A stretch of 64,000 nucleotides of DNA from an uncultured bacterium (GTDB lineage Bacteria; Patescibacteriota; Gracilibacteria; Absconditabacterales; Absconditicoccaceae), in assembly GCA_947170225.1 (NCBI GenBank), contig CAMVSQ010000004.1:1-64000 (forward strand), read 5' to 3'. Within the stretch, counting starts at the first letter, position 1; the number at the start of each line of letters is the position of its first letter. The notes beneath the pieces were generated by a model. That model made no database searches and had not been told where the DNA came from. It was given only the letters and a program-made list of their open reading frames with translations. The position numbers and the translations under genes are program-made. Below, in pieces: positions 1 to 64,000 of the stretch.

Positions 1-60
1 TACTTGTCCCGTCTTTAGCGGGAAAGAAGGGGTAGGGGGAGATTTGTGATAAAGGAAGGG
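1..60. repeat. Fragment of a GC-rich intergenic repeat at the window edge
   Basis: The first 60 bases are richer in G and C than the genes around them and contain an imperfect hairpin (gtcccgtctttagcgggaa). They resemble the GC-rich repeat-type spacers near 22.1 kb and 23.6 kb. The element is cut by the window edge, so its family and full extent cannot be given. No coding frame is convincing here. Confidence 0.4.
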
Positions 61-94
61 TCGGAGATGGATTTGCCTAGCGAGAAACTTATAT

Positions 95-132
95 AAAAAT
101 TCCTTATCTTGAAAAAGATGGGGAATTTTTTT
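95..132 (+). terminator. Intrinsic terminator upstream of folD
   Basis: An A-rich left arm (aaaaattcc) pairs with ggaattttttt across an inner stem (atctt/aagat) and a short A-rich loop, and the right arm runs into T residues. It would end transcription of whatever lies left of the window and separates that unit from folD. Only the hairpin is seen; use is inferred. Confidence 0.6.
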
Positions 133-215
133 ATTTATGTGGAAATATCTTGTTTTAATAAAACTTTTGTATAATATTGTAGTCTAAATTTGTTTTTATA
201 TATAAATATCTTTTG

Positions 216-1076
216 ATGATACTAGACGGAAAAACATTGGCTACAAAAATAAAATTGGATTTGGCAAAAAAAGTCAAAAAAACTTTTTGAAATCCAAATA
301 ATTATGTGGGGATTATTTATCTATGAGACAATAGCTCTTCCGCTACTTATGTAAAAATGAAACAAAAATTTTGAGAAGAAATTGGTTTGAAAACTGAAAT
401 TTTTGGGCAAGAAAAAAAATATGATAAACTTGAAAATGTAATAGATTTAATTCATCAATTAAATGATGACAAAAATTGTCTATGATTCATTATCCAACTT
501 CCTTTGCCAGATCATTTGCAAAAATACAAAGCTCAACTTCTTTCGTTGGTAGCACCAGACAAAGATATCGATTGACTAGGATGAGTTTTGACTTGATTAT
601 CTTCAATATGATTGATTGATTTTATCCCAGCTACAGCAAGAGCAGTAGTTACACTTTTGAAAGAATATAAATTATATAATTTGAAATGAAAAATAATTAC
701 AGTGGTATGACAAAGCAATATTTCTGGTAAGCCATTAGTCGATGAATTTATCAAACAACAGGCCACTGTCTATTCATGTAATGAATTTACTCCAATAGAA
801 GAATTAAAATCATTATGTAAAAAATCTGATTACATAGTATCTTGTACATGAGCAATTCATTTGATAAACAGAGATTTTGTTCGTGATGACAAAAGTCAAA
901 TATTGGTGGATGTATGATATGGATACAAAGATTGAAAAGCAGTCTGAGATGTAGATTTTGAGAGTGTAAAAGATTTAGTAAAAGATATCACACCAGTCCC
1001 TGGAGGAGTTTGACCACTTACAGTAGCCAGTATTTTTTCAAATTTATTTACGATAGAAGAAGGTTTGAGAAAATAA
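216..1076 (+). CDS. folD: Bifunctional methylene-tetrahydrofolate dehydrogenase/cyclohydrolase FolD
   Basis: A cytosolic enzyme that interconverts 5,10-methylene-THF, methenyl-THF and 10-formyl-THF and so supplies formyl groups for initiator tRNA and purines. The 286 residues are the normal FolD length. The N-terminal substrate motif reads GDNSSSATYVKMK (residues about 38-50, first glycine from TGA); the middle motif IQLPLPDHL and the C-terminal TPVPGGVGPLTVA signature are intact. Many glycines are TGA codons, so a standard-code reading breaks the gene. It stands alone between a terminator and a promoter for the next gene. The Fmt domain at 22.3 kb would use its product. Confidence 0.95.
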
Positions 1077-1082
1077 TATATA

Positions 1083-1110
1083 TTGACTTATGTAAGAAAA
1101 AATATATAAT
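1083..1110 (+). promoter_or_regulatory. Sigma-70-type promoter for the small TGA-free gene
   Basis: TTGACT (1083-1088) and TATAAT (1105-1110) are separated by 16 bases, and the ATG follows 45 bases later. This nearly consensus promoter lies just after the folD stop codon and would give the next gene its own transcript. Confidence 0.65.
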
Positions 1111-1155
1111 TACTATAATGAATTCACCGAATAAAGAACTTAAAATTATAATATT

Positions 1156-1410
1156 ATGTTACAAAACATTGAACATTATTCTGAAGAAGCCAAGTATGAT
1201 GTGCTTTGTGATCTCCTTTGCAAGGAACAGGTAGAAATTATCTATGATGGAGAACTTCCTAATGGGGTTGTTCCACCGGTGTCGATTATTGGCACCGTGA
1301 CGTTTGTAGGAACTAAAAGGTTCTCTTTCAGACCGCAGTTTCCAAAAACTCCAGAGGAAGAAGAAATGTCATTGGAAATAGAAAAGGTTATAGCCTTTGA
1401 CATTCTCTAA
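1156..1410 (+). CDS. Small protein of unknown function without TGA-Gly codons
   Basis: An 84-residue acidic protein (LEIEKVIAFDIL at the end) with no signal peptide, membrane segment or motif that I recognise. All of its glycines use GGN codons, unlike the TGA-rich neighbours, so it can be read identically under the standard code. It has its own consensus promoter upstream and an intrinsic terminator 15 bases after the stop, so it is a self-contained monocistronic unit. With only five glycines the lack of TGA is suggestive rather than decisive. The start is the first ATG in frame. It may be a recent arrival. Confidence 0.7.
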   Translation: MLQNIEHYSEEAKYDVLCDLLCKEQVEIIYDGELPNGVVPPVSIIGTVTFVGTKRFSFRPQFPKTPEEEEMSLEIEKVIAFDIL

Positions 1411-1425
1411 TCTCTCAACCACAAA

Positions 1426-1457
1426 AAAAGGTTAGTCATATTGGCTAACCTTTTACG
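1426..1457. terminator. Intrinsic terminator between convergent genes
   Basis: AAAAGGTTAG pairs with CTAACCTTTT around a 9-base loop. The arms are A-rich on the left and T-rich on the right, so the hairpin can work for the small gene on the plus strand and for the U32 peptidase gene on the minus strand. Confidence 0.75.
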
Positions 1458-1473
1458 TATTTAATAATTTTTT

Positions 1474-2808
1474 TTATTCATACAAAATTTCTCGTCCAGA
1501 AATGTCTTTGTCTGTCAAAATATATACTCTTGGTAAATTACAATTGGCACTTTCTAACTCATTTCCATTTTCTTTCACGATATCTACTATTTCTAATTCT
1601 CCAAATCAATCTGAAGATAGATATCTCAATTTCATTCATCTTTCTATCACTTCTTTTGGAGTAAATTCAAAGTATTTTTTTCCATTCTTTTCAATAAATT
1701 TTTCTCCAAAAATTCAGAAATAATTTCTACAGAATGTTGGCCCAGGACTTGCTAAATTTGTACTTGTAACGATATTGTCATTCTGAGGCGTAGCCGAAGA
1801 ATCTTTTTTAGATTCTTCACTTCACTTCGTTTCGTTCAGAATGACATTGCTCTCTTGTCGTCATTCTACTTCTCACTCTGGATAATCTGCTAATTTGTTG
1901 AATAAGAATCCGTCCCAATATGGTCTATGAGGGATTTTTTCAACCAATGATTTTATTTCTTGGTCTATCTCTTTTCATTCTACTATACAATCTCTGACAT
2001 GCTTGTATGCTTTTACCATAGCTCATACATAAAATTCTGATTTGCTTCTTCATTCTATTTTCATGGCATCTACATATGGTATGATTTCAGCTAATCTGTC
2101 TATAGTACAAAGATCTTTGGATGACAGGATATGTGTACCATTTTCATCTCACTCCATTTGAAATAATTTTCATGGTCTTTTTTCTTCTTCCAGTCGTACT
2201 TTGTACTTAAATCTACAATTGTGAGAACATTCTCATCTATTTGCTTGTCTTCAATTCATATAATCTCAAAGCAGACATCTTCCGGAATAACTCATACACA
2301 TAGCTCAGTGAATGAAAACTTCCAATTCCATTTCTGGCACTTTTTCTTTGATTTCTTTGATTTCATCTATATGTAATTCTCTGGCTAAGACGATCCTATT
2401 TACTCCCAAATCTCTCCAAAATTTGATGGATTCGTAGTTGAGAGTCGATGTTTGGGTACTCAAATGCAGATGAACATTTGGAAAATATTTTCTCAATACA
2501 TTGAATGTACCAGGATCGGAAAAAATTATGGCATCAGGATTGGTGTCGGCGATTTGTTCTGTGACGGATTCAAAAACTTTTATATCAGAATTTCTGGGAA
2601 AGATATTCATGGTCAAAAGTGCTCTAGATCCATTTTGGTGGATTGCATCTATTGTTTTTTTCAAAACATCAAAATCTTTGACTTTGTTTTGTCTCATCCT
2701 GAGTGATGTAAAAGGCACTCAAATATATACATCTTCTGCTCCATATTTGCTGGCGATGATAGCTTTTTCATAAGATCATCCAGGAGCAACTATTACTGGT
2801 TTATTCAT
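1474..2808 (-). CDS. Peptidase U32 family protein, with a translated repeat insert
   Basis: U32-family proteins are (beta/alpha) barrel enzymes; members include collagenase-type proteases and RNA/ubiquinone hydroxylation factors such as RlhA, TrhP and UbiU/V, which carry an Fe-S cluster. The 444 residues open with MNKPVIVAPGG and contain the U32 cysteine motif region around CMSYSGRCLLG (about residues 165-180), followed by CSHNC, consistent with a four-cysteine metal site. Residues about 322-344 are encoded by a copy of a dispersed palindromic repeat (1777-1845) that keeps the frame open, adding a Ser/Asn/Glu-rich stretch before the C-terminal domain. Many glycines are TGA. The exact substrate cannot be told from sequence. 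Confidence 0.9.
1777..1845. repeat. Dispersed palindromic repeat, family A, inside the U32 gene
   Basis: The element begins gtcattctgag and ends cagaatgac, with inner arms gaagaatct/agattcttc, making an imperfect stem-loop. It lies wholly inside the U32 reading frame and is translated (SEESKKDSSATPQND region). Related copies occur at 15793, 21511, 35469, 56338 and 59858. Confidence 0.85.
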
Positions 2809-2975
2809 GTTTTTTTGGTTATAATAAAAATTTGTCAATCAGTATTATAATTTTATGCTTTTAATTCTCAATAAAAACTTGAACAAAAAATTCTCTGTAT
2901 AATGAAATTTGTAAAGTTTTTGGTGTGAGGGTGGAAGATGTATTTATTTGTGGATAAAATATTGTTTATCATTTT

Positions 2976-3003
2976 TTGACTTTTTGTTTATTATTGTTAT
3001 AAT
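2976..3003 (+). promoter_or_regulatory. Sigma-70-type promoter
   Basis: TTGACT (2976-2981) and TATAAT (2998-3003) with a 16-base spacer lie 31 bases upstream of the ATG at 3034, in the divergent gap between the U32 gene and the unknown gene on the plus strand. Confidence 0.65.
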
Positions 3004-3033
3004 ATAGTACATATATATAAATAATAGATAAAA

Positions 3034-3543
3034 ATGGAAAAAGGATTAGATCATTTGTATACAACAAAAGAACTTGATTTGTACTTGAAATTGTACAATG
3101 AAGTTTTTGATTATTTGAAATTAGTTGGAAATTTTTGATTGAATGATAAGATAATAGATATAAAGAGATGACTTATTTTTGATGATTCTGAGCAGTATTT
3201 TTGGGATTATTTGGATGAAACACATGAGCCTGTCAAAAAAATGTTAGGGGAGTATTGATGATTTCACTGTATAAAATTTGTGTTGAATAATTGAAGTGAA
3301 TTTATTTTGGCAGAAAACCCGTCAGAAACTTTACCAAAATGAGTACATAGCATACAAGAATATATATGAGAGCTAGATAAATATCAAAGTTTTGATACCA
3401 ATTCAACTTATACTACAAAAATATTTAATAAATTGTGAGAAATAATGGCATTGGAACATGAATATTTTAGATCTGAAAAATATTTGTCTCGTAAGCAAAA
3501 AAGTGATATGTTTTATGTTTTAAATTTGAAAAAATCTATCTAA
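3034..3543 (+). CDS. Unknown cytosolic protein
   Basis: A 169-residue protein rich in acidic and aromatic residues, with several glycines encoded by TGA (for example LVGNFGLND and GEYGGFH). No signal peptide or membrane segment is visible and I do not recognise the family. It has its own promoter. Its stop codon overlaps the stop codon of the convergent membrane protein gene: TAA at 3541-3543 on this strand and TAG at 3540-3542 on the other. The open frame under table 25 and the clean start near a promoter make it a real gene. Confidence 0.8.
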
Positions 3544-4472
3544 TAAATTTCGTCTACTTTTTTTGTGGTTTGAGATATTTGGTAAACTCTGCATCGGTAG
3601 AGAGTTTTGAAAATGATAAATGCGATGGCACTCATTACCCAAAATGAAATCCTAATAAATCAGTACAATAGTAAATAAATTAGCAAAATCACAGATCGTT
3701 TAAAATTTTCTAGTCAGTATTTGGAGTTTATTTTGCTCAAAAGCATTTCGCACATATTTGCAGAGTAGGATTCTTGTTCATTTAATACTTGATCAATTGT
3801 AGAAGATTTTATTTCTGTAAATTTGGATATTACGGGTGTCAGTAAATTTTCGTTTCATGAAATATTGTCGGTTTGTCCTTGTGCATTCATTGTATTATCG
3901 TTTATATTTCCAATATCTGTGGATTCTTTTGGGCTGATATTTTTTTGTCTTTTATTGAATGTAAGCATAAAAGGTGCTTCTACAAATTCAAATAATTTAT
4001 GTGAGGCATCGTTTAGTCATTGGCAGGTAAAAGGGAATTGCTGAAACATTCATATGAGTGATATGCTGTACATTGTGGTTATTATCAATGAAAATATGTA
4101 TCATCATCTCATAAAATAGCTGATACTATTGAAACTAACCATTCACAATGAATAAAACAATGCTCATATGGCTATATTTAGTGCTAATGCACCCAATATT
4201 GTAAAAAGATTGATGTCTCGTTTGAGTATAAAAAATAAGGTGATGGTAATTGCAAAAAGTGACAAGAGGATCAAAATAAAATTTCGTATACTAAATTTTT
4301 TTATATCTAAAAACAAAAAATGAAATGAAATAAATAGAAAAAATATGCAAACTATAGATCATAGTAAATCGTGTAATCCAAAAAGATATATTATGGCCAA
4401 AAAATAGGCAACGATTGTTAGTAGCAAAAATATTATTTTCCTAATTTTTATTTTGATAGATTCTTTTATCAT
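3540..4472 (-). CDS. Multi-pass membrane protein of unknown function, next to pilD
   Basis: A 310-residue protein. The N-terminal half has about five hydrophobic helices (IIFLLLTIVAYFLAIIYLFG, then further segments); the middle (residues about 165-230) is a polar Asn/Ser-rich loop or exposed domain; the C-terminus has one or two more helices and a basic tail. Its ATG lies 4 bases inside the end of pilD, so the two are translationally coupled. That pairing suggests an envelope role, perhaps with the pilus, but no family is recognised. It converges with the upstream unknown gene with overlapping stop codons. Confidence 0.8.
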
Positions 4473-5296
4473 TGTGACAAAATATTTGTAAAGACATTTG
4501 CAAACAATATCAAAATCCAAAATCCAAATACCATAGGTGGGATAAATGGGATTTCTTTTGATTTTTTGGAAATTTTATTTCTAATTCATGCGTATATTAG
4601 TCATATTAGACAGCAAATTATGATGTATATTAGTGCTAGATTTACTAGTTGTAATAGGCTGACATTGATATTGTGGTAGGAAAAAACAAAAGGAAACAAA
4701 ATCCCAATACTACCAGCAATATAGATATCTCACTGTCCAAATCATTCTCATTTTTGTTTATATTTTAGTCGGACATATAGTTTGGACAAAAGGTATATTC
4801 ACAAAAAAAGTGAAACAAAAAATATTGTTGAAATCGTTATTTCTTTGGTTGGTTGATTTAGTATGGAAAAAATTAAACAAACTATTGTGGTCAAAATCCA
4901 TGTCGGTAAGTGTAGTTCATATTTGGTGCAGTCGACTATAATTAGCAAAATAAATCATCGGTTTATGATTAGTCGAGCAACCAGCTCTCGTATATTTTGG
5001 TGAGGAAAAAGTAAATAAGTGATTACAAAAATAATTCCGCAAATTAATTCAATAATTCGGTAGAAATTGCTCAATTTGGTGCCACATTTTTTGCATTTGC
5101 CTTTTTGTAGCCAGAAGCTCAAAATTGGGATTAGTTCGGTAGGAGACAATGTTTTTCAGCAGTTGTCGCATTTTGAACGACCAAAAAAAATTGATTTAAT
5201 TCCATTTTTGTCCCAATTTCTGCTGATTAACACTCATCAAAATGAGCCAAATATTGTTCATAAAACAAATAGTATGATGATGTTTAAAATTGTCAT
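4466..5296 (-). CDS. pilD: Prepilin peptidase/N-methyltransferase PilD
   Basis: A membrane aspartyl protease that cleaves the leader of type IV prepilins after glycine or alanine and methylates the new N-terminus. The 276 residues show the classical layout: a first helix, then the cytosolic zinc loop with paired cysteines (CDNCGKTLSPTELIP and CKKCGTKLS, residues about 43-75), then six or so hydrophobic helices. The second catalytic motif reads GQGDIYIAGSIG near residue 180; the first aspartate motif is likely VDCTKYELH. Substrates are the three prepilins at 28.0-29.9 kb. The gene overlaps the downstream membrane protein by 7 bases and is divergent from the DUF4012 gene. Confidence 0.93.
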
Positions 5297-5422
5297 TTTT
5301 TATGTTAGGGTAAATTTTTATGTTGTTATGATATGTTTTATTGTAGTAAAATCAATAAATTTAGTTGAAACTGGATGTGTAAAAAGTAGAATAGTCATTG
5401 ATTATATATTGAGACTAAAATT

Positions 5423-7027
5423 ATGAAATTTGGGATAGAAAAAATTCAAAAAAAAGATTGGAAATATTATTTGAGTTTTTCAAATATGTTTTTTGTGATA
5501 TTGTTGGTCTTGTGTTTTGTAATTTTTTCTTTTTATTCAAATATTACGCAGATCCTTTTTGGAAAAAACAAAATGGATGTATTTAAAGAAGACTTGGAAA
5601 AGGTTGCGGTTTATTTTTGGTGAATTGATGAATGAATTTCAAATATGTTTTTGGATGCGGATGAGATTATTAAATCTTATTTGAGCGGAGACAATGTTTT
5701 GGTTTCCAAAAAACAAAAAATCCAAGATTTGCTGTGATATGTGGCTGAAAATAAATATTATTTGAGTAATTTGTGATTTGAAAATTATGATTGATTTATT
5801 TCTCTTTTGTCAGATTTGAATACTAATTGGCAAGAAGTTTCTACATTATTGTGAGAGAAATGAGAATTTAACTATCTTGTGATACTACAAAACACAAACG
5901 AAAAAAGGCCAAATTGATGATTTTTTGGATCTTTTGCATTTATCACAGTAAAAGATGGAAGATTGGAAAATTTGGAAATTATAGATTCTTACTATCCTGA
6001 TTATATTGCAGAAAATACTCGTTTGATGGCTCCAGAACGAGCTTCGGCGTTTTTGCCAGAGCTGAAAATATGATTTATTGCTGGAAATAAATTTGGTTTT
6101 TCGGATATTGATGGAAGTAACTTGAAATGGTTGTATGAAAAAATGTTTAATGAAGATTATGATCCAAAAAAACTTGAGACGGTAATAAATCCTTGATTGG
6201 CAGAAAAATTGTTGCATAAATATATCAAATGAGTCATTTTTATTAGATCTGATTTGATAGAATATTTGATACCTTCATTTACTCAAAAAGCTTGGGAGTG
6301 GCAATTTCAAAATGCAAATGTGGATTTGATTAGGTGAGAGGCTCGTGGAAACAAAAAGGAAACATATATAAAAGAAGTTGGTGAGTATTTCAAAGATCAT
6401 AGTATAGAGATTTTTCAAAAAATAATAAATAATTATGATGATATCATAGACAAAAATTTTATAAATATTTATCTGTCCAATGTCTCTGAAGATTTGCAAA
6501 ATTTATTATTGGATCACGGATTAAAAACCGTTTACAATTCGTGAAATATTTATGCTTGGGATACAAATACATCGTACAACAAAGTGGATTCTTTTGTCCA
6601 AAAAAACGTACAAATAATAAATGAAAACTGAAAAGTAATTTCTGAAACAGAAAATGATATAATTCCAATTTCTGATCTGGGAAATTGATCATACAAAATC
6701 AAGATTTGCTATACACTAAATATTCCAAATTTTTATATGAATTATATGCGTAGTTTGGAAGAAAAATATAATATAAAAATGACAGATAGAGAATTGTCTA
6801 TTTTGGCTATGAAGCCTGCAAAGTATGATGACAATGTTCACGAAAAATGGATGGAGACAAAGTCGACAGTTTATTTTCCGCTAAATTACAAAATCAAGCA
6901 AGTGGAATGAGAACAGCAAGAATTTAAGCAATTTCAAGCACCATTTGCAAATTGATTGTATTACAAAATGCTGATAAATGAAAACAATACGACAAAATGT
7001 GTAAATGTATTGGTTGATAGTTGGTAA
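5423..7027 (+). CDS. DUF4012 family membrane-anchored protein
   Basis: 534 residues. One transmembrane helix near the N-terminus (about residues 20-45) is followed by a large extracytoplasmic part. The family signature NTNEKRPNGGFFGSF lies near residues 156-170, as in DUF4012 proteins (related to LytR/CpsA-adjacent envelope proteins in Gram-positive and CPR genomes). The biochemical role of the family is not established; an envelope function is inferred from topology. Glycines are mostly TGA. The gene is monocistronic, divergent from pilD across 126 bases, and converges with tgt. Confidence 0.85.
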
Positions 7028-7064
7028 TTTATGGGATAAATTTCTCAAACGAAAAATTTTAATT

Positions 7065-8192
7065 TTATTCTTCTAGAAATTTCTTTTTTCGGTCGCCCAA
7101 AAGTCTATGTAGATAAAAAATATTGTGTAGCGATAATATGCTTCATCACAAAATTTCATTTTCTCTGAGTAAGTGATGAATGTATGCTTTGGTGTAATTT
7201 TGCAGTCATAGACAAGTATTGTCAAGCGGAGTGAAGTCTGATGTAAATTTGGCATTGTTTAGATTTACATTTCCATGATCGGAAAAAACTACTCAGTGTC
7301 TTCCAAGTCTGGTCGCCAAGACACAGTCAAACATGTCTACTCAATTCTCGATTCAGTGTAAAAGATCTTCTGGAGTTCAGACTCACATGAGGTATCTTGG
7401 TTTGTCATTTGGTAATTTTGGAGCTGTGAATTCTACTATTTCGCGGATAAGCTCTTTGGATTCTCATACACTCACTCATCATATAGCTATTCCATCAGTG
7501 GCAAATTGTGATAAGTATTCCAATGACTGTAATCTCAATTCTTTGTCTGTTCATCACTGGACTATGGGAAACAATACTCATCTGGTTTGATTGTATTTTG
7601 GCATGAAATAGTCGTAGGCTCTTTTTGCTCGTCTATGGGTCATGTCCAGTTGTTTTTTGTATTCATTTTTGCTGATCCCAGCTGGAGAGCAGACATCTAG
7701 CATCATCATGATATCTGAACCAAAATTTGATTGGATATCTACCACTTTTTCTGGGCTGAAGAAGTGTTTTGATCAGTCAAATGGGGAGTAAAATTTGACT
7801 CAATCTTCAGTCAGTTTGATATTGATTTTGTGATTATGATTGTCGCGTTCTTTTTGGTTTCCTAGTCATAGACTAAAAACTTGAAATCAGCCACTATCTG
7901 TCAAAATCAGGCCATTTCGATTTTCAAAAGTGTGGAGTCATCCGGCTTTTTTTATCAGTTCGTCTCATGGACGCAAGTATAAATGGAAAGTATTTGCAAG
8001 TATTAAATTTATTGGTTCTAAATCTCCCAAAAAATTTGGGTTTCTCAAAAGCTCCAAAAAAATTCATTTGATAGTGGCTTTTGTTCATACGGGCATAAAA
8101 ATGGGAGTTGTGACTTTGACTCAATTTAATTCTATTTCACCAACTCTTGCATTTCCTTTTTGTTTCAGTATCTTGAAATTAAGTTTGGACAT
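7065..8192 (-). CDS. tgt: Queuine/preQ1 tRNA-guanine transglycosylase, zinc site degenerate
   Basis: Exchanges guanine at wobble position 34 of GUN tRNAs for preQ1. The 375 residues match the bacterial length. Visible motifs are LTDSGGFQVF (catalytic region, Asp98), IVQGGTDKELR, and RGVDMFDCVLATRLGRHG carrying the nucleophile aspartate. The C-terminal zinc site is abnormal: bacterial enzymes have three cysteines in CxCxxC before NYTRAYLHHL, but here the stretch reads PLDNTCLGLQNYTKAYIHHL, with one cysteine and two residues fewer; the later histidine (SLHNIF) is kept. No other queuosine gene is in the window. The enzyme may use a changed metal site or none. Confidence 0.93.
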
Positions 8193-8202
8193 TTGATCAT
8201 TA

Positions 8203-8231
8203 TTGACAATATAAATTTTCTTTTATATTGT
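8203..8231 (+). promoter_or_regulatory. Sigma-70-type promoter
   Basis: TTGACA (8203-8208) and TATTGT (8226-8231), spacer 17, sit between tgt and the divergent AMMECR1-like gene whose ATG is at 8285. Confidence 0.5.
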
Positions 8232-8284
8232 AAGTATCTGGTGGATAAAAACAATAAAATTTTAGTTTGTGATATGTATAAATT

Positions 8285-8719
8285 ATGCTAGAAAAAATTA
8301 AACAAGCAGTATTTGAAAAGTATAAAAAAGAGGATTGTCATGGGGTTTTTGTTTCTGTTTTTGGAGAAAATGGGAAATTGATTATGTCAAATGGAGCTTT
8401 GTATACAGACAAAGTTTTGGACAATATTTTGGATACATTGTATCATTGATTGGTGGAAAAGCACAAAGATATTTTGTATATAGTGGTAGATGTGGTAAAA
8501 AATATGGAAGATATAGTGGATGTTTCCAAAATAAATGAAATTTCGCTAAAAGATTTTGGGATTGCTGTGATTGCAGGTGAAAAGTATGGAGTCGTCCTAC
8601 CAGATACAGCTTGAATTGCAAATATGACTCAAGCATTGCAGATAATCAAACAAAAAGATGCTTTGGAGTGAAATGCAAAGCTTGTAAAATTTCAGACAGA
8701 TAGATTTGTGGTGAACTAA
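8285..8719 (+). CDS. AMMECR1-like small protein
   Basis: 144 residues. The C-terminal half resembles the AMMECR1 (AmrA) fold: a strand of the type DFGIAVIAGEKYGVVLPD followed by TAGIANMTQALQIIKQK, close to the GVLLPD...GI...A..KAGI pattern of that family. The usual GCIG motif in the N-terminal half is replaced by MSNGAL, so the proposed active cysteine is missing. The assignment rests on these patterns only and the function of the family is unsettled. It is a single gene between divergent and convergent neighbours; glycines include TGA codons. Confidence 0.65.
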
Positions 8720-8726
8720 TTTGAAA

Positions 8727-10265
8727 TTATAGAGGATTTACAATAATTTTGATCCTTGATTTCAGTTTTGGGATGTTGGAATACCATCTTGGAGATACTT
8801 TGAGTTTTACACTAGAAATTTCTGGGTATTTGAGTGTATAAACTCTGGCATCTTCTTTGTCAGCTCATACGATGTGATCTTTGATTTCATCTAAAATTCA
8901 GTTGATATCTTTGGAAAAATCGTATCACTGGATTATCTGGATTTTTGTAGGGACCACATAAATTCATTCATTGTCAATGGATCCGTCATCTTCAAAAAAA
9001 ACTAATGAATTTTGATCAATGCTGATAAATTTGCTTTTTTCTGATGGTCTTTGGTTTATGTATTCAGAAAAAGCTGACACTAAATCATTTCGTTTTATGT
9101 AGATGAAATTGATATCTGCAGTGATTGTTCAGTTTATCAAAGATGATTTTTCTCATATTTGATATGGAATGTCTATAGATTTTATGTCATAGTTTATCGT
9201 GTCAGAAAATGTGAGCAAAATTCATTGTTTATCAGAAAAATTTTGGATAGCGATATTCTTTTTTTGTTGTTCAATATAATTTACCAATTTTCAGCTCAAA
9301 ATTTCTATATCTTGGCCACTAATTTCTCATTCAGATTCCAGACTTCATCCTGTGAAATCCTGCATAGCTACAGCGTAAATTTCTTTTAGAAAAAAACTTT
9401 GTTTCAAATTTTTGATATACAATTTGGTTCAAGATGGGATATTTCATCTGCTTCACATTACTATTCAGTTGTCGTCTTGTTCCATAGCTTTTACTCTGAT
9501 AATTTTTTCTCCAGCAACTCAGTTGTATCAAGCTGGTAATTCTACATAATTTGTAGTCTGAAAAAGCCTTCCATCATCGGTAATAAATCTAGTATTTGGG
9601 ATAAATGTAAAAGAATCGTTTGTCGTATTAAATATTTTGATTTCTCATATTGATGGATTTTGTAGATATTTGATATTTGCAGTGTTTATAGACAAATCGT
9701 ATTTGTATTGGAAACTACCAGTGTAGTACGGTATGCTGATGTGTTTGGCATACTGTGGATATTGTGTATTTTGTGCTGGGTAATAACGGAAATTGTATAT
9801 TATGGTTTCTGTGTTTTGAGACGGGTTTATCGTTATTTTTGCATTTGGGACTACAAGCGAATATATCAAATATATGATTCATAGAGTAAATAATATTTCA
9901 AAACCAAAAATTAAAAATATTCAGTATTTTTTTCATTTTCATTTGGAATCTAAATGAAATTTTTTGATATTGAAAATGAATAAGTATAGCATTTTTAGTG
10001 CTTTTAGGATTTTGTTTTTTTCTACATAATTTGTCTGTAGTCAGATTTTTTCAAAAAAATTTTTGCATTTTTCGTTTTGGGTGGAAAAGGTAGCTTTTAT
10101 GCTCCTTTTATCGATAATTTCTTTTATCTGCTTTCATCGTCGTTCATTGTCAAATAGCGAATGTGTAGGTTCGATAGAAATTTCTACCTCTTTTCATCTA
10201 GGTATTTTTTCTAGTGTTTTAAATATTTTGTATAAACTATCGTCTGCGAAAAAAAAAAGTTTCAT
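8727..10265 (-). CDS. Single-pass membrane protein, baseplate-J-like type found in CPR
   Basis: 512 residues: a cytoplasmic N-terminal part of about 130 residues with a basic linker, one transmembrane helix (FLIFGFEILFTLGIIYLIYS), then a large external part. The external part has the pattern IPNTRFITDDGRLFQTTNYV and GNIPSGTKLYIKNL, which resembles the strand-rich proteins of CPR genomes annotated as baseplate J-like. No phage genes are nearby, so a tail role is unlikely; an envelope structural role is inferred. Its start lies 3 bases before the stop of the Lgt-like gene upstream, so the two form an operon. Confidence 0.7.
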
Positions 10266-10267
10266 AA

Positions 10268-11047
10268 TTATTTATTTTTTCGATTGGAATAAAGTAGGAT
10301 AAACAGCATTATCACAAAAAATGATATATATTGCTTGATATCAAAAGTTATGTTTCCTAGTGCCAAAACTCCGTATCTAGGTGCTTGCTGGTACATAAAA
10401 ATTATATTTATGCAAATCAACAATATGGAAAAACCTATCAATCAGGTTCAAAATATTCATTTTTTTCTTTTTAGTAAAATTGTAATTAGTGTCGTGATTA
10501 TGGCAGCAAAAGAAACAAACAATCAAACTGGATGTACGGATCATAGTTTGTTTAGTTCGCTGTTTGTGGTCAAGGGTTTGACTGCCAAAAATCAGGTGCT
10601 AGCTTTTCAGATAAAATTGTCTCCAAAAACTAAAAAAATTCCCAATGGAATCAAAGACAATGTGATTGAAAAAAATAGTATATCAGCCCAAACTCTTTTG
10701 TTTTCTGGTCTTTTGATAGTTGAAAAAAACAAAAGCATAGAGATGACAACTCAAATGATGATCCCTACAAAATGGAAATGATATCCGTAAGGGTTTAGCA
10801 TATCCAAAATTTCGTGTCCAGATCTAGGAAAAAATACTCATTTGTTGTTTAGGAAAAAGTATACATATGCTCACAATATGTATGTGATAAAGATAGCAAC
10901 TGGTAAAAAATAAAACAATTTGTAAAAATCTTGATGTCGTTTTTTGCACAATCTGTAGGCAATGCATATATAACAAATCAAAAATGCTATAATTCAAATG
11001 CTTGTCATACTAAATTCCATTCCAAATAATCTGAAATATGGAAACAT
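10268..11047 (-). CDS. Lgt-like integral membrane protein (divergent prolipoprotein diacylglyceryl transferase)
   Basis: 259 residues with about seven hydrophobic segments. Lgt attaches diacylglycerol to the lipobox cysteine of prolipoproteins. Matches to Lgt are partial: a helix containing YHFHFVGIIIGVVIS (compare the HGGLIGG region), GDNFIGKAST (compare RxGNFxNGE) and HPVGLF (compare HPSQLYE). The arginine before GN is not preserved, so the active site is altered. If functional, its substrates would include the lipoprotein at 14751. Alternative: an unrelated multi-pass protein. It is followed 2 bases later by the baseplate-J-like gene. Confidence 0.6.
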
Positions 11048-11061
11048 GGAAAATTTTTATG

Positions 11062-11130
11062 AAGTAAAATTTTAGTCACTAGTCTATAGTCTCTAGGCTT
11101 ATTATCTAGCTACTAATGTTCTAGTGACTA
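11062..11130. repeat. Degenerate tagtc-type direct repeats (family D)
   Basis: Short imperfect units (agtcactagtctatagtctctagg, ctagctactaatgttctagtgact) fill the spacer between the Lgt-like gene and rny. Similar strings occur at 16721, 35437, 47795 and 52470, three of them directly before a palindromic repeat. Confidence 0.55.
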
Positions 11131-11139
11131 TTGACTTTT

Positions 11140-12639
11140 CTATCTTAAAAATTCTACTAATTTGTTTTCTCTGATAGCTGTAATTCTGATAATTCATGGA
11201 TAATCGAGTTGTTCTTCTATTTTTGTACCGATGGTTTTGAGCGTAGATTCCAGGTCTTTGTCTGATATTTTTTCTGGATTTACATATACCATAATTTCTC
11301 TACCTGCTTGCATGATGTGTACTTTGTCTACTCCAGAAACATCTTTTATCAATTTTTCTAGTTCTGACATTTTTTCTATAAACATTTCTGTAGTATCGTA
11401 TCTGGCTCACTCTCTACCTGCAGAAATGGCATCGGCTGCGGCTACAATTCGAGAATATGGAGAAGTCATTGGCACATCGTAGTGGTGTGATTCAGCAGCA
11501 TTTACTATAATGTCGTCCATTCCCAATTTTTTTAGAGCTTCGGCTCCAAGTGCAGTATGAGACTGTCATGTAGTAGCTATGATTTTTCCTATATCGTGGA
11601 AAAGTCCAGCTTTTTTGGCGATGATTGGGTCTAATCATAGTTCTGTAGCGATTGCTTCAGATATTTTTGCTACTTCTACACTGTGTAATCGTACACTTTG
11701 TCCATAACTATATCTGAGATACAATTGCCCAATCAATTTTACAACTTCAGGTTTCATCATAGGGAGGTTTAGCTGAGTCAGTGCTTCCTTTCCTTTTTCT
11801 ATCAAAATATTTGGTAGATCCTGTACTACTTGATTGTAAAAAGTTTCGATATAATGAGGATTGATTCTACCATCTTTTACCAATTTTTTTAAAACAGTGG
11901 CTGCGATAAATCTTTTTTCGCTATCAAATGACGAAATCCTAACGACCATAGGAGTGTCGTCGATAATTAGCTCCACTCAAGTCAATTTTTCAAAAAATGA
12001 GATATTTCTTCACTCTCTACCAATCAATTTTCATTTGTAGTCTTCACTTGGCAAATCTACTGATTTTACAGTAAATTCGTTTACGGCTTCAGATGATATT
12101 CTAGGCAATGCTTTGGCTATAATTTGGCTGGCTTCCTTGTCTGCTTCTTCTGTCTTGATTGTTTTCATTTTTTCTACAAATTCTTTGATTTCTTCTTGAT
12201 ATTCTAGTTCCATATTTGAAAATAGTTGATCTTTGGCTTCTTGTTTGTTTAATCCAGAGATTTCTGCCAATTTCTCTGTTTGCTGTTTGATCACATCTTC
12301 TACTTCTTTTTGTTTTTCTATTACTTTTTCTTTTTCTTTTTCTAGTCTTTCTAATTTTTCTCACATTTTCTCTTCTCTTTCTAGCAATTTGTTTTGGATT
12401 TCTTCCATTTTTTTCAATCTTTGTTCTTCGATTCTGTTTGCCTTTTCTTCTGCTCTCTCCAAAACTCAATCTGCTTTTTTCTTTGCTTCTTCCAAAATTT
12501 CATCTTCTAATTCTTTGGCTTTTGCCATCCTTTCTTTAAATTTTATAGCTTTTTCGGTGAGTGTCTTTTTGTAGCCAAAAAAACCTCCAGCAGCACCTAT
12601 ACCTAGTGCAGCAATTCAAATAATAATATTCAAAATCAT
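11140..12639 (-). CDS. rny: Ribonuclease Y
   Basis: Membrane-anchored endoribonuclease that starts decay of many mRNAs. 499 residues with the full domain order: an N-terminal transmembrane helix (residues about 3-22), a long charged coiled coil (about 25-190, very rich in Glu and Lys), a KH RNA-binding domain containing GKLIGREGRNI (about 205-265), and an HD hydrolase domain with the metal motif FHDIGK near residue 345. The C-terminus with DAISAGREGARYDT matches the family. Glycines in the KH loop are part GGN, part TGA. It is single, upstream of the Lgt-like gene on the same strand. Confidence 0.96.
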
Positions 12640-12787
12640 TATCTTTTTCTTTTAATTATCTAAAAAATACAAAAATTTTTCCAATAGCTTTTTTATAAGA
12701 TTAAGAAATTTAATTGCAATGGAAAAATTTGTTAATTTTTTTTGCCTATTATGTACTAAAATAACAATATACTGTATTATTGTGTAT
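12640..12787. other. Spacer between rny and repeat E1
   Basis: Very AT-rich sequence, likely holding the rny promoter on the minus strand. No open frame that I trust and no clear hairpin was found. Confidence 0.4.
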
Positions 12788-12932
12788 TTTGGGGTGCTTC
12801 GCCCCCAAACCCCAGACCCACTTTTGTCTGCCGGCAACAAAAGTGGGCAAAAATGCCTCTCGGCTCACTTCACAATTTCAAAAAATACTTCACTTCGTTC
12901 AGTATTAGTGAAATTTGAAGCTGAGCCGAATT
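12788..12932. repeat. 145-bp direct repeat E, copy 1 (left of rsmA)
   Basis: Differs from the copy at 13873 by one base (acccac versus acccgc) over 145 bp. It contains a hairpin ggggtgcttcgcccc, a second stem cacttttg...caaaagtg with a ccggc loop region, and outer arms tcggctca...tgagccga. It is GC-richer than its surroundings. Short open frames in it are by-products. A gcttgcagtgaaatt string (family C) follows at 12946. Confidence 0.95.
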
Positions 12933-13069
12933 TCTAGACTTTATGGCTTGCAGTGAAATTATATGTACTATTTTTTTTGATACAACAGCATGTTTCCCCA
13001 AATTTTCTCTTTTTTTATATTAAAAAATAAATATATTATGCAAGAAATTTTAATTGAAAAATTTTTTTT

Positions 13070-13861
13070 ATGGGTTCTTATTTGGGGCAAAATTTTTTGG
13101 TGGATACCAAGATTCAAAATTATATAGCTACCAAAGTTGGGCAAATTTATCGTGACAATCATTTGCAGTGAATTGTGGAGATTTGACCATGAAAATGAGC
13201 TATCACAAAAAAGATTAAAGATATTTCTGATAATTTTTTTGTGGTGGAAAAAGATTTGGAAATGGGGAAATATTTGAAAGAAATTTTGTTGGATGAGCAG
13301 ATCAAATTTGTGGATGTACTGGAAGTAAATATTCAAGATTTTTTGGACATTGATTTTTCAAAAATTTTGATTGTGTGAAATTTGCCATATTATATTACTT
13401 CTCCAATTTTTAGGAAATTTTTTTGAGATTGAAAGTGTGATTTTGCTGGATGATTTTTTATGATTCAGGACGAAGTGGGTCAAAAAATACAGACAATTGC
13501 GGAAAAAAAGTCTTATCTTTGGTGGCTGGTGAATTATTGATATGATGTGATATATCACAAGACAGTTTGAGCAAAATCTTTTAATCCACCCCCAAAGGTA
13601 AAAAGTTGTTTGGTAGAATTTAAAAAAAAAGAAATGCCTGTTGATATCGATTTTGGCAAATTGGTGGAATTTTTGGATTTGTATACTCCATTTAGTAGAA
13701 AAACTTTGTGAGCGATAAACAAAATTTTGGCCAAGCAAGGCAAAAAGTACTACAATTTTTCGTCAGACTTATCTTGAAAAAGAGTTGATGAACTCCAACG
13801 GCAGGATTTAATATATTTTTGTCATAGCAAGATAGATATGTCAGTAAAATGAAACAAGTAA
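13070..13861 (+). CDS. rsmA: 16S rRNA dimethyladenosine transferase
   Basis: Dimethylates two adjacent adenines in the 3' hairpin of 16S rRNA during 30S maturation. 263 residues. The S-adenosylmethionine motif reads IGPGKGAIT (residues 38-46, glycines mainly TGA) and the catalytic motif IV is NLPYYITSP near residues 104-112; the PPPKVKSCLVEF segment of the C-terminal part is also present. The gene sits between two almost identical 145-bp repeats, E1 ending 137 bases before the start and E2 beginning 11 bases after the stop. Codon use is like the native genes, so the repeats rather than the gene look mobile. Confidence 0.95.
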
Positions 13862-13872
13862 AAATATTAGCA

Positions 13873-14017
13873 TTTGGGGTGCTTCGCCCCCAAACCCCAG
13901 ACCCGCTTTTGTCTGCCGGCAACAAAAGTGGGCAAAAATGCCTCTCGGCTCACTTCACAATTTCAAAAAATACTTCACTTCGTTCAGTATTAGTGAAATT
14001 TGAAGCTGAGCCGAATT
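13873..14017. repeat. 145-bp direct repeat E, copy 2 (right of rsmA)
   Basis: Same orientation and 144 of 145 bases identical to copy 1. The two copies are 1085 bp apart, so homologous recombination between them would delete or duplicate rsmA with one repeat. Confidence 0.95.
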
Positions 14018-14063
14018 ATTTTCTCTTGTGCTAATATTTGAAGTCTATTATTTATTAAATTTC

Positions 14064-14091
14064 TTGACTTTTAGTATTTATTGTATATAAT
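14064..14091 (+). promoter_or_regulatory. Sigma-70-type promoter for the exported TGA-free proteins
   Basis: TTGACT (14064-14069) and TATAAT (14086-14091), spacer 16, lie 43 bases before the ATG at 14134. Confidence 0.7.
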
Positions 14092-14133
14092 TGTTTTTGG
14101 TAAACAAAATGTCAAATTAAAAACTCATCAAAA

Positions 14134-14634
14134 ATGAAGAAGTTATTTTTTATGCTGGTGGCTATTTTTAGCCTTGGTCGTGTCTATGCACAAGACACGA
14201 TTGTACTGTACAACATCAATCATCACTCCAAGATGGCTTTTGAAGCTGTTTACTCTTTGGAGGAGATTGACGAGTTGATTCAGTCTGCTCGTGTGGCAGA
14301 TTCGCTGGATACAGACATGCTGATCCACGAATTTGAAATCCAGAAATTTGAAAATGATTTTTGGATGGATGCGATTATCCGCTATTTTCACTGGCCAGAA
14401 AATGCCACATTGGCGGATGAGATGGGATTTTACTACCATCCCAAGTCATTGATTTATGTGCCTGACTCAGATTATGTCAATGCGATAATTTTTGATTGGT
14501 TTGATGATGAGATGAGGATTGCCGTTGTGGCAGAGGATGGTTTGTGGGTTTTGCTGCCACAAGAATCCCTTGATGAGCGATGGGAAATCTATACTCAAGT
14601 TGAATTTATAGATTTCATAAATTTTAACTATTAA
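14134..14634 (+). CDS. Exported protein of unknown function without TGA-Gly codons
   Basis: 166 residues with a clear Sec signal peptide (MKKLFFMLVAIFSLGRVYAQ, cut likely after AYA/AQ). The mature part is acidic, rich in Asp, Glu, Trp and Phe, with no cysteine and no motif I know. Its three glycines use GGN, and its base composition is less AT-biased than the neighbours. It has a consensus promoter and its own terminator. Together with the lipoprotein that follows, it looks like a small acquired pair from a standard-code organism; the short ...AQDT signal end is common in Bacteroidota, which is only a hint. Confidence 0.8.
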   Translation: MKKLFFMLVAIFSLGRVYAQDTIVLYNINHHSKMAFEAVYSLEEIDELIQSARVADSLDTDMLIHEFEIQKFENDFWMDAIIRYFHWPENATLADEMGFYYHPKSLIYVPDSDYVNAIIFDWFDDEMRIAVVAEDGLWVLLPQESLDERWEIYTQVEFIDFINFNY

Positions 14635-14651
14635 AATGTATGCGTGAAATT

Positions 14652-14680
14652 AAACTCTCACTTTTTGGTGGGAGTTTTTT
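14652..14680 (+). terminator. Intrinsic terminator after the exported protein gene
   Basis: aaactctcac and gtgggagttttt pair around a short T-rich loop, 17 bases after the stop codon at 14634, followed by a T run. Confidence 0.75.
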
Positions 14681-14750
14681 GCTTGACTTTAATTTAAAAA
14701 ATTTTATAAAAAGGGCGATAAAAAAATGTCTAACAAAAAATTTAAAAAAA

Positions 14751-15191
14751 ATGAAAAAATTATTGTTGTTTTTGTTTTTGCCGCTCATGTTTGTGGCATG
14801 TGGCAATGTGCAACCTGAATCCAATCAAGACGACGATCGGATCAAGTTTTTCTCAGACAGATCACAAAAATTTGTGATGTTGCACCCAGATTCAATTACA
14901 AATGTGTTGGCTAGGTGTGTTGAGTTTTCCAGTCCTTATGTAAAGGCAGATGAGGAAAATGCTAGATATTGTATATCATTTTTTCCTATGAATGATAGCA
15001 TATCTCGAATGTCGTTTTTCTTTGATGCTAATCTAGATGGGACGGACATCACACTCACAGATTGTTTGCTTACCTTGCATGGGCAGTATGATTTTGTCTC
15101 TTTTGATGTGGAGGAATTGCTCCACTGTACATCATTTATCATATATCCAATATTGGATGGATATTTGATGGAAAAGTATCCTATGAACTAA
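14751..15191 (+). CDS. Putative lipoprotein without TGA-Gly codons
   Basis: 146 residues. The start is placed at 14751 because the protein then opens with a lipoprotein signal peptide, MKKLLLFLFLPLMFVACGN, with a lipobox cysteine at residue 18; an upstream in-frame ATG at 14640 would overlap the terminator and bury the signal. The mature part is acidic and of unknown function. All four glycines are GGN. It is bounded by terminators on both sides and pairs with the exported protein at 14134. A small acquired cassette is the likely explanation. Confidence 0.8.
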   Translation: MKKLLLFLFLPLMFVACGNVQPESNQDDDRIKFFSDRSQKFVMLHPDSITNVLARCVEFSSPYVKADEENARYCISFFPMNDSISRMSFFFDANLDGTDITLTDCLLTLHGQYDFVSFDVEELLHCTSFIIYPILDGYLMEKYPMN

Positions 15192-15197
15192 AATTTT

Positions 15198-15225
15198 AGC
15201 CCGAAATTTTCGGGCTTTTTTTATT
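15198..15225. terminator. Intrinsic terminator between convergent genes
   Basis: agcccgaaa pairs with tttcgggct and is followed by a T run, just after the lipoprotein stop codon. It overlaps the end of cmk on the opposite strand. Confidence 0.8.
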
Positions 15226-15757
15226 TTTGAAAATTTTGCAAAATTATATTGGCGACTTCATCTGGAGTTTTGTCTCAAGTATCTATTACTAGGTCATAAT
15301 TTTTTTGGTCTCGTAGGTCTATATTGTATAGTTTGATATATCTTTGGAAATCTGCTTTGTTTCTGTTGTGGACTTCTTGGATTGCTGCTTGTAGAGATTC
15401 TTGTTTGTCTGTATCTCTATTTGCTTTGTAGATCCTTTCTCCAGCAATTTCTTCGCTCACATCTAGCAAAATTTTGAATGCTTTGGGCTGGTTGTAAAAT
15501 CCAAGTCTACTATCCAAAATTATATTGGAATTTAAATCTAGATTTTGCTGGTATTCTTCGTATTTCAAATCAAATTCTTTTGCGTTTTCTGGTTTTTCGC
15601 CCAAAAGATTAAATTCGTGGATGTTTAGTCACATTTCTTTTGCCAATTTTCTTTTCATATCTCCAATGGCGATGATTTGGTATCAGAGTTTTTCTGCCAA
15701 AATTTTTGAAACAGTTCATTTTCAGCTTCAAGCTTTTCATCATATTGTAATTAGCAT
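15221..15757 (-). CDS. cmk: Cytidylate kinase, archaeal-type
   Basis: Phosphorylates CMP and dCMP with ATP in pyrimidine salvage. 178 residues, the short form typical of the archaeal-type family rather than the about 220-residue E. coli form. It opens MLITIGGKAGSGKGT; the P-loop (residues 6-15) takes all five glycines from TGA, one of the strongest single proofs of the recoding. IIAIGDMKRKLAKEMGLNI follows the family pattern for the substrate-binding part, and NRDTDKQ supplies the arginine/aspartate region of the lid. Divergent from the SIMPL gene. Confidence 0.92.
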
Positions 15758-15767
15758 GGAAAAAATT

Positions 15768-15853
15768 TAAGAATTAAAAATTAATAATGAATGTCATTCT
15801 GAGGCTTTAGCCGAAGAATCTAAATTAGATCCTTCGTTTACGCTCAGGATGAC
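15768..15853. repeat. AT-rich leader plus family A palindromic repeat
   Basis: An AT-rich string (ttaagaattaaaaattaata) is followed by gtcattctgaggc...caggatgac (15793-15853) with inner arms gaagaatct/agatccttc. It lies in the divergent spacer between cmk and the SIMPL gene. A similar AT-rich leader occurs at 56938 without a palindrome. Confidence 0.75.
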
Positions 15854-15958
15854 CCCAGTATGTTATTTAGGACGACATAGCTGATTAAATCTTGATTTTA
15901 TCATAATTATATCTATATTGATTTCAAATTATATTTTATTTTGTAAAAAAAAGAAAAA

Positions 15959-16720
15959 ATGAAAAATGGAAATTTGATTGGTACAGCTTTGGTTTGTCTG
16001 ACTATTTTGGTGTCGGCTTTTATGCTGAGTAAAGTTAATTTTTCTGTGAATAGTGGTGTAAATCCAGATCACACGATTTCAGTATCTGGAAATGGAGAAG
16101 TCAGAGCGACTCCAGACACATTGATACTTTCTTTGAGAGTGGAAGATACAGCAGAAACTACAGCACAAGCACAAAAAAATGTGGATGAAAAAGTTGCAGA
16201 AATAAAAAATATAATCAAAAGTTATGATATAAAAGATTCTGATGTAAAAACTACAAATATAAATGTGTATGAAGCTTATGATTGGACAAATGGTGGTAGA
16301 AGATCATTGGGCTTTACAGCAAATCATAGTCTACAAATCAAGGTAAAGAGTGCAAATTTGGAAAATGAATGAGTTGGAGGAAAAATAGTTTCTCAAGTGG
16401 CTGAAATTTGAGGAGTTTTTGTAAATAGTGTAAGCTATGATATAGATGACAAGACAGAATATTATTCTCAAGCTAGAGAGTTGGCTTTGAAAAAAGCAAA
16501 CCAAAAAGCTAGCGATTTGGCAAAATATGCTGGTGTGAAATTGGGGAAACCAGTTTCTATCAGCGAAAATTGGAGTAGTGATTATGCTGTAGCTACTAGA
16601 TCTATGAAAAATGCATATATTGCGGAAGAAGCTGTGGCAGACAGCATCGTGTGATCTGATATTTCTTTGGGAGAGATGAGAATTACACTGGATATAAATG
16701 TGGTTTATGAGATTAAGTAG
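15959..16720 (+). CDS. SIMPL (DUF541) domain exported protein
   Basis: 253 residues. An N-terminal hydrophobic segment (residues about 7-24) exports or anchors the protein. The rest matches the SIMPL/DUF541 family: HTISVSGNGEVRATPDT near residue 45, then ALKKANQKASDLAKYAG, and the closing strand. SIMPL proteins form periplasmic or surface barrels with poorly known roles in stress and the envelope. The first half uses GGN glycines and the second half includes several TGA codons, so it is read with table 25. Monocistronic; followed by a composite repeat. Confidence 0.9.
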
Positions 16721-16932
16721 ATTAGTCGACGGTCGGCAGTCAACGGTCGGCGGTCATTAGTTAACAGAATTGTCATTTCGAACCTGAGTAAAGCGAATGG
16801 TGAGAAATCCACTTAATATAAAAGTGGATTTTTCTATATTTGGATTTCTCGTTGCTACGCTCCTACTACTTTGTAGCACAAGTCTCGAAATGACCAGCTC
16901 TTTTGAGTAGCTTGCGGTGAAATTGCATGAAA
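16721..16932. repeat. Composite repeat cassette D-B-C
   Basis: Three modules in a row: D, near-direct repeats of gtcgacggtcggcagtcaac type (16721-16762); B, a long imperfect palindrome from gtcatttcgaac to ctcgaaatgac (16772-16894) with inner arms gagaaatccactt...aagtggatttttc; and C, gagtagcttgcggtgaaatt with gcatga (16905-16930). It separates convergent genes. The same D-palindrome-C order is at 35437 and 47795. Confidence 0.8.
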
Positions 16933-16992
16933 TGTACTTTAAGGAAACAACTCTGACAAATGAAAATTTTTTGCTTTTTAGAGTTATTTTTT

Positions 16993-17802
16993 TTAGATTG
17001 ATTGGAAATTGATTTCGCTTTGTTTTCATTTTTGCAAAAATCGGATGAGTTTTTTGTCTTTGGTTAGAAATTCTGTGTGTCAGTTTGAAAAAATGGAGAT
17101 AGAATATTTTTTGTCTTGGTCCAGTGAAAATCATTTGAAAATATTTTCTATTTCTTCTAGTTTGTGAAATTTTTGTTTTTTGAAATTGAAATATTTGGTG
17201 ATGACTCTCTGATAGTGGAAATATTCGTAATTTAGTGGGATGAGAGTGTCGATATTGCAGTCTTTGAAATATCTTAAATCAAATTTGATGGATTTATTTG
17301 CCATAAAATGGGAATACGAAAGAGTGGTCAAATAATATTTCCACATTGGGACTTGTTTTGCTCGAAAACAAAATGGAAAATTAAATTTTTTGATATTTTT
17401 TTGGTTATCATTTGGTGAATATGATTTGGATAGTCTGTCTACTAAATCTTGTCAGACTTGGATATCTGCAAAATCTCCTACAAGTCCAAATTTTCACACT
17501 AGAGATTTTGGGAAGCAGATATTTTGCAAATATGTGGAAAAAAGTGGCAAAATGATATCACTGTAGTTTTTTTCGTTTAAAAGTGCTAATTCGTAAGTAG
17601 GTCAAACAATGATTTTGTCTGCTCATTTTGATTTCAAAAAATTTATTCAATCAATGATTTTTTGTTTTGAATATTCAAAAGTTTTGTCTCCATATGGCCG
17701 GTTTACTTGGTCGTGATAGACCAGATATGTGTGATCGTATTTATTTAAAAATTTGAAAAGTGTGAGGTTTTCGCTTCCAGAGGTGATAATTCCTATTTTC
17801 AT
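16993..17802 (-). CDS. Asp/Glu racemase-like protein lacking the catalytic cysteines
   Basis: 269 residues. The N-terminus MKIGIITSGSENLTLFKFL and the YLVYHDQVNRPYGDKTFEY stretch follow the glutamate racemase (MurI) pattern, whose product D-glutamate is needed for peptidoglycan. Both catalytic cysteines are absent: where MurI has ACNTA this protein has VGPTYEL, and where MurI has GCTHYP it has IPLNYEY. So it probably cannot racemise by the normal two-cysteine route and may be a divergent homologue with another role. It overlaps the upstream exported protein gene by 10 bases, forming an operon with it and holA. Confidence 0.65.
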
Positions 17803-18383
17803 TCAATTTGATTTTTGAGGTAAAGGTGTCTGTTGAAATTTTTGATCAGAGTATCGTAATCTGTGGCTTGAATTATATTGTCGATGACTGTGATTTCTTC
17901 TTGCATAAATTCTATTTTTTTGGTTGTACTAGAGGAGTGTTTTCATCATTGCTGCTGGATGGCATTTAGTGCATTGAGAGCCTTTTTGTATGTGGCTCTG
18001 TATGGTGTAGAATTGTAAACTACATATTCTTTGATTTTTTCAAACAAATTTGAATCAAATTTGGCTATGGCAGTTTCGATTTGATCTTTTATGCTTATCA
18101 TTTTTTTGATTTTTTCTCTTTTTTCTTCTCTAATTTGTTTCCAAAAATCTACATCATATCACTGGTTTATCAGTTTTTGGACAGACAAAATATCGTTGTA
18201 ATCAGAATTTATGGCTTGAGACAGTACAGAGAGATATTCAGAGCATTTATAGTTATTGCTCTTTTCCATAGTGACGGTGATAGAGTCTTTTGATATTGTA
18301 CAAAAAACTTTGTCTTCCATATAGGCGGAGCAAAAACTCGTGGTAAATATAAGAACTATGGCGGTAAAAACTATTTTTTTCAT
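17793..18383 (-). CDS. Exported protein of unknown function
   Basis: 196 residues with a signal peptide (MKKIVFTAIVLIFTTSFCSA). The mature part is mostly helical and charged, with three cysteines near its start (FCTI, YKCSEY) that could form a disulfide, and a likely coiled coil in the second half. I do not recognise the family. It starts 2 bases after the holA stop codon and overlaps the racemase-like gene, so it belongs to the holA operon. Confidence 0.75.
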
Positions 18384-18385
18384 CT

Positions 18386-19381
18386 TTATGCTTTGAATTG
18401 TAATCATAATTTTTTTATATTCAACCAAAATTCTTCTTCTTTGATTTTTCCAGTTTTGATACCAATATCTGTCTGGACTAATCATTTATACATATTTCTC
18501 AATTCATTTCAATTTTTTGATATTTGGTTTATATTTTTTATATTTATATATAGTCATCTGGGATTTAGTCCAGATTCAGCGGCAATTTTTTTTGAATCTT
18601 TGATTCATCTTTGGAAATAGTCGTCTAGTATTATGTTTGTTTTTAGCTGAAAGTATAGTGCTCCAGCAAATTCGTTTCGGTTTGTTCATTCTTGCTGGAT
18701 CTGTGATAGGTAGTGGATGGCTTTGGTGGTGTCTTTGAGCAGTATATCCATAAATCCAAAAGCCACAGTCTCGCTCTGTCAAAATGTGAGTTCATCTACT
18801 AAATTTTCATCGACACTGGAAATGCTATGCACTAGGCAATATTCACGGATTTTGTCTAGCTCTGAAGTGATACGATATGGATCATCTCATATTTTGTTTA
18901 TCAAAAAAGTCATGGTGGATTCAGAAATTTTGATTTCTCAAAGCTGGCTTCTGATCAAATTTTTTAGTTCGATAGTTCAAAATTTTTTGAATTCTTTGAT
19001 TTGGCATTCTTTTTCCAAAAATTTGTATAGTCTACCTCTCTTGTCTGGGCTGTAGCTGGAAAATATGACCAAATTGTCCGCTGGGATGAGGTTGGCGGAT
19101 TTGATAAATTTGTCGGTGAAATCGTTTAGCGAATTTGTGTCAAATCAGGTCTGTCTGTCTGCACAAGTGGGGATTCATCTCAAGATGATTAGTTTTTTGG
19201 TAGAAAAAAGCCCACCTCAAAATATGGTCTGATTTGTAGCACCAGAGTTTCGATTTTCACTATTGAAAGAAAAGACACTATCGGATCAGTATTTTTGGGC
19301 AAAGGTGTCTTGTCGCCTTTTTAGCTCTGTGTCTAGTGAATATCTGTTTTCTCATGTAAATAGAAATACATTATTTATCAT
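18386..19381 (-). CDS. holA: DNA polymerase III delta subunit (clamp loader)
   Basis: 331 residues, the normal HolA length. Delta opens the sliding clamp as part of the clamp loader. Matches: MINNVFLFTGENRYS at the start, the LIILRGIP/NLVIFSS strands of the first domain, and a C-terminal all-helical domain with AGALYFQLK and the GLV/DIGIKTGK region near the end, as in the family. The C-terminus runs seven codons beyond the visible LNIKKL because TGA is read as Gly. First gene of an operon with the exported and racemase-like genes; several TGA glycines. Confidence 0.9.
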
Positions 19382-19464
19382 AATTTTTTTATTATAATAA
19401 ATTTTGGTTGTATTTTCTGTTTTATTATTTTAGTTTTTAATTTCAATGTGAAATGTTTTTTTGG

Positions 19465-19487
19465 TAAATTTGTCGGTGAAATCGTTT
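19465..19487. repeat. 23-bp copy of a holA segment
   Basis: taaatttgtcggtgaaatcgttt is repeated exactly: once inside holA (19105-19127) and once here in the spacer upstream of the surface protein, same orientation. An inverted repeat tgacca...tggtca lies at about 19589-19613. Confidence 0.85.
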
Positions 19488-19658
19488 CAAAAACAATATT
19501 ATAAAACAAATTTTTAATTTGTAAAGTGGCAAATGAAAAAAATTTATTGAAATTTAATCCAATAAGATTATTTAAATGGTGTTTTTTTGACCAGTATGTG
19601 GGATGTTGGTCAGACCAAGGAAAAAACGATTTTTACTTATTAAAAAAATAATAGACAA

Positions 19659-22076
19659 ATGAAGAAAACAAGACTTTTCGCATGATTGCTAACTGTAGCA
19701 CTACTGGGAGCGGTAGGGATAGGATCAGCAAATGCAGCTACAAGTGACTATATGCACTATGAGACTACAGGATGAGTGGATACTATCACCATCTGCGACC
19801 CAAACGACTCTAGCAAATGTATTACTATGATGGACCGTAATTTATGAGCAACAAAGGCAGGTACATGATGTAGTGCCACAGACACATGAGCATGCGGATA
19901 CCACTACCAACGATGAAATAACTACTGATTTGCACCAAATTTCAGTTGAAATGATAGCTTTCCAAATGGAGAGACAGTGACAACAAATGAAAGAGTAGAT
20001 ACTACATGATACTGACCATGAAACTTTTATAGTGGAAATATATTTAGGAAAATAACAAGTAGTCCATATGCCTGGAGTACAACAAGAAATGATAATCTAC
20101 GATGATGAGCAGAAGATAGTGAATCAAATAATCGATGATATGATGAAACAACTAATACAGCAATAAATGCTACAGGAAGGAGATGACCATGTGAGGAATG
20201 ATATCATGTACCAAGTATCTGAGAATGGAATACAGTACTAAAATATTGGGCAGAAGAAAATGGAATAGAACTAGGAGATGATAGTGGTTTGAAACATAAT
20301 TGGGAATTGAATTGATCATGATATAAATTTCAGGAGGATTTCAAGATACCGTTTGCTGGCTACCGCGGCAACGTTGCTAATGTTTACGAGATAGGAGACT
20401 ATGCTCTCTTGCGGTCCTCTTCGCCTGGTGTAACCAATGAGTTCGCACAGAGCTTCATCTTGCGTCCCGATGAAGCAGACGCGAATGGCGGCGTCTGACG
20501 TGTGGATGCGATCTCTTTGCGTTGTTTCAAGGATTCCGCTCTAGGTTTTCCCTCTGCAGCGAGTCAGGTAGTGTTCTATGACTCAGACCAAACAACACAA
20601 ATCTGGAGTGGAGAAGTAGAGTCAGGGACTATCCTTGCAGACTCTGGGACTGTCACAGCCATCCTTTCAGGATACGAGAACTCAAAGACAGGATATACTT
20701 TCAACGGTTGGATCATCAGCTGAACAGACACAGCGATCGACCTTTCAGACCCTATCACTACATGACTAGAACTTGTAGCGAGCTGGGAAATAGATACATA
20801 CAATCTTTCAATAGAGTTGGATGGATGAATACTGGAAGCATGAGAGACAAATCCTACAAGCTATAATGTAGAAAGTGAAGATATTACACTCAAAAATCCA
20901 GTGAGAGAATGATATACATTTGCATGATGGACATGAACAGACTTAGCTACACCAGAAGTTGCAGTGACAATAGCAAAATGAAGTACATGAGACAGAGAAT
21001 ATTTTGCAAACTGGACAGCAAACGAGTATAGTATCACATTCAAAGACTGAAGCTGAACAGAGACAGATGTAGTATGGACATGAAACTATTGAGATACAGT
21101 GACAGCAACTTATCCAAGCTGGACAAAAGAATGATATACAGGAAGTTGGGATACAACAATTCCAGCAACAGTCCCAGCAGAAAACACAGTAATCACGATG
21201 ACATGGACAGCAAACCAATATACAATCACATTTGACACAGACTGATGATCAGCAATCAACCCAATCACATGAAACTATAATGAACCAATTACAGCACCAG
21301 CAAATCCTACAAAAGCAGGGGCAGTGTTTGATAGCTGGAGTCCAGCATTTCCAGATACTATGCCACTTGGATGAGCGACTTTGAAAGCTATCTGGAGAAA
21401 TGCACTAAATAATGGATGAACAGCATGATGAGGATGAGTAAAGAAAGAAAAAGATGACTGTCCAAATGGAGATTATTCAGACTCATATTACGACGGAACA
21501 TGTGGAAGTAAAGATTCTTCGTCGAATGACGACAATCTGTCATCCTGAGCGAATGCGAAGGATATAGATTCCACAGAATGACTAGAAAGTAATGAATTAC
21601 AAACAGCCTACGAACGAGCATATGAAAACTGAATCACCACAATGGATACAGTAGAAAAAGCTGATTTGAACGGAAACTTGACTAGAATCGCTATGGCAAA
21701 GATGCTCAGCAAATATGCTATCAATGTACTTTGAAAAACACCAGATGAAACAAAAATAAATCAATTTAATGATGTAGATGAAAAATTAGATTCTGAATAT
21801 GACAATGGAGTAAGTCTAGCATATCAGCTATGAATTATGTGAATCAATATGCCAAACAATAATTTCAGACCATTTGATTTGGTGAGTAGGGCAGAATTTG
21901 TGACGGCATTATCTAGGATGAGATATGGAACACCAGATGGAGAATATGCAGGGACAGCAGAATATTACAAAAATCATATGGAAATATTGAGTGATAAATG
22001 AATTGTGTCATTACTAGACCCAGAGATGTTGGAGCTTCGTGGATATGTGATGGTAATGTTGATGAGAAGTAAATAA
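19659..22076 (+). CDS. Large surface protein: FISUMP-like domain, InlB-type repeats, SLH-like end
   Basis: 805 residues. Signal peptide 1-27. Residues about 40-300 resemble the Fibrobacter succinogenes major paralogue (FISUMP) domain: TMMDRNLGATKAG, GYHYQRGNNYGF, CEEGYHVPS, WNTVLKYW and the closing SLRCFKDS. Residues about 300-577 hold four InlB/Flg_new-type repeats (GYTFNGW, GYTFAGWTG, GYTGSWD, TITFDTDGGSAINPITG). A Gly-rich and acidic linker includes a family A repeat translated in frame (21511-21582). The last 160 residues look like an S-layer-homology region (SLAYQLGIMG, SRAEFVTALSRM). The part at 20351-20555 is much GC-richer and uses mostly GGN glycines, unlike the flanks. Likely an adhesin or S-layer-associated protein. 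Confidence 0.88.
21511..21582. repeat. Family A palindromic repeat translated inside the surface protein gene
   Basis: aagattcttcgtc...gtcatcctgagcg...gaatgac matches the arms of family A in a rearranged or degenerate copy. It is read in frame as a Ser/Asp/Asn-rich linker between the InlB-type repeats and the SLH-like end. Confidence 0.65.
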
Positions 22077-22260
22077 GCAAATCCCTCCAAACCTCCCTTC
22101 CCCGCCTTGCGGGACAAGTATCAAGGGAGGCTTTTTTGAAGGTGCTGGATTTTCCCCCTTGATAAAGGGGGATGGCGAAGCCAGGGGGATTTGTGAACAG
22201 AAAAAAAAGGAAATAAATCTATAAAGATCCCCCTTGAAAAACAAGGGGATTTTTTTGATT
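22077..22260. repeat. GC-rich hairpin-rich spacer with two intrinsic terminators
   Basis: Contains cctccctt...aagggagg followed by ctttttt (22092-22137), a middle hairpin with ccccctt...aaggggg and tggcgaagcca (about 22151-22190), and atccccttg...caaggggat followed by seven T (22226-22258). The outer hairpins can terminate transcription from the surface protein gene. Composition differs from the genes; the middle part is of the repeat type also seen at 23.5 kb. Confidence 0.7.
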
Positions 22261-22316
22261 GAAAAAAAGCAAAGTTTTTGTATAAAAAAATTGTGATTTA
22301 TCATATCATATATTAT

Positions 22317-23504
22317 ATGAAATTTTTTGTGTGGATTGATGAAATTTTGGCAAAAATAATGATATTGCTAATCAAAATATATCAAAAAACATTGTCTCCA
22401 GATAAATGAATTTTTTCTCCGATATTTAGAGGAAAAATTTGTAGTCATGAACCACACTGTAGCGAATATTCTGCTCAAGTATTCAAAAGATATGGTTTTA
22501 TTTCATGATTTCCCAAGATGATTGAAAGAGTCTTTAACTGCAAGTGATCAAATGAAAAAATCTATGATCCAGTTTATTACAAAGTAGTATTTTTTTCGTG
22601 AGCGCCGATTTGAGTGCCATTTTTGAAAGAATTACAAAAAGACAAAAGATTTGATGTGGTGGGAGTAGTGACCATGCCAGATGCTCCAAGTGGTAGAGGG
22701 ATGGAAATCAAACCAAACATAATCAAAAAAACGGCAACTGAACTTTGAATTTCTGGTGTCCAAACTCCAAATTCGATTCGTCTAGACTCAGCCAAATATG
22801 GATTAGAAGCTAAAAATTTCTTTGATTGGCTGAAATCCAAAGATGTGGATTTTTTGGTAGTGATAGCATATGGAAAGATTATGCCAAAAGAGATTTTGGA
22901 TTTGGCACATTTTGGGGCGATAAATGTACATGGATCGATTTTGCCAAAATATCGTGGAGCTAGTCCGTTGCAGTCAGCTTTTTTGGACTGACAAAAGGAG
23001 TCTGGTATTACAATCATGAAAATGGATGAAAATATGGATACAGGAAATATGATTGATGTACTAAAATTTCCGCTGAAATTTGACTGGACTGTGGAAGATT
23101 TGATTGATTCAGTGATGACTAAATGACCAAAATTTCTAAACGATACTTTAGTTCATTATGCCAAATGATTACTTGGGGAGGTAAAACAAGATGATTTAAA
23201 AGCCACATACTGCAAAAAATTTGAAAAACAAGATGGTGAAATTGATCCGTTTGGAGATGATTTGGATTTGATTTACAAAAAGTATAGATGATTTTTTATG
23301 TGGCCAAAAATTTATTTTGTTTTAAACTGAAAGAGAGTACTAATTGAAAGCATGAAATTGTATGAAAAAACTTTTGCGGAAAATAGGGGCAAAGTTTTGA
23401 TTGAGGGAAAATTTTTGAATCCATGTGTGGTAGATATAGTTTTTAAGCCTGAATGAAAAAAGGGCATGGATTGGATTTCGTTCAAGGCTTGATATTTGAA
23501 ATAA
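22317..23504 (+). CDS. YidD-Fmt fusion: membrane insertion factor joined to methionyl-tRNA formyltransferase
   Basis: 395 residues in one open frame. Residues about 13-85 match YidD (DUF37): ILLIKIYQKTLSPDKG, PHCSEYS, KRYGFISGF, ERVFNCKGS and YDPV; YidD helps YidC insert membrane proteins. Residues about 86-395 match Fmt, which formylates Met-tRNA: YKVVFFSGAPIGVPFL, MPDAPSGRG, catalytic NVHGSILPKYRGASP (Asn about 203, His about 205) and MDENMDTGNMI with the aspartate. No start codon or stop interrupts the join; the junction is YDPVYYKVVFF. Fusing these two proteins is not an arrangement I know. It could bring formylation close to membrane-protein synthesis. TGA glycines occur in both halves. 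Confidence 0.9.
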
Positions 23505-23530
23505 TGAAAAAGGATGTTATGTTGGTTGGA

Positions 23531-23689
23531 GAAAAATTCTTCCCCTAAGGGGAAGTTGTATTGCGGAGCTAGTTGGGGGTTGTAACCCCCTCACCTCCGC
23601 AATTCTGCGAGGGAGCTCCCCAAAGGGGAGCGATACCCCCTCAGTCCTTTTGGACAGCTCCCCAAAGGGGAGCGATACCTTTCAGTTTG
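23531..23689. repeat. About 160-bp direct repeat F, copy 1 (left of the DUF559 gene)
   Basis: Begins gaaaaattcttcccctaagg and ends cgatacctttcagtttg. Contains ccccta/taggggaa, gttgggggttgtaacccccct-type and cccgcaattctgcgggg-type stems, and the unit ctccccaaaggggagcgata twice. It starts 27 bases after the YidD-Fmt stop codon. Near-identical copy at 24123. Confidence 0.9.
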
Positions 23690-23755
23690 TGGTAATAGAA
23701 TGAAAGCAGAGTTATTTTTACTTGAATAGAGTGATTTTATATAATTTACACAATA

Positions 23756-24121
23756 ATGAGCATACTCTTATATAATTGAAGAAATCTTGCATATGCTAGA
23801 GAAAATAGAAAAAATCCGACTAAAACTGAATGATTGGTTTGGAATATGATTTTGAAATGAGGGAAAACCTGAACAAAATTTATGAGACAAAGAATGATTG
23901 GACCATATATTGTAGATTTTTATTCCAAAGAATTGAAATTAGTTGTTGAAATAGATTGAGAGAGTCATAATTATAAACAAGAGTACGATGAAAGGAGAGT
24001 GAAATATTTGAAATATTTATGATTAGAAGTTTTGATTTATACAGATGAGCAAGTTTTATGAAGTTTGGAATGAGTTTGTGAGGATATAAATTGGCATGTG
24101 AAAACGAAACAGAGTAGTTAA
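23756..24121 (+). CDS. DUF559 endonuclease-like protein between direct repeats
   Basis: 121 residues of the DUF559 (Vsr/PD-(D/E)XK-related) family: NPTKTEGLVWNMIL near residue 20, KFMRQRMIGPYIVDFYS, and the acidic strand LVVEIDGESH (about residues 67-76), which carries the D...ExD metal residues expected in this fold. Glycines include TGA (GESH, GLEV). It starts 66 bases after repeat F1 and its stop codon lies 1 base before repeat F2. The repeat-gene-repeat layout suggests that the nuclease travels with or acts on these repeats, as RAYT proteins do with REP elements; that is inference. Small cytosolic protein, no export signal. Confidence 0.85.
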
Positions 24122-24122
24122 G

Positions 24123-24282
24123 GAAAAATTCTTCCCCTAAGGGGAAGTTGTAGTGTGGAGCTAGTTGGGGGTTGTAACCCCCTCACCCCCGCAATTCTGC
24201 GGGGGAGCTCCCCAAAGGGGAGCGATACCCCCCTCAGTCCTTTTGGACAGCTCCCCAAAGGGGAGCGATACCTTTCAGTTTG
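24123..24282. repeat. About 160-bp direct repeat F, copy 2 (right of the DUF559 gene)
   Basis: Same orientation as copy 1 with only a few differences (for example gtagtgtgg versus gtattgcgg, and ccccc versus cccc). The copies lie 592 bp apart, enclosing the DUF559 gene. Confidence 0.9.
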
Positions 24283-24341
24283 AATATCTTTTTAATGAAT
24301 AATAAATTATATTTTAATCTTTATCCCTTCAAAATAACAAA

Positions 24342-25409
24342 ATGGCTGAATTTAAAAATCCGCTTTCATGGTCGATTTCCAAATCTACAGTATTGCACTA
24401 TTGTGTAAAAAAATATTATTTTTCTACCTATTCAAATCATTTGAAAAATTTGGATATTCAGCTACGAAATGATGCTATGGTTGCCAAAAATATCAAAAGT
24501 TTGGCGATGTGGTTGGGAGAGTGTTTGCATGATTTGATGTCTGATTATCTACATTTGCAGAAAAATAACCAAAATTCAGCCGAAAATATAAAAAAAATCA
24601 AAATTTTATTGACTGAAAAGATGGATAGAGATTTTCAGATTTCCAAATCTAGGGATTATGGTAAATACAATCCTGATACCAAATTTGGGCTAACAGAGCA
24701 TTATTACAAGGAAAATATTGATGATTTGTATATTCAATGAAAAATAGCAATGTTTGATAGTTTTGATAAATTTTGTGAAAGTGAGTTAAATTTTCAGATT
24801 CAGCAATATTTCCAAGATCCACAAAATTCTATATTTATTGAGCCAAAGGAAAAAAATTTTGATTCTATGAAAATCCAGATAGACAATATCCCGGAGCTGA
24901 TGTGAATAAATGTCTTTGCACAGCCAGATTTTGGAATTATTACGGCAGACAAAAAATATATTATTTATGATCGAAAAAGTGGAAAAGTGCCACAAAAAGA
25001 TTGAAATTCAATTTCAGACCAGCTAAAAGTTTATGCTTACAAAATTTTGCAAAAAATAGGGCTGGAAAAGATGGATGATTTTGATGCACAAGGGTATGAA
25101 GTTTTTCTCAAATGAATTGAAAAATTTGGATGAAAAATTACAAAGCAAGATTTATTGGATATTGAGCAAAAAATTATTGATGATGTAAATGTCCAAAAAA
25201 ATTTCCTTGTAAACAAAAATGTGGAGGCAAATATACCTATGGAAAGTGTTGTTTTTCAGAGGACAAATGACCCGTATAAATGCAAAGACTGCACATTTTA
25301 TAGAGTTTGTGAAGAGTTGAAAAAATATGAAAAATTTCATGATATGGGAGAAGTCCAGATGCCAAAGGTGGAAGAAGTAGAATATTTGGATGATGATTTC
25401 CCTTTCTAA
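24342..25409 (+). CDS. PD-(D/E)XK superfamily nuclease, RecB/Cas4-like
   Basis: 355 residues. The nuclease core is AQPDFGIITADKKYIIYDRKSGK (about residues 205-230), giving the aspartate and the D-x-K pair; QLKVYAYKILQ follows as the motif IV helix. The last 50 residues hold CKDCTFYRVC, which with an earlier cysteine could bind an Fe-S cluster as in AddB/Cas4-type proteins, though the first cysteine is not certain. ISKSTVLHYCVKKYY near the start matches the PDDEXK_1 opening. It stands alone, just before the pilus operon; no helicase or cas genes are near. A DNA repair role is the simplest guess. Confidence 0.8.
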
Positions 25410-25498
25410 TATTATATCACAAATAGCATATAAGTAAATATCTAGTATACAAAAAATTTTATATATGTGGATATAATTTTTTTGAAATGAACTTTTTT

Positions 25499-25526
25499 TT
25501 GTCAAATTTTGATAATTGGATATAAT
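25499..25526 (+). promoter_or_regulatory. Promoter of the type IV pilus operon
   Basis: TTGTCA (25499-25504) and TATAAT (25521-25526), spacer 16, 36 bases before the first ATG at 25562. Confidence 0.6.
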
Positions 25527-25561
25527 TATTGAGATAAAATTTATTTATTAAACAATAATTT

Positions 25562-26122
25562 ATGGCAACAGGTATTAATGTAAAAAAAATTAGCAAAAGT
25601 CAAAAAACATTTAAATTGTTGTTGCGAGTGTTGATATTGAGTGTTTTGGTATTTGTTTGAATCACAATTTTGACTTTTATAAAAAAAATTGAATTAAAAC
25701 AGCTAAATTCAACACTTTTGGGAAAGCAAGAGCAACTAGAAGAATATGAATCTTATTCTGGATACAAAAAATTTTTGGCTGTGAAAAATTTGGAAGAAAA
25801 AAATTTGAACATGTATTGGTTTGAGCGTATTGAAAAAATATCAGAAATATTTGAAGATTTGAAAAATGTGGATGAATCATGAGATTGAGAGATTGAATTA
25901 TCAGATTTCAATGTTAGTCTAGAAGAGTTGTCTTTGAGAGGGACTGTATCTTCTCTAAAAGATTTGTATTATACAAATGCTTCTGGTAGGATAAAAGCGC
26001 TATTGGAGAGGTTTGAAAGTTTAGATTTTATAGAAAAAATGACAATAAAAGAATATCATAGAGTAGATAATTGATTTGAATTTGTTTTATATGCTAATGT
26101 AATTGAAAATGGTGGAAAATAA
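25562..26122 (+). CDS. pilN: PilN-like type IV pilus assembly protein
   Basis: 186 residues: a short cytosolic N-terminus, one transmembrane helix (LLLRVLILSVLVFVGITILT, residues about 19-38), then a coiled-coil and a small folded domain outside. This is the PilN layout (inner-membrane alignment complex), and the next gene has the PilO layout, overlapping by 14 bases. Sequence similarity to PilN is weak; the call rests on topology and position at the head of a pilus operon. No pilM is in the window. Confidence 0.7.
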
Positions 26123-26894
26123 AGAATTATTATCCAAATTGATGTCGGATAATTCCAACAAATTTGATTCTATACAAGAGTCTTGAGATTCTGATAATGA
26201 AAAAATGATGACAGCATCTAGAGTGGTACAGGTGAGATATAGATTTTATGCCGTATGAGTTTTGTTGGTGATTTTATTGGTTTTGTTTAGATTTGTTTTG
26301 CCAGGTATAGACAAATATAATGCAGAAAAATCAAATTTGGACAATATAAACAGACAAATGGAATCTATACAAGCTAGAGAAGATCAGTACAAACAAAATA
26401 TTTGATTTTTGGAGGATGTACAAAGGCAATCTGAGCAGATAATTTCTTGTGTGGACAAATGAGATTCTTGCCAAGAAATTACAAAAGAAATTCAAGATCA
26501 TTTTGGAGTAGCTAGATCTTACCTTTTGACATACAATATGGATGGCAACAAAATGGAGGTGGATGAAAGAAAAATTATTGAAAATATTGATATGTTTTTG
26601 CTAAAAAGAGAACCTTTTGCAAACAATTCATCGATAAATGGTACTTTGACAAAAATATTGATTTGAGATAAAGTGCTAGAAGGCTGACTTTATGCTGTGC
26701 CAATCCAGTTGGATATCACATTTGATGACAAAGATTCATTGTTGTCATTTATAAATAATGTGGAAAAATATATTCCAGAGAGCGAAAATATGCGTATTTT
26801 GTACAAGATAGACAAAATTACATACGATATTGTCAATTCTGATGAATCACAAGATACAACTATTTATATGTATTTATATTATTACGATGAATAA
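26109..26894 (+). CDS. pilO: PilO-like type IV pilus assembly protein
   Basis: 261 residues: a cytosolic Ser/Asp-rich N-terminus, one transmembrane helix (VGVLLVILLVLFRFVL, about residues 48-65), a coiled coil (NINRQMESIQAREDQ), then a ferredoxin-like domain. Paired with PilN it would form the inner-membrane alignment subcomplex. Overlaps pilN by 14 bases and pilC by 8 bases, so the three are translationally coupled. Identity rests on topology and context; two cysteines (ISCVDKGDSCQ) could form a disulfide. Confidence 0.7.
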
Positions 26895-28041
26895 ATTTTT
26901 TGATAAAATAAAAGGAAAATTAAATTTAGATACTACACAATATAAATCTCATTGAATAGATAATTTTATTGTGAATTTTTTGCAGTCAAAGGATAAGTCT
27001 TCGTTTCGTGGAAATGACAAGATATTCTTTTTTAGAGAGCTGTCGTATATGCTGAGATGATGAGTTTGATTGGTAAGTGCAGTGGAAACTATTGCACAGT
27101 GAACAGATAATTATGCTGTCAGAGAGATTGCAAAATTGATAAACAAATTTTTGTCAAAAGGAAATAGCTTGTCTTATGCTATGGATAGATTGCCAGACTA
27201 TTTTGATGAATGAGATAGCAATGTAATCAAAGCATGAGAAAAATCTGGAAATTTGGTAATTGTGCTGGAATCTCTAGCACAAGAATATGAATACATCACA
27301 GAAATAAAAAATAAATATATTTGAGCATTGGTGTATCCAATAATTTTGGTGATATTTGCCATAGTTGCTGTAATTGCCTTGTTTGGATTTATTTTGCCGA
27401 GTGTGTTTGATATTGCTGTATGATTATCAGTATCAGAATTACCATTTTCTACCAGATTGCTCAAATGAATTTCAGATTTTTTCTTGAGTAGCTGGAAAGT
27501 GATTTTGTGGGTAGTTTTGTGAATTGTTTTGTTTTGTTGGTTATATTTTTCTACCGAAAGAGGGAAAAGAGTTTGGTTTAATTTTTTGTTATCTATGCCA
27601 TTGATTTGAAAAATGACTAGATATTACTATTTAGTGAGATGGTGTAGGTATATGAAATTGATGTTAAATTCTGGGATGAACTATATTGAGACATTTAAAA
27701 CACTAAGAGATGTGCTTGGAATCCCCGCATATCAAGAGATGATAGAGAGAGTTTTGGGATGACTGCAAAAATGATCAAATATATTTGATTCTATAAAAGA
27801 TGAAAAAAATTTGATACCTACAAATGTGGCTGTTTTGATCAAAGTTGGAGAAGAGACAGCAAATTTGGATGGATCTTTGCAAAATGTACTAAATATGTAT
27901 CAAGAAGAGTTGAATGTGACTATAAATAGTCTTTCAAAAGTATTGGAGCCAGTAATTTTGGTATGAATATGAATTATAGTATTGCTTGTGGCTTCGTGAG
28001 TATTTGGATTGATACTTCAGATTATGGAGTGAGTTTGATAA
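26887..28041 (+). CDS. pilC: Type IV pilus inner-membrane platform protein PilC
   Basis: 384 residues with the family's two homologous halves, each a helical cytosolic domain followed by a membrane hairpin. The repeated T2SSF pattern is visible: FFRELSYMLRGGVGLVSAV with GNSLSYAMDRLPDYFDE and IKAGEKSGNLVIVLE in the first half; RWCRYMKLMLNSGMNYIETF and IKVGEETANLDGSL in the second; and VLEPVILVGIGIIV as the closing helix. PilC is the platform on which the ATPases act; here the only ATPase seen is pilT. Glycines in the GG, GEK and GIG motifs are TGA. Confidence 0.93.
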
Positions 28042-28063
28042 TTTATGAATTAAATTTTTTGGC

Positions 28064-28573
28064 ATGAAAAAAAGATGATTTACGCTGATAGAAATGATGC
28101 TTGTGATTGTGATTATTGCAATACTTTTGGCATTGTCTATATGAATTTCTGGAAACCGTGTACAGTGACTAAAAGTAAAATCGATACAAGAACAATTTGT
28201 CCACAATTACAACAATGTATATCTAAAAAATATGCTTACAAATTATTATAGCTGAACAATTTATGATAAAATGACGGTAAATTTTGCAAAATGAGAGGAC
28301 AAAATTGGATATTTTTATAGTAATTATCCAGAAGATGTGCAGTATGCCTTTGCAAAAGAGTGAATGTATGAGATAAATCAAATTTTTTTGGATGAGAGAC
28401 TTTTTGATTTTGTGAAAGTAAATTTTACTCCATATACTTTGTGATGTGAAATAGCTGACAGCACTGGGAATACATGAAAAAATCTTTTGCTAAATTTGTT
28501 GATAAATTCAAAAGAATATTGTTTTAAAATAAATCATAGTCTGTGTAGACTGGAAAAAACAGATTGTGATTAA
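28064..28573 (+). CDS. Type IV prepilin-like protein (class GFTLIE)
   Basis: 169 residues. The leader MKKRG is followed by FTLIEMMLVIVIIAILLALS, a classical N-methylation site and hydrophobic pilin helix; the glycine before the cut is itself a TGA codon. PilD (4466-5296) would cleave after it. The globular part contains four cysteines near the end (GCEIADS, EYCFKINHSLCR, KTDC), which could form disulfides. First of three prepilins in the operon, 22 bases after pilC. Whether it is the major pilin or a minor one cannot be told. Confidence 0.9.
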
Positions 28574-28650
28574 TTTTTATAATTTTTTTTGTTGAATATT
28601 ATATTTATTTGTCTATAAGTACCGTGAGGATTTTTTATAATTTTTTTGTG

Positions 28651-29316
28651 ATGAAAAAGAAATTAGCTTTTACATTGATAGAAATAATGGTGGCCATCAT
28701 AGTGTTTGCTGTGGGTATTTTGGCTGTATTGAGGGTTTTGATCTGAAATCTCTCTATTTTGGATCAAACAAATACCAAACTGCAAGCTACAGTACTGGCA
28801 AAAGAAGGATTGGAACTTTTGTACAATGTGAGAGATTCAAATTTGGAAAAAGAATTGCCATGGAATTGCGTGGTAAACCCCGATATTTATTCTTGGAGTG
28901 TGGAAAAGTTGACAGATGAAATTGGATATGCATGAAGTATACAAGATGTGATTTGTCAGGGTGTGTTTGGTGATGAAAAAAATATTTTGCAGTTGTCTTT
29001 TGATGATAAATACTATATTATCCAAAATTTGGTAGAAAAATCTGATAATTTTGAGCAGTTGTTTGAGAAAAATCAAATTTGTGAATATTTGTGATGAGAT
29101 ATGTCTTGGTTTGCTTATTGCAGTGATAAAGATGGCTGACAAACTACATTTTTTGCTAGATATTTGTCATTTTCTCCTATAAATATTTCACAAGATCAAA
29201 CAAACACGCTATCTTTGCCGGTAGAAAAAATATTGAAAGTGGAATCCCATGTGCTTTACAAAAAATGACACAAAACTGGTGATATAGTGTATGAAAGTTT
29301 TATTTGAAATTATTAG
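28651..29316 (+). CDS. Type IV prepilin-like protein (class AFTLIE)
   Basis: 221 residues. Leader MKKKLA, then FTLIEIMVAIIVFAVGILAV. The leader ends in alanine instead of glycine, which PilD can accept less well in known systems. The pattern AVLRVLIGNLSILDQTNTKLQATVLAKEGLE resembles minor pilins of the PilV/GspI type, in which this stretch (AxxLAxEGLE) is typical. Cysteines in pairs are present. Its stop codon is directly followed by the ATG of the next prepilin. Confidence 0.88.
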
Positions 29317-29934
29317 ATGAAAAGAGCCTTTACACTGATAGAAATGATGATAGTGGTCTGTATCCTTGGAATATTTTCTTTGGTACTGTTTAGTGCGTAC
29401 AACAAAATATCTGAGATATCATTTAGAGTAGAGCAACAAAAAAGAGTAAATGAGGAGCTTTTGTTTGTATCTGAAGTATTACAAAATTTTGCAAATAGAA
29501 ATTCTATAGATTTTGAAAAATATGGACTGACTTTGGTAGATTCTATGGGTTTTTCGGATGTGCTGTATCTGTCTGGAGAAGATGGAAAATTTAAAATTTA
29601 TTCTAGTGGAAATTGTGTGGATTTTTCACAAATTCCAGATTTTTCAAATTTGCAGGATGGATGTGCTCTTTATTTTCAACAAGATTGAGAAGAAGAATCT
29701 GTGAAATTGACGAGTGATTTAGCATATTTTAGTAAGGCAAAATTTAAAATAATACCGTATTCAGATTTGTATTTTTCATCGCAGGATGATTTGACATTGT
29801 GTGATACAAACTATTTTGCATGTGTAAATGATAAATGATTTTGGCTGTTTGTAGATATTTATCCAAAATATTATAGCGAAAATGTCTGGGCAAACGATAT
29901 ACATATTTTGGTACAAGATTTTTTTAATATTTAG
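29317..29934 (+). CDS. Type IV prepilin-like protein (class AFTLIE), PilW/GspJ-like
   Basis: 205 residues. Leader MKRA, then FTLIEMMIVVCILGIFSLVLF, followed by NKISEISFRVEQQKRVNEELL, a helix pattern seen in PilW/GspJ-type minor pilins. Most glycines in the first part are GGN, later ones TGA. It begins at the base after the previous stop codon. With the preceding V/I-type pilin and the PilX-like product downstream it could form a minor-pilin priming complex. Confidence 0.88.
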
Positions 29935-29948
29935 CAAAAATTGGGTTT

Positions 29949-30878
29949 ATGGAGTGTTTTTGTTCAAAAGATAGGAAATTAAAATGAAATATAAGTGTGC
30001 TGGTAATACTTGTGCTTTTGGCATCTTCGCTTATGGGGATTTTGAGTATAATTTTTTTGAATAATTTGATTTCCTATACAGATGATATGTATGGTTATTA
30101 CAAATCTTATTATGTGGCAAAAGCTGGACTGGAATTAGCTTTGACCGAAATAAACAGCAGTGATGTGTGATTTTACCATTTGCTAACATCAGAAAATGCT
30201 ATAAATACAAATAATTTTGATTGTGTTGGGTGTCATTTTAAATCTGTGGTAAAATGAAGAAATTCTGTATTATCAGATTATTTTTGGGTTAATAATGAAT
30301 GTAATGAAGATACAGCATTGTCTCTTTTGCCCTGACAATCTATGACTTTGCCAATGTTTTATGATAAATCATCAGACTTTTCTACTATATTTTCCGACGA
30401 TGAAAATTTTGAAATTTTGTACAATGATGGAGGAAATTTGATATTTAAATGAATAAATGTGGGTATGGTAGAAAATCTAAATATGGGAGTGATCTTTCAA
30501 GAAATGTGATGAGGTACAAATTTGGATTATCTATATATGACTTGAATTACCGCATGATCAAATTTGTTTAAAGAATATTTTAGAGCATTTGAGTCTTATT
30601 ATACTGATGTGTATTCACTAATATGGAATAAAAAATATTTGCCATATATTGTTTTGTCAAATCCTTCCAATAATCAAAACGAGATAAAATTTTGTATTGT
30701 GGATGAAAAATGAAAAGAGTGGCCAACGACCAAATATTTTATATCTAGCATTTGAGAATATATGGGTAAAACGGTTTGATTGCAAGCAATTTATGCTCAG
30801 CCCGTGCCTTCATTTTTGATCAATCCATATATTGGTGGATCTACGATGTCTGTATCTGAAAATTATTATGATTTTTAA
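29949..30878 (+). CDS. PilX/GspK-like protein, end of the pilus operon
   Basis: 309 residues. An N-terminal hydrophobic stretch (ISVLVILVLLASSLMGILSI) preceded by basic residues, then YYVAKAGLELALTEI, which matches the PilX_N pattern (xxAxAGxExAL). The classic FTLIE leader is absent, as is usual for this class. It has two cysteines (NFDCVGCHF). 14 bases after the previous gene and followed directly by a strong terminator, so it closes the operon. It may cap the minor pilin complex. Inference from topology and position. Confidence 0.8.
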
Positions 30879-30907
30879 AAAAAACTCTCCATTTGGAGAG
30901 TTTTTTT
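30879..30907 (+). terminator. Intrinsic terminator of the pilus operon
   Basis: aaaaaactctcc and ggagagttttttt pair around atttt, directly after the stop codon. Near-perfect stem with A and T tails, so it can act for both strands; the minus-strand gene starting at 31485 ends just beyond. Confidence 0.85.
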
Positions 30908-30921
30908 GATTAAATATATTT

Positions 30922-31485
30922 TTATAATTTTCACATCAATTCATCCAAGCTTTTTGCTTGTTCTTGTTTTTGTTGTTCGGCTTCTTTTGCCATTCCTAGT
31001 GTATCCAGTATTGCTTGTCGTCTTTTTTGTCTCATGATCCTTTCTTGTTCGATAGCATTTTTTTCGTCGTCATTTCATTGTCTCAAAATTTCTAGATTTA
31101 GTTGCTCTTCTACATATATTTCGTACAATCTTTGGATTTGAAAAGATCGTAGTTCTGAAACTTTTTTTACTATACTCTGATCTCCGCTTTTTACAGCTAT
31201 GTATAGCTCTGGGATTTCTTGTCATTCGCTAGATTTGAGTTCATAGTCACTTGAAAAAGAACCCAAAACTAATTGTTGAAGTAAATCTCGATCGAAATCA
31301 TTTTGTAATTCATCTGGTACCAAATATTGTTTTGGAGTGAAAGTACTCAAGTAATCTCTGTACCAAATTTGTTCTTTTAGTCATCATGCGATTTCTCAAA
31401 GAGCTTGTTCATACTTTTGGATTATTTCTTTTTTTTCTGTATTTTCTCTGAGTTCTCAGATAAAAGCGTTGAAATCAAATAGCAT
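30922..31485 (-). CDS. Helical protein of unknown function beside the conjugation-type ATPase
   Basis: 187 residues, no signal or membrane segment, strongly charged with a basic Gln/Lys/Arg-rich and coiled-coil-prone second half (ERIMRQKRRQAILDTLGMAK and AEQQKQEQAKSLDELM). No family recognised. It is 110 bases downstream of the large ATPase gene on the same strand and could be a partner, but nothing in the sequence proves it. TGA glycines are present (FIGELREN, ALGEIAGGLK). Confidence 0.75.
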
Positions 31486-31595
31486 ATTATTTTTTGTAAT
31501 ATGTAAAATTGGTATTTTGCTTATTATAAAAAAATTATTTATTGTTGCAAGTGAAAGTTGTGAGTTTTTTGTAGTGCACAATTTTTTTGATCATT

Positions 31596-34500
31596 TTATT
31601 GTGGTATGTTTTCTTGATCATTTTGTGTTGGATTTGTGCTGTTAATGTCTGTATTTTCGTCTTCTTGTACAGTTCCACCAAGTCTTGCCCCAATTTCTGC
31701 ATCAACAAATTCTCTCTTTCTTCCGTATTTTTTGGCAGAATATTCTTTCAAAATTGGTACTATTTTGTCATTTTTGTAATCTTTGGTGTAAATTGCATTC
31801 ATACTAAATGGACGGGTCGTGGCATTATCGATATTTAGTTTGATGTATGCTTTGTAGTTTGCAATTCCTGTAATATCTCAGGCTCAGAGTACTGGTTGAT
31901 ATTCTTTTTCCAAAAATTCTGCATCTGGAGCTCAAACCTTGAATGACATCATAGTTCATACGTTACCAAATACGGCTGATTTTACATCTCATTTTCATCA
32001 TTCAGACTTGTTTAGTCCTTGTCCAGCTTCCAATTGTGCAATATATTGGTGAGCCATAATCAGGCAAAGTCTATACTTTCTAGCTTCGGACAAAATATCT
32101 GCAAATGTTCATGATACGAAATTTTGGAATTCGTCGACATATAGATAAAAATCTTTTCTCTCTTTTTCTGGCATCCTAGCACGAGCCATGGCAGCATTGT
32201 ATATTTTGGATACCAAAATCATTCCGAGTAATTGTGCATTGATATCTCCAATTTTTCATTTTGATAGACTGATCAGCAATATTTTTCTATTATTCATCAC
32301 ATCTTCTATATTAAATGCAGATTTGGTCTGTCAGATGATATTTCTGATAAGTCTATTTGTATTAAATGAAACAAATTTAGATGAGAAATATGGGATGATC
32401 TCCGCCTTTTCTCTATCTCACATGGCATTGTATGTTTTTTCTCGGAAATTTCTCACAGTAGGATTTTTTACAAGTGATGTTTTGTATTCTCTATATCATT
32501 CATCTGTAAACAACCTTGTAATATCCAAAATTGTTGGTCTGTCTTCAAAATCTTCTAATACAGTTAGACTTCAGTATTTGAAATATTCTTGGATACGAGG
32601 TCCAAAGATTTCTGGGCCAAACATTTTCAAAAATATTTCTGTAGCATCATTTACTGTCCTATCTGCCTCATCAATATTGTTTATTTCATACAAGTTTAGT
32701 CACATTGGTCTCTCTTCATCTCAAGCATCAAAGAATATTACATCTTTTGCTCTTTCTTTTGGTACATAATGTAGCAAATCTTCTACCAAATCTCCATGTG
32801 GATCGATTACACATAATCAATCTCCATTTCGCATATCTTGTCTGGCGAGAGTCTGCAAAAATACTGATTTTCAGGTTCATGATTTTCAGATGCAGTAGTG
32901 ATGTCTGGTCCTGTCTTCTCTTTTGATATATACAGGAGAGTATTTGTTTCTGTAAATATTTACTCACAAAAGTACTCATTCTTTAAATGTTTTGTATCAG
33001 TATACTTCTTGTTGTTTTTGTTCTTTTACAAATTTTTCTCCATTTTTTTCTATTATTTCTTTTCATGTTAATTCAGTTTCTTTGTATTTATTTATTGGTA
33101 CTAATTCATCTTGAGTGACTATTTTTTTTCATACAGCTCGATGATTTTTGTCTTCTTGCAAAATTTTTGATAGATTTCATCATTTGTATTTTTCTGCTAG
33201 TTGTCAGCTGATGATATATTCACTACCGTTTTGGGCTGGAAAGGTCGGCAAATTTGATGGAGCTGGCACGACTTTGTATTGCATCCATTCTATAGAGTTT
33301 GAACGGTTGTATGTATAGTCTGGTAAATGGAATAAAGAAGTTAATTCTCAAGTGGTAAATACATTTGATTTGTAAAATAAATTTGTGAGTCCATAACTTG
33401 CTGCTAAACTCCACAAAGGTTTGGATATAAATTTCAAAAATCATGCTTTGGTAGCCAAATGCTCCAATTCATTTCCATATTCATCTGTATATACACTAAA
33501 TGCTCAAATTAGGTTTTCCATATTTCATCTAGTTTTGTCTGGATCGTCTGATGATGTGATTAGCAAAAGTCATGACTCAAAAGCAGGGCTACCAGCCTCT
33601 TCTCACATATCGTTTAGCGTATCTTCTTGAGCTTTGACCATACGGACCATGGTGACATCATCTGCATTTTTTCATTTTGGTCATTCACCAGATGCCATAA
33701 GTTTAAAGAATTTTTTTATTCAGCTTCGTATTTTTGCTCATACTCAATCTGGAATAATTTCCAAATTTTTGTATAGTCTATCTATTTTGTTTTTGGCTTG
33801 CGCATTTCGGTCATCTCAAAGGGGTTTGATGTTTAGCATAATAGTAGCTGTGTCATATTTTGATATATTTCATATAGCATCAATAATGTTGTTTATAGGA
33901 TCATCGCTCAATTTTTTGTACATTTTGAGAGTATAAACATCATCTTTTTCTGTCTGCAAAGGCATAACTCTATAATGTTTCTTTTTGAATACATTGGGTT
34001 CTTTGACTATTTCAATAGAACTATCTGGATATTGTGCTCAGATTGATCATTCTATCAGTGTTTTGTATTCTGGATAACATCAAATGATAAAATTTAGTGT
34101 ACCATTTGTATAGTGATACATGAGACTGATCCTTGGTTTTCTAAATAATTTATACATTATCCTATCTTTGATGTTTAGTTTTCACAATTTTTTTAGATTT
34201 GTATAAACTTGAGACATCCTTCCAATCTTTTCTTTCATGTCTTTGGCTATTTCTTTTGCTTGTTCACGATCGGTTTTGCTGTCTCATCTGGGCAATAATA
34301 CTTTCATATATATCATTCTACCGTGATTTAAAAATGCATATCATCGTCTAAAGCACCGTTTTATCACTTTCCAAAAAAGTTTTAGCAAAATGATAGCTCA
34401 AATTGAAAGAAAAAATATGTTTACGACATTTCCAAATTTAGTTGTTCATGGAGTTGTCTGTGTATTTTGTGTTTGTGTAGTTTGCTGAATTTCTTGATTT

Positions 34501-34730
34501 TGAGATGGATTTGTACTTGCTGAATTGTGTGTTTGTGTAGTGGTATTTATTGGTTTAGAAGTGAGTAAAAAATTTTTGAGTTCCTCAGAGCTTTTTCCAA
34601 AATGGGAAAAACATTCACCTCTATTTTCTCATCGCGATTTGGTCATGAGCAAAGACAGGTTATTTATTTGGTCTTTGTTGTTTTGATATTGATTGACTAT
34701 CAAATTTTCACATTCTTGTTGTGTTACCAT
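31596..34730 (-). CDS. TraG/VirD4-like DNA-translocation ATPase of CPR type
   Basis: 1044 residues. N-terminal soluble part, one transmembrane helix (VNIFFLSIGAIILLKLFG, about residues 97-115), a long middle region, then a RecA-like ATPase: Walker A GKSGTGKS (about 614-622), and Walker B LYVDEFQNF (about 862-871), followed by LSEARKYRLCLIMAHQYIAQL, the pattern of TraG/VirB4-type coupling ATPases. A Gln/Asn/Glu-rich tail ends it. Such proteins power DNA or protein transport at the membrane in conjugation and related systems. No relaxase or other T4SS gene is in the window; CPR genomes carry solitary members, so the cargo is unknown. Glycines of the Walker A are TGA and GGN mixed. Confidence 0.88.
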
Positions 34731-34845
34731 TTTTTGTTTGTTAATAAAAAAAATACATATATATTATATGTAAAAAGTTTTTTTTAGTCAAAATTTTTGT
34801 GTGTCTGGATCAAATATCTCTTGCCTTTTTTAAAAAATGTGATAT

Positions 34846-35415
34846 TTATAGGCAATCACAAATTTTTTTGTTTTGAAATTGTAGTATGTCTATTTGTTGT
34901 GTAATTCATTTTTTGTTCAATAAATAGAGCATTTCTTTGAAAATTTGGACAGTAACTTTGGTGTCGGACATGGCTCTATGTGCTTGTTCATTTTGAAATC
35001 AAAAAAAATCACAGATAGTTCACAAATTTTTTTTGGGAAGATGTGGCAGGAGTCTATTTGCCAATTTTCTGGTGCAGAGGTATTGGTTTTGTATCCAAAT
35101 CCCTGTGTTTTCGTAAATATTTTGTGATATAAAACCGTAATCAAAATTTGCATTGTGGGCTACTATGATATCATCTTGGACGAAGTTCAAGAAATTTGGG
35201 ATTATACTAGAAAAAATTGGAGCAGATGCTACCATTTCGTTTGTGATGCCTGTGAGTTTTGTTATTTCTGTGGGGATATTTCTTTGAGGGTTTACAAGTG
35301 TCTGAAATGTTCATAAAATATTATTTCCGTCAAATTTTATAGCAGCAATTTCTGTGATTTTGTGTTTATATTTGGATAATCAAGTTGTCTCAATATCTAG
35401 TACTGTATAGTTCAT
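34846..35415 (-). CDS. DnaQ-like 3'-5' exonuclease (DNA polymerase III epsilon type)
   Basis: 189 residues with the DEDDh exonuclease motifs: LDIETTGLS (motif I), VAHNANFDYGF (motif II) and HRAMSDTKVT (motif III). Size and motifs fit a proofreading exonuclease or a free-standing RNase T-like enzyme; without neighbours it cannot be assigned firmly to epsilon. It uses TGA glycine at ETTGLS. The only gene between the ATPase and a composite repeat. Confidence 0.88.
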
Positions 35416-35756
35416 ATTAATAGAAAAAGTAAATAGATGTTAGATATTAGTCTCTAGTTGCTAGAATTGTCATTCTGAGCAAAGCGAAGAATCTTTTTTT
35501 ATTTTTATTGTTTTTTTGTCTGCCTCCGGCGAGCTACTTTTTCTGCTCAAAAAGTGGCCAAAAGAGCTTTTTTCTCTGGCATGCCAATTTCAGCAAGAAA
35601 TGTTCAGTATTTCATACGAGTATGTGGATTACGAAGCTCACTTGCATAGGCTCGTTCGCCGTCGTATAGATAGTTATTTGCAGACTGACTCGAGCAGCTT
35701 GCAGTGAAATTGCATGAGATTTAGTCGTTACTTGGTAGTTGCTGATTGTTGGCCCT
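35416..35756. repeat. Composite repeat region between dnaQ and murE (D, A, other, C)
   Basis: Modules in order: D (attagtctctagttgctag, 35437-35462), a family A left arm (gtcattctgagcaaagcg, from 35469) without its right arm, a GC-richer block with gcctccggcgagctac and ctcaaaaagtggcc (about 35520-35690), then C (gcagcttgcagtgaaattgc, 35693-35717). A 63-codon open frame inside (35516-35707) has no sign of being a gene. The region would also hold the dnaQ promoter. Confidence 0.75.
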
Positions 35757-37070
35757 CTATATATTTTTTAATATTTTGATCAATCTTTTTTTGTCGTTTC
35801 GTTTTCTAGCTCAAAAATTTGTGAGTTGGATTGTTTCATGTCATTTTCCAGCCAACATTACTATATCTCACGGTTTTGCAATTTGTGTAGCAAATTGGAT
35901 AGCAAGTTGTCTTTCTGGGATTATATATAATTTCTTTTTGGCTTCTGGATCTTGCTGGATATCTTGGGTTAACTGGTTGATGATATCCAATCTATTTTCA
36001 GTATCTGGATCGTCGTCTGTAGCAATCACTATATCTGCAAATTTAGCTCAAATTTTACCCATTTCTGGTCTTTTTTCTTTGTCTCTATTTCATGGGGCTC
36101 AAAATACCAAAATAAGTCTATGATCTCATTTGAGTCTGTTTAAAAAGCGCAAAGTTTTGTCCAAAGCATCTGGATCGTGGGCAAAATCTATGAAATAGGT
36201 GATTCATTTATATTCTACCTTTTCCATCCTACCACTAACTCAAGTGAATTTGGATAGAGATTTGATGCAGTCTTGGATACTCAATCCTATCTGTACTCAT
36301 ACACTTATGGCAGTAAGATAATTGTATACATTGTAATTTCATAGTAGTGGTACATCTACATGGTATGAATTTCAAAGATATATGATATCAAATGTAGTAT
36401 TGTCTTTTCCATCTACGATATTTTCTGCTTTGATTGTGGATGAATTTTGTAATCCAAAAGTGATTTTTTTGTCAAAAGCAAGCTCGTTGTATCGTTCTCT
36501 TCATGCTTTATCGTCGGATGGAAAACTAGCGTATTTTGTATTTTTTCCGTTTGATAGGACATATTTAAACAATTTCTTTTTTGCCAAAGCATAGTCATCC
36601 ATATTTTTGTGATAATCTAGATGATCTCTAGTAATATTGGTCAAAACTGCGTAATCAAATTTGATTCCTTCAAATCTATTTTGGTCCAGTCATTGGCTAG
36701 AAGCTTCCAAAATAGCTATTTTACATCATTGATTTTTTGCATCGGCCAAAATTCATTGTAATTGATACACATCCAAGGATGTCATTTTTTTGTCGTTTAC
36801 TAGAGTTTGGTCTCATATTTTGATACAAGCTGTACTGATCATGACTGTAGGTCATACCAAATCATTGAATATTTGATGAAGCATATTTACGGTAGTGGTT
36901 TTTCAGTTTGTACCAGTGACTCCCACGATAAAAAAATCTTTGGATGGGTTTCAATTTATGGTAGTAGCAATTTTTCAATTTATTTTTTTCCGAGATTGAT
37001 ACAAAAAACTAGTTTTGAAGCTGTTGTAAAATTTGTCGTATCAAATCAATTTCTTTATAAATTTTTTCAT
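35757..37070 (-). CDS. murE: Mur ligase, MurE type
   Basis: ATP-dependent amino acid addition to the peptidoglycan precursor UDP-MurNAc-dipeptide. 437 residues, shorter than the usual about 490 and lacking most of the N-terminal UMP-binding domain. The ATP loop is VTGTNGKTTTV (residues 51-61, glycine by TGA), [19 protein letters not shown] and [12 protein letters not shown] match the Mur core, and [17 protein letters not shown] the third domain. The residue that reads the amino acid (DNPR for diaminopimelate, DNPA for lysine) is replaced by DDDPDTE, so specificity is open. Monocistronic, divergent from pilT. Confidence 0.9.
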
Positions 37071-37231
37071 CAAATTTTTTATCTTGTTAAAAGTCACACT
37101 TATTTATATACAAAATTTGATTTGATTTACAATTGGTTTTTGAGTATTTTGAAAAAAAGTATTCGAAAATTTGACAAAATCGACTACGATGATTATAATA
37201 TGTATGTTATTTATTTTTTTAACTGAGAAAA

Positions 37232-38398
37232 ATGACAGAAAATTTAGTTACATCATCAGCACCAAAAATCCCTATGGATAGTGAATTTCATGAATCAAGG
37301 TGATGAAATTTTGATCCGGAAATGTATTTGAGTTTTTTGCTACATTTGATGGTGATGTATGAAGCTTCAGATATTTACATTACTTATGGAGAACCTCCTG
37401 TATTTAGAATTATGCAAGAAGCATTGAGGTTGGAGTGAGCAATGGAAATGACAGACGATGTGCTGGAAAATTTTAGAAATGTTCTGTTGAAAGACAGCGA
37501 TGAAGCTAATTTTTGGGAAGATAAGGCAATGGATTTGTGATATTCTATGCATGGAAGACGTTATAGAGTAAATATAAGTTTACAGAGTGGACATATCATG
37601 ATTGTGGCAAGATTATTGGCAGAAAAAGTCCCTACAGTAGACGAAATGTGATTACCACCAATATTAAAAAAATTGGCACATACTTCGTGATGAATAGTGT
37701 TTGTTTCGTGACCTACTGGGAGTGGAAAGTCTACTACATTGGCTGCTATGGTAGAAGAAATAAATCAAACTAGGCACAAGCATATTATTACAATAGAGGA
37801 TCCTATTGAATATGTTTTTGAGCCTAAAAAGTCCGTGTTTGAGCAAAAACAACTTTGAAGAGATGTATCGTGTTTTGCGACAGCCATGAAATATGCGGTA
37901 AGGCAAAGACCAGATGTAATACTTTTTGGTGAAATTAGAGATCCAGATAGTGTGAGATATGCTATGTCATTGGCAGAAACTGGACATTTGGTATTGACTA
38001 CCGTGCATTCTAGATCTGCAGAGCAAGCTATAAATAGGATAGTTTCTATGTTCCCTAGTGATGAACAAGCTCAAATTCAAAATCATCTGGCAGAAAATAT
38101 GATAGCAATTATTATTCAGAAATTGGTAAAAAGAAAAGATAAGCATGGAATGTTGGCTGTGCATGAAATACTTCTCAACAATACCCCTGTATCCAATACG
38201 ATTAGAGAAAATAAACTAAACCAGATAGATAATGTGATTTTTACAAATAAAAAATATTGAATGCAGCTTTTGGATGAATGTTTGGTTAATCGTGTAGTTA
38301 GTGGGGATATTTCTTATCATACAGCTATGGATAATGCTCGTGATCAGTGAGCCATAAAAAGATGATTGGAACAACTTGGTATAAAAATTTCAAATTAG
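37232..38398 (+). CDS. pilT: Type IV pilus twitching ATPase PilT
   Basis: 388 residues. Hexameric ATPase that retracts the pilus. The Walker A is [11 protein letters not shown] (about residues 159-169; first glycine TGA), Asp box [12 protein letters not shown], Walker [11 protein letters not shown], His box [13 protein letters not shown], and the retraction-ATPase motif AIKRGLEQLGI near the end. Four-base overlap of its stop with rsmE on the opposite strand. It is separated from the pilus operon by 7 kb, which is common for pilT. PilB was not found in the window, so extension must be encoded elsewhere. Confidence 0.95.
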
Positions 38399-39090
38399 TC
38401 CAAATTTTGTATTAATCGAGCTGCAATTATTGTTGCTGTTTCGGCTCTGAGAACGGTATCTCACAAGGATACTGTTTTTATTTTATCTCAAAAATTTTTG
38501 TAATCATTTGAAGTTAGTCATCATTCTGGTCAGATGATTCATATCGTTGGTTGTGCTACATTTTTAAATTTGTATTCATTTTGCAAATTTGTATCAGATT
38601 TGTCGAATACTACAATATTTTTTCATTTTAAAATTTTGGAAATATCGTTTTCAAATACGATTTGTGGTAAGTATCGTCATCGGGATTGTTCGATAGCTTC
38701 TTTTGCTATTTTGTGAATTCTTTGTGCTTTTTTTTCGTTTCGCTGTCTGATGATGGATCTTTCACTTGGCCAAAAATAGATATTTTTGATTCAGATTTCA
38801 CTGAGTTTTTGGACAATTAGTTCTATTTTGTCTCGTTTGTTTGGCATGGCTATGGCTAGTCAATTGTGATCACATGTGGGCGTGTGCTGTATCGTTTCAA
38901 TTATATTTCAAAAGATATTTTGCTTGTCTCGATCATTTATTTTTACTTGATTTCTAATGTCTCCATTTTGGACAAAAAATGTATCTCAAATTTTCATCCT
39001 CAAAACTTTTCTGATTTGGTTTAGGATTTCGCTATCTGAAATTTTGATGATTTGTCATTTTTGTTCAAATTGTGTGATGAAAAGCTGCAT
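38395..39090 (-). CDS. rsmE: 16S rRNA (uracil-1498-N3)-methyltransferase RsmE
   Basis: 231 residues. Matches the SPOUT fold family: N-terminal PUA-like part (HLIRKVLRMKIGD-type, QNGDIRNQVKI), and the SAM-binding knot at the end with IGPEGGLTSND and SLGDTVLRAETATIIA, where the arginine and glycines match the family. The preceding ERSIIRQRNEKKAQRIHKI also fits. Convergent with pilT with overlapping stop codons (4 bases). TGA glycines occur in the knot. Confidence 0.93.
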
Positions 39091-39252
39091 AAGTGATATT
39101 TTATGTAAATTAAAAATACAATAACTAAATTATTATGATTTTGGAAAGAAAAAACAAACAAAATTGTATTTATTGAAAAAAATTTATTGTATTTTTTGTG
39201 ATTTTATGTATGACATTTGTGTGCTACTTTTTATTTTTTTGAAATGTTTGAT

Positions 39253-39774
39253 ATGCCACAGAAAAAAAAAGTCCTCATGGTGGTTGCAAATGATGGATTT
39301 CAAGATCACGAATTTGGAGTATCTTTTTCGGTGTTTCATAGTGCATGACTGGATATTACTATAGTAGCTGGTAGAAAATGAGAATGTAGAGGTGTATTTG
39401 GAGCAAAAACTTTTGCAGATATAGATTTATTTTTTGCTGATGCGACCAAATATGATATGGTGGTATTTATTTGAGGATGAGGAGCTTATGCTCAATATTT
39501 TCATGATCAAAATTATTTACGCTTGGCAAAAAATGCAAAAAAGATTGGAGCTATTTGTATTGCACCTATGATTGTGAGTGAAAGCGGTATTTTTAACTGA
39601 AAAACAGTGACTGGACGAGACCAAGATGGAGTGCAAAAAAAGTTTATAGAAAAAAATGGGGGATTTTGGACGCCATGACCAGTAGTAGTTTGCTGAAATA
39701 TTGTGACATGAGATGGTCCAGATGCTGCAGAAGAATTTGCAAAAAAATGTGTAGAGTTGCTTTGCAACGGCTAA
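39253..39774 (+). CDS. DJ-1/PfpI family protein
   Basis: 173 residues: MPQKKKVLMVVANDGFQDHEFG, MVVFIGGGGAYAQYF, and the nucleophile elbow GAICIAPMIV with the reactive cysteine, all as in DJ-1/PfpI (Hsp31, glyoxalase or protease-like, deglycase claims disputed). An upstream in-frame ATG (39244) gives three extra residues, and the frame stays open further upstream, so the start is uncertain. Glycines in the first GGGG run are TGA or GGA. First gene of a plus-strand series that runs to 42920. Confidence 0.9.
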
Positions 39775-39808
39775 TGTCTGAGTAGACATTTTATATTATT
39801 AGATTTGA

Positions 39809-41965
39809 ATGTTAAGCGATAAGTATAGATATGTTGCTATGGATTTTGAGACTACTGGACTGGATGTTTCAAAAGATGAAGCAATACAAATATGATTAGT
39901 AGAGATTGATATAAATTGAAATATTATAAAGCAATTTAAATCTTTTGTCAAACCTCAAAAAAATATTTGAGAATTAAAGACTTTGGTCTCTTATATTACT
40001 TGAATTACTATAAAAGATATACAATCGGCACCTAATATTTTTGATATTAAGAGAGATGTTTTGGATTTTTTTGGAGAAAATGTAATACTTATTTGACATA
40101 ATATTGATTTTGATATAAATTTTTTGAAAAAATATTTTGCAGATGTACAGTATTGTGATAAAATTGACACTTTTTATTTGGCTCAAAATTTGATACATTT
40201 CCCTTTTAGTTATGCTCTGGATGTGCTGGTGGAGTCATTGATGTCAAACAAAACTTTCAAAGAATATTTTTTGAAATTGCATGGATGACAGGACTATGAT
40301 GAATCCAAGATCCATGATTGACTGTATGATTCTCAAAATGCATTGGCATTGTTTTTGTATGAGGTTTCTCGTATTGATTTATTGTTTGAAAAATATCCAG
40401 TGATTCACAATTTTTTGTCCAAAAATGTATGACTGTATAGGCAAATTTTGAATTATCAAGCAAGTTGGAATTGAAAAAAAAATTGATTATTGTCTGTGCC
40501 TGCTTTGAAAAAGCAAATGCCGGCAAATGTTTCACTAAAGACAAAGATAAATATTGATTTGAGAGATTATAAAATTTGAGAAAGATATTTTGTGGGAAAT
40601 ATTGATTTAAACTCTCTTGTAAATTCTTTGGTGGCAAACAACAAAAATGTTATACTTTCTTTTGCTAGTGTGGCAAAATTGAATATTGTAAAAAATATAC
40701 TAAACGATGCTGGCATAAAAAATATATGATATGCAAAGGGCTATTCCACTATTGATCAAGACAAGTTGGCTAGATTTTTAAATAAAAAAACTTTTTCGGA
40801 CAATGAGTTTTTGTTTATCATAAAATATTTTTCTCATTTGTTAAATGAATGATCGGTGCTAGATCTGAATACAAAAATAGACTACAAGATAAATTATTAT
40901 ATCCAAGATGAAAAGAAATTTGAAAAATATCCAATAGTTTTGACTACACATGGTGGTTTGTATTCTATATTGGATGACAAAAATCATGAGTATAGAAATT
41001 ATGATGTATGTTTTTTTGATACGGAAATGTGGTACAAAGGATACAACGATTTTGTGTGAAAGCCAAGCGATTTGTATTCTACTTTAAATTTTTTGGAGAT
41101 ACTGTTTTATAAATATACACTGGATGAGGATACTAAAGCCAAGGAAGTGATAGAGAGATTTGCTAGATTTTTTGAGGTATTTATGGGGGTGATGTTTTCC
41201 GAGACGAAGCAACTTTTTGTAAATATTCCAGATACAAAAATTGTGGCAAATCCTATACTGGACAATATAAATTTTTATGAAACAAATAAATTGCTTGATC
41301 AGTTTGGCAAATACAAAACTCTTTTGCAAGAGTGTCTACAGATAGATGATTTTCAGCCTTTGTGGTCAAATATTGATCAATTTTTGTCTGTATTGTCTGG
41401 ACTTGTGGATGTAAAAAAAATAATGTATGATCAATCTGATTTTTATTTTACTTATGCTGAGGCTACAAGATATACAAATCGAGATGAATTTAAAGATATA
41501 TTTCCATCATGAGTTTATTTTTTTTCTGACTGGGAAAAATGATATCCCAAATTATTGTCCCAAGAATTTGAATATACAAAATTGTCAATAAAAAAAATTG
41601 GGAATATGGATAGAGTAGTAGATTTTGTCCAAGATTGGATATGAAAAAATGAATGAAAAATTTGTTTTGTTTTGTCTACTATAAAAGCTGAATCAAAAGA
41701 ATTGTTTGACAAATTGTACAATTTTTCACTGGAAAATCATACACCATTACTTGTAGAAAATATTACTTGATCGTTGTGAAAAAATGTATTTAAAGCAAAG
41801 GAATCTGGGTCAAAGATTATAATTTGAGGATATTCATTTCTTATTTGGCTACTATCCAACAAAATAGATATTGACATTTGTATAGATTTTAATATAATAT
41901 GAAAGATGTCAAAATATCTTTTAGATGATATTCAGCGATATGCTAGAAAAAAAGACACTGAATAG
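39809..41965 (+). CDS. DnaQ-DinG-type fusion with a degenerate helicase part
   Basis: 718 residues. Residues 1-190 carry the full DEDDh exonuclease set: MDFETTGLD, IGHNIDFDINFL and HDGLYDSQNA. The remainder looks like the DinG helicase seen in Gram-positive DnaQ-DinG proteins: TTHGGLYSILDD followed by VCFFDTEMWYKGY (compare NHxxLL...vIDEAH), and GSLGKNVFKAKESGSKIIIGGYSFL near the end. No Walker A (GxxxxGK[TS]) is visible where expected; the segment there reads NVILSFASVAKLNIVKNIL, and the DEAH box is DTEM. So nuclease probably works and helicase does not. Overlaps the protease gene by 26 bases. Confidence 0.8.
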
Positions 41966-42920
41966 TCAAAAAATTTTTAATGCTATAAAACTTGTGTGAG
42001 CAGTTTTGATTTTGTATTTTTGATTAAAACTTGGAGTTTGAAATATTGGAGAAAATGTGGATTTTTTGGCATGAAAATATTATGAAGATATTTCAATTTC
42101 CAGTATTTCATATAGCCCAGAATGGGCCAATGAATTGGAAGTACACAATGTTTCAGAAGTGGAGCATACAGAAAGGATTGATACATATAGTGATCTGGAT
42201 GGAGAAGATCATGAATATGAATTAAAATATCAGACTTTGTGTTTTGCAAATTTTGATTTTTGTATGAAGATAGTTTATGTGTGAGATATATCGGCAAAAG
42301 ATAAATTTATGTACTTGGCTAGTACAATTTATGTATTAAACACTATTTACGAAAATATACAAATTTGAGAAGACATAAAAACACAATTGGAAAAAATTAC
42401 AATAAATACGGTTTATGGAGCTACTAGATGATCAGCAGATCGAAGTAGTGTAAAAATCAATTTGTGAGCAGTGGAGTCTCATACTGAATATCTGTGACTG
42501 ATAACTCACGAACTATGACATGTGGTAGATTTGTGAATTATACAGTGATATTCAGCAGAAAAAGATTTAGATTATACAGAGTTTGGCAAAAGGGTATTTG
42601 CTATAGATGATCCATCGCTGATGTATTATTCACTGTCTTGGGATAGTGAAAGTGTAAGAAAATCTGGAGCAAAAAAAGAGGATTTTTGTAGTGGATATGG
42701 GATGACTGATCCGTTTGAGGATTTCGCAGAGTGTCACAATGTGTATTTAAATCACAATGATATTTTCAAAAGTTGGGCTAGGACAAACGAGATTATGAAA
42801 CAAAAATACAATTTTTTTGCCAATTTGTACGGTGGAAAATATTTGTTTTGATCAAATTCTGATATGGTGAAATTTGAAAATAATCCGTCTTGGAGACCTT
42901 GGGACACTACCAGAATGTAA
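41940..42920 (+). CDS. Membrane-anchored HExxH zinc metalloprotease
   Basis: 326 residues. One transmembrane helix (LVGAVLILYFGLKLGV, about residues 18-36) then an external protease domain. The zinc motif ITHELGHVVDLG has two histidines and the glutamate (about residues 188-197), and DPFEDFAECHN (about 258-268) supplies the third zinc ligand glutamate as in the gluzincin-type E-x-x-x-E/D layout. The family is not one I can name. The start at 41940 lies inside the end of the DnaQ-DinG gene. A terminator follows at 42962. Next come three exported proteins. Confidence 0.82.
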
Positions 42921-42961
42921 AAAAATATTATTATTTGTAAAATAAGAAATATGTCAATTTA

Positions 42962-42988
42962 AATACCATGTAAAAGTGGTATTTTTTT
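42962..42988 (+). terminator. Intrinsic terminator after the metalloprotease gene
   Basis: aataccatg and tggtatttttttt pair around taaaag, 42 bases after the stop codon, followed by a run of seven T. Confidence 0.8.
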
Positions 42989-43008
42989 GTGAATTTAAAA
43001 TTTATGGA

Positions 43009-43014
43009 TATAAT
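43009..43014 (+). promoter_or_regulatory. Putative -10 box (TATAAT) of the exported-protein operon
   Basis: TATAAT lies 33 bases before the ATG at 43048; the best -35 (TTTGTG, 42986-42991) is weak and overlaps the terminator. Confidence 0.4.
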
Positions 43015-43047
43015 AGTATTGGATATTTACCAATATTTATTTGCTGT

Positions 43048-44625
43048 ATGAAATGAATTAAAAAATTGATAGTATATGTATTTGTGTTTTGATTTATAGT
43101 TTCAAATATTTTTTTTGGATATACTTTTGCTGACTGAAATTCTTGAACAAATGACTGTCCTACATGTAGAGCTACACCAGTTTGAATGCAATCTTATATA
43201 AATTTTGAGGTGGAAGTGCTGGGATTGTTGCAATGAGTGAGTGCTAGAGTAGAGACTTTGTGAAAAAATACAAAATCGTGATTGTTTGCTGGATGAGTAC
43301 TAGGAATATCAAATACTTTTGTAAAATGAACTGTGAAAAAAATACAAAATGATTTGGATTCAGAACTAAAAGCTGCTAGAGCTTTGGCTATTTCATCTGT
43401 ACTTTTGGAAAAAATTACTCTATCAAATGCTTTGTGAGATGGAATAGGAGCCATTTCGGTGCTTTTTAAAAGTGAAGCTTTTGTCAGAGATTACAAAATT
43501 TTGCAAGAGCTGGATATGAGCATAAATGATGTAATTTGGGATATGGGAGTAAATGGTACACGAGATGACAAAATTTCTCCAGCCATCCAAACCAATTTGT
43601 CAAATTTACAGAGAAAATATTCCAAAGCTTCTGGTGGAAGTGTTCCCATATTTGAAAAAATTACTATTTCGGGAAATGTAAAAAATAAACAGTTATTGAC
43701 TTTCCTTTTGAGATTAAATGTGTTGATGAAAACTATGCTGTATAGCGTAAATGACAAAACTCATATAAACTACAATGCAGCTAATTTTGAGGAAAGATAT
43801 TCAAAATGAAATATAGTGGTACAACTAAATCGCGATTATATAAATTCTATAGCAGTGGATTATAGCTGTGCTACTATGAAAATATGTAGTGCAAAATTAT
43901 CTGAATCATTGAAAAATTTCTGAAATCGATATTGATTTACAAATTCGTTTTGACAAGCTATGAAAACTATAAAAGATGCAAACAAAAATTTGAAAGAAGC
44001 ATACCAATCAACACCTCCTAATTTTTCGGATGATTCGGATAAAAAATGAACTTGATGATTGACAGATAGGCAAGTGCAACTTTTGCGTACTGTTTATGGT
44101 ATAGATGCCAAAGATCTGACAAATACACAGATAGAAACACTGAAACATAATCGAGAAACAATCAAAGAAGAAATGCAACCAGTTTCTAGTGTATTGACGA
44201 CTTTGTGGAATAAAACAAAAAGCGTATTTAGTAAAAAGAAAGACAAACAAGAAAAAATGGAAAGTAGAGGAGATTTGCAACAGACAATTTATCAAAATTC
44301 TCTTACTGCTGAACAAAAACAATCTTTGTCTGAAGAACTTTTTTGGCAGCAACTTTTGCCATTGGCAGAAAAAGATCAATTATTGGTAGATACTATGCAG
44401 GATGTGGCAAATTCAATTTTGATAGAAAAATCTGATGATAAACAAATTGTCATGATTTGAACAAATGCAGATACACATTATTTTGTAGAAATAGGGGCAT
44501 ATATTCATTCAATTGTTGATGAAGAAATTTGAACAAAAACTACAGATTGACTGATAAAAAAATTGTGAGATACTTGTGTTTATCAGTGTAATAATAAATG
44601 AAATGATAAATGTTTTGCTGATTAA
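43048..44625 (+). CDS. Large exported protein of unknown function, first of three
   Basis: 525 residues with a signal peptide (about 1-29, ...VSNIFFGYTFA) and then an external part that starts with a cysteine pair, NDCPTCRATPVG. The protein is mostly helical, with several long polar helices, a Ser/Lys-rich stretch, and cysteines CATMKICSAK and CVYQCNN at the end. No family recognised. It begins a set of three successive secreted genes (43048, 44650, 45797) with close spacing (24 bases, then a 23-base overlap) and probably works with them at the cell surface. TGA codes many of the glycines. Confidence 0.78.
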
Positions 44626-44649
44626 TAGTTTTATATAGTACTGATTTAT

Positions 44650-45819
44650 ATGAAAAATTTGAAAAAAATAGCGGTATATATGATAGTAAGCATTGTGATG
44701 ATAGTGCCATGTTTTGCAGATGACATCTATCAATCTTGTACTACCTTGATTGCTGGATCGTCAGACTTTCCGCTAAAAAAAGATATAATTTATAGTGATC
44801 AAAATAATGTGAAAAGTTTGACTCAACATTTTTGTCAAAAGGTAGTATCGTACAAATGTATGGATTCTAGCGATTGAGATTATGCTGTGGATTTTTTTGA
44901 TGCTAGTCAATCCATGTTTTTGTCTGTACTTTGTACAAATGTATGATTAAAAAATTTTTCTGGATATGATACGGCAAATTCTATTTTGAAAAAACAATCT
45001 TTTGTAGATTTTGGTATGTTGGCCTCTGAAACTGGCTATTGGGAAGATTGTCACAATTATGGTTCTATGAATAACTGTGATTTTGCGTCTAATTTGCCGC
45101 AAATTTTTAATAAAATTATGAATGATTTATTTTCAATAAGACAAGCTAGAGCTTTGGGCGTAAATAACTTAAGTGATACGATTTCTGTGCAAGATTATGC
45201 AAATAATTTTTCAAAAGAAAAGTTCCCATGATTAGTTTTGCAAAAGTGACTGGAAAATGGTATATGTGATGACAATAGTCCATATTACAAAACTACATGT
45301 TCAAAATTGAAAAATTATATGACAGATGCGGTAAATTTATTGAAAAATACTGAAGTAGTGGATGTATCAAAAGTACAAGAAATGCCATGACCAAAAGACT
45401 GTGAAAATTTTAGGAGTAAAAATATTTTGTATTGTGGTTTGCTGTGAACAAATTCTGATTATAATTTTGTAAATGCGGTGTACAATGAGTATTTTTGGTA
45501 TAATTTATTTTTGTCGTACTATTCATATTATATAAATTGATCTGAATTTTTGGACAAAAAATATTCAAATGAATTGGATGCATTGCAAGAAAATTATGAA
45601 AAAATTTATTTAGTACAAAATCAGCTTGTGAAATCCAAACAAGCAATAACACTGTCCTTGAGAAATTTGGCTGAAATATCTTATTCTTTCCCTTTGCATG
45701 TAGGATTTTTGATGTATCAAGAAGATTCTAAATTGTTTATGGATAGGGTGTCAAAAATATACTCACCACTTAGGACTTTATATGATAAATTGAGAAATGT
45801 TCAGATTAAAGAAACTTAA
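44650..45819 (+). CDS. Large exported protein of unknown function, second of three
   Basis: 389 residues with a signal peptide (MKNLKKIAVYMIVSIVMIVP, then CFA). The mature chain begins ADDIYQSCTTLI and carries many cysteines in the first half (FCQKVVSYKCMDSS, LCTNVG, DCHNYGSMNNCDF) and CDDNSPYYKTTCSKL, consistent with a disulfide-bonded external domain. The second half is helical. No family recognised. It overlaps the third gene by 23 bases. Confidence 0.78.
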
Positions 45820-47794
45820 TAATATAGTAAATACCACAAAATTTGCATCATTGTGTCTTGTGATGATGTTTTTGGTGTGATTTTCTTTTTGATTTGAAAA
45901 AGCACCACTGAATGTGCTGTATCAGTGGGTAGATAATGTAGAAAAAAATGTGAAGCTGAGTCAAACCCAATGAAAAGCCGTGGTAAAAGATTTGTACAAC
46001 AATTCTCTAAAACAAGTACAATCTGAAAATATCAAACCGATGCTGAACTCTGTAAAACAGTCTGCTATAGCACTAAATGACAGTTTTTTGTGTGATTTGA
46101 GAGACAATGATGTACTAAATATCTTGTATCAATCAAATGATGAATTTAGAAAAAATTTGAAATCAATATCGTCCAATTTTGTAGTTCCTACAAAAAATGA
46201 TATGGTAGAAAGTTGTTCAAAATTGATTGCTTGTATATCAAATGACAATAAGGCCACAAAGATTGCGGATTCTTTGGCATATTGCAAATCCATGGTTGGT
46301 AGTTATTATTTAAACCAATATAAAAATAGTGCTAGTGTGTCATCTTTGTCACAAGACAATAAATGATCAGATGCTTTTTGGAATAAATCACTGGATGATA
46401 GTAGTTACGATATACTCAATGATATTTATGCATTGGCGAGGATTTTGTTTGATGAAGTACAAGAGCCTACAGAAGTCCTTTTTTATGAGATGCCTAGTGT
46501 AAATAGTAACTATTGGTGATCAAATAATAATGCACAAACTTCTGCAGAAAATAATCGATATTCGCCTTATTATACTATAAATACGGAGAACGATAACTGA
46601 AGTAGTGGCTGAAACGATAATGGCTGAAATACTTGAGAAAATGGATGAACTTGAACATCTATTGCTGGATGACAGGCTAGTGTGATTTGAAATATTGATG
46701 ATGAAATTTGAGAATTTATACAAGAAACCACTTATACTGTAGAGTGAAGTGATTGAGCAAGTTTTCTTTGAAATCAATGTGTTTCGTGATTTGATATAGA
46801 GTGATATTCTGGATATTCGTATACATGAGTTATTACTGGAGTAATACCATGATATCCACAAAATCCTACACAGTATCTGGAAATGATTGTACAAGATATT
46901 GGCAATATGTCTTGTAATAGCAATGGAATATGTGAAAGTTGGGAGTCTACGACATGCCAAGACTGTATACCATCTTCTGGGTGAAGTACATATCCAGAAG
47001 AAATGATGAATTTTGTAGAAGAAAACCCTGAATTTGCAAATTATCCGCAAGTGTTAGCCTGTTTTTCTTCGTGTAATAGTACTCCTTGTACAGCTACAAG
47101 CTGTGATAGATTGGCTTGCTATGCAAAATGTTTGTGTCTATCCTACGAAAGTCCAATTTACGATCCAATCCGGAATCCGTGATTGTGAGCTTTGTTTAAA
47201 TTAAAATTTTGTGTTGTGCCTGTCATGGATCACAAGGTAGTGACGAGCAAAAAAGTTTACAATTTAGCTTCGGTTTTTTCGGAAATAAATGCGGTGATCC
47301 AAAATTTGAGAAATAGTGGACAACTGATGCTAAACAAAAAAACTAGAGAATTTTTGGATGCTGGATTTCAAAATAATAATTTTGCAGAGCAAATATCTTT
47401 TAGTATAGATGGTTATGAAAAAATGCCTGAATCTAAATGATCAGAAAAACAGGAAATGGAAAATCAGATAAAACTAAATACTGCTATGATGGAAAATATC
47501 CTTTGATTTGAAAAAGACAATACAGTAAGCGGAAAATGAAGAAATAAATATATAATCAAGTGATGAACTGTAGAAAATGGATCTGTGCTAGATACTGCAT
47601 CAGCAAATTTGTCTACATATATGGCAGTAGATCCTACAGATATTGTTTCTTCACTACAAACAGAACATCTTTCTAATATGAAAACAGAATTATCCACATT
47701 TTTGGAAGCAAATTTGAGATTTTGGATAGCTACAAAAGATGTATTTGAGTCATTGAATGTTACGGCAGACTCGTTGTTGAATAAGAAAAATTAG
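45797..47794 (+). CDS. Large exported protein of unknown function, third of three
   Basis: 665 residues. N-terminal hydrophobic segment (LCLVMMFLVGFSFGF), then a helical part, a Gly/Asn/Ser-rich low-complexity linker (NDNGSSGGNDNGGNTGENGG, about residues 268-288), then a Cys-rich segment with a CxxxGxCExxExxxCxxC pattern (CNSNGICESWESTTCQDC), a motif I have met in surface proteins of CPR and archaea, and later CFSSCNSTPC and CDRLACYAKCLC. The C-terminal 200 residues are again helical. No enzyme motif is visible. A composite repeat follows the stop codon. Confidence 0.78.
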
Positions 47795-47937
47795 TCGCTA
47801 GTCACCAGACACTAGTCGCTAGAATCGTCATTTCGACCAATGGGAGAAATCCATAGAGCTAGAAGTGGATTTCTCGTCGCTACGCTCCTTCGAAATGACG
47901 AGCGTTTTTGAGTAATTTGCAGTGAAATTGCATGAGC
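47795..47937. repeat. Composite repeat cassette D-B-C between convergent genes
   Basis: D: gtcgctagtcaccagacactagtcgctag (47795-47822). B: gtcatttcgacc...tcgaaatgac (47827-47899) with inner arms gagaaatccat...agtggatttctc. C: gagtaatttgcagtgaaatt with gcatgag (47910-47936). Same order as at 16721. Confidence 0.8.
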
Positions 47938-47952
47938 TGTAGAAAATTGTTT

Positions 47953-48789
47953 TTATTCAAAATCTAATGTCATATGTTCGTAAGCAAAGTTGATTCCATA
48001 TTTTTTAAATGTTTCAGATATTGCTAATCTTAATTTTGTGGATGTGATAAATGGTGTAGCATTGTGTGGATCTACAAAAAATATAGTATTGAATCTATAT
48101 CATCTTTCGTCAAACTCTTTGATGTATGTGGTGGTATAATCTTTGTTTAATATGTTTTCATTGGTGTTTATAGTTTCTTTGAGTAATGCTTTCACTTGCT
48201 CAATATTTACATGGCGAGGGACACTGATAGCAAAATCTCATCTGATGATATTTTCAGATTTGAATGTTTTGATAGCGGTGCTGGACATTATTTTATTTGG
48301 GATTAACAATCTCCTTTTGTCTATAGTCCTAATGACGGTGTGTTTCAAGTTTATTTCTTCTATAGTTCATCTAGTATTTAGATTTCCTAAAAGCTCTACA
48401 AAATCTCATATTTTAAATTTTTTGTTTAAAGTGATAAAAAATCATGATACGATGTTTCAGATCATAGTTTCTATGGCAAATCAGATTCATAGAGATATTC
48501 ATGCCAAAATCAAAGATACATCGATTCACAGTACTTCAAATACTATGAGGATATTTATGATTAAAGCTATCAAAGATAGTATCCTTCATATTAGATTTGA
48601 TAGTCTTTTTGTATATTTGTCATCGGATTGGATATCATTGTTTTCTATTTTTTGTTGGACTTTGTTTATCAAAAAATTTGATATCATGTAAATTCAAGCA
48701 AAAATTCATATAGCTAATAATACTTTTTTGCTTATTATCCATCGATTTTGTGATATATATTCTGTGATAAAACCAATTATCTCTTTCAT
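47953..48789 (-). CDS. mscS: Small-conductance mechanosensitive channel (MscS family), copy 1
   Basis: 278 residues. Three membrane helices; the pore helix contains ISLGICFAIETMIGNIVSG with the Gly/Ala pattern of MscS TM3, followed by GFFITLNKKFKIGDFVELLG, the beta domain. The start at 48789 (MKEIIGFITEY...) is chosen because a TAA stop in frame precedes it by one codon; starting at the later ATG (48687) would lose the first helix. The channel opens under membrane tension in hypo-osmotic shock. It follows a paralogue with an 8-base gap, so both are in one unit. Confidence 0.9.
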
Positions 48790-48797
48790 GATTTATA

Positions 48798-49745
48798 TTA
48801 TTGATTATTGGTAAAATTTTGATTATTTGGTAGATTTGTTTGTTCATTTGATGCAAATTGTTCCAATTTTTTGTTGTCTGACTCATTTTCAAAATTTAGA
48901 GTAATATGATGATGAGTAAACTTGATTCAGTTTTCTTTAAATGTTTGTGCAATTTTTTCATGGATATATCATATAGCGATTTCTCATATTATACCACATT
49001 TTGGGTCAAAACAAAATAAGCATTTGAGGTCGATAGAGCTTTTTCAAAAATCTATGACATATACATTTGTATTTTCTTTTGATTTTACAAAATCAAAACT
49101 ATTGATGGTGTCTTTTAGTACTTGGATAGCTTTTGTCAGATCTGATTTGTAAGAAATTCATATTACAGTATTTAATTTTACCAGATCTTCACTGCTAAAT
49201 GTTTTGATTGGCTCGGAAATCATGGTCATATTTGGTATTATTACTTGTCTGAGATCCAAGGTCCTAATGACTGTATATCTTATTGTGATTTCTTCAATCC
49301 TTCAAAAATATCATGTTCCAGTCTGAATTTCTATGATATCTCACATTTTAAATTCTTTTGTGTAAAGTATCATGATACCAGCAAACATGTTTCACAATAC
49401 TTCTTTGAAAGCTAATCACACTCACAGAGAAACTCCGGAAATCAGCAATCATATGTTTATTCACATAATTTCAAAACTGATGAATAGTGTAAATAGCATT
49501 AGTACCCAAAATAATATACTTCCCAATAATTTAGCTATTTTTTCTGCTCATGCTGGATTTGTCTCTTGGAGGTGTTTTGTTATATTTCTCCTAATTATTT
49601 TTGTAATTATTTTTGAAATAACGGTCAAAATTAGAAAAACAATGATTCATGTTCAGATTTTGAGTCAGTATGAGACAATAATATTGTCTGTGATATTGCT
49701 TGTCCAAGATGTTTCTTGTGTGGTTTGTACATTTGTTTCTTCCAT
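48798..49745 (-). CDS. Small-conductance mechanosensitive channel (MscS family), copy 2
   Basis: 315 residues. The same layout as the next gene: two helices, then pore helix ISGVSLGVGLAFKEVLGNMFAG and the FKMGDIIEIQTG beta-domain. An extra Thr/Gln/Asn N-terminal leader (about 20 residues) and a polar C-terminal tail (ending NNQNFTNNQ) distinguish it. TGA codes most pore glycines. Two different MscS genes in tandem may answer different tensions. It is the first gene of the unit; the promoter would lie around 49750-49800. Confidence 0.9.
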
Positions 49746-49937
49746 ACTTTTGGTTTGAATATAAAACTATATATATTATACTCTTTATTTGATTTTTTTC
49801 AAAAAAAAATGGAAATGGAGATCATTTTGTGTTTACAAAATTTGTAATTTGTATATGAAATGTCTGCTTGTCTTGTAAAAAAATATTTTTTCGTTAAAAT
49901 AAGGGTCGCAATAATTTTATTATTTATAAAAAACAAA

Positions 49938-51497
49938 ATGGAAAATTCTTATTTTTCACAAGAGCATGGTGTAAATTATATCCAAGCAAATAAATCCAAA
50001 AAAAAGACTGTGCCTGTTTCTACCTTTGTAGTTTCACTGATAATGGTGGCAGCTTTGGTGACTATAATATTTTTGAAGTGGAGCGACATAATGTGATTTT
50101 TTGGTGCAGAGCCAAATCTAGATGAAGTGGTGGTGTACAACTGACTTTCTGTAGGAGATGAGGTAACTTTTTCGTGAGATATATTTAATAACTGAGATAT
50201 GGTAAACTATACCCACACTTACAATTCCAAAGAATATGGGACTATATGACTAAAGAGTTCAAAATTAAATCTGAATAATTACTCAAAGGATGTATATTTT
50301 GAATGAGTGGTAGAAAAAATATATCGCGAAACGCCTATAGTTACGGTAATTACTATTTATAATTTGGAAATAGACGAACCAGAATTTACATGAGAAAATG
50401 AAGAATTGACTGAATCATGAAATATTGTGGAAGCAAACCAGAGATATTTTGCAAATCTTTGATTATTTTTTGGTGAAGATTTTTTTCAAAAATATTCTTT
50501 GGTAAATGAATGAGATTGATCAAGTCTAAAAATCAAAAATTTGGAAACAAATGTGATATATTCTATAAATTATTTTAAGTGTAATACGACAAGACAGTCT
50601 AGTGAAAATTGTGAATATTTGACAGATTTTTATTCTTTATCGTCTACCAAGTTGGTAGATAAATATTGAGTAACATATTTCAAAGATATGGAAGTAAATT
50701 CGCGATTTTTTGCAAACGATTTGGTATTTGGATACAAAATCAATGATGTAGATGAATCATTTGTGAGAGATTTATCAGTTTTGATGACGGTAGTAAATAA
50801 AAATTTTGTGGAAAAAAATGTCTTGCCAAAGGTATGATCTTTGTGTGTTGTAAATCATTTGGGTATTGAAAAAGTAGAAAAAACAGATCTTTCATACAAA
50901 AATGGAGATTTTTATTATAATGTATGATGATTTGATTCAAAAGAAAACAAAATTGATTGTGAACTAAAAATTGATCCTACATTGTCAAATTTGGCACAAG
51001 TTGTGAGTGTATCTGTAAATGAAAATGCTAGTAGATCTTGAGATATAGCAAGTTGAATTAATGATGATATCAAAGAAATTGAGACATGAGATAATACACA
51101 AACAATATTGGAAGAAAAGAAAGAGACTTACATTTGGGATACAAATGTGGAACAATTTCCCATAAATCTGGAAAAAAAATTGACATTTACATCTAGTAGA
51201 GGGCACTCATTTATTTTCCCAAGTAGCAATATCGCTTATCAATGAGTGACTGCTAGTGAAGATTTTGGACAAGTTGGGGTAAATTGTTATTCTGCTATGA
51301 ATGTGGTAAAATATGCTGATAAGCTACTGGTTGAGACTCAAGGAAATGTAGTAATATATGAATGTACAGTAAAAAATACCTTTGATGATTCAGACAAAAC
51401 TTTGATTTACAAAAAGGTTTGAGAAAGAAATTTTGTGATACAGATAGTAGATCCTGCGTGGGTGGATTTTGCAAACAATATAGAAATAGTTGCTTAA
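49938..51497 (+). CDS. Single-pass membrane protein with a large external domain, unknown
   Basis: 519 residues. Short basic cytosolic start (KSKKKTVPVST), one transmembrane helix (about residues 27-46, STFVVSLIMVAALVTIIFLK), then an external, mostly beta-type region of about 450 residues with few cysteines. No motif I recognise. Many TGA glycines. The gene converges with a membrane protein gene 5 bases after its stop. An envelope structural role is a guess from topology. Confidence 0.75.
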
Positions 51498-51502
51498 AAT
51501 TT

Positions 51503-52390
51503 TTATTCTTGTTTTTTGGCTTGTTTGTATATTAAATGCCAAAATTTAAAGAAAAATGCTTGGGTGCTAGTGAGCATAAAGGTAGCAATGACCATAGTAA
51601 ATATTCAAATTAACCAAATAACTCGTTGGCTGTCTGGTCATAGTGTATCGCTTGTAGCCAAAAAGTAAATTATCAGTAGTGGTACAGCTACTATGATAGT
51701 GATTTTGAAATAAAATAATATTGTGGTAAAGGCTTTTGCTAGAAATCATTTGATAGTAAGCCCAAAATTGGAAATGGTTAGATTTATGCTTTCTTTTATG
51801 GCTTCCGAGATTCAGATTTTTTTTCCGTTTGCTCTTTCCAAAACCAAAATATATTTGGCATACTGCCAAAAAATGCTGGCAAATAATACTGAAATTCACC
51901 ATATAGCTATGAGTCAAATTACGATTCAGTTGTTTATAATGTCTAGTATATATAATCTAAACAACATAGAAAAAAATGTATATGGTCCAAAAGAAAAAGC
52001 CAATGCGTTTAGTTCAAATACACCAAAAAAATCTTGTAATCATTTGGACAAAGCTACTCAAATATTGTCTTTTCCGTCGTTTTGTAAAAAGTGGATATTG
52101 GCAGAAATTCCTATTGGGTAGCCGAATCCATATCAGATAGCAAATAGTATAAGTACCACTATTGCCAGTCGTAATAAATTATTTTCACTTATTAGATCAA
52201 CAAAATACTGAAACAATGTGAGTATGGATAAACCTTTTTCTAGTTTGTATGTAAGTAGCGTGTTTATGTTGTACGCCAAAAAGAATACAATATAAAAAAA
52301 ACGACAAAATCACACAACAAAAGCCAGTGTGGTAAATTTTTTGTGTTCTAGTAGGTATTTTCTGCTATCGTTTAAGTATTCTTTTATCAT
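51503..52390 (-). CDS. Multi-pass membrane protein, unknown
   Basis: 295 residues with about six hydrophobic segments and short loops (LLRLAIVVLILFAIGYGFGY, IVIGLIAIGGISVLFA, TIIVAVPLLIIYFLA, LIGIFTMVIATFMLT). The pattern ISEAIKESINLTISNF before a helix recalls membrane proteins of the glycerophosphodiesterase-membrane-domain/DUF975 type, but I cannot assign it. Rich in TGA glycine, as expected for helix packing. Convergent with the preceding gene, divergent from the next one. Confidence 0.72.
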
Positions 52391-52469
52391 AATTTCTTTA
52401 TATTATGACTTTGCTTTTTATATTCAAGGATTTTTTGTTGATATATTTTTTTGAATAATTATATTAGAA

Positions 52470-52520
52470 TTGATAGTCGACAGTTTACAGTGGTTGGTTA
52501 TTGATTGTGGACTGTGTAAT
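52470..52520. repeat. Family D-like short repeats
   Basis: gatagtcgacagtttacagtggttggttattgattgtgg resembles the D module at 16721 (gtcgacggtcggcagtcaac) in the spacer ahead of the gene at 52537. No palindromic element follows. Confidence 0.45.
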
Positions 52521-52536
52521 ATTTATGTTTTAATCT

Positions 52537-53265
52537 ATGAAAATGTTGAGATTTTTGAGGAGAGTTTTTATTATTTTGGTTTTGCTGTTTATTATATTTT
52601 TTGTTTTCCGTTTGATAAAACCAGAAGCTACAAGCAGATTTGTGGACAAAGTAAGGTCGATGCCTGCAAATATTTCCAGCCGATTTCATCGTGAAAAAAA
52701 ATCTGAAATTATAATAAATGGAAATACGACATATAGTAGTGGAAATTTTGCTGTAGATGATGGAGAAATAATTTGAGAATGATATGAGATAGAGGGAGAA
52801 CTGACAAATGAAGATGAATTGGCAAATGAAGAAGAATTTGTGGAGGAGGATAAAAAATTGGTAAATGAAAATACATGAGATATAAATGATTTATCTCGGT
52901 TTGACGAATTAAATAAAGAGATTGATGCTATTTTGACGTCTGGAAATGATAGCTGAAGCGGAGAAAGATTGGAAACTAATGTAAATGTGGACTGAAATAG
53001 TACAAAGATAGAAAATGTAGAACAAAATTCAAATATAGTGGAAAATACAGCTTGAAATTTAGAAGAAATAATTTGAGAAATGATGGGTGATGAATCGTTG
53101 AAAATTTGACCTGTAGATATTCAAACAAGTTGAAAAACGGCTAACAATACGCCAAAAAATACTAGTATTATTTTGACAAATCAGCAACGATGAGACTGTG
53201 CAGAAGCTGGGCTTACGGTAAAAGATTGTGAGGATTTGATTAGAGATTTTTGAAATTTTAATTAA
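52537..53265 (+). CDS. Membrane-anchored acidic protein, unknown
   Basis: 242 residues: an N-terminal basic stretch and one transmembrane helix (residues about 10-28), then a very acidic Asn/Glu/Ser/Thr-rich external region (EDELANEEEFVEED, DSGSGERLETNVN) that looks unstructured, with two or three cysteines near the end (RGDCAEAGLTVKDCEDL). The first ATG gives MKMLRF; an alternative start two codons later is possible. No family recognised. The gene precedes gatA by 32 bases. Confidence 0.72.
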
Positions 53266-53297
53266 AATGTAGATTTTATAAGTTAAAAATTTTTGTT

Positions 53298-54695
53298 ATG
53301 AATATAAAAGAATATATTGATTGAGTTTCTTGCAAAAAAATAAATGCTGAAAGTATAGTACAATCGTATTTTGAAAAAGCAAAAAAAAGCTTGGAAAATA
53401 AAGAAAATGTATATTTGAGACTAAATAATTCAGCTTGAAAAATTGAGAACGATGGTTTTTTGAAATGAGTGACAATTGCCATCAAAGACAATATTATGCA
53501 AAAATGAGAAATTTCAACTTGTGGATCCAAAATTTTGCAAGATTATGTGGCACCTTATACTGCTACTTGTATCCAAAATTTGCAAAAAAATGGATGAATT
53601 GTAATTTGAAAGACAAATATGGATGAATTTGCCATGTGATCTAGCAACGAAACTTCGTATTATTGACCAGTTTTAAATTCCTATGGTACGGATAGAATTC
53701 CGTGATGATCTAGTGGATGATCAGCTGTGGCTGTAGCAAAAGATTTGTGTATGGCTGCACTTGGTACAGATACAGGATGAAGTGTCCGTCAGCCAGCCGC
53801 ACTTTGTGGAATTGTCTGACTAAAACCAACTTATGGTAGAATTAGTAGGTATGGAGTACAATCTATGGCTAGTAGTCTAGACCAAGTTGGGACACTGACA
53901 AAAACTGTCGATGATGCAGAAATCCTTTTGAAATCTATTATGTGATTTGATCCAAATGATTCACAATCAAGTGAAAAAGCAGATACACTTGAAAAATCTA
54001 ATAAATCAGTAGATCAATACAAAATAGCATTGCCAAAGCAATGTTTTTGAGAATGATTGGACCCAAAAATAAAAGATAGAATTTTGTCTATTGTGCAAAA
54101 ATTGAAAAGTTTGTGAATTCAGATAGATGAAATTGATTTGCCGGTGCTGGATGCTGGTATCGCTGTTTATTACAGTTTGATGCCAGCAGAACTTAGTACA
54201 AATTTATCTAGATTTGATTGAGTTAGATTTTGAGTGCAATGAAATACTATGGAATCAAAAGATATACATGAATATTATCAAAAAATCAGATCAGAATGAT
54301 TTGGAGAGGAAGCAAAAAGGAGAATATTGCTTGGGACTTTTGTATTAAGTAGTGCAAATTATGAGTGATATTATCTCAAAGCACTGAAAGTGAGAGAAAA
54401 GATGATCCAAGATTTGGATAGTGTTTTTGAAAGATATGATCTAATTCTCACTCCAACGACCCCAGAAGTAGCTCGGAAAATATGAGAAAAGGTAGATGAT
54501 CCTCTGAAAATGTATTTGGCAGATATGTATACTTTGCCTGCAAATTTGGCAGGATTGCCAGCAATTTCTATTCCAGTTTGAACAATTGAAGATAGATGAG
54601 AAAATATGCCGGTAGGATTGCATTTGATGGCAAATAGATGGAAAGAAGACGATTTGTTTATGATTGGAAGAGAAGTGGAAAACTTTATGAATTAA
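53298..54695 (+). CDS. gatA: Asp-tRNA(Asn)/Glu-tRNA(Gln) amidotransferase subunit A
   Basis: 465 residues. GatA hydrolyses glutamine and passes ammonia to GatB for conversion of mischarged Glu-tRNA(Gln) to Gln-tRNA(Gln). The amidase signature is present: catalytic lysine in VTIAIKDNI, the Ser-cisSer-Lys region in DRIPGGSSGGSAVAVA (about residues 131-146), and [20 protein letters not shown]; glycines there are TGA and GGN mixed. gatB and gatC are not beside it, so the complex is split in this genome. Two genes downstream, a guanylate-kinase-like gene has its own promoter. Confidence 0.95.
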
Positions 54696-54703
54696 TGAAT
54701 CAT

Positions 54704-54731
54704 TTGACATTTTTTGGTATTTTTATATAAT
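54704..54731 (+). promoter_or_regulatory. Consensus sigma-70-type promoter
   Basis: TTGACA (54704-54709) and TATAAT (54726-54731), spacer 16, directly after the gatA stop codon and 41 bases before the ATG at 54772. It is the best promoter in the window. Confidence 0.75.
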
Positions 54732-54771
54732 AATTATTGTTATTATACCTTTTATTACATAAATAATAATT

Positions 54772-55665
54772 ATGGAAAAATTTGAAAGAAACTATGAAGA
54801 CAATCAGAAAAATTGACCAGTTATTATCTGATTTTTGTGAGCACCTTGATTGGGAAAAACTGTTGCTATGCATGTGGTAGAAAATGAGGAAAATCTCAAA
54901 GATGTGCAAAATTCTTTGGGGCGTGAAGATGCTGTGACTGTAGGTGTGGCTAGAAAAGCTACTTCTAGGCCAAGTAGATGAGCTGATGATGTTTTAAAAA
55001 TTTCTGGAGTGCCAGAAGAAGAATTTGTAGAACACAAAGATGACTATGTGGGAGAGTATACACTGACAAACAACAATGCAAAGTATGCATATCCAAAATC
55101 TGAATTGCAAAAAGAAGCTGATATTTTGGTTGCTGAACCAAGTATTTGGCATTTGTGAGAAATGAAAAAGTATTTGTGAGATAGATTGGTAGTCACTTTG
55201 ATTGCTGCTGATACAAATTATAGGAAAGAGAGAATGAATTGAAGATGAACAGAGGAAGAATCTCAAATAAATAAAAGACTAATAGAATGAGATGTGCAGA
55301 TATTTATTGCAAGTAAACTATCTGGAGAAGAAGGAAAAGTATTGCCAAATTTGGTGGATGAAAAATGATTGCAGATATATGAAAAAATTTATTCATCGTG
55401 AGATGAAAAATTTTTGTGAGAATTAAAATCTTATATTTTGGATTTAGTTTGAGAAGAAGATTTTGCAGCTAAATCAAGTAAAGAATATTTTGAAATGATA
55501 GTTGAAAACACGCAAAATAATGCTAGTGGGGGGGGCGAGTTAAAACTATTTGATCATATAATAGTTCGCAGTTTGGAGAAAGATGAAGCTCCAGAAAAAA
55601 TGATTACTCAATGATTTTTCAGGGACAGTATAATTGATATAGTAAAAAAACATTTGAAAAAATAA
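54772..55665 (+). CDS. Guanylate kinase-like P-loop protein with a poly-G tract
   Basis: 297 residues, longer than normal guanylate kinase (about 200). The P-loop is FLGAPGLGKTVA, and ARKATSRPSRGADD resembles the GMP-binding SRTTR-PRxGE motif, so a GMP-kinase-like fold is likely; other features of Gmk are weak. The C-terminal 90 residues are extra and helical. Near the end eight consecutive G (55528-55535) encode SGGG with GGG/GGC codons, unusual in an AT-rich gene where neighbours use TGA. Slippage there would shift the frame. Own strong promoter and terminator. Confidence 0.65.
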
Positions 55666-55685
55666 GTGTTTTTTATTTTTTATTT

Positions 55686-55717
55686 AAAAAACGATCTTTT
55701 TGAGGGATCGTTTTTAT
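55686..55717. terminator. Intrinsic terminator between convergent genes
   Basis: aaaaacgatc pairs with gatcgttttt around tttttgagg; the right arm overlaps the truD stop region on the minus strand, and it can serve both genes. Confidence 0.8.
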
Positions 55718-56934
55718 TTTATTAGTGGAATTTCTAGTCAATTTTCGATGATGGTTTTGTCATCGATTCAATTCAAAATAGTTCAAAGAAAAATTGTGGC
55801 ATAGCTACCAGTTGGCAGAGAAAATGAGAGAGTTAAATCATTGTTTTCATTTCGCTCATATTTCAGTCATTTTGGTTTAGTCCACAGTGGTCTACGAAAT
55901 CAGTAGATATTGTACTTTTTTGCGGTTTTGATTCATAAATTTTCAAAATTAGTTTCTTGCAAAAGTTCATTATCTTTTATTCGTGATTTTGTATCCAGTG
56001 GAGGAGTTAGTAAGTTAAACCCAAGCATTGGTCCTGTTGGTTGCCGTCATGGCTTGTTTTTTGTTATGTCTACAATCTCTCCGCTCAAGTAATAAGGTTG
56101 AATTAAATTTTTTCATTCAAATTCAGCTTTGCATTTTTCATAATTGAAAAGTCAAACTTTTCATTCATTGTAAATTCAGACCTTTGTCTCGTAATTATTG
56201 CTATTTACCATAATATCTCATCACAAAAAGATTTGTCATTTTTGTCGTCTTTTGATTGTGTATTCATTGAAGTACATACTAGCATAGGCTTGTAGTTTGA
56301 AACGGATTTCGAAATCATCAGTTTTGGATTTTTTATGTCATTTTGAGGAACGAAGTGACGAAGAATCTAAATTAGATCCTTCGTTTTCGCTCGGGATGAC
56401 ATTATTGTCTGATTCAAAAATTTCTTTTGCACGATAAAAGTTTCTGTACCCTTTCCCAAATCTCTGTTTCCCAAAACAGTTTGGAAATCAATTTTTTAAT
56501 ATTTTATCAATATTTGAGTCTATTTTTTCTTTGATTTCTGGGGTAATTTCTTTTTTTGCTTCTAATCTGATTTTGAAGTAATTTCATGCATTTTTTCAGA
56601 CTGCAAGTGGTTCATTGTGCTGAGCCGTCTCCAAAATTGTAGCTTTTTGGCTCAAAACGTCTAGAAATTTCTGCTCTCATCAAATCCTATTTAATACCTT
56701 TTTGTAGATTGAAATTCGTTGCTCAGTAATTCAATTTTTGTCTTTTAATCCGGCTATCCCAAGTTCTTTTCTCTCCAATTTCATAGCATAGCAGAGGTGC
56801 TGGACAATGTCCATTGTGTTGATTTCTGTTTTTTGAAAACGAACAAAAAAAACATCTCATTTTCCATTTGGTTTAAATCAGAGTTCTTCTTTGACTATAA
56901 AATCTTCTGGCTTTGTCTTGAATTGGAATAACAT
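55714..56934 (-). CDS. truD: tRNA pseudouridine synthase TruD, with a translated repeat insert
   Basis: 406 residues. TruD makes pseudouridine-13 in tRNA(Glu). The catalytic aspartate lies in GIAGLKDKNGITEQ (D about 65) and NGFPNCFGKQRFGKGYRNF carries the conserved FG-QRFG pattern; the last part with FRRPLGTKPKGL and PTGSYAT also fits. Residues about 177-199 (DNNVIPSENEGSNLDSSSLR...) are encoded by a family A palindromic repeat (56338-56402), lying in the region of the insertion domain. Several TGA glycines occur. The gene stands next to DUF1653; the AT-rich spacer follows upstream. Confidence 0.92.
56338..56402. repeat. Family A palindromic repeat inside truD
   Basis: Begins tcattttgaggaacg and ends ggatgacatt, with inner arms gaagaatct/agatccttcg. 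Read in frame on the minus strand without any stop codon. Second clear case, with the U32 gene, of this element inside a protein-coding frame. Confidence 0.85.
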
Positions 56935-57046
56935 AATAATTAAGAATTAATAATTAATAATGAATAATTAATAATTAAGGATTTTTGTCTTTTATTCAAT
57001 GAAGATTTATTTATAGTGTATTTTGTTTTATTATTACTTAAAATAA
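56935..57046. other. AT-rich spacer between truD and the DUF1653 gene
   Basis: Contains near-tandem units of attaataattaagaattaat at 56938-56980. No gene is visible; the promoters of the divergent genes must lie here. Confidence 0.5.
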
Positions 57047-57277
57047 ATGTGAGAAAGAAATATAGAAATTTGAGCTACATATAGGCATTTTAAATGAAAT
57101 GACTACAAGGTACTTGCAGTAGCAGAGCATACAGAGACTTGAGAGATGTTGGTGATATATCAAGCACTATATTGAGAATTAAAAGTGTTTGCTAGACCCT
57201 ATGATATGTTTATGAGTGAAGTTGATCACGAGAAATATCCAGAAATTAAGCAGAAATATAGGTTTGAGAAGTGTTAA
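57047..57277 (+). CDS. DUF1653 family protein
   Basis: 76 residues: [32 protein letters not shown], then [12 protein letters not shown], the family pattern. DUF1653 proteins are small cytosolic proteins of unknown function. All five glycines I count are TGA, in sharp contrast to the radical SAM gene that follows on the other strand. Stop codons of the two converge 39 bases apart around a terminator. Confidence 0.88.
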
Positions 57278-57285
57278 ATTTTTTT

Positions 57286-57310
57286 ATCAAAAAAGGGGCT
57301 ATTCGCCCCT
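57286..57310 (-). terminator. Intrinsic terminator of the radical SAM gene
   Basis: On the minus strand, aggggcgaatagcccct is followed by ttttttg. Placed 6 bases after the stop codon of the radical SAM gene; it also faces the DUF1653 gene. Confidence 0.75.
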
Positions 57311-57315
57311 GTGGG

Positions 57316-58596
57316 TTAAGATTGATTGAAATTCGTAGCCATTTCCTGAGTTAGACCATAATGAATGGCTCTTCTTTTGTATCTGCGGCTCAGCTTTGAG
57401 TTGCCGGTTCGTTTGTAATACAAGAACATGTAATAGAGCATATTTGGTTCATTTTTTCTATGGAAGCTCTCAAATATTTGTTGTATGAGCATTTCATTTC
57501 TGATGAAGTTGTCATATGCTGTATTATTTTTACTTTCACAATATTCGTCGTGTAGATGGATGTTTTCGTTGAGTAATCTTATCCATTTATTAGTATCTTC
57601 CCATTCATCAGATTTGTCCAAGAAATCTTTTTTCCAAGCGGGGCAACCACCGGAACATCTTTTTTTGTGAGGACAAGTTGAACATTTGGGGAACAGGTCT
57701 GGAGTGCCAAATTTATGATCTATGACATTCAATACCCATCCGTTTATGTCGTAGATGGATGAAAACATGTCTAGATTTTCATTGGTCTTGTGGAAAACTG
57801 TGCATTTGCTGACCTCCAATTCAGGAGAGACACATAGCGGGCCACCACCACAAGCACATGATTTTATTCCTTCTGGAACGCGTTGGTTGTGTGTGACAAA
57901 CCATCCAATTTGCTTTTCAGTAAAGAAACAGTAGGGAATTCGGCAGTCCAAGTTTACTTTGATACTATTCGCATGACATTTTTGGATAAATTTGAAGACT
58001 TTTGGGGAGAGCTCCTTGTATTGTTCTGGGTGAACAATATTGGGGTTATCGCTACCATATACTGGACTTGCTATAGCAAATCTAAGATGGTCAATCCCAA
58101 ATTTCTTGGCGGTGTCAATAATTTCATCTCCGTTGAAATCTAAGGATGCAATGTTATATCCTAATCCAACTTGGAAATATTTTTTGTCAACCATTGTTTT
58201 CAGATTTTTGATTACAAGGTCGTATGCAGATTCTGTAGCATATGTTTTTTTCTCGTTCAGATTTAAACATATTTCTACATTACCAGTACCGTTTAGCAAT
58301 TCGAGATTTTCTGTCGGAAAGATTCCACCAGTAAAAATGATGAAATCATCGACTAGTTTTTCTTTGCTGCTTTTGATTTTTTTGATAAGCCATCCTAAAT
58401 TTTTGTAAAGGAACGGCTCACCACCCATGATGTTCAATTCAGAAAGTGGCCTTTTGATTGATTTTCTGTTTCTTCGAAGAAATTCAATGAATTTGATGGC
58501 GTTTTCTTCGGAGAGTTCTGTCCTGCTTTGCATGAATTCTTGAGCAAAGCAATAAGGGCAGTTGTTACCACATTTTTTTGTTACAAATATGTTCAT
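57316..58596 (-). CDS. Radical SAM/SPASM domain enzyme without TGA-Gly codons
   Basis: 426 residues. The radical SAM cluster motif is CGNNCPYC (Cys 9, 13, 16), followed by NIMGGEP (SAM-binding GGEP) near residues 55-61. The C-terminal part has a SPASM/twitch set: CACGGGPLC, SKCTVFH, CSTCPHKKRCSGGC. This class modifies peptides (as in sactipeptide and anSME enzymes) or carbohydrates. All 24 glycines are GGN and none is TGA, while flanking genes use mostly TGA; base composition is less AT-rich too. That points to recent transfer from a standard-code organism. No peptide substrate gene was found nearby. The gene is bounded by its own terminator. Confidence 0.9.
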   Translation of the reverse strand: MNIFVTKKCGNNCPYCFAQEFMQSRTELSEENAIKFIEFLRRNRKSIKRPLSELNIMGGEPFLYKNLGWLIKKIKSSKEKLVDDFIIFTGGIFPTENLELLNGTGNVEICLNLNEKKTYATESAYDLVIKNLKTMVDKKYFQVGLGYNIASLDFNGDEIIDTAKKFGIDHLRFAIASPVYGSDNPNIVHPEQYKELSPKVFKFIQKCHANSIKVNLDCRIPYCFFTEKQIGWFVTHNQRVPEGIKSCACGGGPLCVSPELEVSKCTVFHKTNENLDMFSSIYDINGWVLNVIDHKFGTPDLFPKCSTCPHKKRCSGGCPAWKKDFLDKSDEWEDTNKWIRLLNENIHLHDEYCESKNNTAYDNFIRNEMLIQQIFESFHRKNEPNMLYYMFLYYKRTGNSKLSRRYKRRAIHYGLTQEMATNFNQS

Positions 58597-58686
58597 AGTG
58601 TTTAGAATTTTGTTGATTTCTTTTTATTTTAGAAGTAAATTATAAACAATTATACGAAAAAGTCAATATTTATAAAAATATAGTTT

Positions 58687-59370
58687 TTATATTATTCCAT
58701 ATTTAAACTCTACACCATCTCACTCTTTACGAAAAAAAGTAGCCGTTTTTTCTAAATTTACTTTATTCAAATCATATTTTCAAACTCTAATTCTCCTAAG
58801 ATTAGTCAAAATTCCACCAATTCAAAGTTGTTCTCCTAATCGATGTCAGATTGATCTGATATATGTTCATGATCAGACATACAATTTTAATTTTAAAGTA
58901 GGAAAATTGTATTCCAAAATCTCGTATCAATATGTCTTCATGAGTTTATTTTCAATGATTTGATTTCAATTTCTCGCTAATTCATAAAGTTTTTTCCCAT
59001 CTTTTTTCTTTGCACTAAATGGTGTGAGTGGAAGTTCTCATTCTGGTATGATTGAGTCTAATTTTTCTTTGATTTGTTCAATTGAAACTTTCTTTCATTT
59101 TACATTTATTTCTTCAAAATATTCTCGATAGTCCATATCTCGAGTGTCAGATTTTTTGGAAAAATCGATAATAGTTTCATATGTCTTGTCTAATCAAATT
59201 AAACTATTTAATTGTTTTGTGTCATTTCAAGTTCATATCAAAAGTAGTCAGGTTGCCATTGGATCCAGTGTTCCACTGTGTCAGATTTTCTTTTCTTTTA
59301 GTTCTCTTTTGAGTGCGCGGATGACATCAAAGCTACTGATTCATTTTGGTTTATCTGCGATAATGAGCAT
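58687..59370 (-). CDS. truB: tRNA pseudouridine-55 synthase
   Basis: 227 residues. Makes pseudouridine-55 in the T-loop of tRNAs. The N-terminal core is LIIADKPKGISSFDVIRAL, the catalytic motif GHSGTLDPMATGLL (Asp36), followed by DKTYETIIDF; YIRSIGHRLGEQLG corresponds to the conserved YIRSLARDLG region. Shorter than E. coli TruB (314), lacking the C-terminal PUA domain, as in many small genomes. Most glycines are TGA. Single gene, divergent from the padR gene. Confidence 0.93.
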
Positions 59371-59522
59371 AGTTTATATTTAAGAAATAATGATGAATAT
59401 CTTATAATGAAAATTGATTTATTTGGAATAGAATTTTCAAAATCTCTTGAAATCGTTATAAAAAAATATAATACTATGTTATACAAGGTACTGATAAAAT
59501 TTAAATATCTAATTCAAACCTT

Positions 59523-59849
59523 ATGTGAGAAGCTGAAAAAATTACCACTCAGATGAAAAAATGAATACTGGAATATCTTATTCTTAGTATTATTTCAAAA
59601 GGGGATGTATATGCAAATGATATAATTACAAAGCTAAAAAAAGCAAATCTGATTGTAGTTGAATGAACAATGTATCCCTTACTTTCTCGCTTGAAAACCG
59701 AAAAATTGCTAGAATATGTACGAGTTGAGTCTGTTCAATGACCGCCCAGAAAATATTATAGGCTTACAAAGAGAGGAAAGGAGACTTTGGATGTGATGCA
59801 TCAAGTTTGGAAATGATTGACAAATAGTGTAAATCAGATTGTTAAATAA
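59523..59849 (+). CDS. PadR-family transcriptional regulator
   Basis: 108 residues: winged helix with KKGILEYLILSIISKGDVYANDIITKLKKANLIVVEGTMYPLLSRLKTEKLLEY (middle shown in part), the PadR signature, then a C-terminal helix for dimerisation. PadR proteins repress genes until a ligand or membrane signal is present. It lies 129 bases upstream of the HAAS/PspC gene and would regulate it. TGA glycines in GILE and GTMYP. An upstream TATAAT is at 59467-59472. Confidence 0.92.
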
Positions 59850-59857
59850 CACTTCGT

Positions 59858-59942
59858 GTCATTCTGAATGATATAACGAAATGAAGAATCTTAAGTGTAT
59901 TACATTTTATACCTAAGATTCTTCGCTCTCGCTTAGAATGAC
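59858..59942. repeat. Family A palindromic repeat
   Basis: gtcattctgaatg...agaatgac with inner arms aagaatctta/taagattctt. It lies between padR and the HAAS/PspC gene, so it would form a long hairpin in the transcript between them and could act as a partial terminator. Confidence 0.85.
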
Positions 59943-59978
59943 AATAAAAAATACTTTTATACTAATTATCCCACAAAA

Positions 59979-61964
59979 ATGACTGAATTAAAGTTTCAAT
60001 GACAGAAATTTAAAATTGAAGATTCTGCAAAAGATTTTTTGGAAAAATATATTTCTAAAATCAAAAAATATGCTGAATCTCACAATATTTCTGATGATTT
60101 GGTAGATGATATTTATCAAAGTATCTTGGAAAAATTGTTTGAACTTAAATGAGAGATTACACAGAAAAAGGTTGTTCAGATTGTTAATTCTATTTGAGAG
60201 CCAGAAGAAATTTTTGCAGAAGAGATGGATTTTGAGGCTTGATGAAATGAAAAAAAGTCTGAACAAAATCCAAATTCTCTATATTTTTACGAAAAATTTC
60301 AAAAGTGAAAATGGACGAGACCGCAAGATTGAGCGATTTTCCTTTGAGTTTGTAATATGTTTGGGCAAGCGACATGACGAAATGTTTGGTTTTGGAGAGC
60401 GTTGGCAATTTTTTGATCTTGGGTATTTTTGGCATGATGACTTCATTCGTTATTTGTTTTTGGATGTTTTTATTACTTATTATTAGCTTTAATTTTTCCA
60501 ATAAAAGATAAAAATTACAATCATAAAAGCCCTGCAAAATACTTTATTACACAGATTTTGGATATCAGATTTGTAATTTCAAATTCGGTTTCGCGATTTT
60601 TTGAATTCTGCAGATGGATAGTGACAAAAGCAATTTCAGCAGTAATCAGATTTTTTTCTAAAATTTTTGGGCCTTTTTGGAGAGTAATCAAGCGATTGTT
60701 TTTGGTTTTGTGGTCGTTGTTTTTGATCTTTGTTATTGTAGGTTTGTGAATATTCCTTTATTATTTAATATTTGGGTTTGTTAGATGAAATATTGATTAT
60801 ACAGCGATTTTCCCAGCAATAACAAAATGGGGAGTGATAATGGGGATCGCATCGGCTTTTATGCTTTTATTAGCTTCAATCTGATCCCTTTTCAAGAAAA
60901 AGTTTTCAAACAATGTTAGTCTAATTTCGGCGATATGACTTGGGATTTTGGCTGTAATAGTTGCATTTATTAGCGTATGAGAAATGGTAAATACTCTCAC
61001 CACTTATGACAAAATGCTGACAAAAGAGACTGAAATTGCAGTTTCAAATAGACAAGAGCCAGTATATATTTATATGGATTGACTAGCTGATATTTGAGGT
61101 TCTTTACTTGGTCATGGTGGTTTGATAAATCATTCTAGATATGTAAATATCCTTGTTTCAGAAGATGACAACATCAAAGTAGTTTACAATTTTACTTTTA
61201 AATGATGAGAAGAGCTGCTGACACAAGTGGTAGAAAATCTATCTGAAATCGAATATGAGTGGTTGAGCTGAAATGTGCTTATTTTATCATTGCAAAACAA
61301 AGAATTATTTAAAAAAGTGACACCTGCAATTCCAGTAAGCATTGATATTGATTTGTATATACCAAAAGATATCTCATTTGAAGCAGAAAATTCGTTTATA
61401 AATCTGATAAATATGGATTTCCCTTGATGGGCAAAAAAGTATGGGACACACTGATATCGTAATTGTGGAATTATCACTTATCATGAGGAGACAAATAGTT
61501 TTTACTGTCCGCTGTCTATGAGTGCTGGAAGTAGAAAATTGATTGTTGAAACGGAATTGAAATCAATGATTGATGAAATTTCTCCTTTGCAATGATCAAA
61601 TTTTGCTCGAAGTCAGTCTCCAAATAGACAGCAGTATCGATATTTGGATTCCACTAATATACGAAATGATCATCAGCTATTAGCAAAAATCTCAGACAGA
61701 TTTTTCAACTTTTTCATTGAAATTGAATATAAAATTGATGATGAAACAGGAGAATTTACATTGATTAAGTCAGAGCTGAAAGATATAGAACAGAAATGAG
61801 TGATGGATAAAGAGAGGATGGATCAGTATTTATGATGGGAAAATTTGGCGACTTATACTATCAAAACCGCAGAACAAGAAGAATCTCATGAAAAAAAATT
61901 GGAAGATAGGATTGATGAATTGGAAAAAAAGATGGATGAAGTTTTGAACTCAATTTGAGAATAA
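59979..61964 (+). CDS. HAAS-PspC-domain membrane protein, partner of the PadR regulator
   Basis: 661 residues. N-terminal residues 1-95 look like the HAAS (DUF1700-like) signalling domain (ISDDLVDDIYQSILEKLF, KKVVQIVNSIGEPEEIFAEE), known to pair with PadR regulators. Next comes a PspC-like stretch (DGAIFLGVCNMFGQATG) followed by about four membrane helices, then a large external beta region with IPVSIDIDLYIPKDISFEAE, and a charged coiled-coil C-terminus. The PspC domain senses envelope stress. Its TGA glycines are frequent. The module would be a PadR-controlled envelope stress sensor. Confidence 0.85.
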
Positions 61965-61977
61965 AAGTCATATTATC

Positions 61978-62005
61978 TTGAAAATGTATTTGTAAATCGT
62001 ATAAT
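61978..62005 (+). promoter_or_regulatory. Sigma-70-type promoter of the CorC-type gene
   Basis: TTGAAA (61978-61983) and TATAAT (62000-62005), spacer 16, 49 bases before the ATG at 62054. Confidence 0.6.
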
Positions 62006-62053
62006 GATATTGATTGATAGTTTTTTATTTTCAATTAACATGTTTTAGAGATA

Positions 62054-63361
62054 ATGGACCCTGTCGCGATACTTGTTTTTTTGTTTTTATTTCTTTTGTC
62101 GGCGTTTTTTTCTGGATCAGAAACAGCCTTTATGTCTGTGCCAAATCACAAAGTAGAGGCTTTTTTGAAACAAAAAAAATTTTGAGCAAAAGAGTTGAAA
62201 AAATTGAAATCTAATACAGATAGATTACTGATTACTATTTTGGTGTGAAATAATTTGGTAAATACTTTTACAGCTTCTTTTGCTACTAGTATTGCTATCA
62301 GCATTGCCCAAAATTTGTGAGCAGGAAGTAGTAGTGGAGCTGTATGAATTGCTACATGAGCAGTGACTTTGTTGGTTTTGATTTTGGGGGAAATTTTTCC
62401 AAAAACTTTGGCTACTCGTTATGCTGACAAGATAGCATTGTGAGTATCTGGGATTTACAAGATTTTGCAAATAATCCTTTTCCCAATTATTCGATGTTTG
62501 GAAAAATTGATGAAAATATTGCAAAAAAAGAAAGTAGACAACAAAATTACTGATGAAGAATTGGAAGCATTTATTGATATGGGGCATGATAGTGGAGTTT
62601 TTGAAGCATGAGAATATGAAAAGGTTAAAAATATGCTAGATTTCTATGAAATTACATGTGAAGAAATTATGACTCCTAGAGTAAAAATAGATTCAATTCC
62701 ATGTACTATGACAGTAGATGAAGCTATAGAAAAATTACTAACTTTTTCTCATTCTCGTATATTGGTTTATAATTGAGATATTGATCATATGGAGTGGGTT
62801 GTGACATTGAGAGAATTGTTGCAAGTCAAAAAAAAAGGTCGTGGGAATTATAAATTATCAGAATTGTCTTTGTGACCAGTAATCAAAGTTCCATTGACCA
62901 AACCAATCCATTTTTTGTTGGATTTATTCAAAAAATCTCGTAGACATATTGCTGTAGTTATTGATGAATATGGGTGAGTTGCAGGACTTGTCTCTATGGA
63001 AGATGTAGTAGAAGAGGTTTTTGGAGATATTCAGGATGAATTTGATAATGAAGTAGATCCAATTAGGACAGATGGAAATTGATCATTTATTTTTCAATCA
63101 GAGGTGAGAATTGATGAAATGTTGGAAAAATTTGAATTGGATTTTGGAGATGTAGATATAGACGAAGCAGAATTTTCATGAGAGACTTTGTGATATTTTG
63201 TGATGAGTTATTTTGAGAGATTTCCAAAAAAATGAGATGAAATAAAAATAAATATACAAAAATTTGATGAAGATGAAAATGATGAAAAATATTTATTGCT
63301 TAGAGTTTTGTCTGTCAAAGACAATAAAATTTGAGATATAAAAGTTAGCTTGATTGATTAG
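62054..63361 (+). CDS. CNNM/CorC-type (DUF21-CBS) membrane protein, hemolysin-like
   Basis: 435 residues: a DUF21 membrane domain with FSGSETAFMSVPNHKV near residue 20 and four helices, then two CBS domains (about residues 205-330, EIMTPRVKIDSIPCT and DEYGGVAGLVSMEDVVEEVFG), then a CorC_HlyC domain. The layout matches magnesium/cobalt efflux family proteins of the YtfL/CNNM type. The VIDEYGGVAGLVSMEDVVEE box is the family's best mark. Monocistronic; its stop is followed by a palindromic repeat. Confidence 0.93.
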
Positions 63362-63368
63362 ACTTTTT

Positions 63369-63467
63369 GTCATTTCGAATTTATACAGCTATGCTGCACA
63401 AATGTGAGAAATCTATTTAACATTTAGTGGATTTCTCCCCGTTCGCTTTGCTCAGGGTCGAAATGAC
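63369..63467. repeat. Family B palindromic repeat
   Basis: gtcatttcgaat...ggtcgaaatgac with inner arms gagaaatcta/tggatttctc and a small cagctatgctgc stem. It lies between the CorC-type gene and efp. Confidence 0.85.
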
Positions 63468-63485
63468 ATTATTATAAAATTTTCC

Positions 63486-63515
63486 TTGCTATTTGATAGC
63501 TAATTGTTATATAAT
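63486..63515 (+). promoter_or_regulatory. Putative promoter of efp
   Basis: TTGCTA (63486-63491) and TATAAT (63510-63515), spacer 18, 40 bases before the ATG at 63555. Confidence 0.5.
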
Positions 63516-63554
63516 ATCTTTGTATATGTTTTTTATATAATAATTTTTTTTGAA

Positions 63555-64000
63555 ATGGTAAAAGTGGATACATCTAAAGTAAAAAAGTGAATGATTTTGG
63601 AAATAGATGGAAAATTGGCAAGAGTTGTTGAGACTGCTCATACTCATATGGGTAGATGAGGAGCTACAGATACATATAAATTAAAAGATATCGTTTCTGG
63701 AAAGACAACTATTTTTACATGTAATGCATGAACAGTTTTGGAACAAGCTGAAGTACAAAATAGATCTGCAATATTTCTTTATTCAGCATGAGATACATAT
63801 ACATTTATGGAAAATGATACAGGAGAAATGTATGATTTGGATAGAGAAAAAATCGATGATGTAGTTGATTATCTAAAAGAAAATTTGGATGTATATTTGA
63901 CAGTATTTAAAGGTGAAGTTTTGGGAGTAATCTTGCCTCCAACTGTAAGTTATGTCATCACATCTACAATGCCTGGTGTAAAATGAAACAGACAACAAGC
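63555..64000 (+). CDS. efp: Elongation factor P (cut by the window end)
   Basis: 148 codons are present before the window ends; full length would be about 185. EF-P enters the ribosomal E-site to relieve stalling at polyproline. The KOW-like first domain, ETAHTHMGRGGATDTYKLK (residues 26-44), places Arg34 at the loop tip where E. coli has the modified Lys34; the OB parts follow. The arginine recalls EF-P proteins that are rhamnosylated by EarP. Several glycines are TGA, including those of MGRGG. Confidence 0.93.

Follow-up and report, generated by a model that had tools for sequence, protein, structure and literature searches.

A fused YidD–methionyl-tRNA formyltransferase protein in the Absconditabacteria (SR1)

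YidD is a membrane protein insertion efficiency factor that is widespread in bacteria, and methionyl-tRNA formyltransferase (FMT) is an old enzyme that is thought to act in the cytosol. The Absconditabacteria, or SR1 group, are tiny predatory or parasitic bacteria. In E. coli, crosslinking in insertion assays connected YidD with the SecYEG network (Yu 2011, cited in PMC8082313). A preliminary description of the locus examined here stated that the two families have no known link, which was borne out, as the literature searched pairs YidD with a formyltransferase nowhere in this sense. Our literature search likewise found no description of a YidD-formyltransferase fusion, which annotation databases may list, and none is mentioned in the Vampirococcus genome paper. 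Both families are known; their combined architecture appears to be undescribed within the literature searched.

A single frame with YidD and FMT domains

We analysed a window of 64,000 nucleotides, the whole stretch of DNA under study, from a genome of 952,577 bases in 24 contigs (G000) in which TGA encodes glycine, a code documented for Absconditabacteria/SR1 in PMC8080830. Translation with NCBI table 25 gave one 395-aa frame, reading each of its 13 TGA codons as Gly, with the following features:

22317..23504, plus strand: fused gene yidD-fmt, 395 aa, ATG to TAA in genetic code 25, with whole-length relatives
22353..22574, plus strand: YidD domain, aa 13-86 (PF01809, TIGR00278; model helices 2-25, 34-37 and 48-73)
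aa 2-25, plus strand: amphipathic N-terminal helix of YidD, from the model
22566..22583, plus strand: junction D84-P85-V86-Y87-Y88-K89, from the alignment of 29 fused proteins
22581..23144, plus strand: FMT catalytic domain, aa 89-276, with N203, H205, D241 and R127 (PF00551, invariant columns, structural matches)
22743..22760, plus strand: FMT surface loop, aa ~143-148, the insertion site in relatives; the window gene has no insert
23220..23405, plus strand: FMT C-terminal domain, aa 302-363 (PF02911)

The reported presence of YidD and FMT in one frame was confirmed, since all three Pfam domains scored over their cut-offs: 55.3 bits for YidD (PF01809, cut-off 27), 114.2 for Formyl_trans_N (PF00551, gathering score 26.1) and 26.5 for Formyl_trans_C (PF02911, gathering score 21.1). 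The protein also obtained 58 bits with the YidD family TIGR00278 (cut-off 40), and its top equivalog by far was the NCBIfam fmt model TIGR00460, with 198.2 bits, just below the cut-off of 201.5, which a relative (L035) surpassed with 213.5 bits.

The junction, first estimated at about 22560-22590, falls within that interval. Its sequence is K-I-Y-D-P-V-Y-Y-K-V-V-F-F, in which the terminal DP of YidD directly abuts strand 1 of FMT, with no linker, and it was gapless in 28 of the 29 aligned fused proteins; the exception (G012) has DPVP intact, followed by a linker of 10 residues. Another relative (G026, locus L030) is about nine residues longer in the C-terminal YidD loop, ahead of the DP, the sole such indel among the 29 sequences. 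The window gene has no ATG, GTG or TTG near the start of FMT, and a start codon lies six or fewer codons upstream of strand 1 in just three of 39 fused genes, leading us to reject a separate internal FMT start as a conserved feature. Many fused genes do contain an ATG 8-11 codons upstream of FMT, where minor internal initiation may occur in some species.

An AlphaFold2 model of the full window protein, built from 50 sequences, reached a mean pLDDT of 95.3 and a pTM of 0.90, and placed the YidD helices ahead of the FMT fold with no flexible linker; the placement of the two domains relative to each other was predicted from a single alignment containing few fused rows. The best solved structural matches to the FMT half were all FMTs (4iqf, 3r8x and 2fmt, the latter with its tRNA). 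A sequence search for a solved YidD structure found none.

Distribution and origin of the fusion

The preliminary description had proposed looking for the fusion in relatives, and we searched with the whole protein the 49 genomes of the family, which comprise every genome of the order in the collection used. There was one uninterrupted match to the whole protein in 33 genomes; in six more, both halves shared a frame and FMT contained an additional domain. In a further two (G029 and G032), contig ends interrupt the fused gene at points downstream of its junction. The fusion thus occurs in 41 of the 41 genomes with an assembled junction, from 19 genera, including all 26 high-quality genomes and three single-contig genomes (G001, G002 and G042). 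The locus was missing, or cut by a contig end, in the remaining eight, none of which contained a separate complete YidD. We found no case of YidD and FMT as separate genes among the order genomes searched, nor a second YidD over the cut-off (a second match in G011 falls below it). The fused gene is the only YidD and the only FMT of its genome.

A base error at the junction, which had been named as a possible refutation, is ruled out because independent relatives carry the same fusion. More generally, the draft state of the genome would leave room for a junction created by assembly or sequencing errors, or for a misread genetic code; however, the number of genomes and genera involved, three of the genomes being single contigs, the ungapped junction in nearly all aligned proteins and purifying selection on both halves within one frame (see below) reduce the probability of such an error to practically nil.

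Outside the order, we found YidD in 141 of 159 sampled genomes of the class, with the matches listed corresponding to short frames of 74-231 aa, which leave no room for FMT too. There, FMT is a separate gene that matches the fusion query from about residue 85 onward. Candidate fusions in other class genomes were discarded, because the longer FMT matches in some of them mostly cross in-frame stops, with YidD located elsewhere. A phylum sample of 286 genomes besides that of the window (25 of them shared with the class sample, leaving ~260 beyond the class) returned only YidD or only FMT, and no fusion, among the matches listed for a two-domain query. In a scan of the genome collection, YidD was present in only four of the best 80 matches, all from the group of this order. 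The fusion, being order-wide and absent from the genomes sampled outside, looks like the product of one event at the root of the order; from these distributions, it most likely arose once in an ancestor of the Absconditabacteria/SR1 and then became fixed, and we found no reversal in the sampled genomes of the order.

In the other class lineages that we read (L128, L129, L134, L138, L146, L148 and L156), the standalone YidD had neither a yidC neighbour nor an rnpA-yidC operon, and was accompanied by LysM-protein, purH-like, ruvA-like or protease genes, as named by eye.

We also considered that the fusion could be neutral or economical, with two adjacent genes merging by the loss of a stop and a start and with halves that work independently, devoid of functional coupling. 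This would suit small genomes, such as the window genome of about 0.95 Mb, in which each half remains individually recognisable and conserved, and the junction costs either domain almost nothing, with one protein (G012) even tolerating a linker. Nevertheless, equally small Patescibacteria have the two genes apart, no split occurred among the 41 genomes, and simple co-residence does not predict the changes in the YidD half at sites that are invariant in the class (see below), making this explanation fairly unlikely. Economy in a small genome, as originally suggested, is likewise weak as a full explanation for a fusion that is fixed in at least 19 genera with shuffled neighbourhoods. These neighbourhoods contain no consistent partner gene of yidD-fmt within the order, and no conserved neighbour ties the fusion to insertion.

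Domains inserted in the FMT loop and a mobile-looking neighbour

Six relatives with complete genes contain an in-frame domain inserted at the FMT loop, at a position equivalent to aa ~143-148 of the window protein. The insert is an RBBP9/YdeN-like serine hydrolase (PF06821) in four of them (G007, G036, G045 and G024; 21.7 bits in G036, just below the cut-off of 22), a DUF559 domain in G006 and an unassigned domain in G017. Among the truncated genes, that of G029 contains two hydrolase-like stretches in tandem at this loop, and that of G032 has a partial match to a hydrolase there. The loci with inserts (L032, L033, L034, L035, L036, L037, L256 and L257) belong to several genera, and those carrying a hydrolase are dispersed across the gene tree. 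Because these carriers have insert-free sisters, the sequences suggest that mobile domains repeatedly enter housekeeping genes in frame. The same type of hydrolase also occurs inside SecA in G017 (L258). A structural model of the hydrolase-bearing form of FMT had low confidence within the insert. Additionally, an unfused 370-aa FMT from the Patescibacteria STB_112 (L098) matched the fusion profile in two parts, split after profile position 158, perhaps reflecting another insert near the same loop outside the order.

Just downstream of the fusion, at 23531-24282 of the window, we found palindromic G/C-rich repeats and a DUF559 gene (23756-24121) flanked by 110-nt direct repeats (23531-23640 and 24123-24232, 96% identical), a region that resembles a small mobile element. 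A DUF559 domain also lies inside the FMT of G006.

The two halves and their possible coupling

The catalytic residues of FMT, N203, H205 and D241, which we take to be the equivalents of the E. coli catalytic Asn, His and Asp of the formyltransferase superfamily, were invariant in the 29 fused proteins, as was R127. The genome contains a single initiator-type anticodon arm, GGGCTCATAACCC, which is part of a tRNA-Met with a GGG/CCC anticodon stem and G2:C71, C3:G70, G4:C69 and a weak U1:A72, these four pairs corresponding to formylation determinants of the E. coli initiator tRNA. Peptide deformylase and YidC were found in 47 and 45 of the 49 genomes, respectively, at other loci than the fusion. 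With such a tRNA, deformylase and YidC in place, both a formylation-deformylation cycle and the insertion machinery are present, and the FMT half is predicted to be active on Met-tRNAfMet.

Estimates of dN/dS between related pairs without inserts (Nei-Gojobori, code 25) ranged from 0.01 to 0.13 for the YidD half and from 0.04 to 0.15 for the FMT half, showing strong purifying selection on each.

We compared the YidD domain of the 29 fused proteins with 27 standalone YidD from the class. The fused domain keeps YQ, SPD, C42, P46, C48, S49, Y51, R71, C75 and D84, with C42, C48, C75, S27, P28 and S49 invariant in the fused proteins and present in at least 93% of the standalone ones. Conversely, it gained H44 (invariant), H47 (97%) and R58, and lost H30, W70, R74, N76, W78, G81 and G82, which are nearly invariant among the standalone class proteins; all of these but H30 are replaced in 90-100% of the fused sequences. 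As a result, the fused domain lacks the C-terminal pattern WR-x-x-R-C-N-P-W-x-x-G-G-x-D, which defines the class relatives compared, not the Pfam family. W70 and R74 are located in, or just past, the long YidD helix, and the losses next to the junction may reflect the fitting of the YidD C-terminus to FMT. Residues C42, H44, H47, C48 and C75 form a possible metal site. The N-terminal helix is amphipathic (muH 0.44, vs 0.50 in standalone YidD) and the domain is basic (pI about 9.5, mean net charge about +6.6), resembling standalone YidD in both net charge and amphipathicity.

Since near-invariant residues of the class are gone, the fused YidD may no longer do the job of YidD. The half might now serve FMT as an accessory domain, for instance in RNA or tRNA binding, as a metal-stabilised scaffold or in ribosome docking, its insertion role being gone. 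The loss of W70, R74, N76, W78, G81 and G82, the two gained histidines, which yield C42-H44-H47-C48 plus C75 in a domain that stays under strong selection, and its positive charge would agree with this. Nonetheless, the domain retains its amphipathic helix, YQ..SPD and the C-P-CS-Y core, and these genomes contain no other YidD to assume the original role; we consider such a repurposing unlikely. In short, the lost residues favour a changed role and the retained helix favours continued membrane contact.

The reading that we prefer, while holding it only evenly balanced between true and false, is that of an ancestral, order-wide bifunctional protein in which YidD tethers FMT to the membrane in the vicinity of Sec/YidC and thereby couples formylation to membrane-bound translation. 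The fusion would have arisen once in the ancestor of the Absconditabacteria/SR1 and become fixed; the basic, amphipathic YidD half would lie along the inner surface of the cytoplasmic membrane, close to the site of Sec/YidC insertion, and would keep FMT there, such that initiator Met-tRNA would be formylated beside membrane-bound ribosomes. The preliminary description had already suggested that formylation might be localised. We infer both the membrane location of the fused protein and its contact with the insertion machinery. Tethering, independent co-residence and repurposing of YidD are not separated by the data.

Because the sole FMT of these cells is fused to a membrane-insertion helper, protein start-up may occur at their membrane. 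In its strictest form, formylation in the Absconditabacteria would be confined to the membrane, with the sole FMT anchored at the insertion site by the YidD half and initiation spatially coupled to insertion, a tentative proposal that we regard as possible though somewhat unlikely. Membrane-coupled start-up of translation would perhaps concern mainly membrane proteins. As a 'Rosetta stone' link, a fusion fixed across an order predicts a physical or functional tie of initiator-tRNA formylation to membrane insertion, and the YidD-FMT protein offers a direct test object for YidD and FMT alike.

With YidD (PF01809/TIGR00278), the fused protein shares the amphipathic N-terminal helix, YQ-x-x-x-SPD, C-x5-C-S-x-Y, R71, C75 and D84. 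However, standalone YidD is a free protein of 70-90 aa, and the fused half lost WR-x-x-R-C-N-P-W-x-x-G-G and gained H44 and H47. With FMT (TIGR00460; E. coli 1fmt/2fmt), it has in common the catalytic N- and C-terminal domains, the N/H/D residues, the Arg of the GRG loop and the fold (TM about 0.8 when normalised by target length), differing in its N-terminal YidD domain and in the lack of a start codon of its own for FMT. ArnA (formyltransferase plus decarboxylase) and 10-formyl-THF dehydrogenase, both structural neighbours, likewise join a formyltransferase to a second domain; in those enzymes the formyltransferase is N-terminal and its partner metabolic, whereas here a membrane-insertion factor occupies the N-terminus and the predicted substrate is the initiator tRNA.

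Follow-up and report, generated by a model that had tools for sequence, protein, structure and literature searches.

We find that the genome of an uncultured member of the Absconditicoccaceae carries a radical SAM/SPASM gene that very probably arrived recently, as a single-gene import from a source in which TGA is read as stop. The gene occupies positions 57316..58596 on the minus strand of the window, the whole 64,000-nucleotide stretch of DNA that was analysed, and encodes 426 aa from an ATG start to a TAA stop codon. Its 24 glycines are written GGT (12), GGA (8), GGC (3) and GGG (1), with 0 TGA, so the codon count of the ORF agrees with the original prediction that all of them would be GGN. 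Since the gene uses only GGN and ends with TAA, both codes yield the same protein from it. A recent transfer from a standard-code source had been proposed from the missing codon; to this are now added the lack of an orthologue found in the bacterial family, an insertion between the conserved neighbours truB and truD, and an outlying composition, from which we infer the direction and the recency of the transfer.

In the genome (G000, 953 kb, of which 919 kb were covered by the codon scan), TGA makes up 61.3% of glycine codons. At this rate, the binomial probability of finding 0/24 TGA in the radical SAM gene is 1.2e-10, and a stricter test on GGA alone, the codon one mutation from TGA, still gives P(0/8) = 1.4e-5. 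Thus the earlier statement that chance would hardly produce such a gene was borne out. Per-gene glycine counts over the same 919 kb, a check proposed with the original prediction, placed it in a group of only 7 genes with zero TGA, out of 534 that encode 12 or more glycines. Both GC and GC3 of the gene are high (97-98th percentile), and it prefers GGT to GGA while the host does the opposite (p=0.016). Codon selection could be put forward instead, acting on a native gene so that TGA was lost or is avoided, given that the TGA share of native genes ranges down to about 0.2-0.4. However, strongly expressed genes keep the codon, with 26 of 48 glycines in GroEL (54%) and 14 of 36 in EF-Tu (39%), so high expression does not explain a TGA-free gene; together with the foreign composition and the orthologue that was not found in the family, this leaves a native origin scarcely credible.

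The reassignment of TGA to glycine is supported by a tRNA with anticodon UCA (L248:10895-10968), which ARAGORN labels SeC under the bacterial code and which, at 74 nt, is too short for tRNA-Sec. In the 919 of 953 kb scanned, only tRNA-Gly(UCC) and the UCA tRNA were seen and none with GCC; GGT and GGC nevertheless make up 15 of the 24 glycine codons of the radical SAM gene.

The genes around it are written in the host manner. Upstream lies truB (58687..59370, minus strand) with TGA at 16 of 23 glycines, and downstream lies truD (55714..56934, minus strand) with 23 of 34; both are native, conserved neighbours of the insertion. Between them, the DUF1653 gene (PF07866; 57047..57277, plus strand) writes five of five glycines as TGA. 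The counts for truB, described beforehand as mostly TGA, and for the DUF1653 gene, described as entirely so, were both as stated. In several genomes of the family truB and truD are adjacent, with a gap of 31 bp in G022, whereas a DHFR gene separates them in the same-genus genome G001 and a serine-hydrolase-like gene does so in G004. The radical SAM gene is missing from the truB-truD intervals of all three genomes, and the interval acts as a hotspot of gene insertion. Repeats at the insert borders were short and imperfect, and none was counted as a mobility signal.

The borders of the insert, which are gene-precise, also bear on the idea that a foreign piece was joined into the contig during assembly or binning. 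The assembly consists of 24 contigs with an estimated contamination of 2.2%, and composite MAGs are known from this group (PMC6550520). On the other hand, what is inserted is a single complete gene, the contig around it is 73.9 kb long and has TGA-using genes on either side of it, several more TGA-free genes are placed likewise on other contigs, and in other relatives this interval is occupied by single genes of other kinds. We therefore consider an artefact very improbable.

The imported gene could form its own transcription unit, as suggested by a near-consensus promoter-like site and a tight hairpin. The promoter-like site, TTGACT-16-TATAAT (58639..58666, minus strand), lies upstream of the start codon with 11 of 12 matches; it was the best of 36 sites found against 26 expected, so that the match is weak by itself. 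The terminator-like hairpin, AGGGGC-GAATA-GCCCCT followed by TTTTT (57294..57310, minus strand), lies 6 bp past the stop codon and was the top terminator-like match in the region, where 6 sites were found against 1.6 expected. No Rfam matches were obtained in the window. A short palindromic element, GAAGAATCT / AGATTCTTC, was noticed by eye in two copies at window positions 56340-56410 and 59855-59945, one within truD and the other after a padR gene.

When the radical SAM protein was searched against 35 genomes of the same family, including same-genus G001, no match was found at E<=0.001. A profile search of the family recovered one divergent homologue, in G006, with TGA at 12 of 22 glycines; the others were short, weak matches. 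For the timing, we used conserved glycine sites in four orthologues common to G000 and G001 (71% amino-acid identity). Among the sites that are non-TGA in G001, 19 of 42 (about 45%) read TGA in G000. With such a turnover in flanking genes, a long-resident gene would be expected to carry some TGA, and the probability that a gene resident since the G000/G001 split kept 24 non-TGA sites is about 5e-7. The conversion rate is an upper estimate, because it was obtained from pairwise differences and is thus overstated; at half this rate, the probability of zero TGA since the split is still about 0.002. In the scenario that we propose, the gene would have come from a standard-code bacterium or its phage and entered between truB and truD after the split from the nearest sequenced relative. 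Written with GGN and TAA, it would have been readable at once under either code, and its GGA codons would have had too little time yet to drift to TGA.

A single-protein search of genome contigs and viral contigs with the radical SAM protein gave no matches, and relatives were recovered with degenerate-pattern scans built from narrower alignments, the broad alignment having given no usable pattern. The enzyme family was found in Acidobacteriaceae, Clostridia, Gastranaerophilales, Chloroflexota, Bacteroidales and many viral contigs. None of the scanned relatives qualified as a donor candidate: the best identity was about 28%, and the radical SAM protein sits on a long branch. In the tree, the TGA-using homologues of the class, with 4-18 TGA per gene, group apart from it in a clade of their own (100/100). 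The first tree likewise had a 51-row set that includes the radical SAM protein and shuts out the TGA-using homologues (96/80), although long branches meet there. The best tree joining the protein to the recoded clade was 16.8 log units worse, yet an AU test did not reject a position as sister to this clade (p=0.16; p=0.051 with G006). Support had been sought in a nesting inside a non-CPR clade, and a grouping with TGA-containing homologues was named as what would count against the transfer. The protein does fall outside the TGA-using clade, but its long branch joins no donor clade, and the tree thus gives the transfer partial support. The nearest tree row depends on sampling, being first the Bacteroidales row L114 and then Acidobacteriaceae, with a viral contig also near. 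A Bacteroidales donor, indicated by L114 as tree sister (90/93), was discarded after a match was found in that genome only among 395 Bacteroidia genomes.

The donor could also belong to the same class and use the standard code, instead of being a distant bacterium. Two genomes of the class, G045 and G054, hold distant homologues, and we had considered them as recoded genomes until their surrounding genes proved free of in-frame TGA under code 11. However, these homologues are only 22-23% identical to the radical SAM protein, no nearer than those of unrelated phyla; on the family profile they reach about 90 bits, where most bacterial members from other classes obtain 240-300. A donor within the class is thus quite improbable, and a standard-code source beyond it remains our preferred reading.

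The radical SAM gene is not the only one of its kind. The other zero-TGA genes with at least 12 glycines are single genes, mostly flanked by TGA-using ones, and several lie on other contigs. They include a thymidylate synthase (C10:11012-12046, L232; compare L281:5067-6098) with 24 glycines and a secreted protein with a C-terminal T9SS sorting domain (PF18962; C7:15423-16472, L227) with 36. Also in this set are a protein whose signal peptide resembles that of the T9SS-domain protein (15 glycines), a lipoprotein (19), a GNAT-like protein (16) and one of 207 aa (12). Besides the T9SS-domain protein, the TGA-free secreted proteins are those encoded at C1:127147-127623 (L237:7147-7623) and C2:88439-89836 (L241), of which the former shares the signal peptide MKKLI.LL..GWMSMT with it. 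Since T9SS sorting domains are a hallmark of Bacteroidota, a source in that phylum is indicated for at least the gene that encodes one, and the common signal peptide suggests that these secreted proteins are putative Bacteroidota imports. A read-through of a former TGA stop was sought in the imported genes, and none was convincing.

The thymidylate synthase, which exists beside a second, TGA-using one in the same genome (C1:73037-73861), failed as a clean recency control, as TGA-free copies occur in other genera. Its relatives show 78% identity in G004, which belongs to another genus, and 57% in G011. The G004 gene stands at a different locus and its third positions are saturated, while truB of the same genome pair is full of TGA; this pattern agrees with recurrent import out of a standard-code pool, and also with a phage-borne pool held free of TGA by selection. 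The G011 copy is weaker evidence, because its longer ORF in code 25 contains 2 TGA and its surroundings are generally low in TGA.

If the radical SAM gene belonged to such a pool, mobile and under selection against TGA because of its passage between standard-code and recoded hosts, the missing codon would be a sign of code compatibility and not of recency. CRISPR spacers tie phages without in-frame TGA to hosts among the Absconditabacteria and Gracilibacteria (PMC10746230), many members of the enzyme family are on viral contigs, and the TGA-free copy of thymidylate synthase in G004 could be read in the same way. Against this, no phage gene was recognised beside the radical SAM gene, the tree joins it to no phage copy, and the separate loci and saturated third positions of the thymidylate synthases are also explained by repeated standard-code import. 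We regard a selected phage pool as improbable, if less so than a donor within the class, and continue to favour a recent import. The code-11-compatible phages of these hosts resemble our case in having genes without in-frame TGA that are functional in both codes; they differ in being whole phage genomes, whereas our case is one gene in a chromosome, with no phage gene recognised next to it (PMC10746230).

Gene import into Absconditabacteria is already known, and the useful part here is the absence of TGA as an import marker with a rough date. In the Absconditabacteria example Vampirococcus lugosii, 126 imported genes were reported (PMC8080830), which had diverse donors and likewise entered a genome with TGA=Gly. 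Those imports were found by trees, unlike ours, which was recognised by an absent reassigned codon and an empty site in a relative and could be roughly dated. Arguments have been made on both sides as to whether stop-codon reassignment isolates a lineage genetically (PMC8080830), and a limited literature search found no paper that lists or dates imports in these bacteria by a missing reassigned codon. We tentatively suggest, as a idea with somewhat less than even support, that the reassigned codon acts as a clock and a one-way gate, with TGA-free single genes entering ready to use from standard-code neighbours, including Bacteroidota. If so, later drift from GGA to TGA would lock the imports in, and TGA=Gly genomes would hold a readable, roughly datable list of them. 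With about six further TGA-free genes of its genome, the radical SAM gene is a case in which standard-code genes evidently do enter. An absent reassigned codon combined with an empty site in a relative is a simple test that is applicable to all TGA=Gly genomes, and such lists may name the donors of recent imports, perhaps the bacteria on which these cells live.

As to its function, the protein is likely a radical SAM/SPASM enzyme, as judged from its relatives and its fold. It would cleave SAM to generate a radical on a peptide or a repeat-rich protein, and its SPASM part would hold auxiliary Fe-S clusters. The CX3CX2C motif of the superfamily is present as C9-x3-C13-x2-C16, and PF04055 (Radical_SAM) scores 36.2 bits, above its cut-off of 29.5. 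A SPASM-type CX2CX5CX3C motif, C305-x2-C308-x5-C314-x3-C318, is found in CSTCPHKKRCSGGC at 305-318, while the SPASM model TIGR04085 stays below its cut-off (24.8 bits vs 27). Across 22 sequences, C249, C305, C308 and C318 are invariant and C265 and C314 nearly so, and from about residue 319 the chain continues as a helical C-terminal extension. The AlphaFold model (mean pLDDT 80.7) has its nearest folds in SuiB, TigE, viperin, SkfB and anSME, with SuiB at the top. In bacteria and phages, relatives of the enzyme often adjoin Y/S-, H/G/S- or C-rich repeat proteins or small putative precursors. From the fold, the cysteines and this context we infer a peptide- or protein-modifying enzyme, possibly an orphan. 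The original prediction of a peptide- or sugar-modifying enzyme is accordingly narrowed by homology to peptides or proteins, but no substrate was found at the locus: there was no precursor candidate among ORFs of at least 30 aa in 56900-59600, and the precursor family of the class is absent from the genome.

The missing precursor would also suit a metabolic or viperin/MoaA-like radical SAM enzyme, as would the N-terminal part, which weakly matches viperin (42.9 bits) and MoaA (39.3 bits), and the high rank of viperin structures in the fold search. These scores, however, are far under the cut-offs of 180 and 284, the SPASM-type cysteines are there, SuiB is the top fold match, and relatives adjoin precursor-like proteins, so that we judge this reading unlikely. 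Other family models also fell below their cut-offs, namely SCIFF (48.8 bits vs 425), PapB (35.7 vs 340), HxsB (20.8 vs 370) and HxsC (22.4 vs 267.9).

A peptide-modifying enzyme would have known counterparts in the maturases SuiB, TigE, SkfB and CteB, with which it shares a radical SAM core and SPASM-type cysteines; among known structures, SuiB and TigE come closest to its predicted fold (TM about 0.5). Unlike them, it begins right at the radical SAM core, ends in the helical extension and lacks a precursor next to it, and at 16-20% identity it reaches the cut-off of no curated family. The neighbourhoods of its relatives recall HxsB/HxsC with HxsA, and TvgB, a radical SAM enzyme acting on a repeated TVGG motif (PMC9062424), in that the enzymes adjoin repeat-rich proteins; it differs from HxsB/HxsC in its low model scores and in that no such partner is present in the genome. 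In recoded members of the class the partner protein is weakly HxsA3-like (24.1 bits vs a cut-off of 65). At L161-L165 and L016, from such members, the family enzyme adjoins a protein of 136-174 aa that combines a conserved DESGKITKKDA leader with H/G/S repeats, a pair whose glycines are mostly written TGA and which is a candidate new peptide system. On the viral contigs L022, L023 and L053, the enzyme comes directly after Tyr-rich or YSDHTNTGY-repeat proteins, which are possibly modified structural proteins of the phages.
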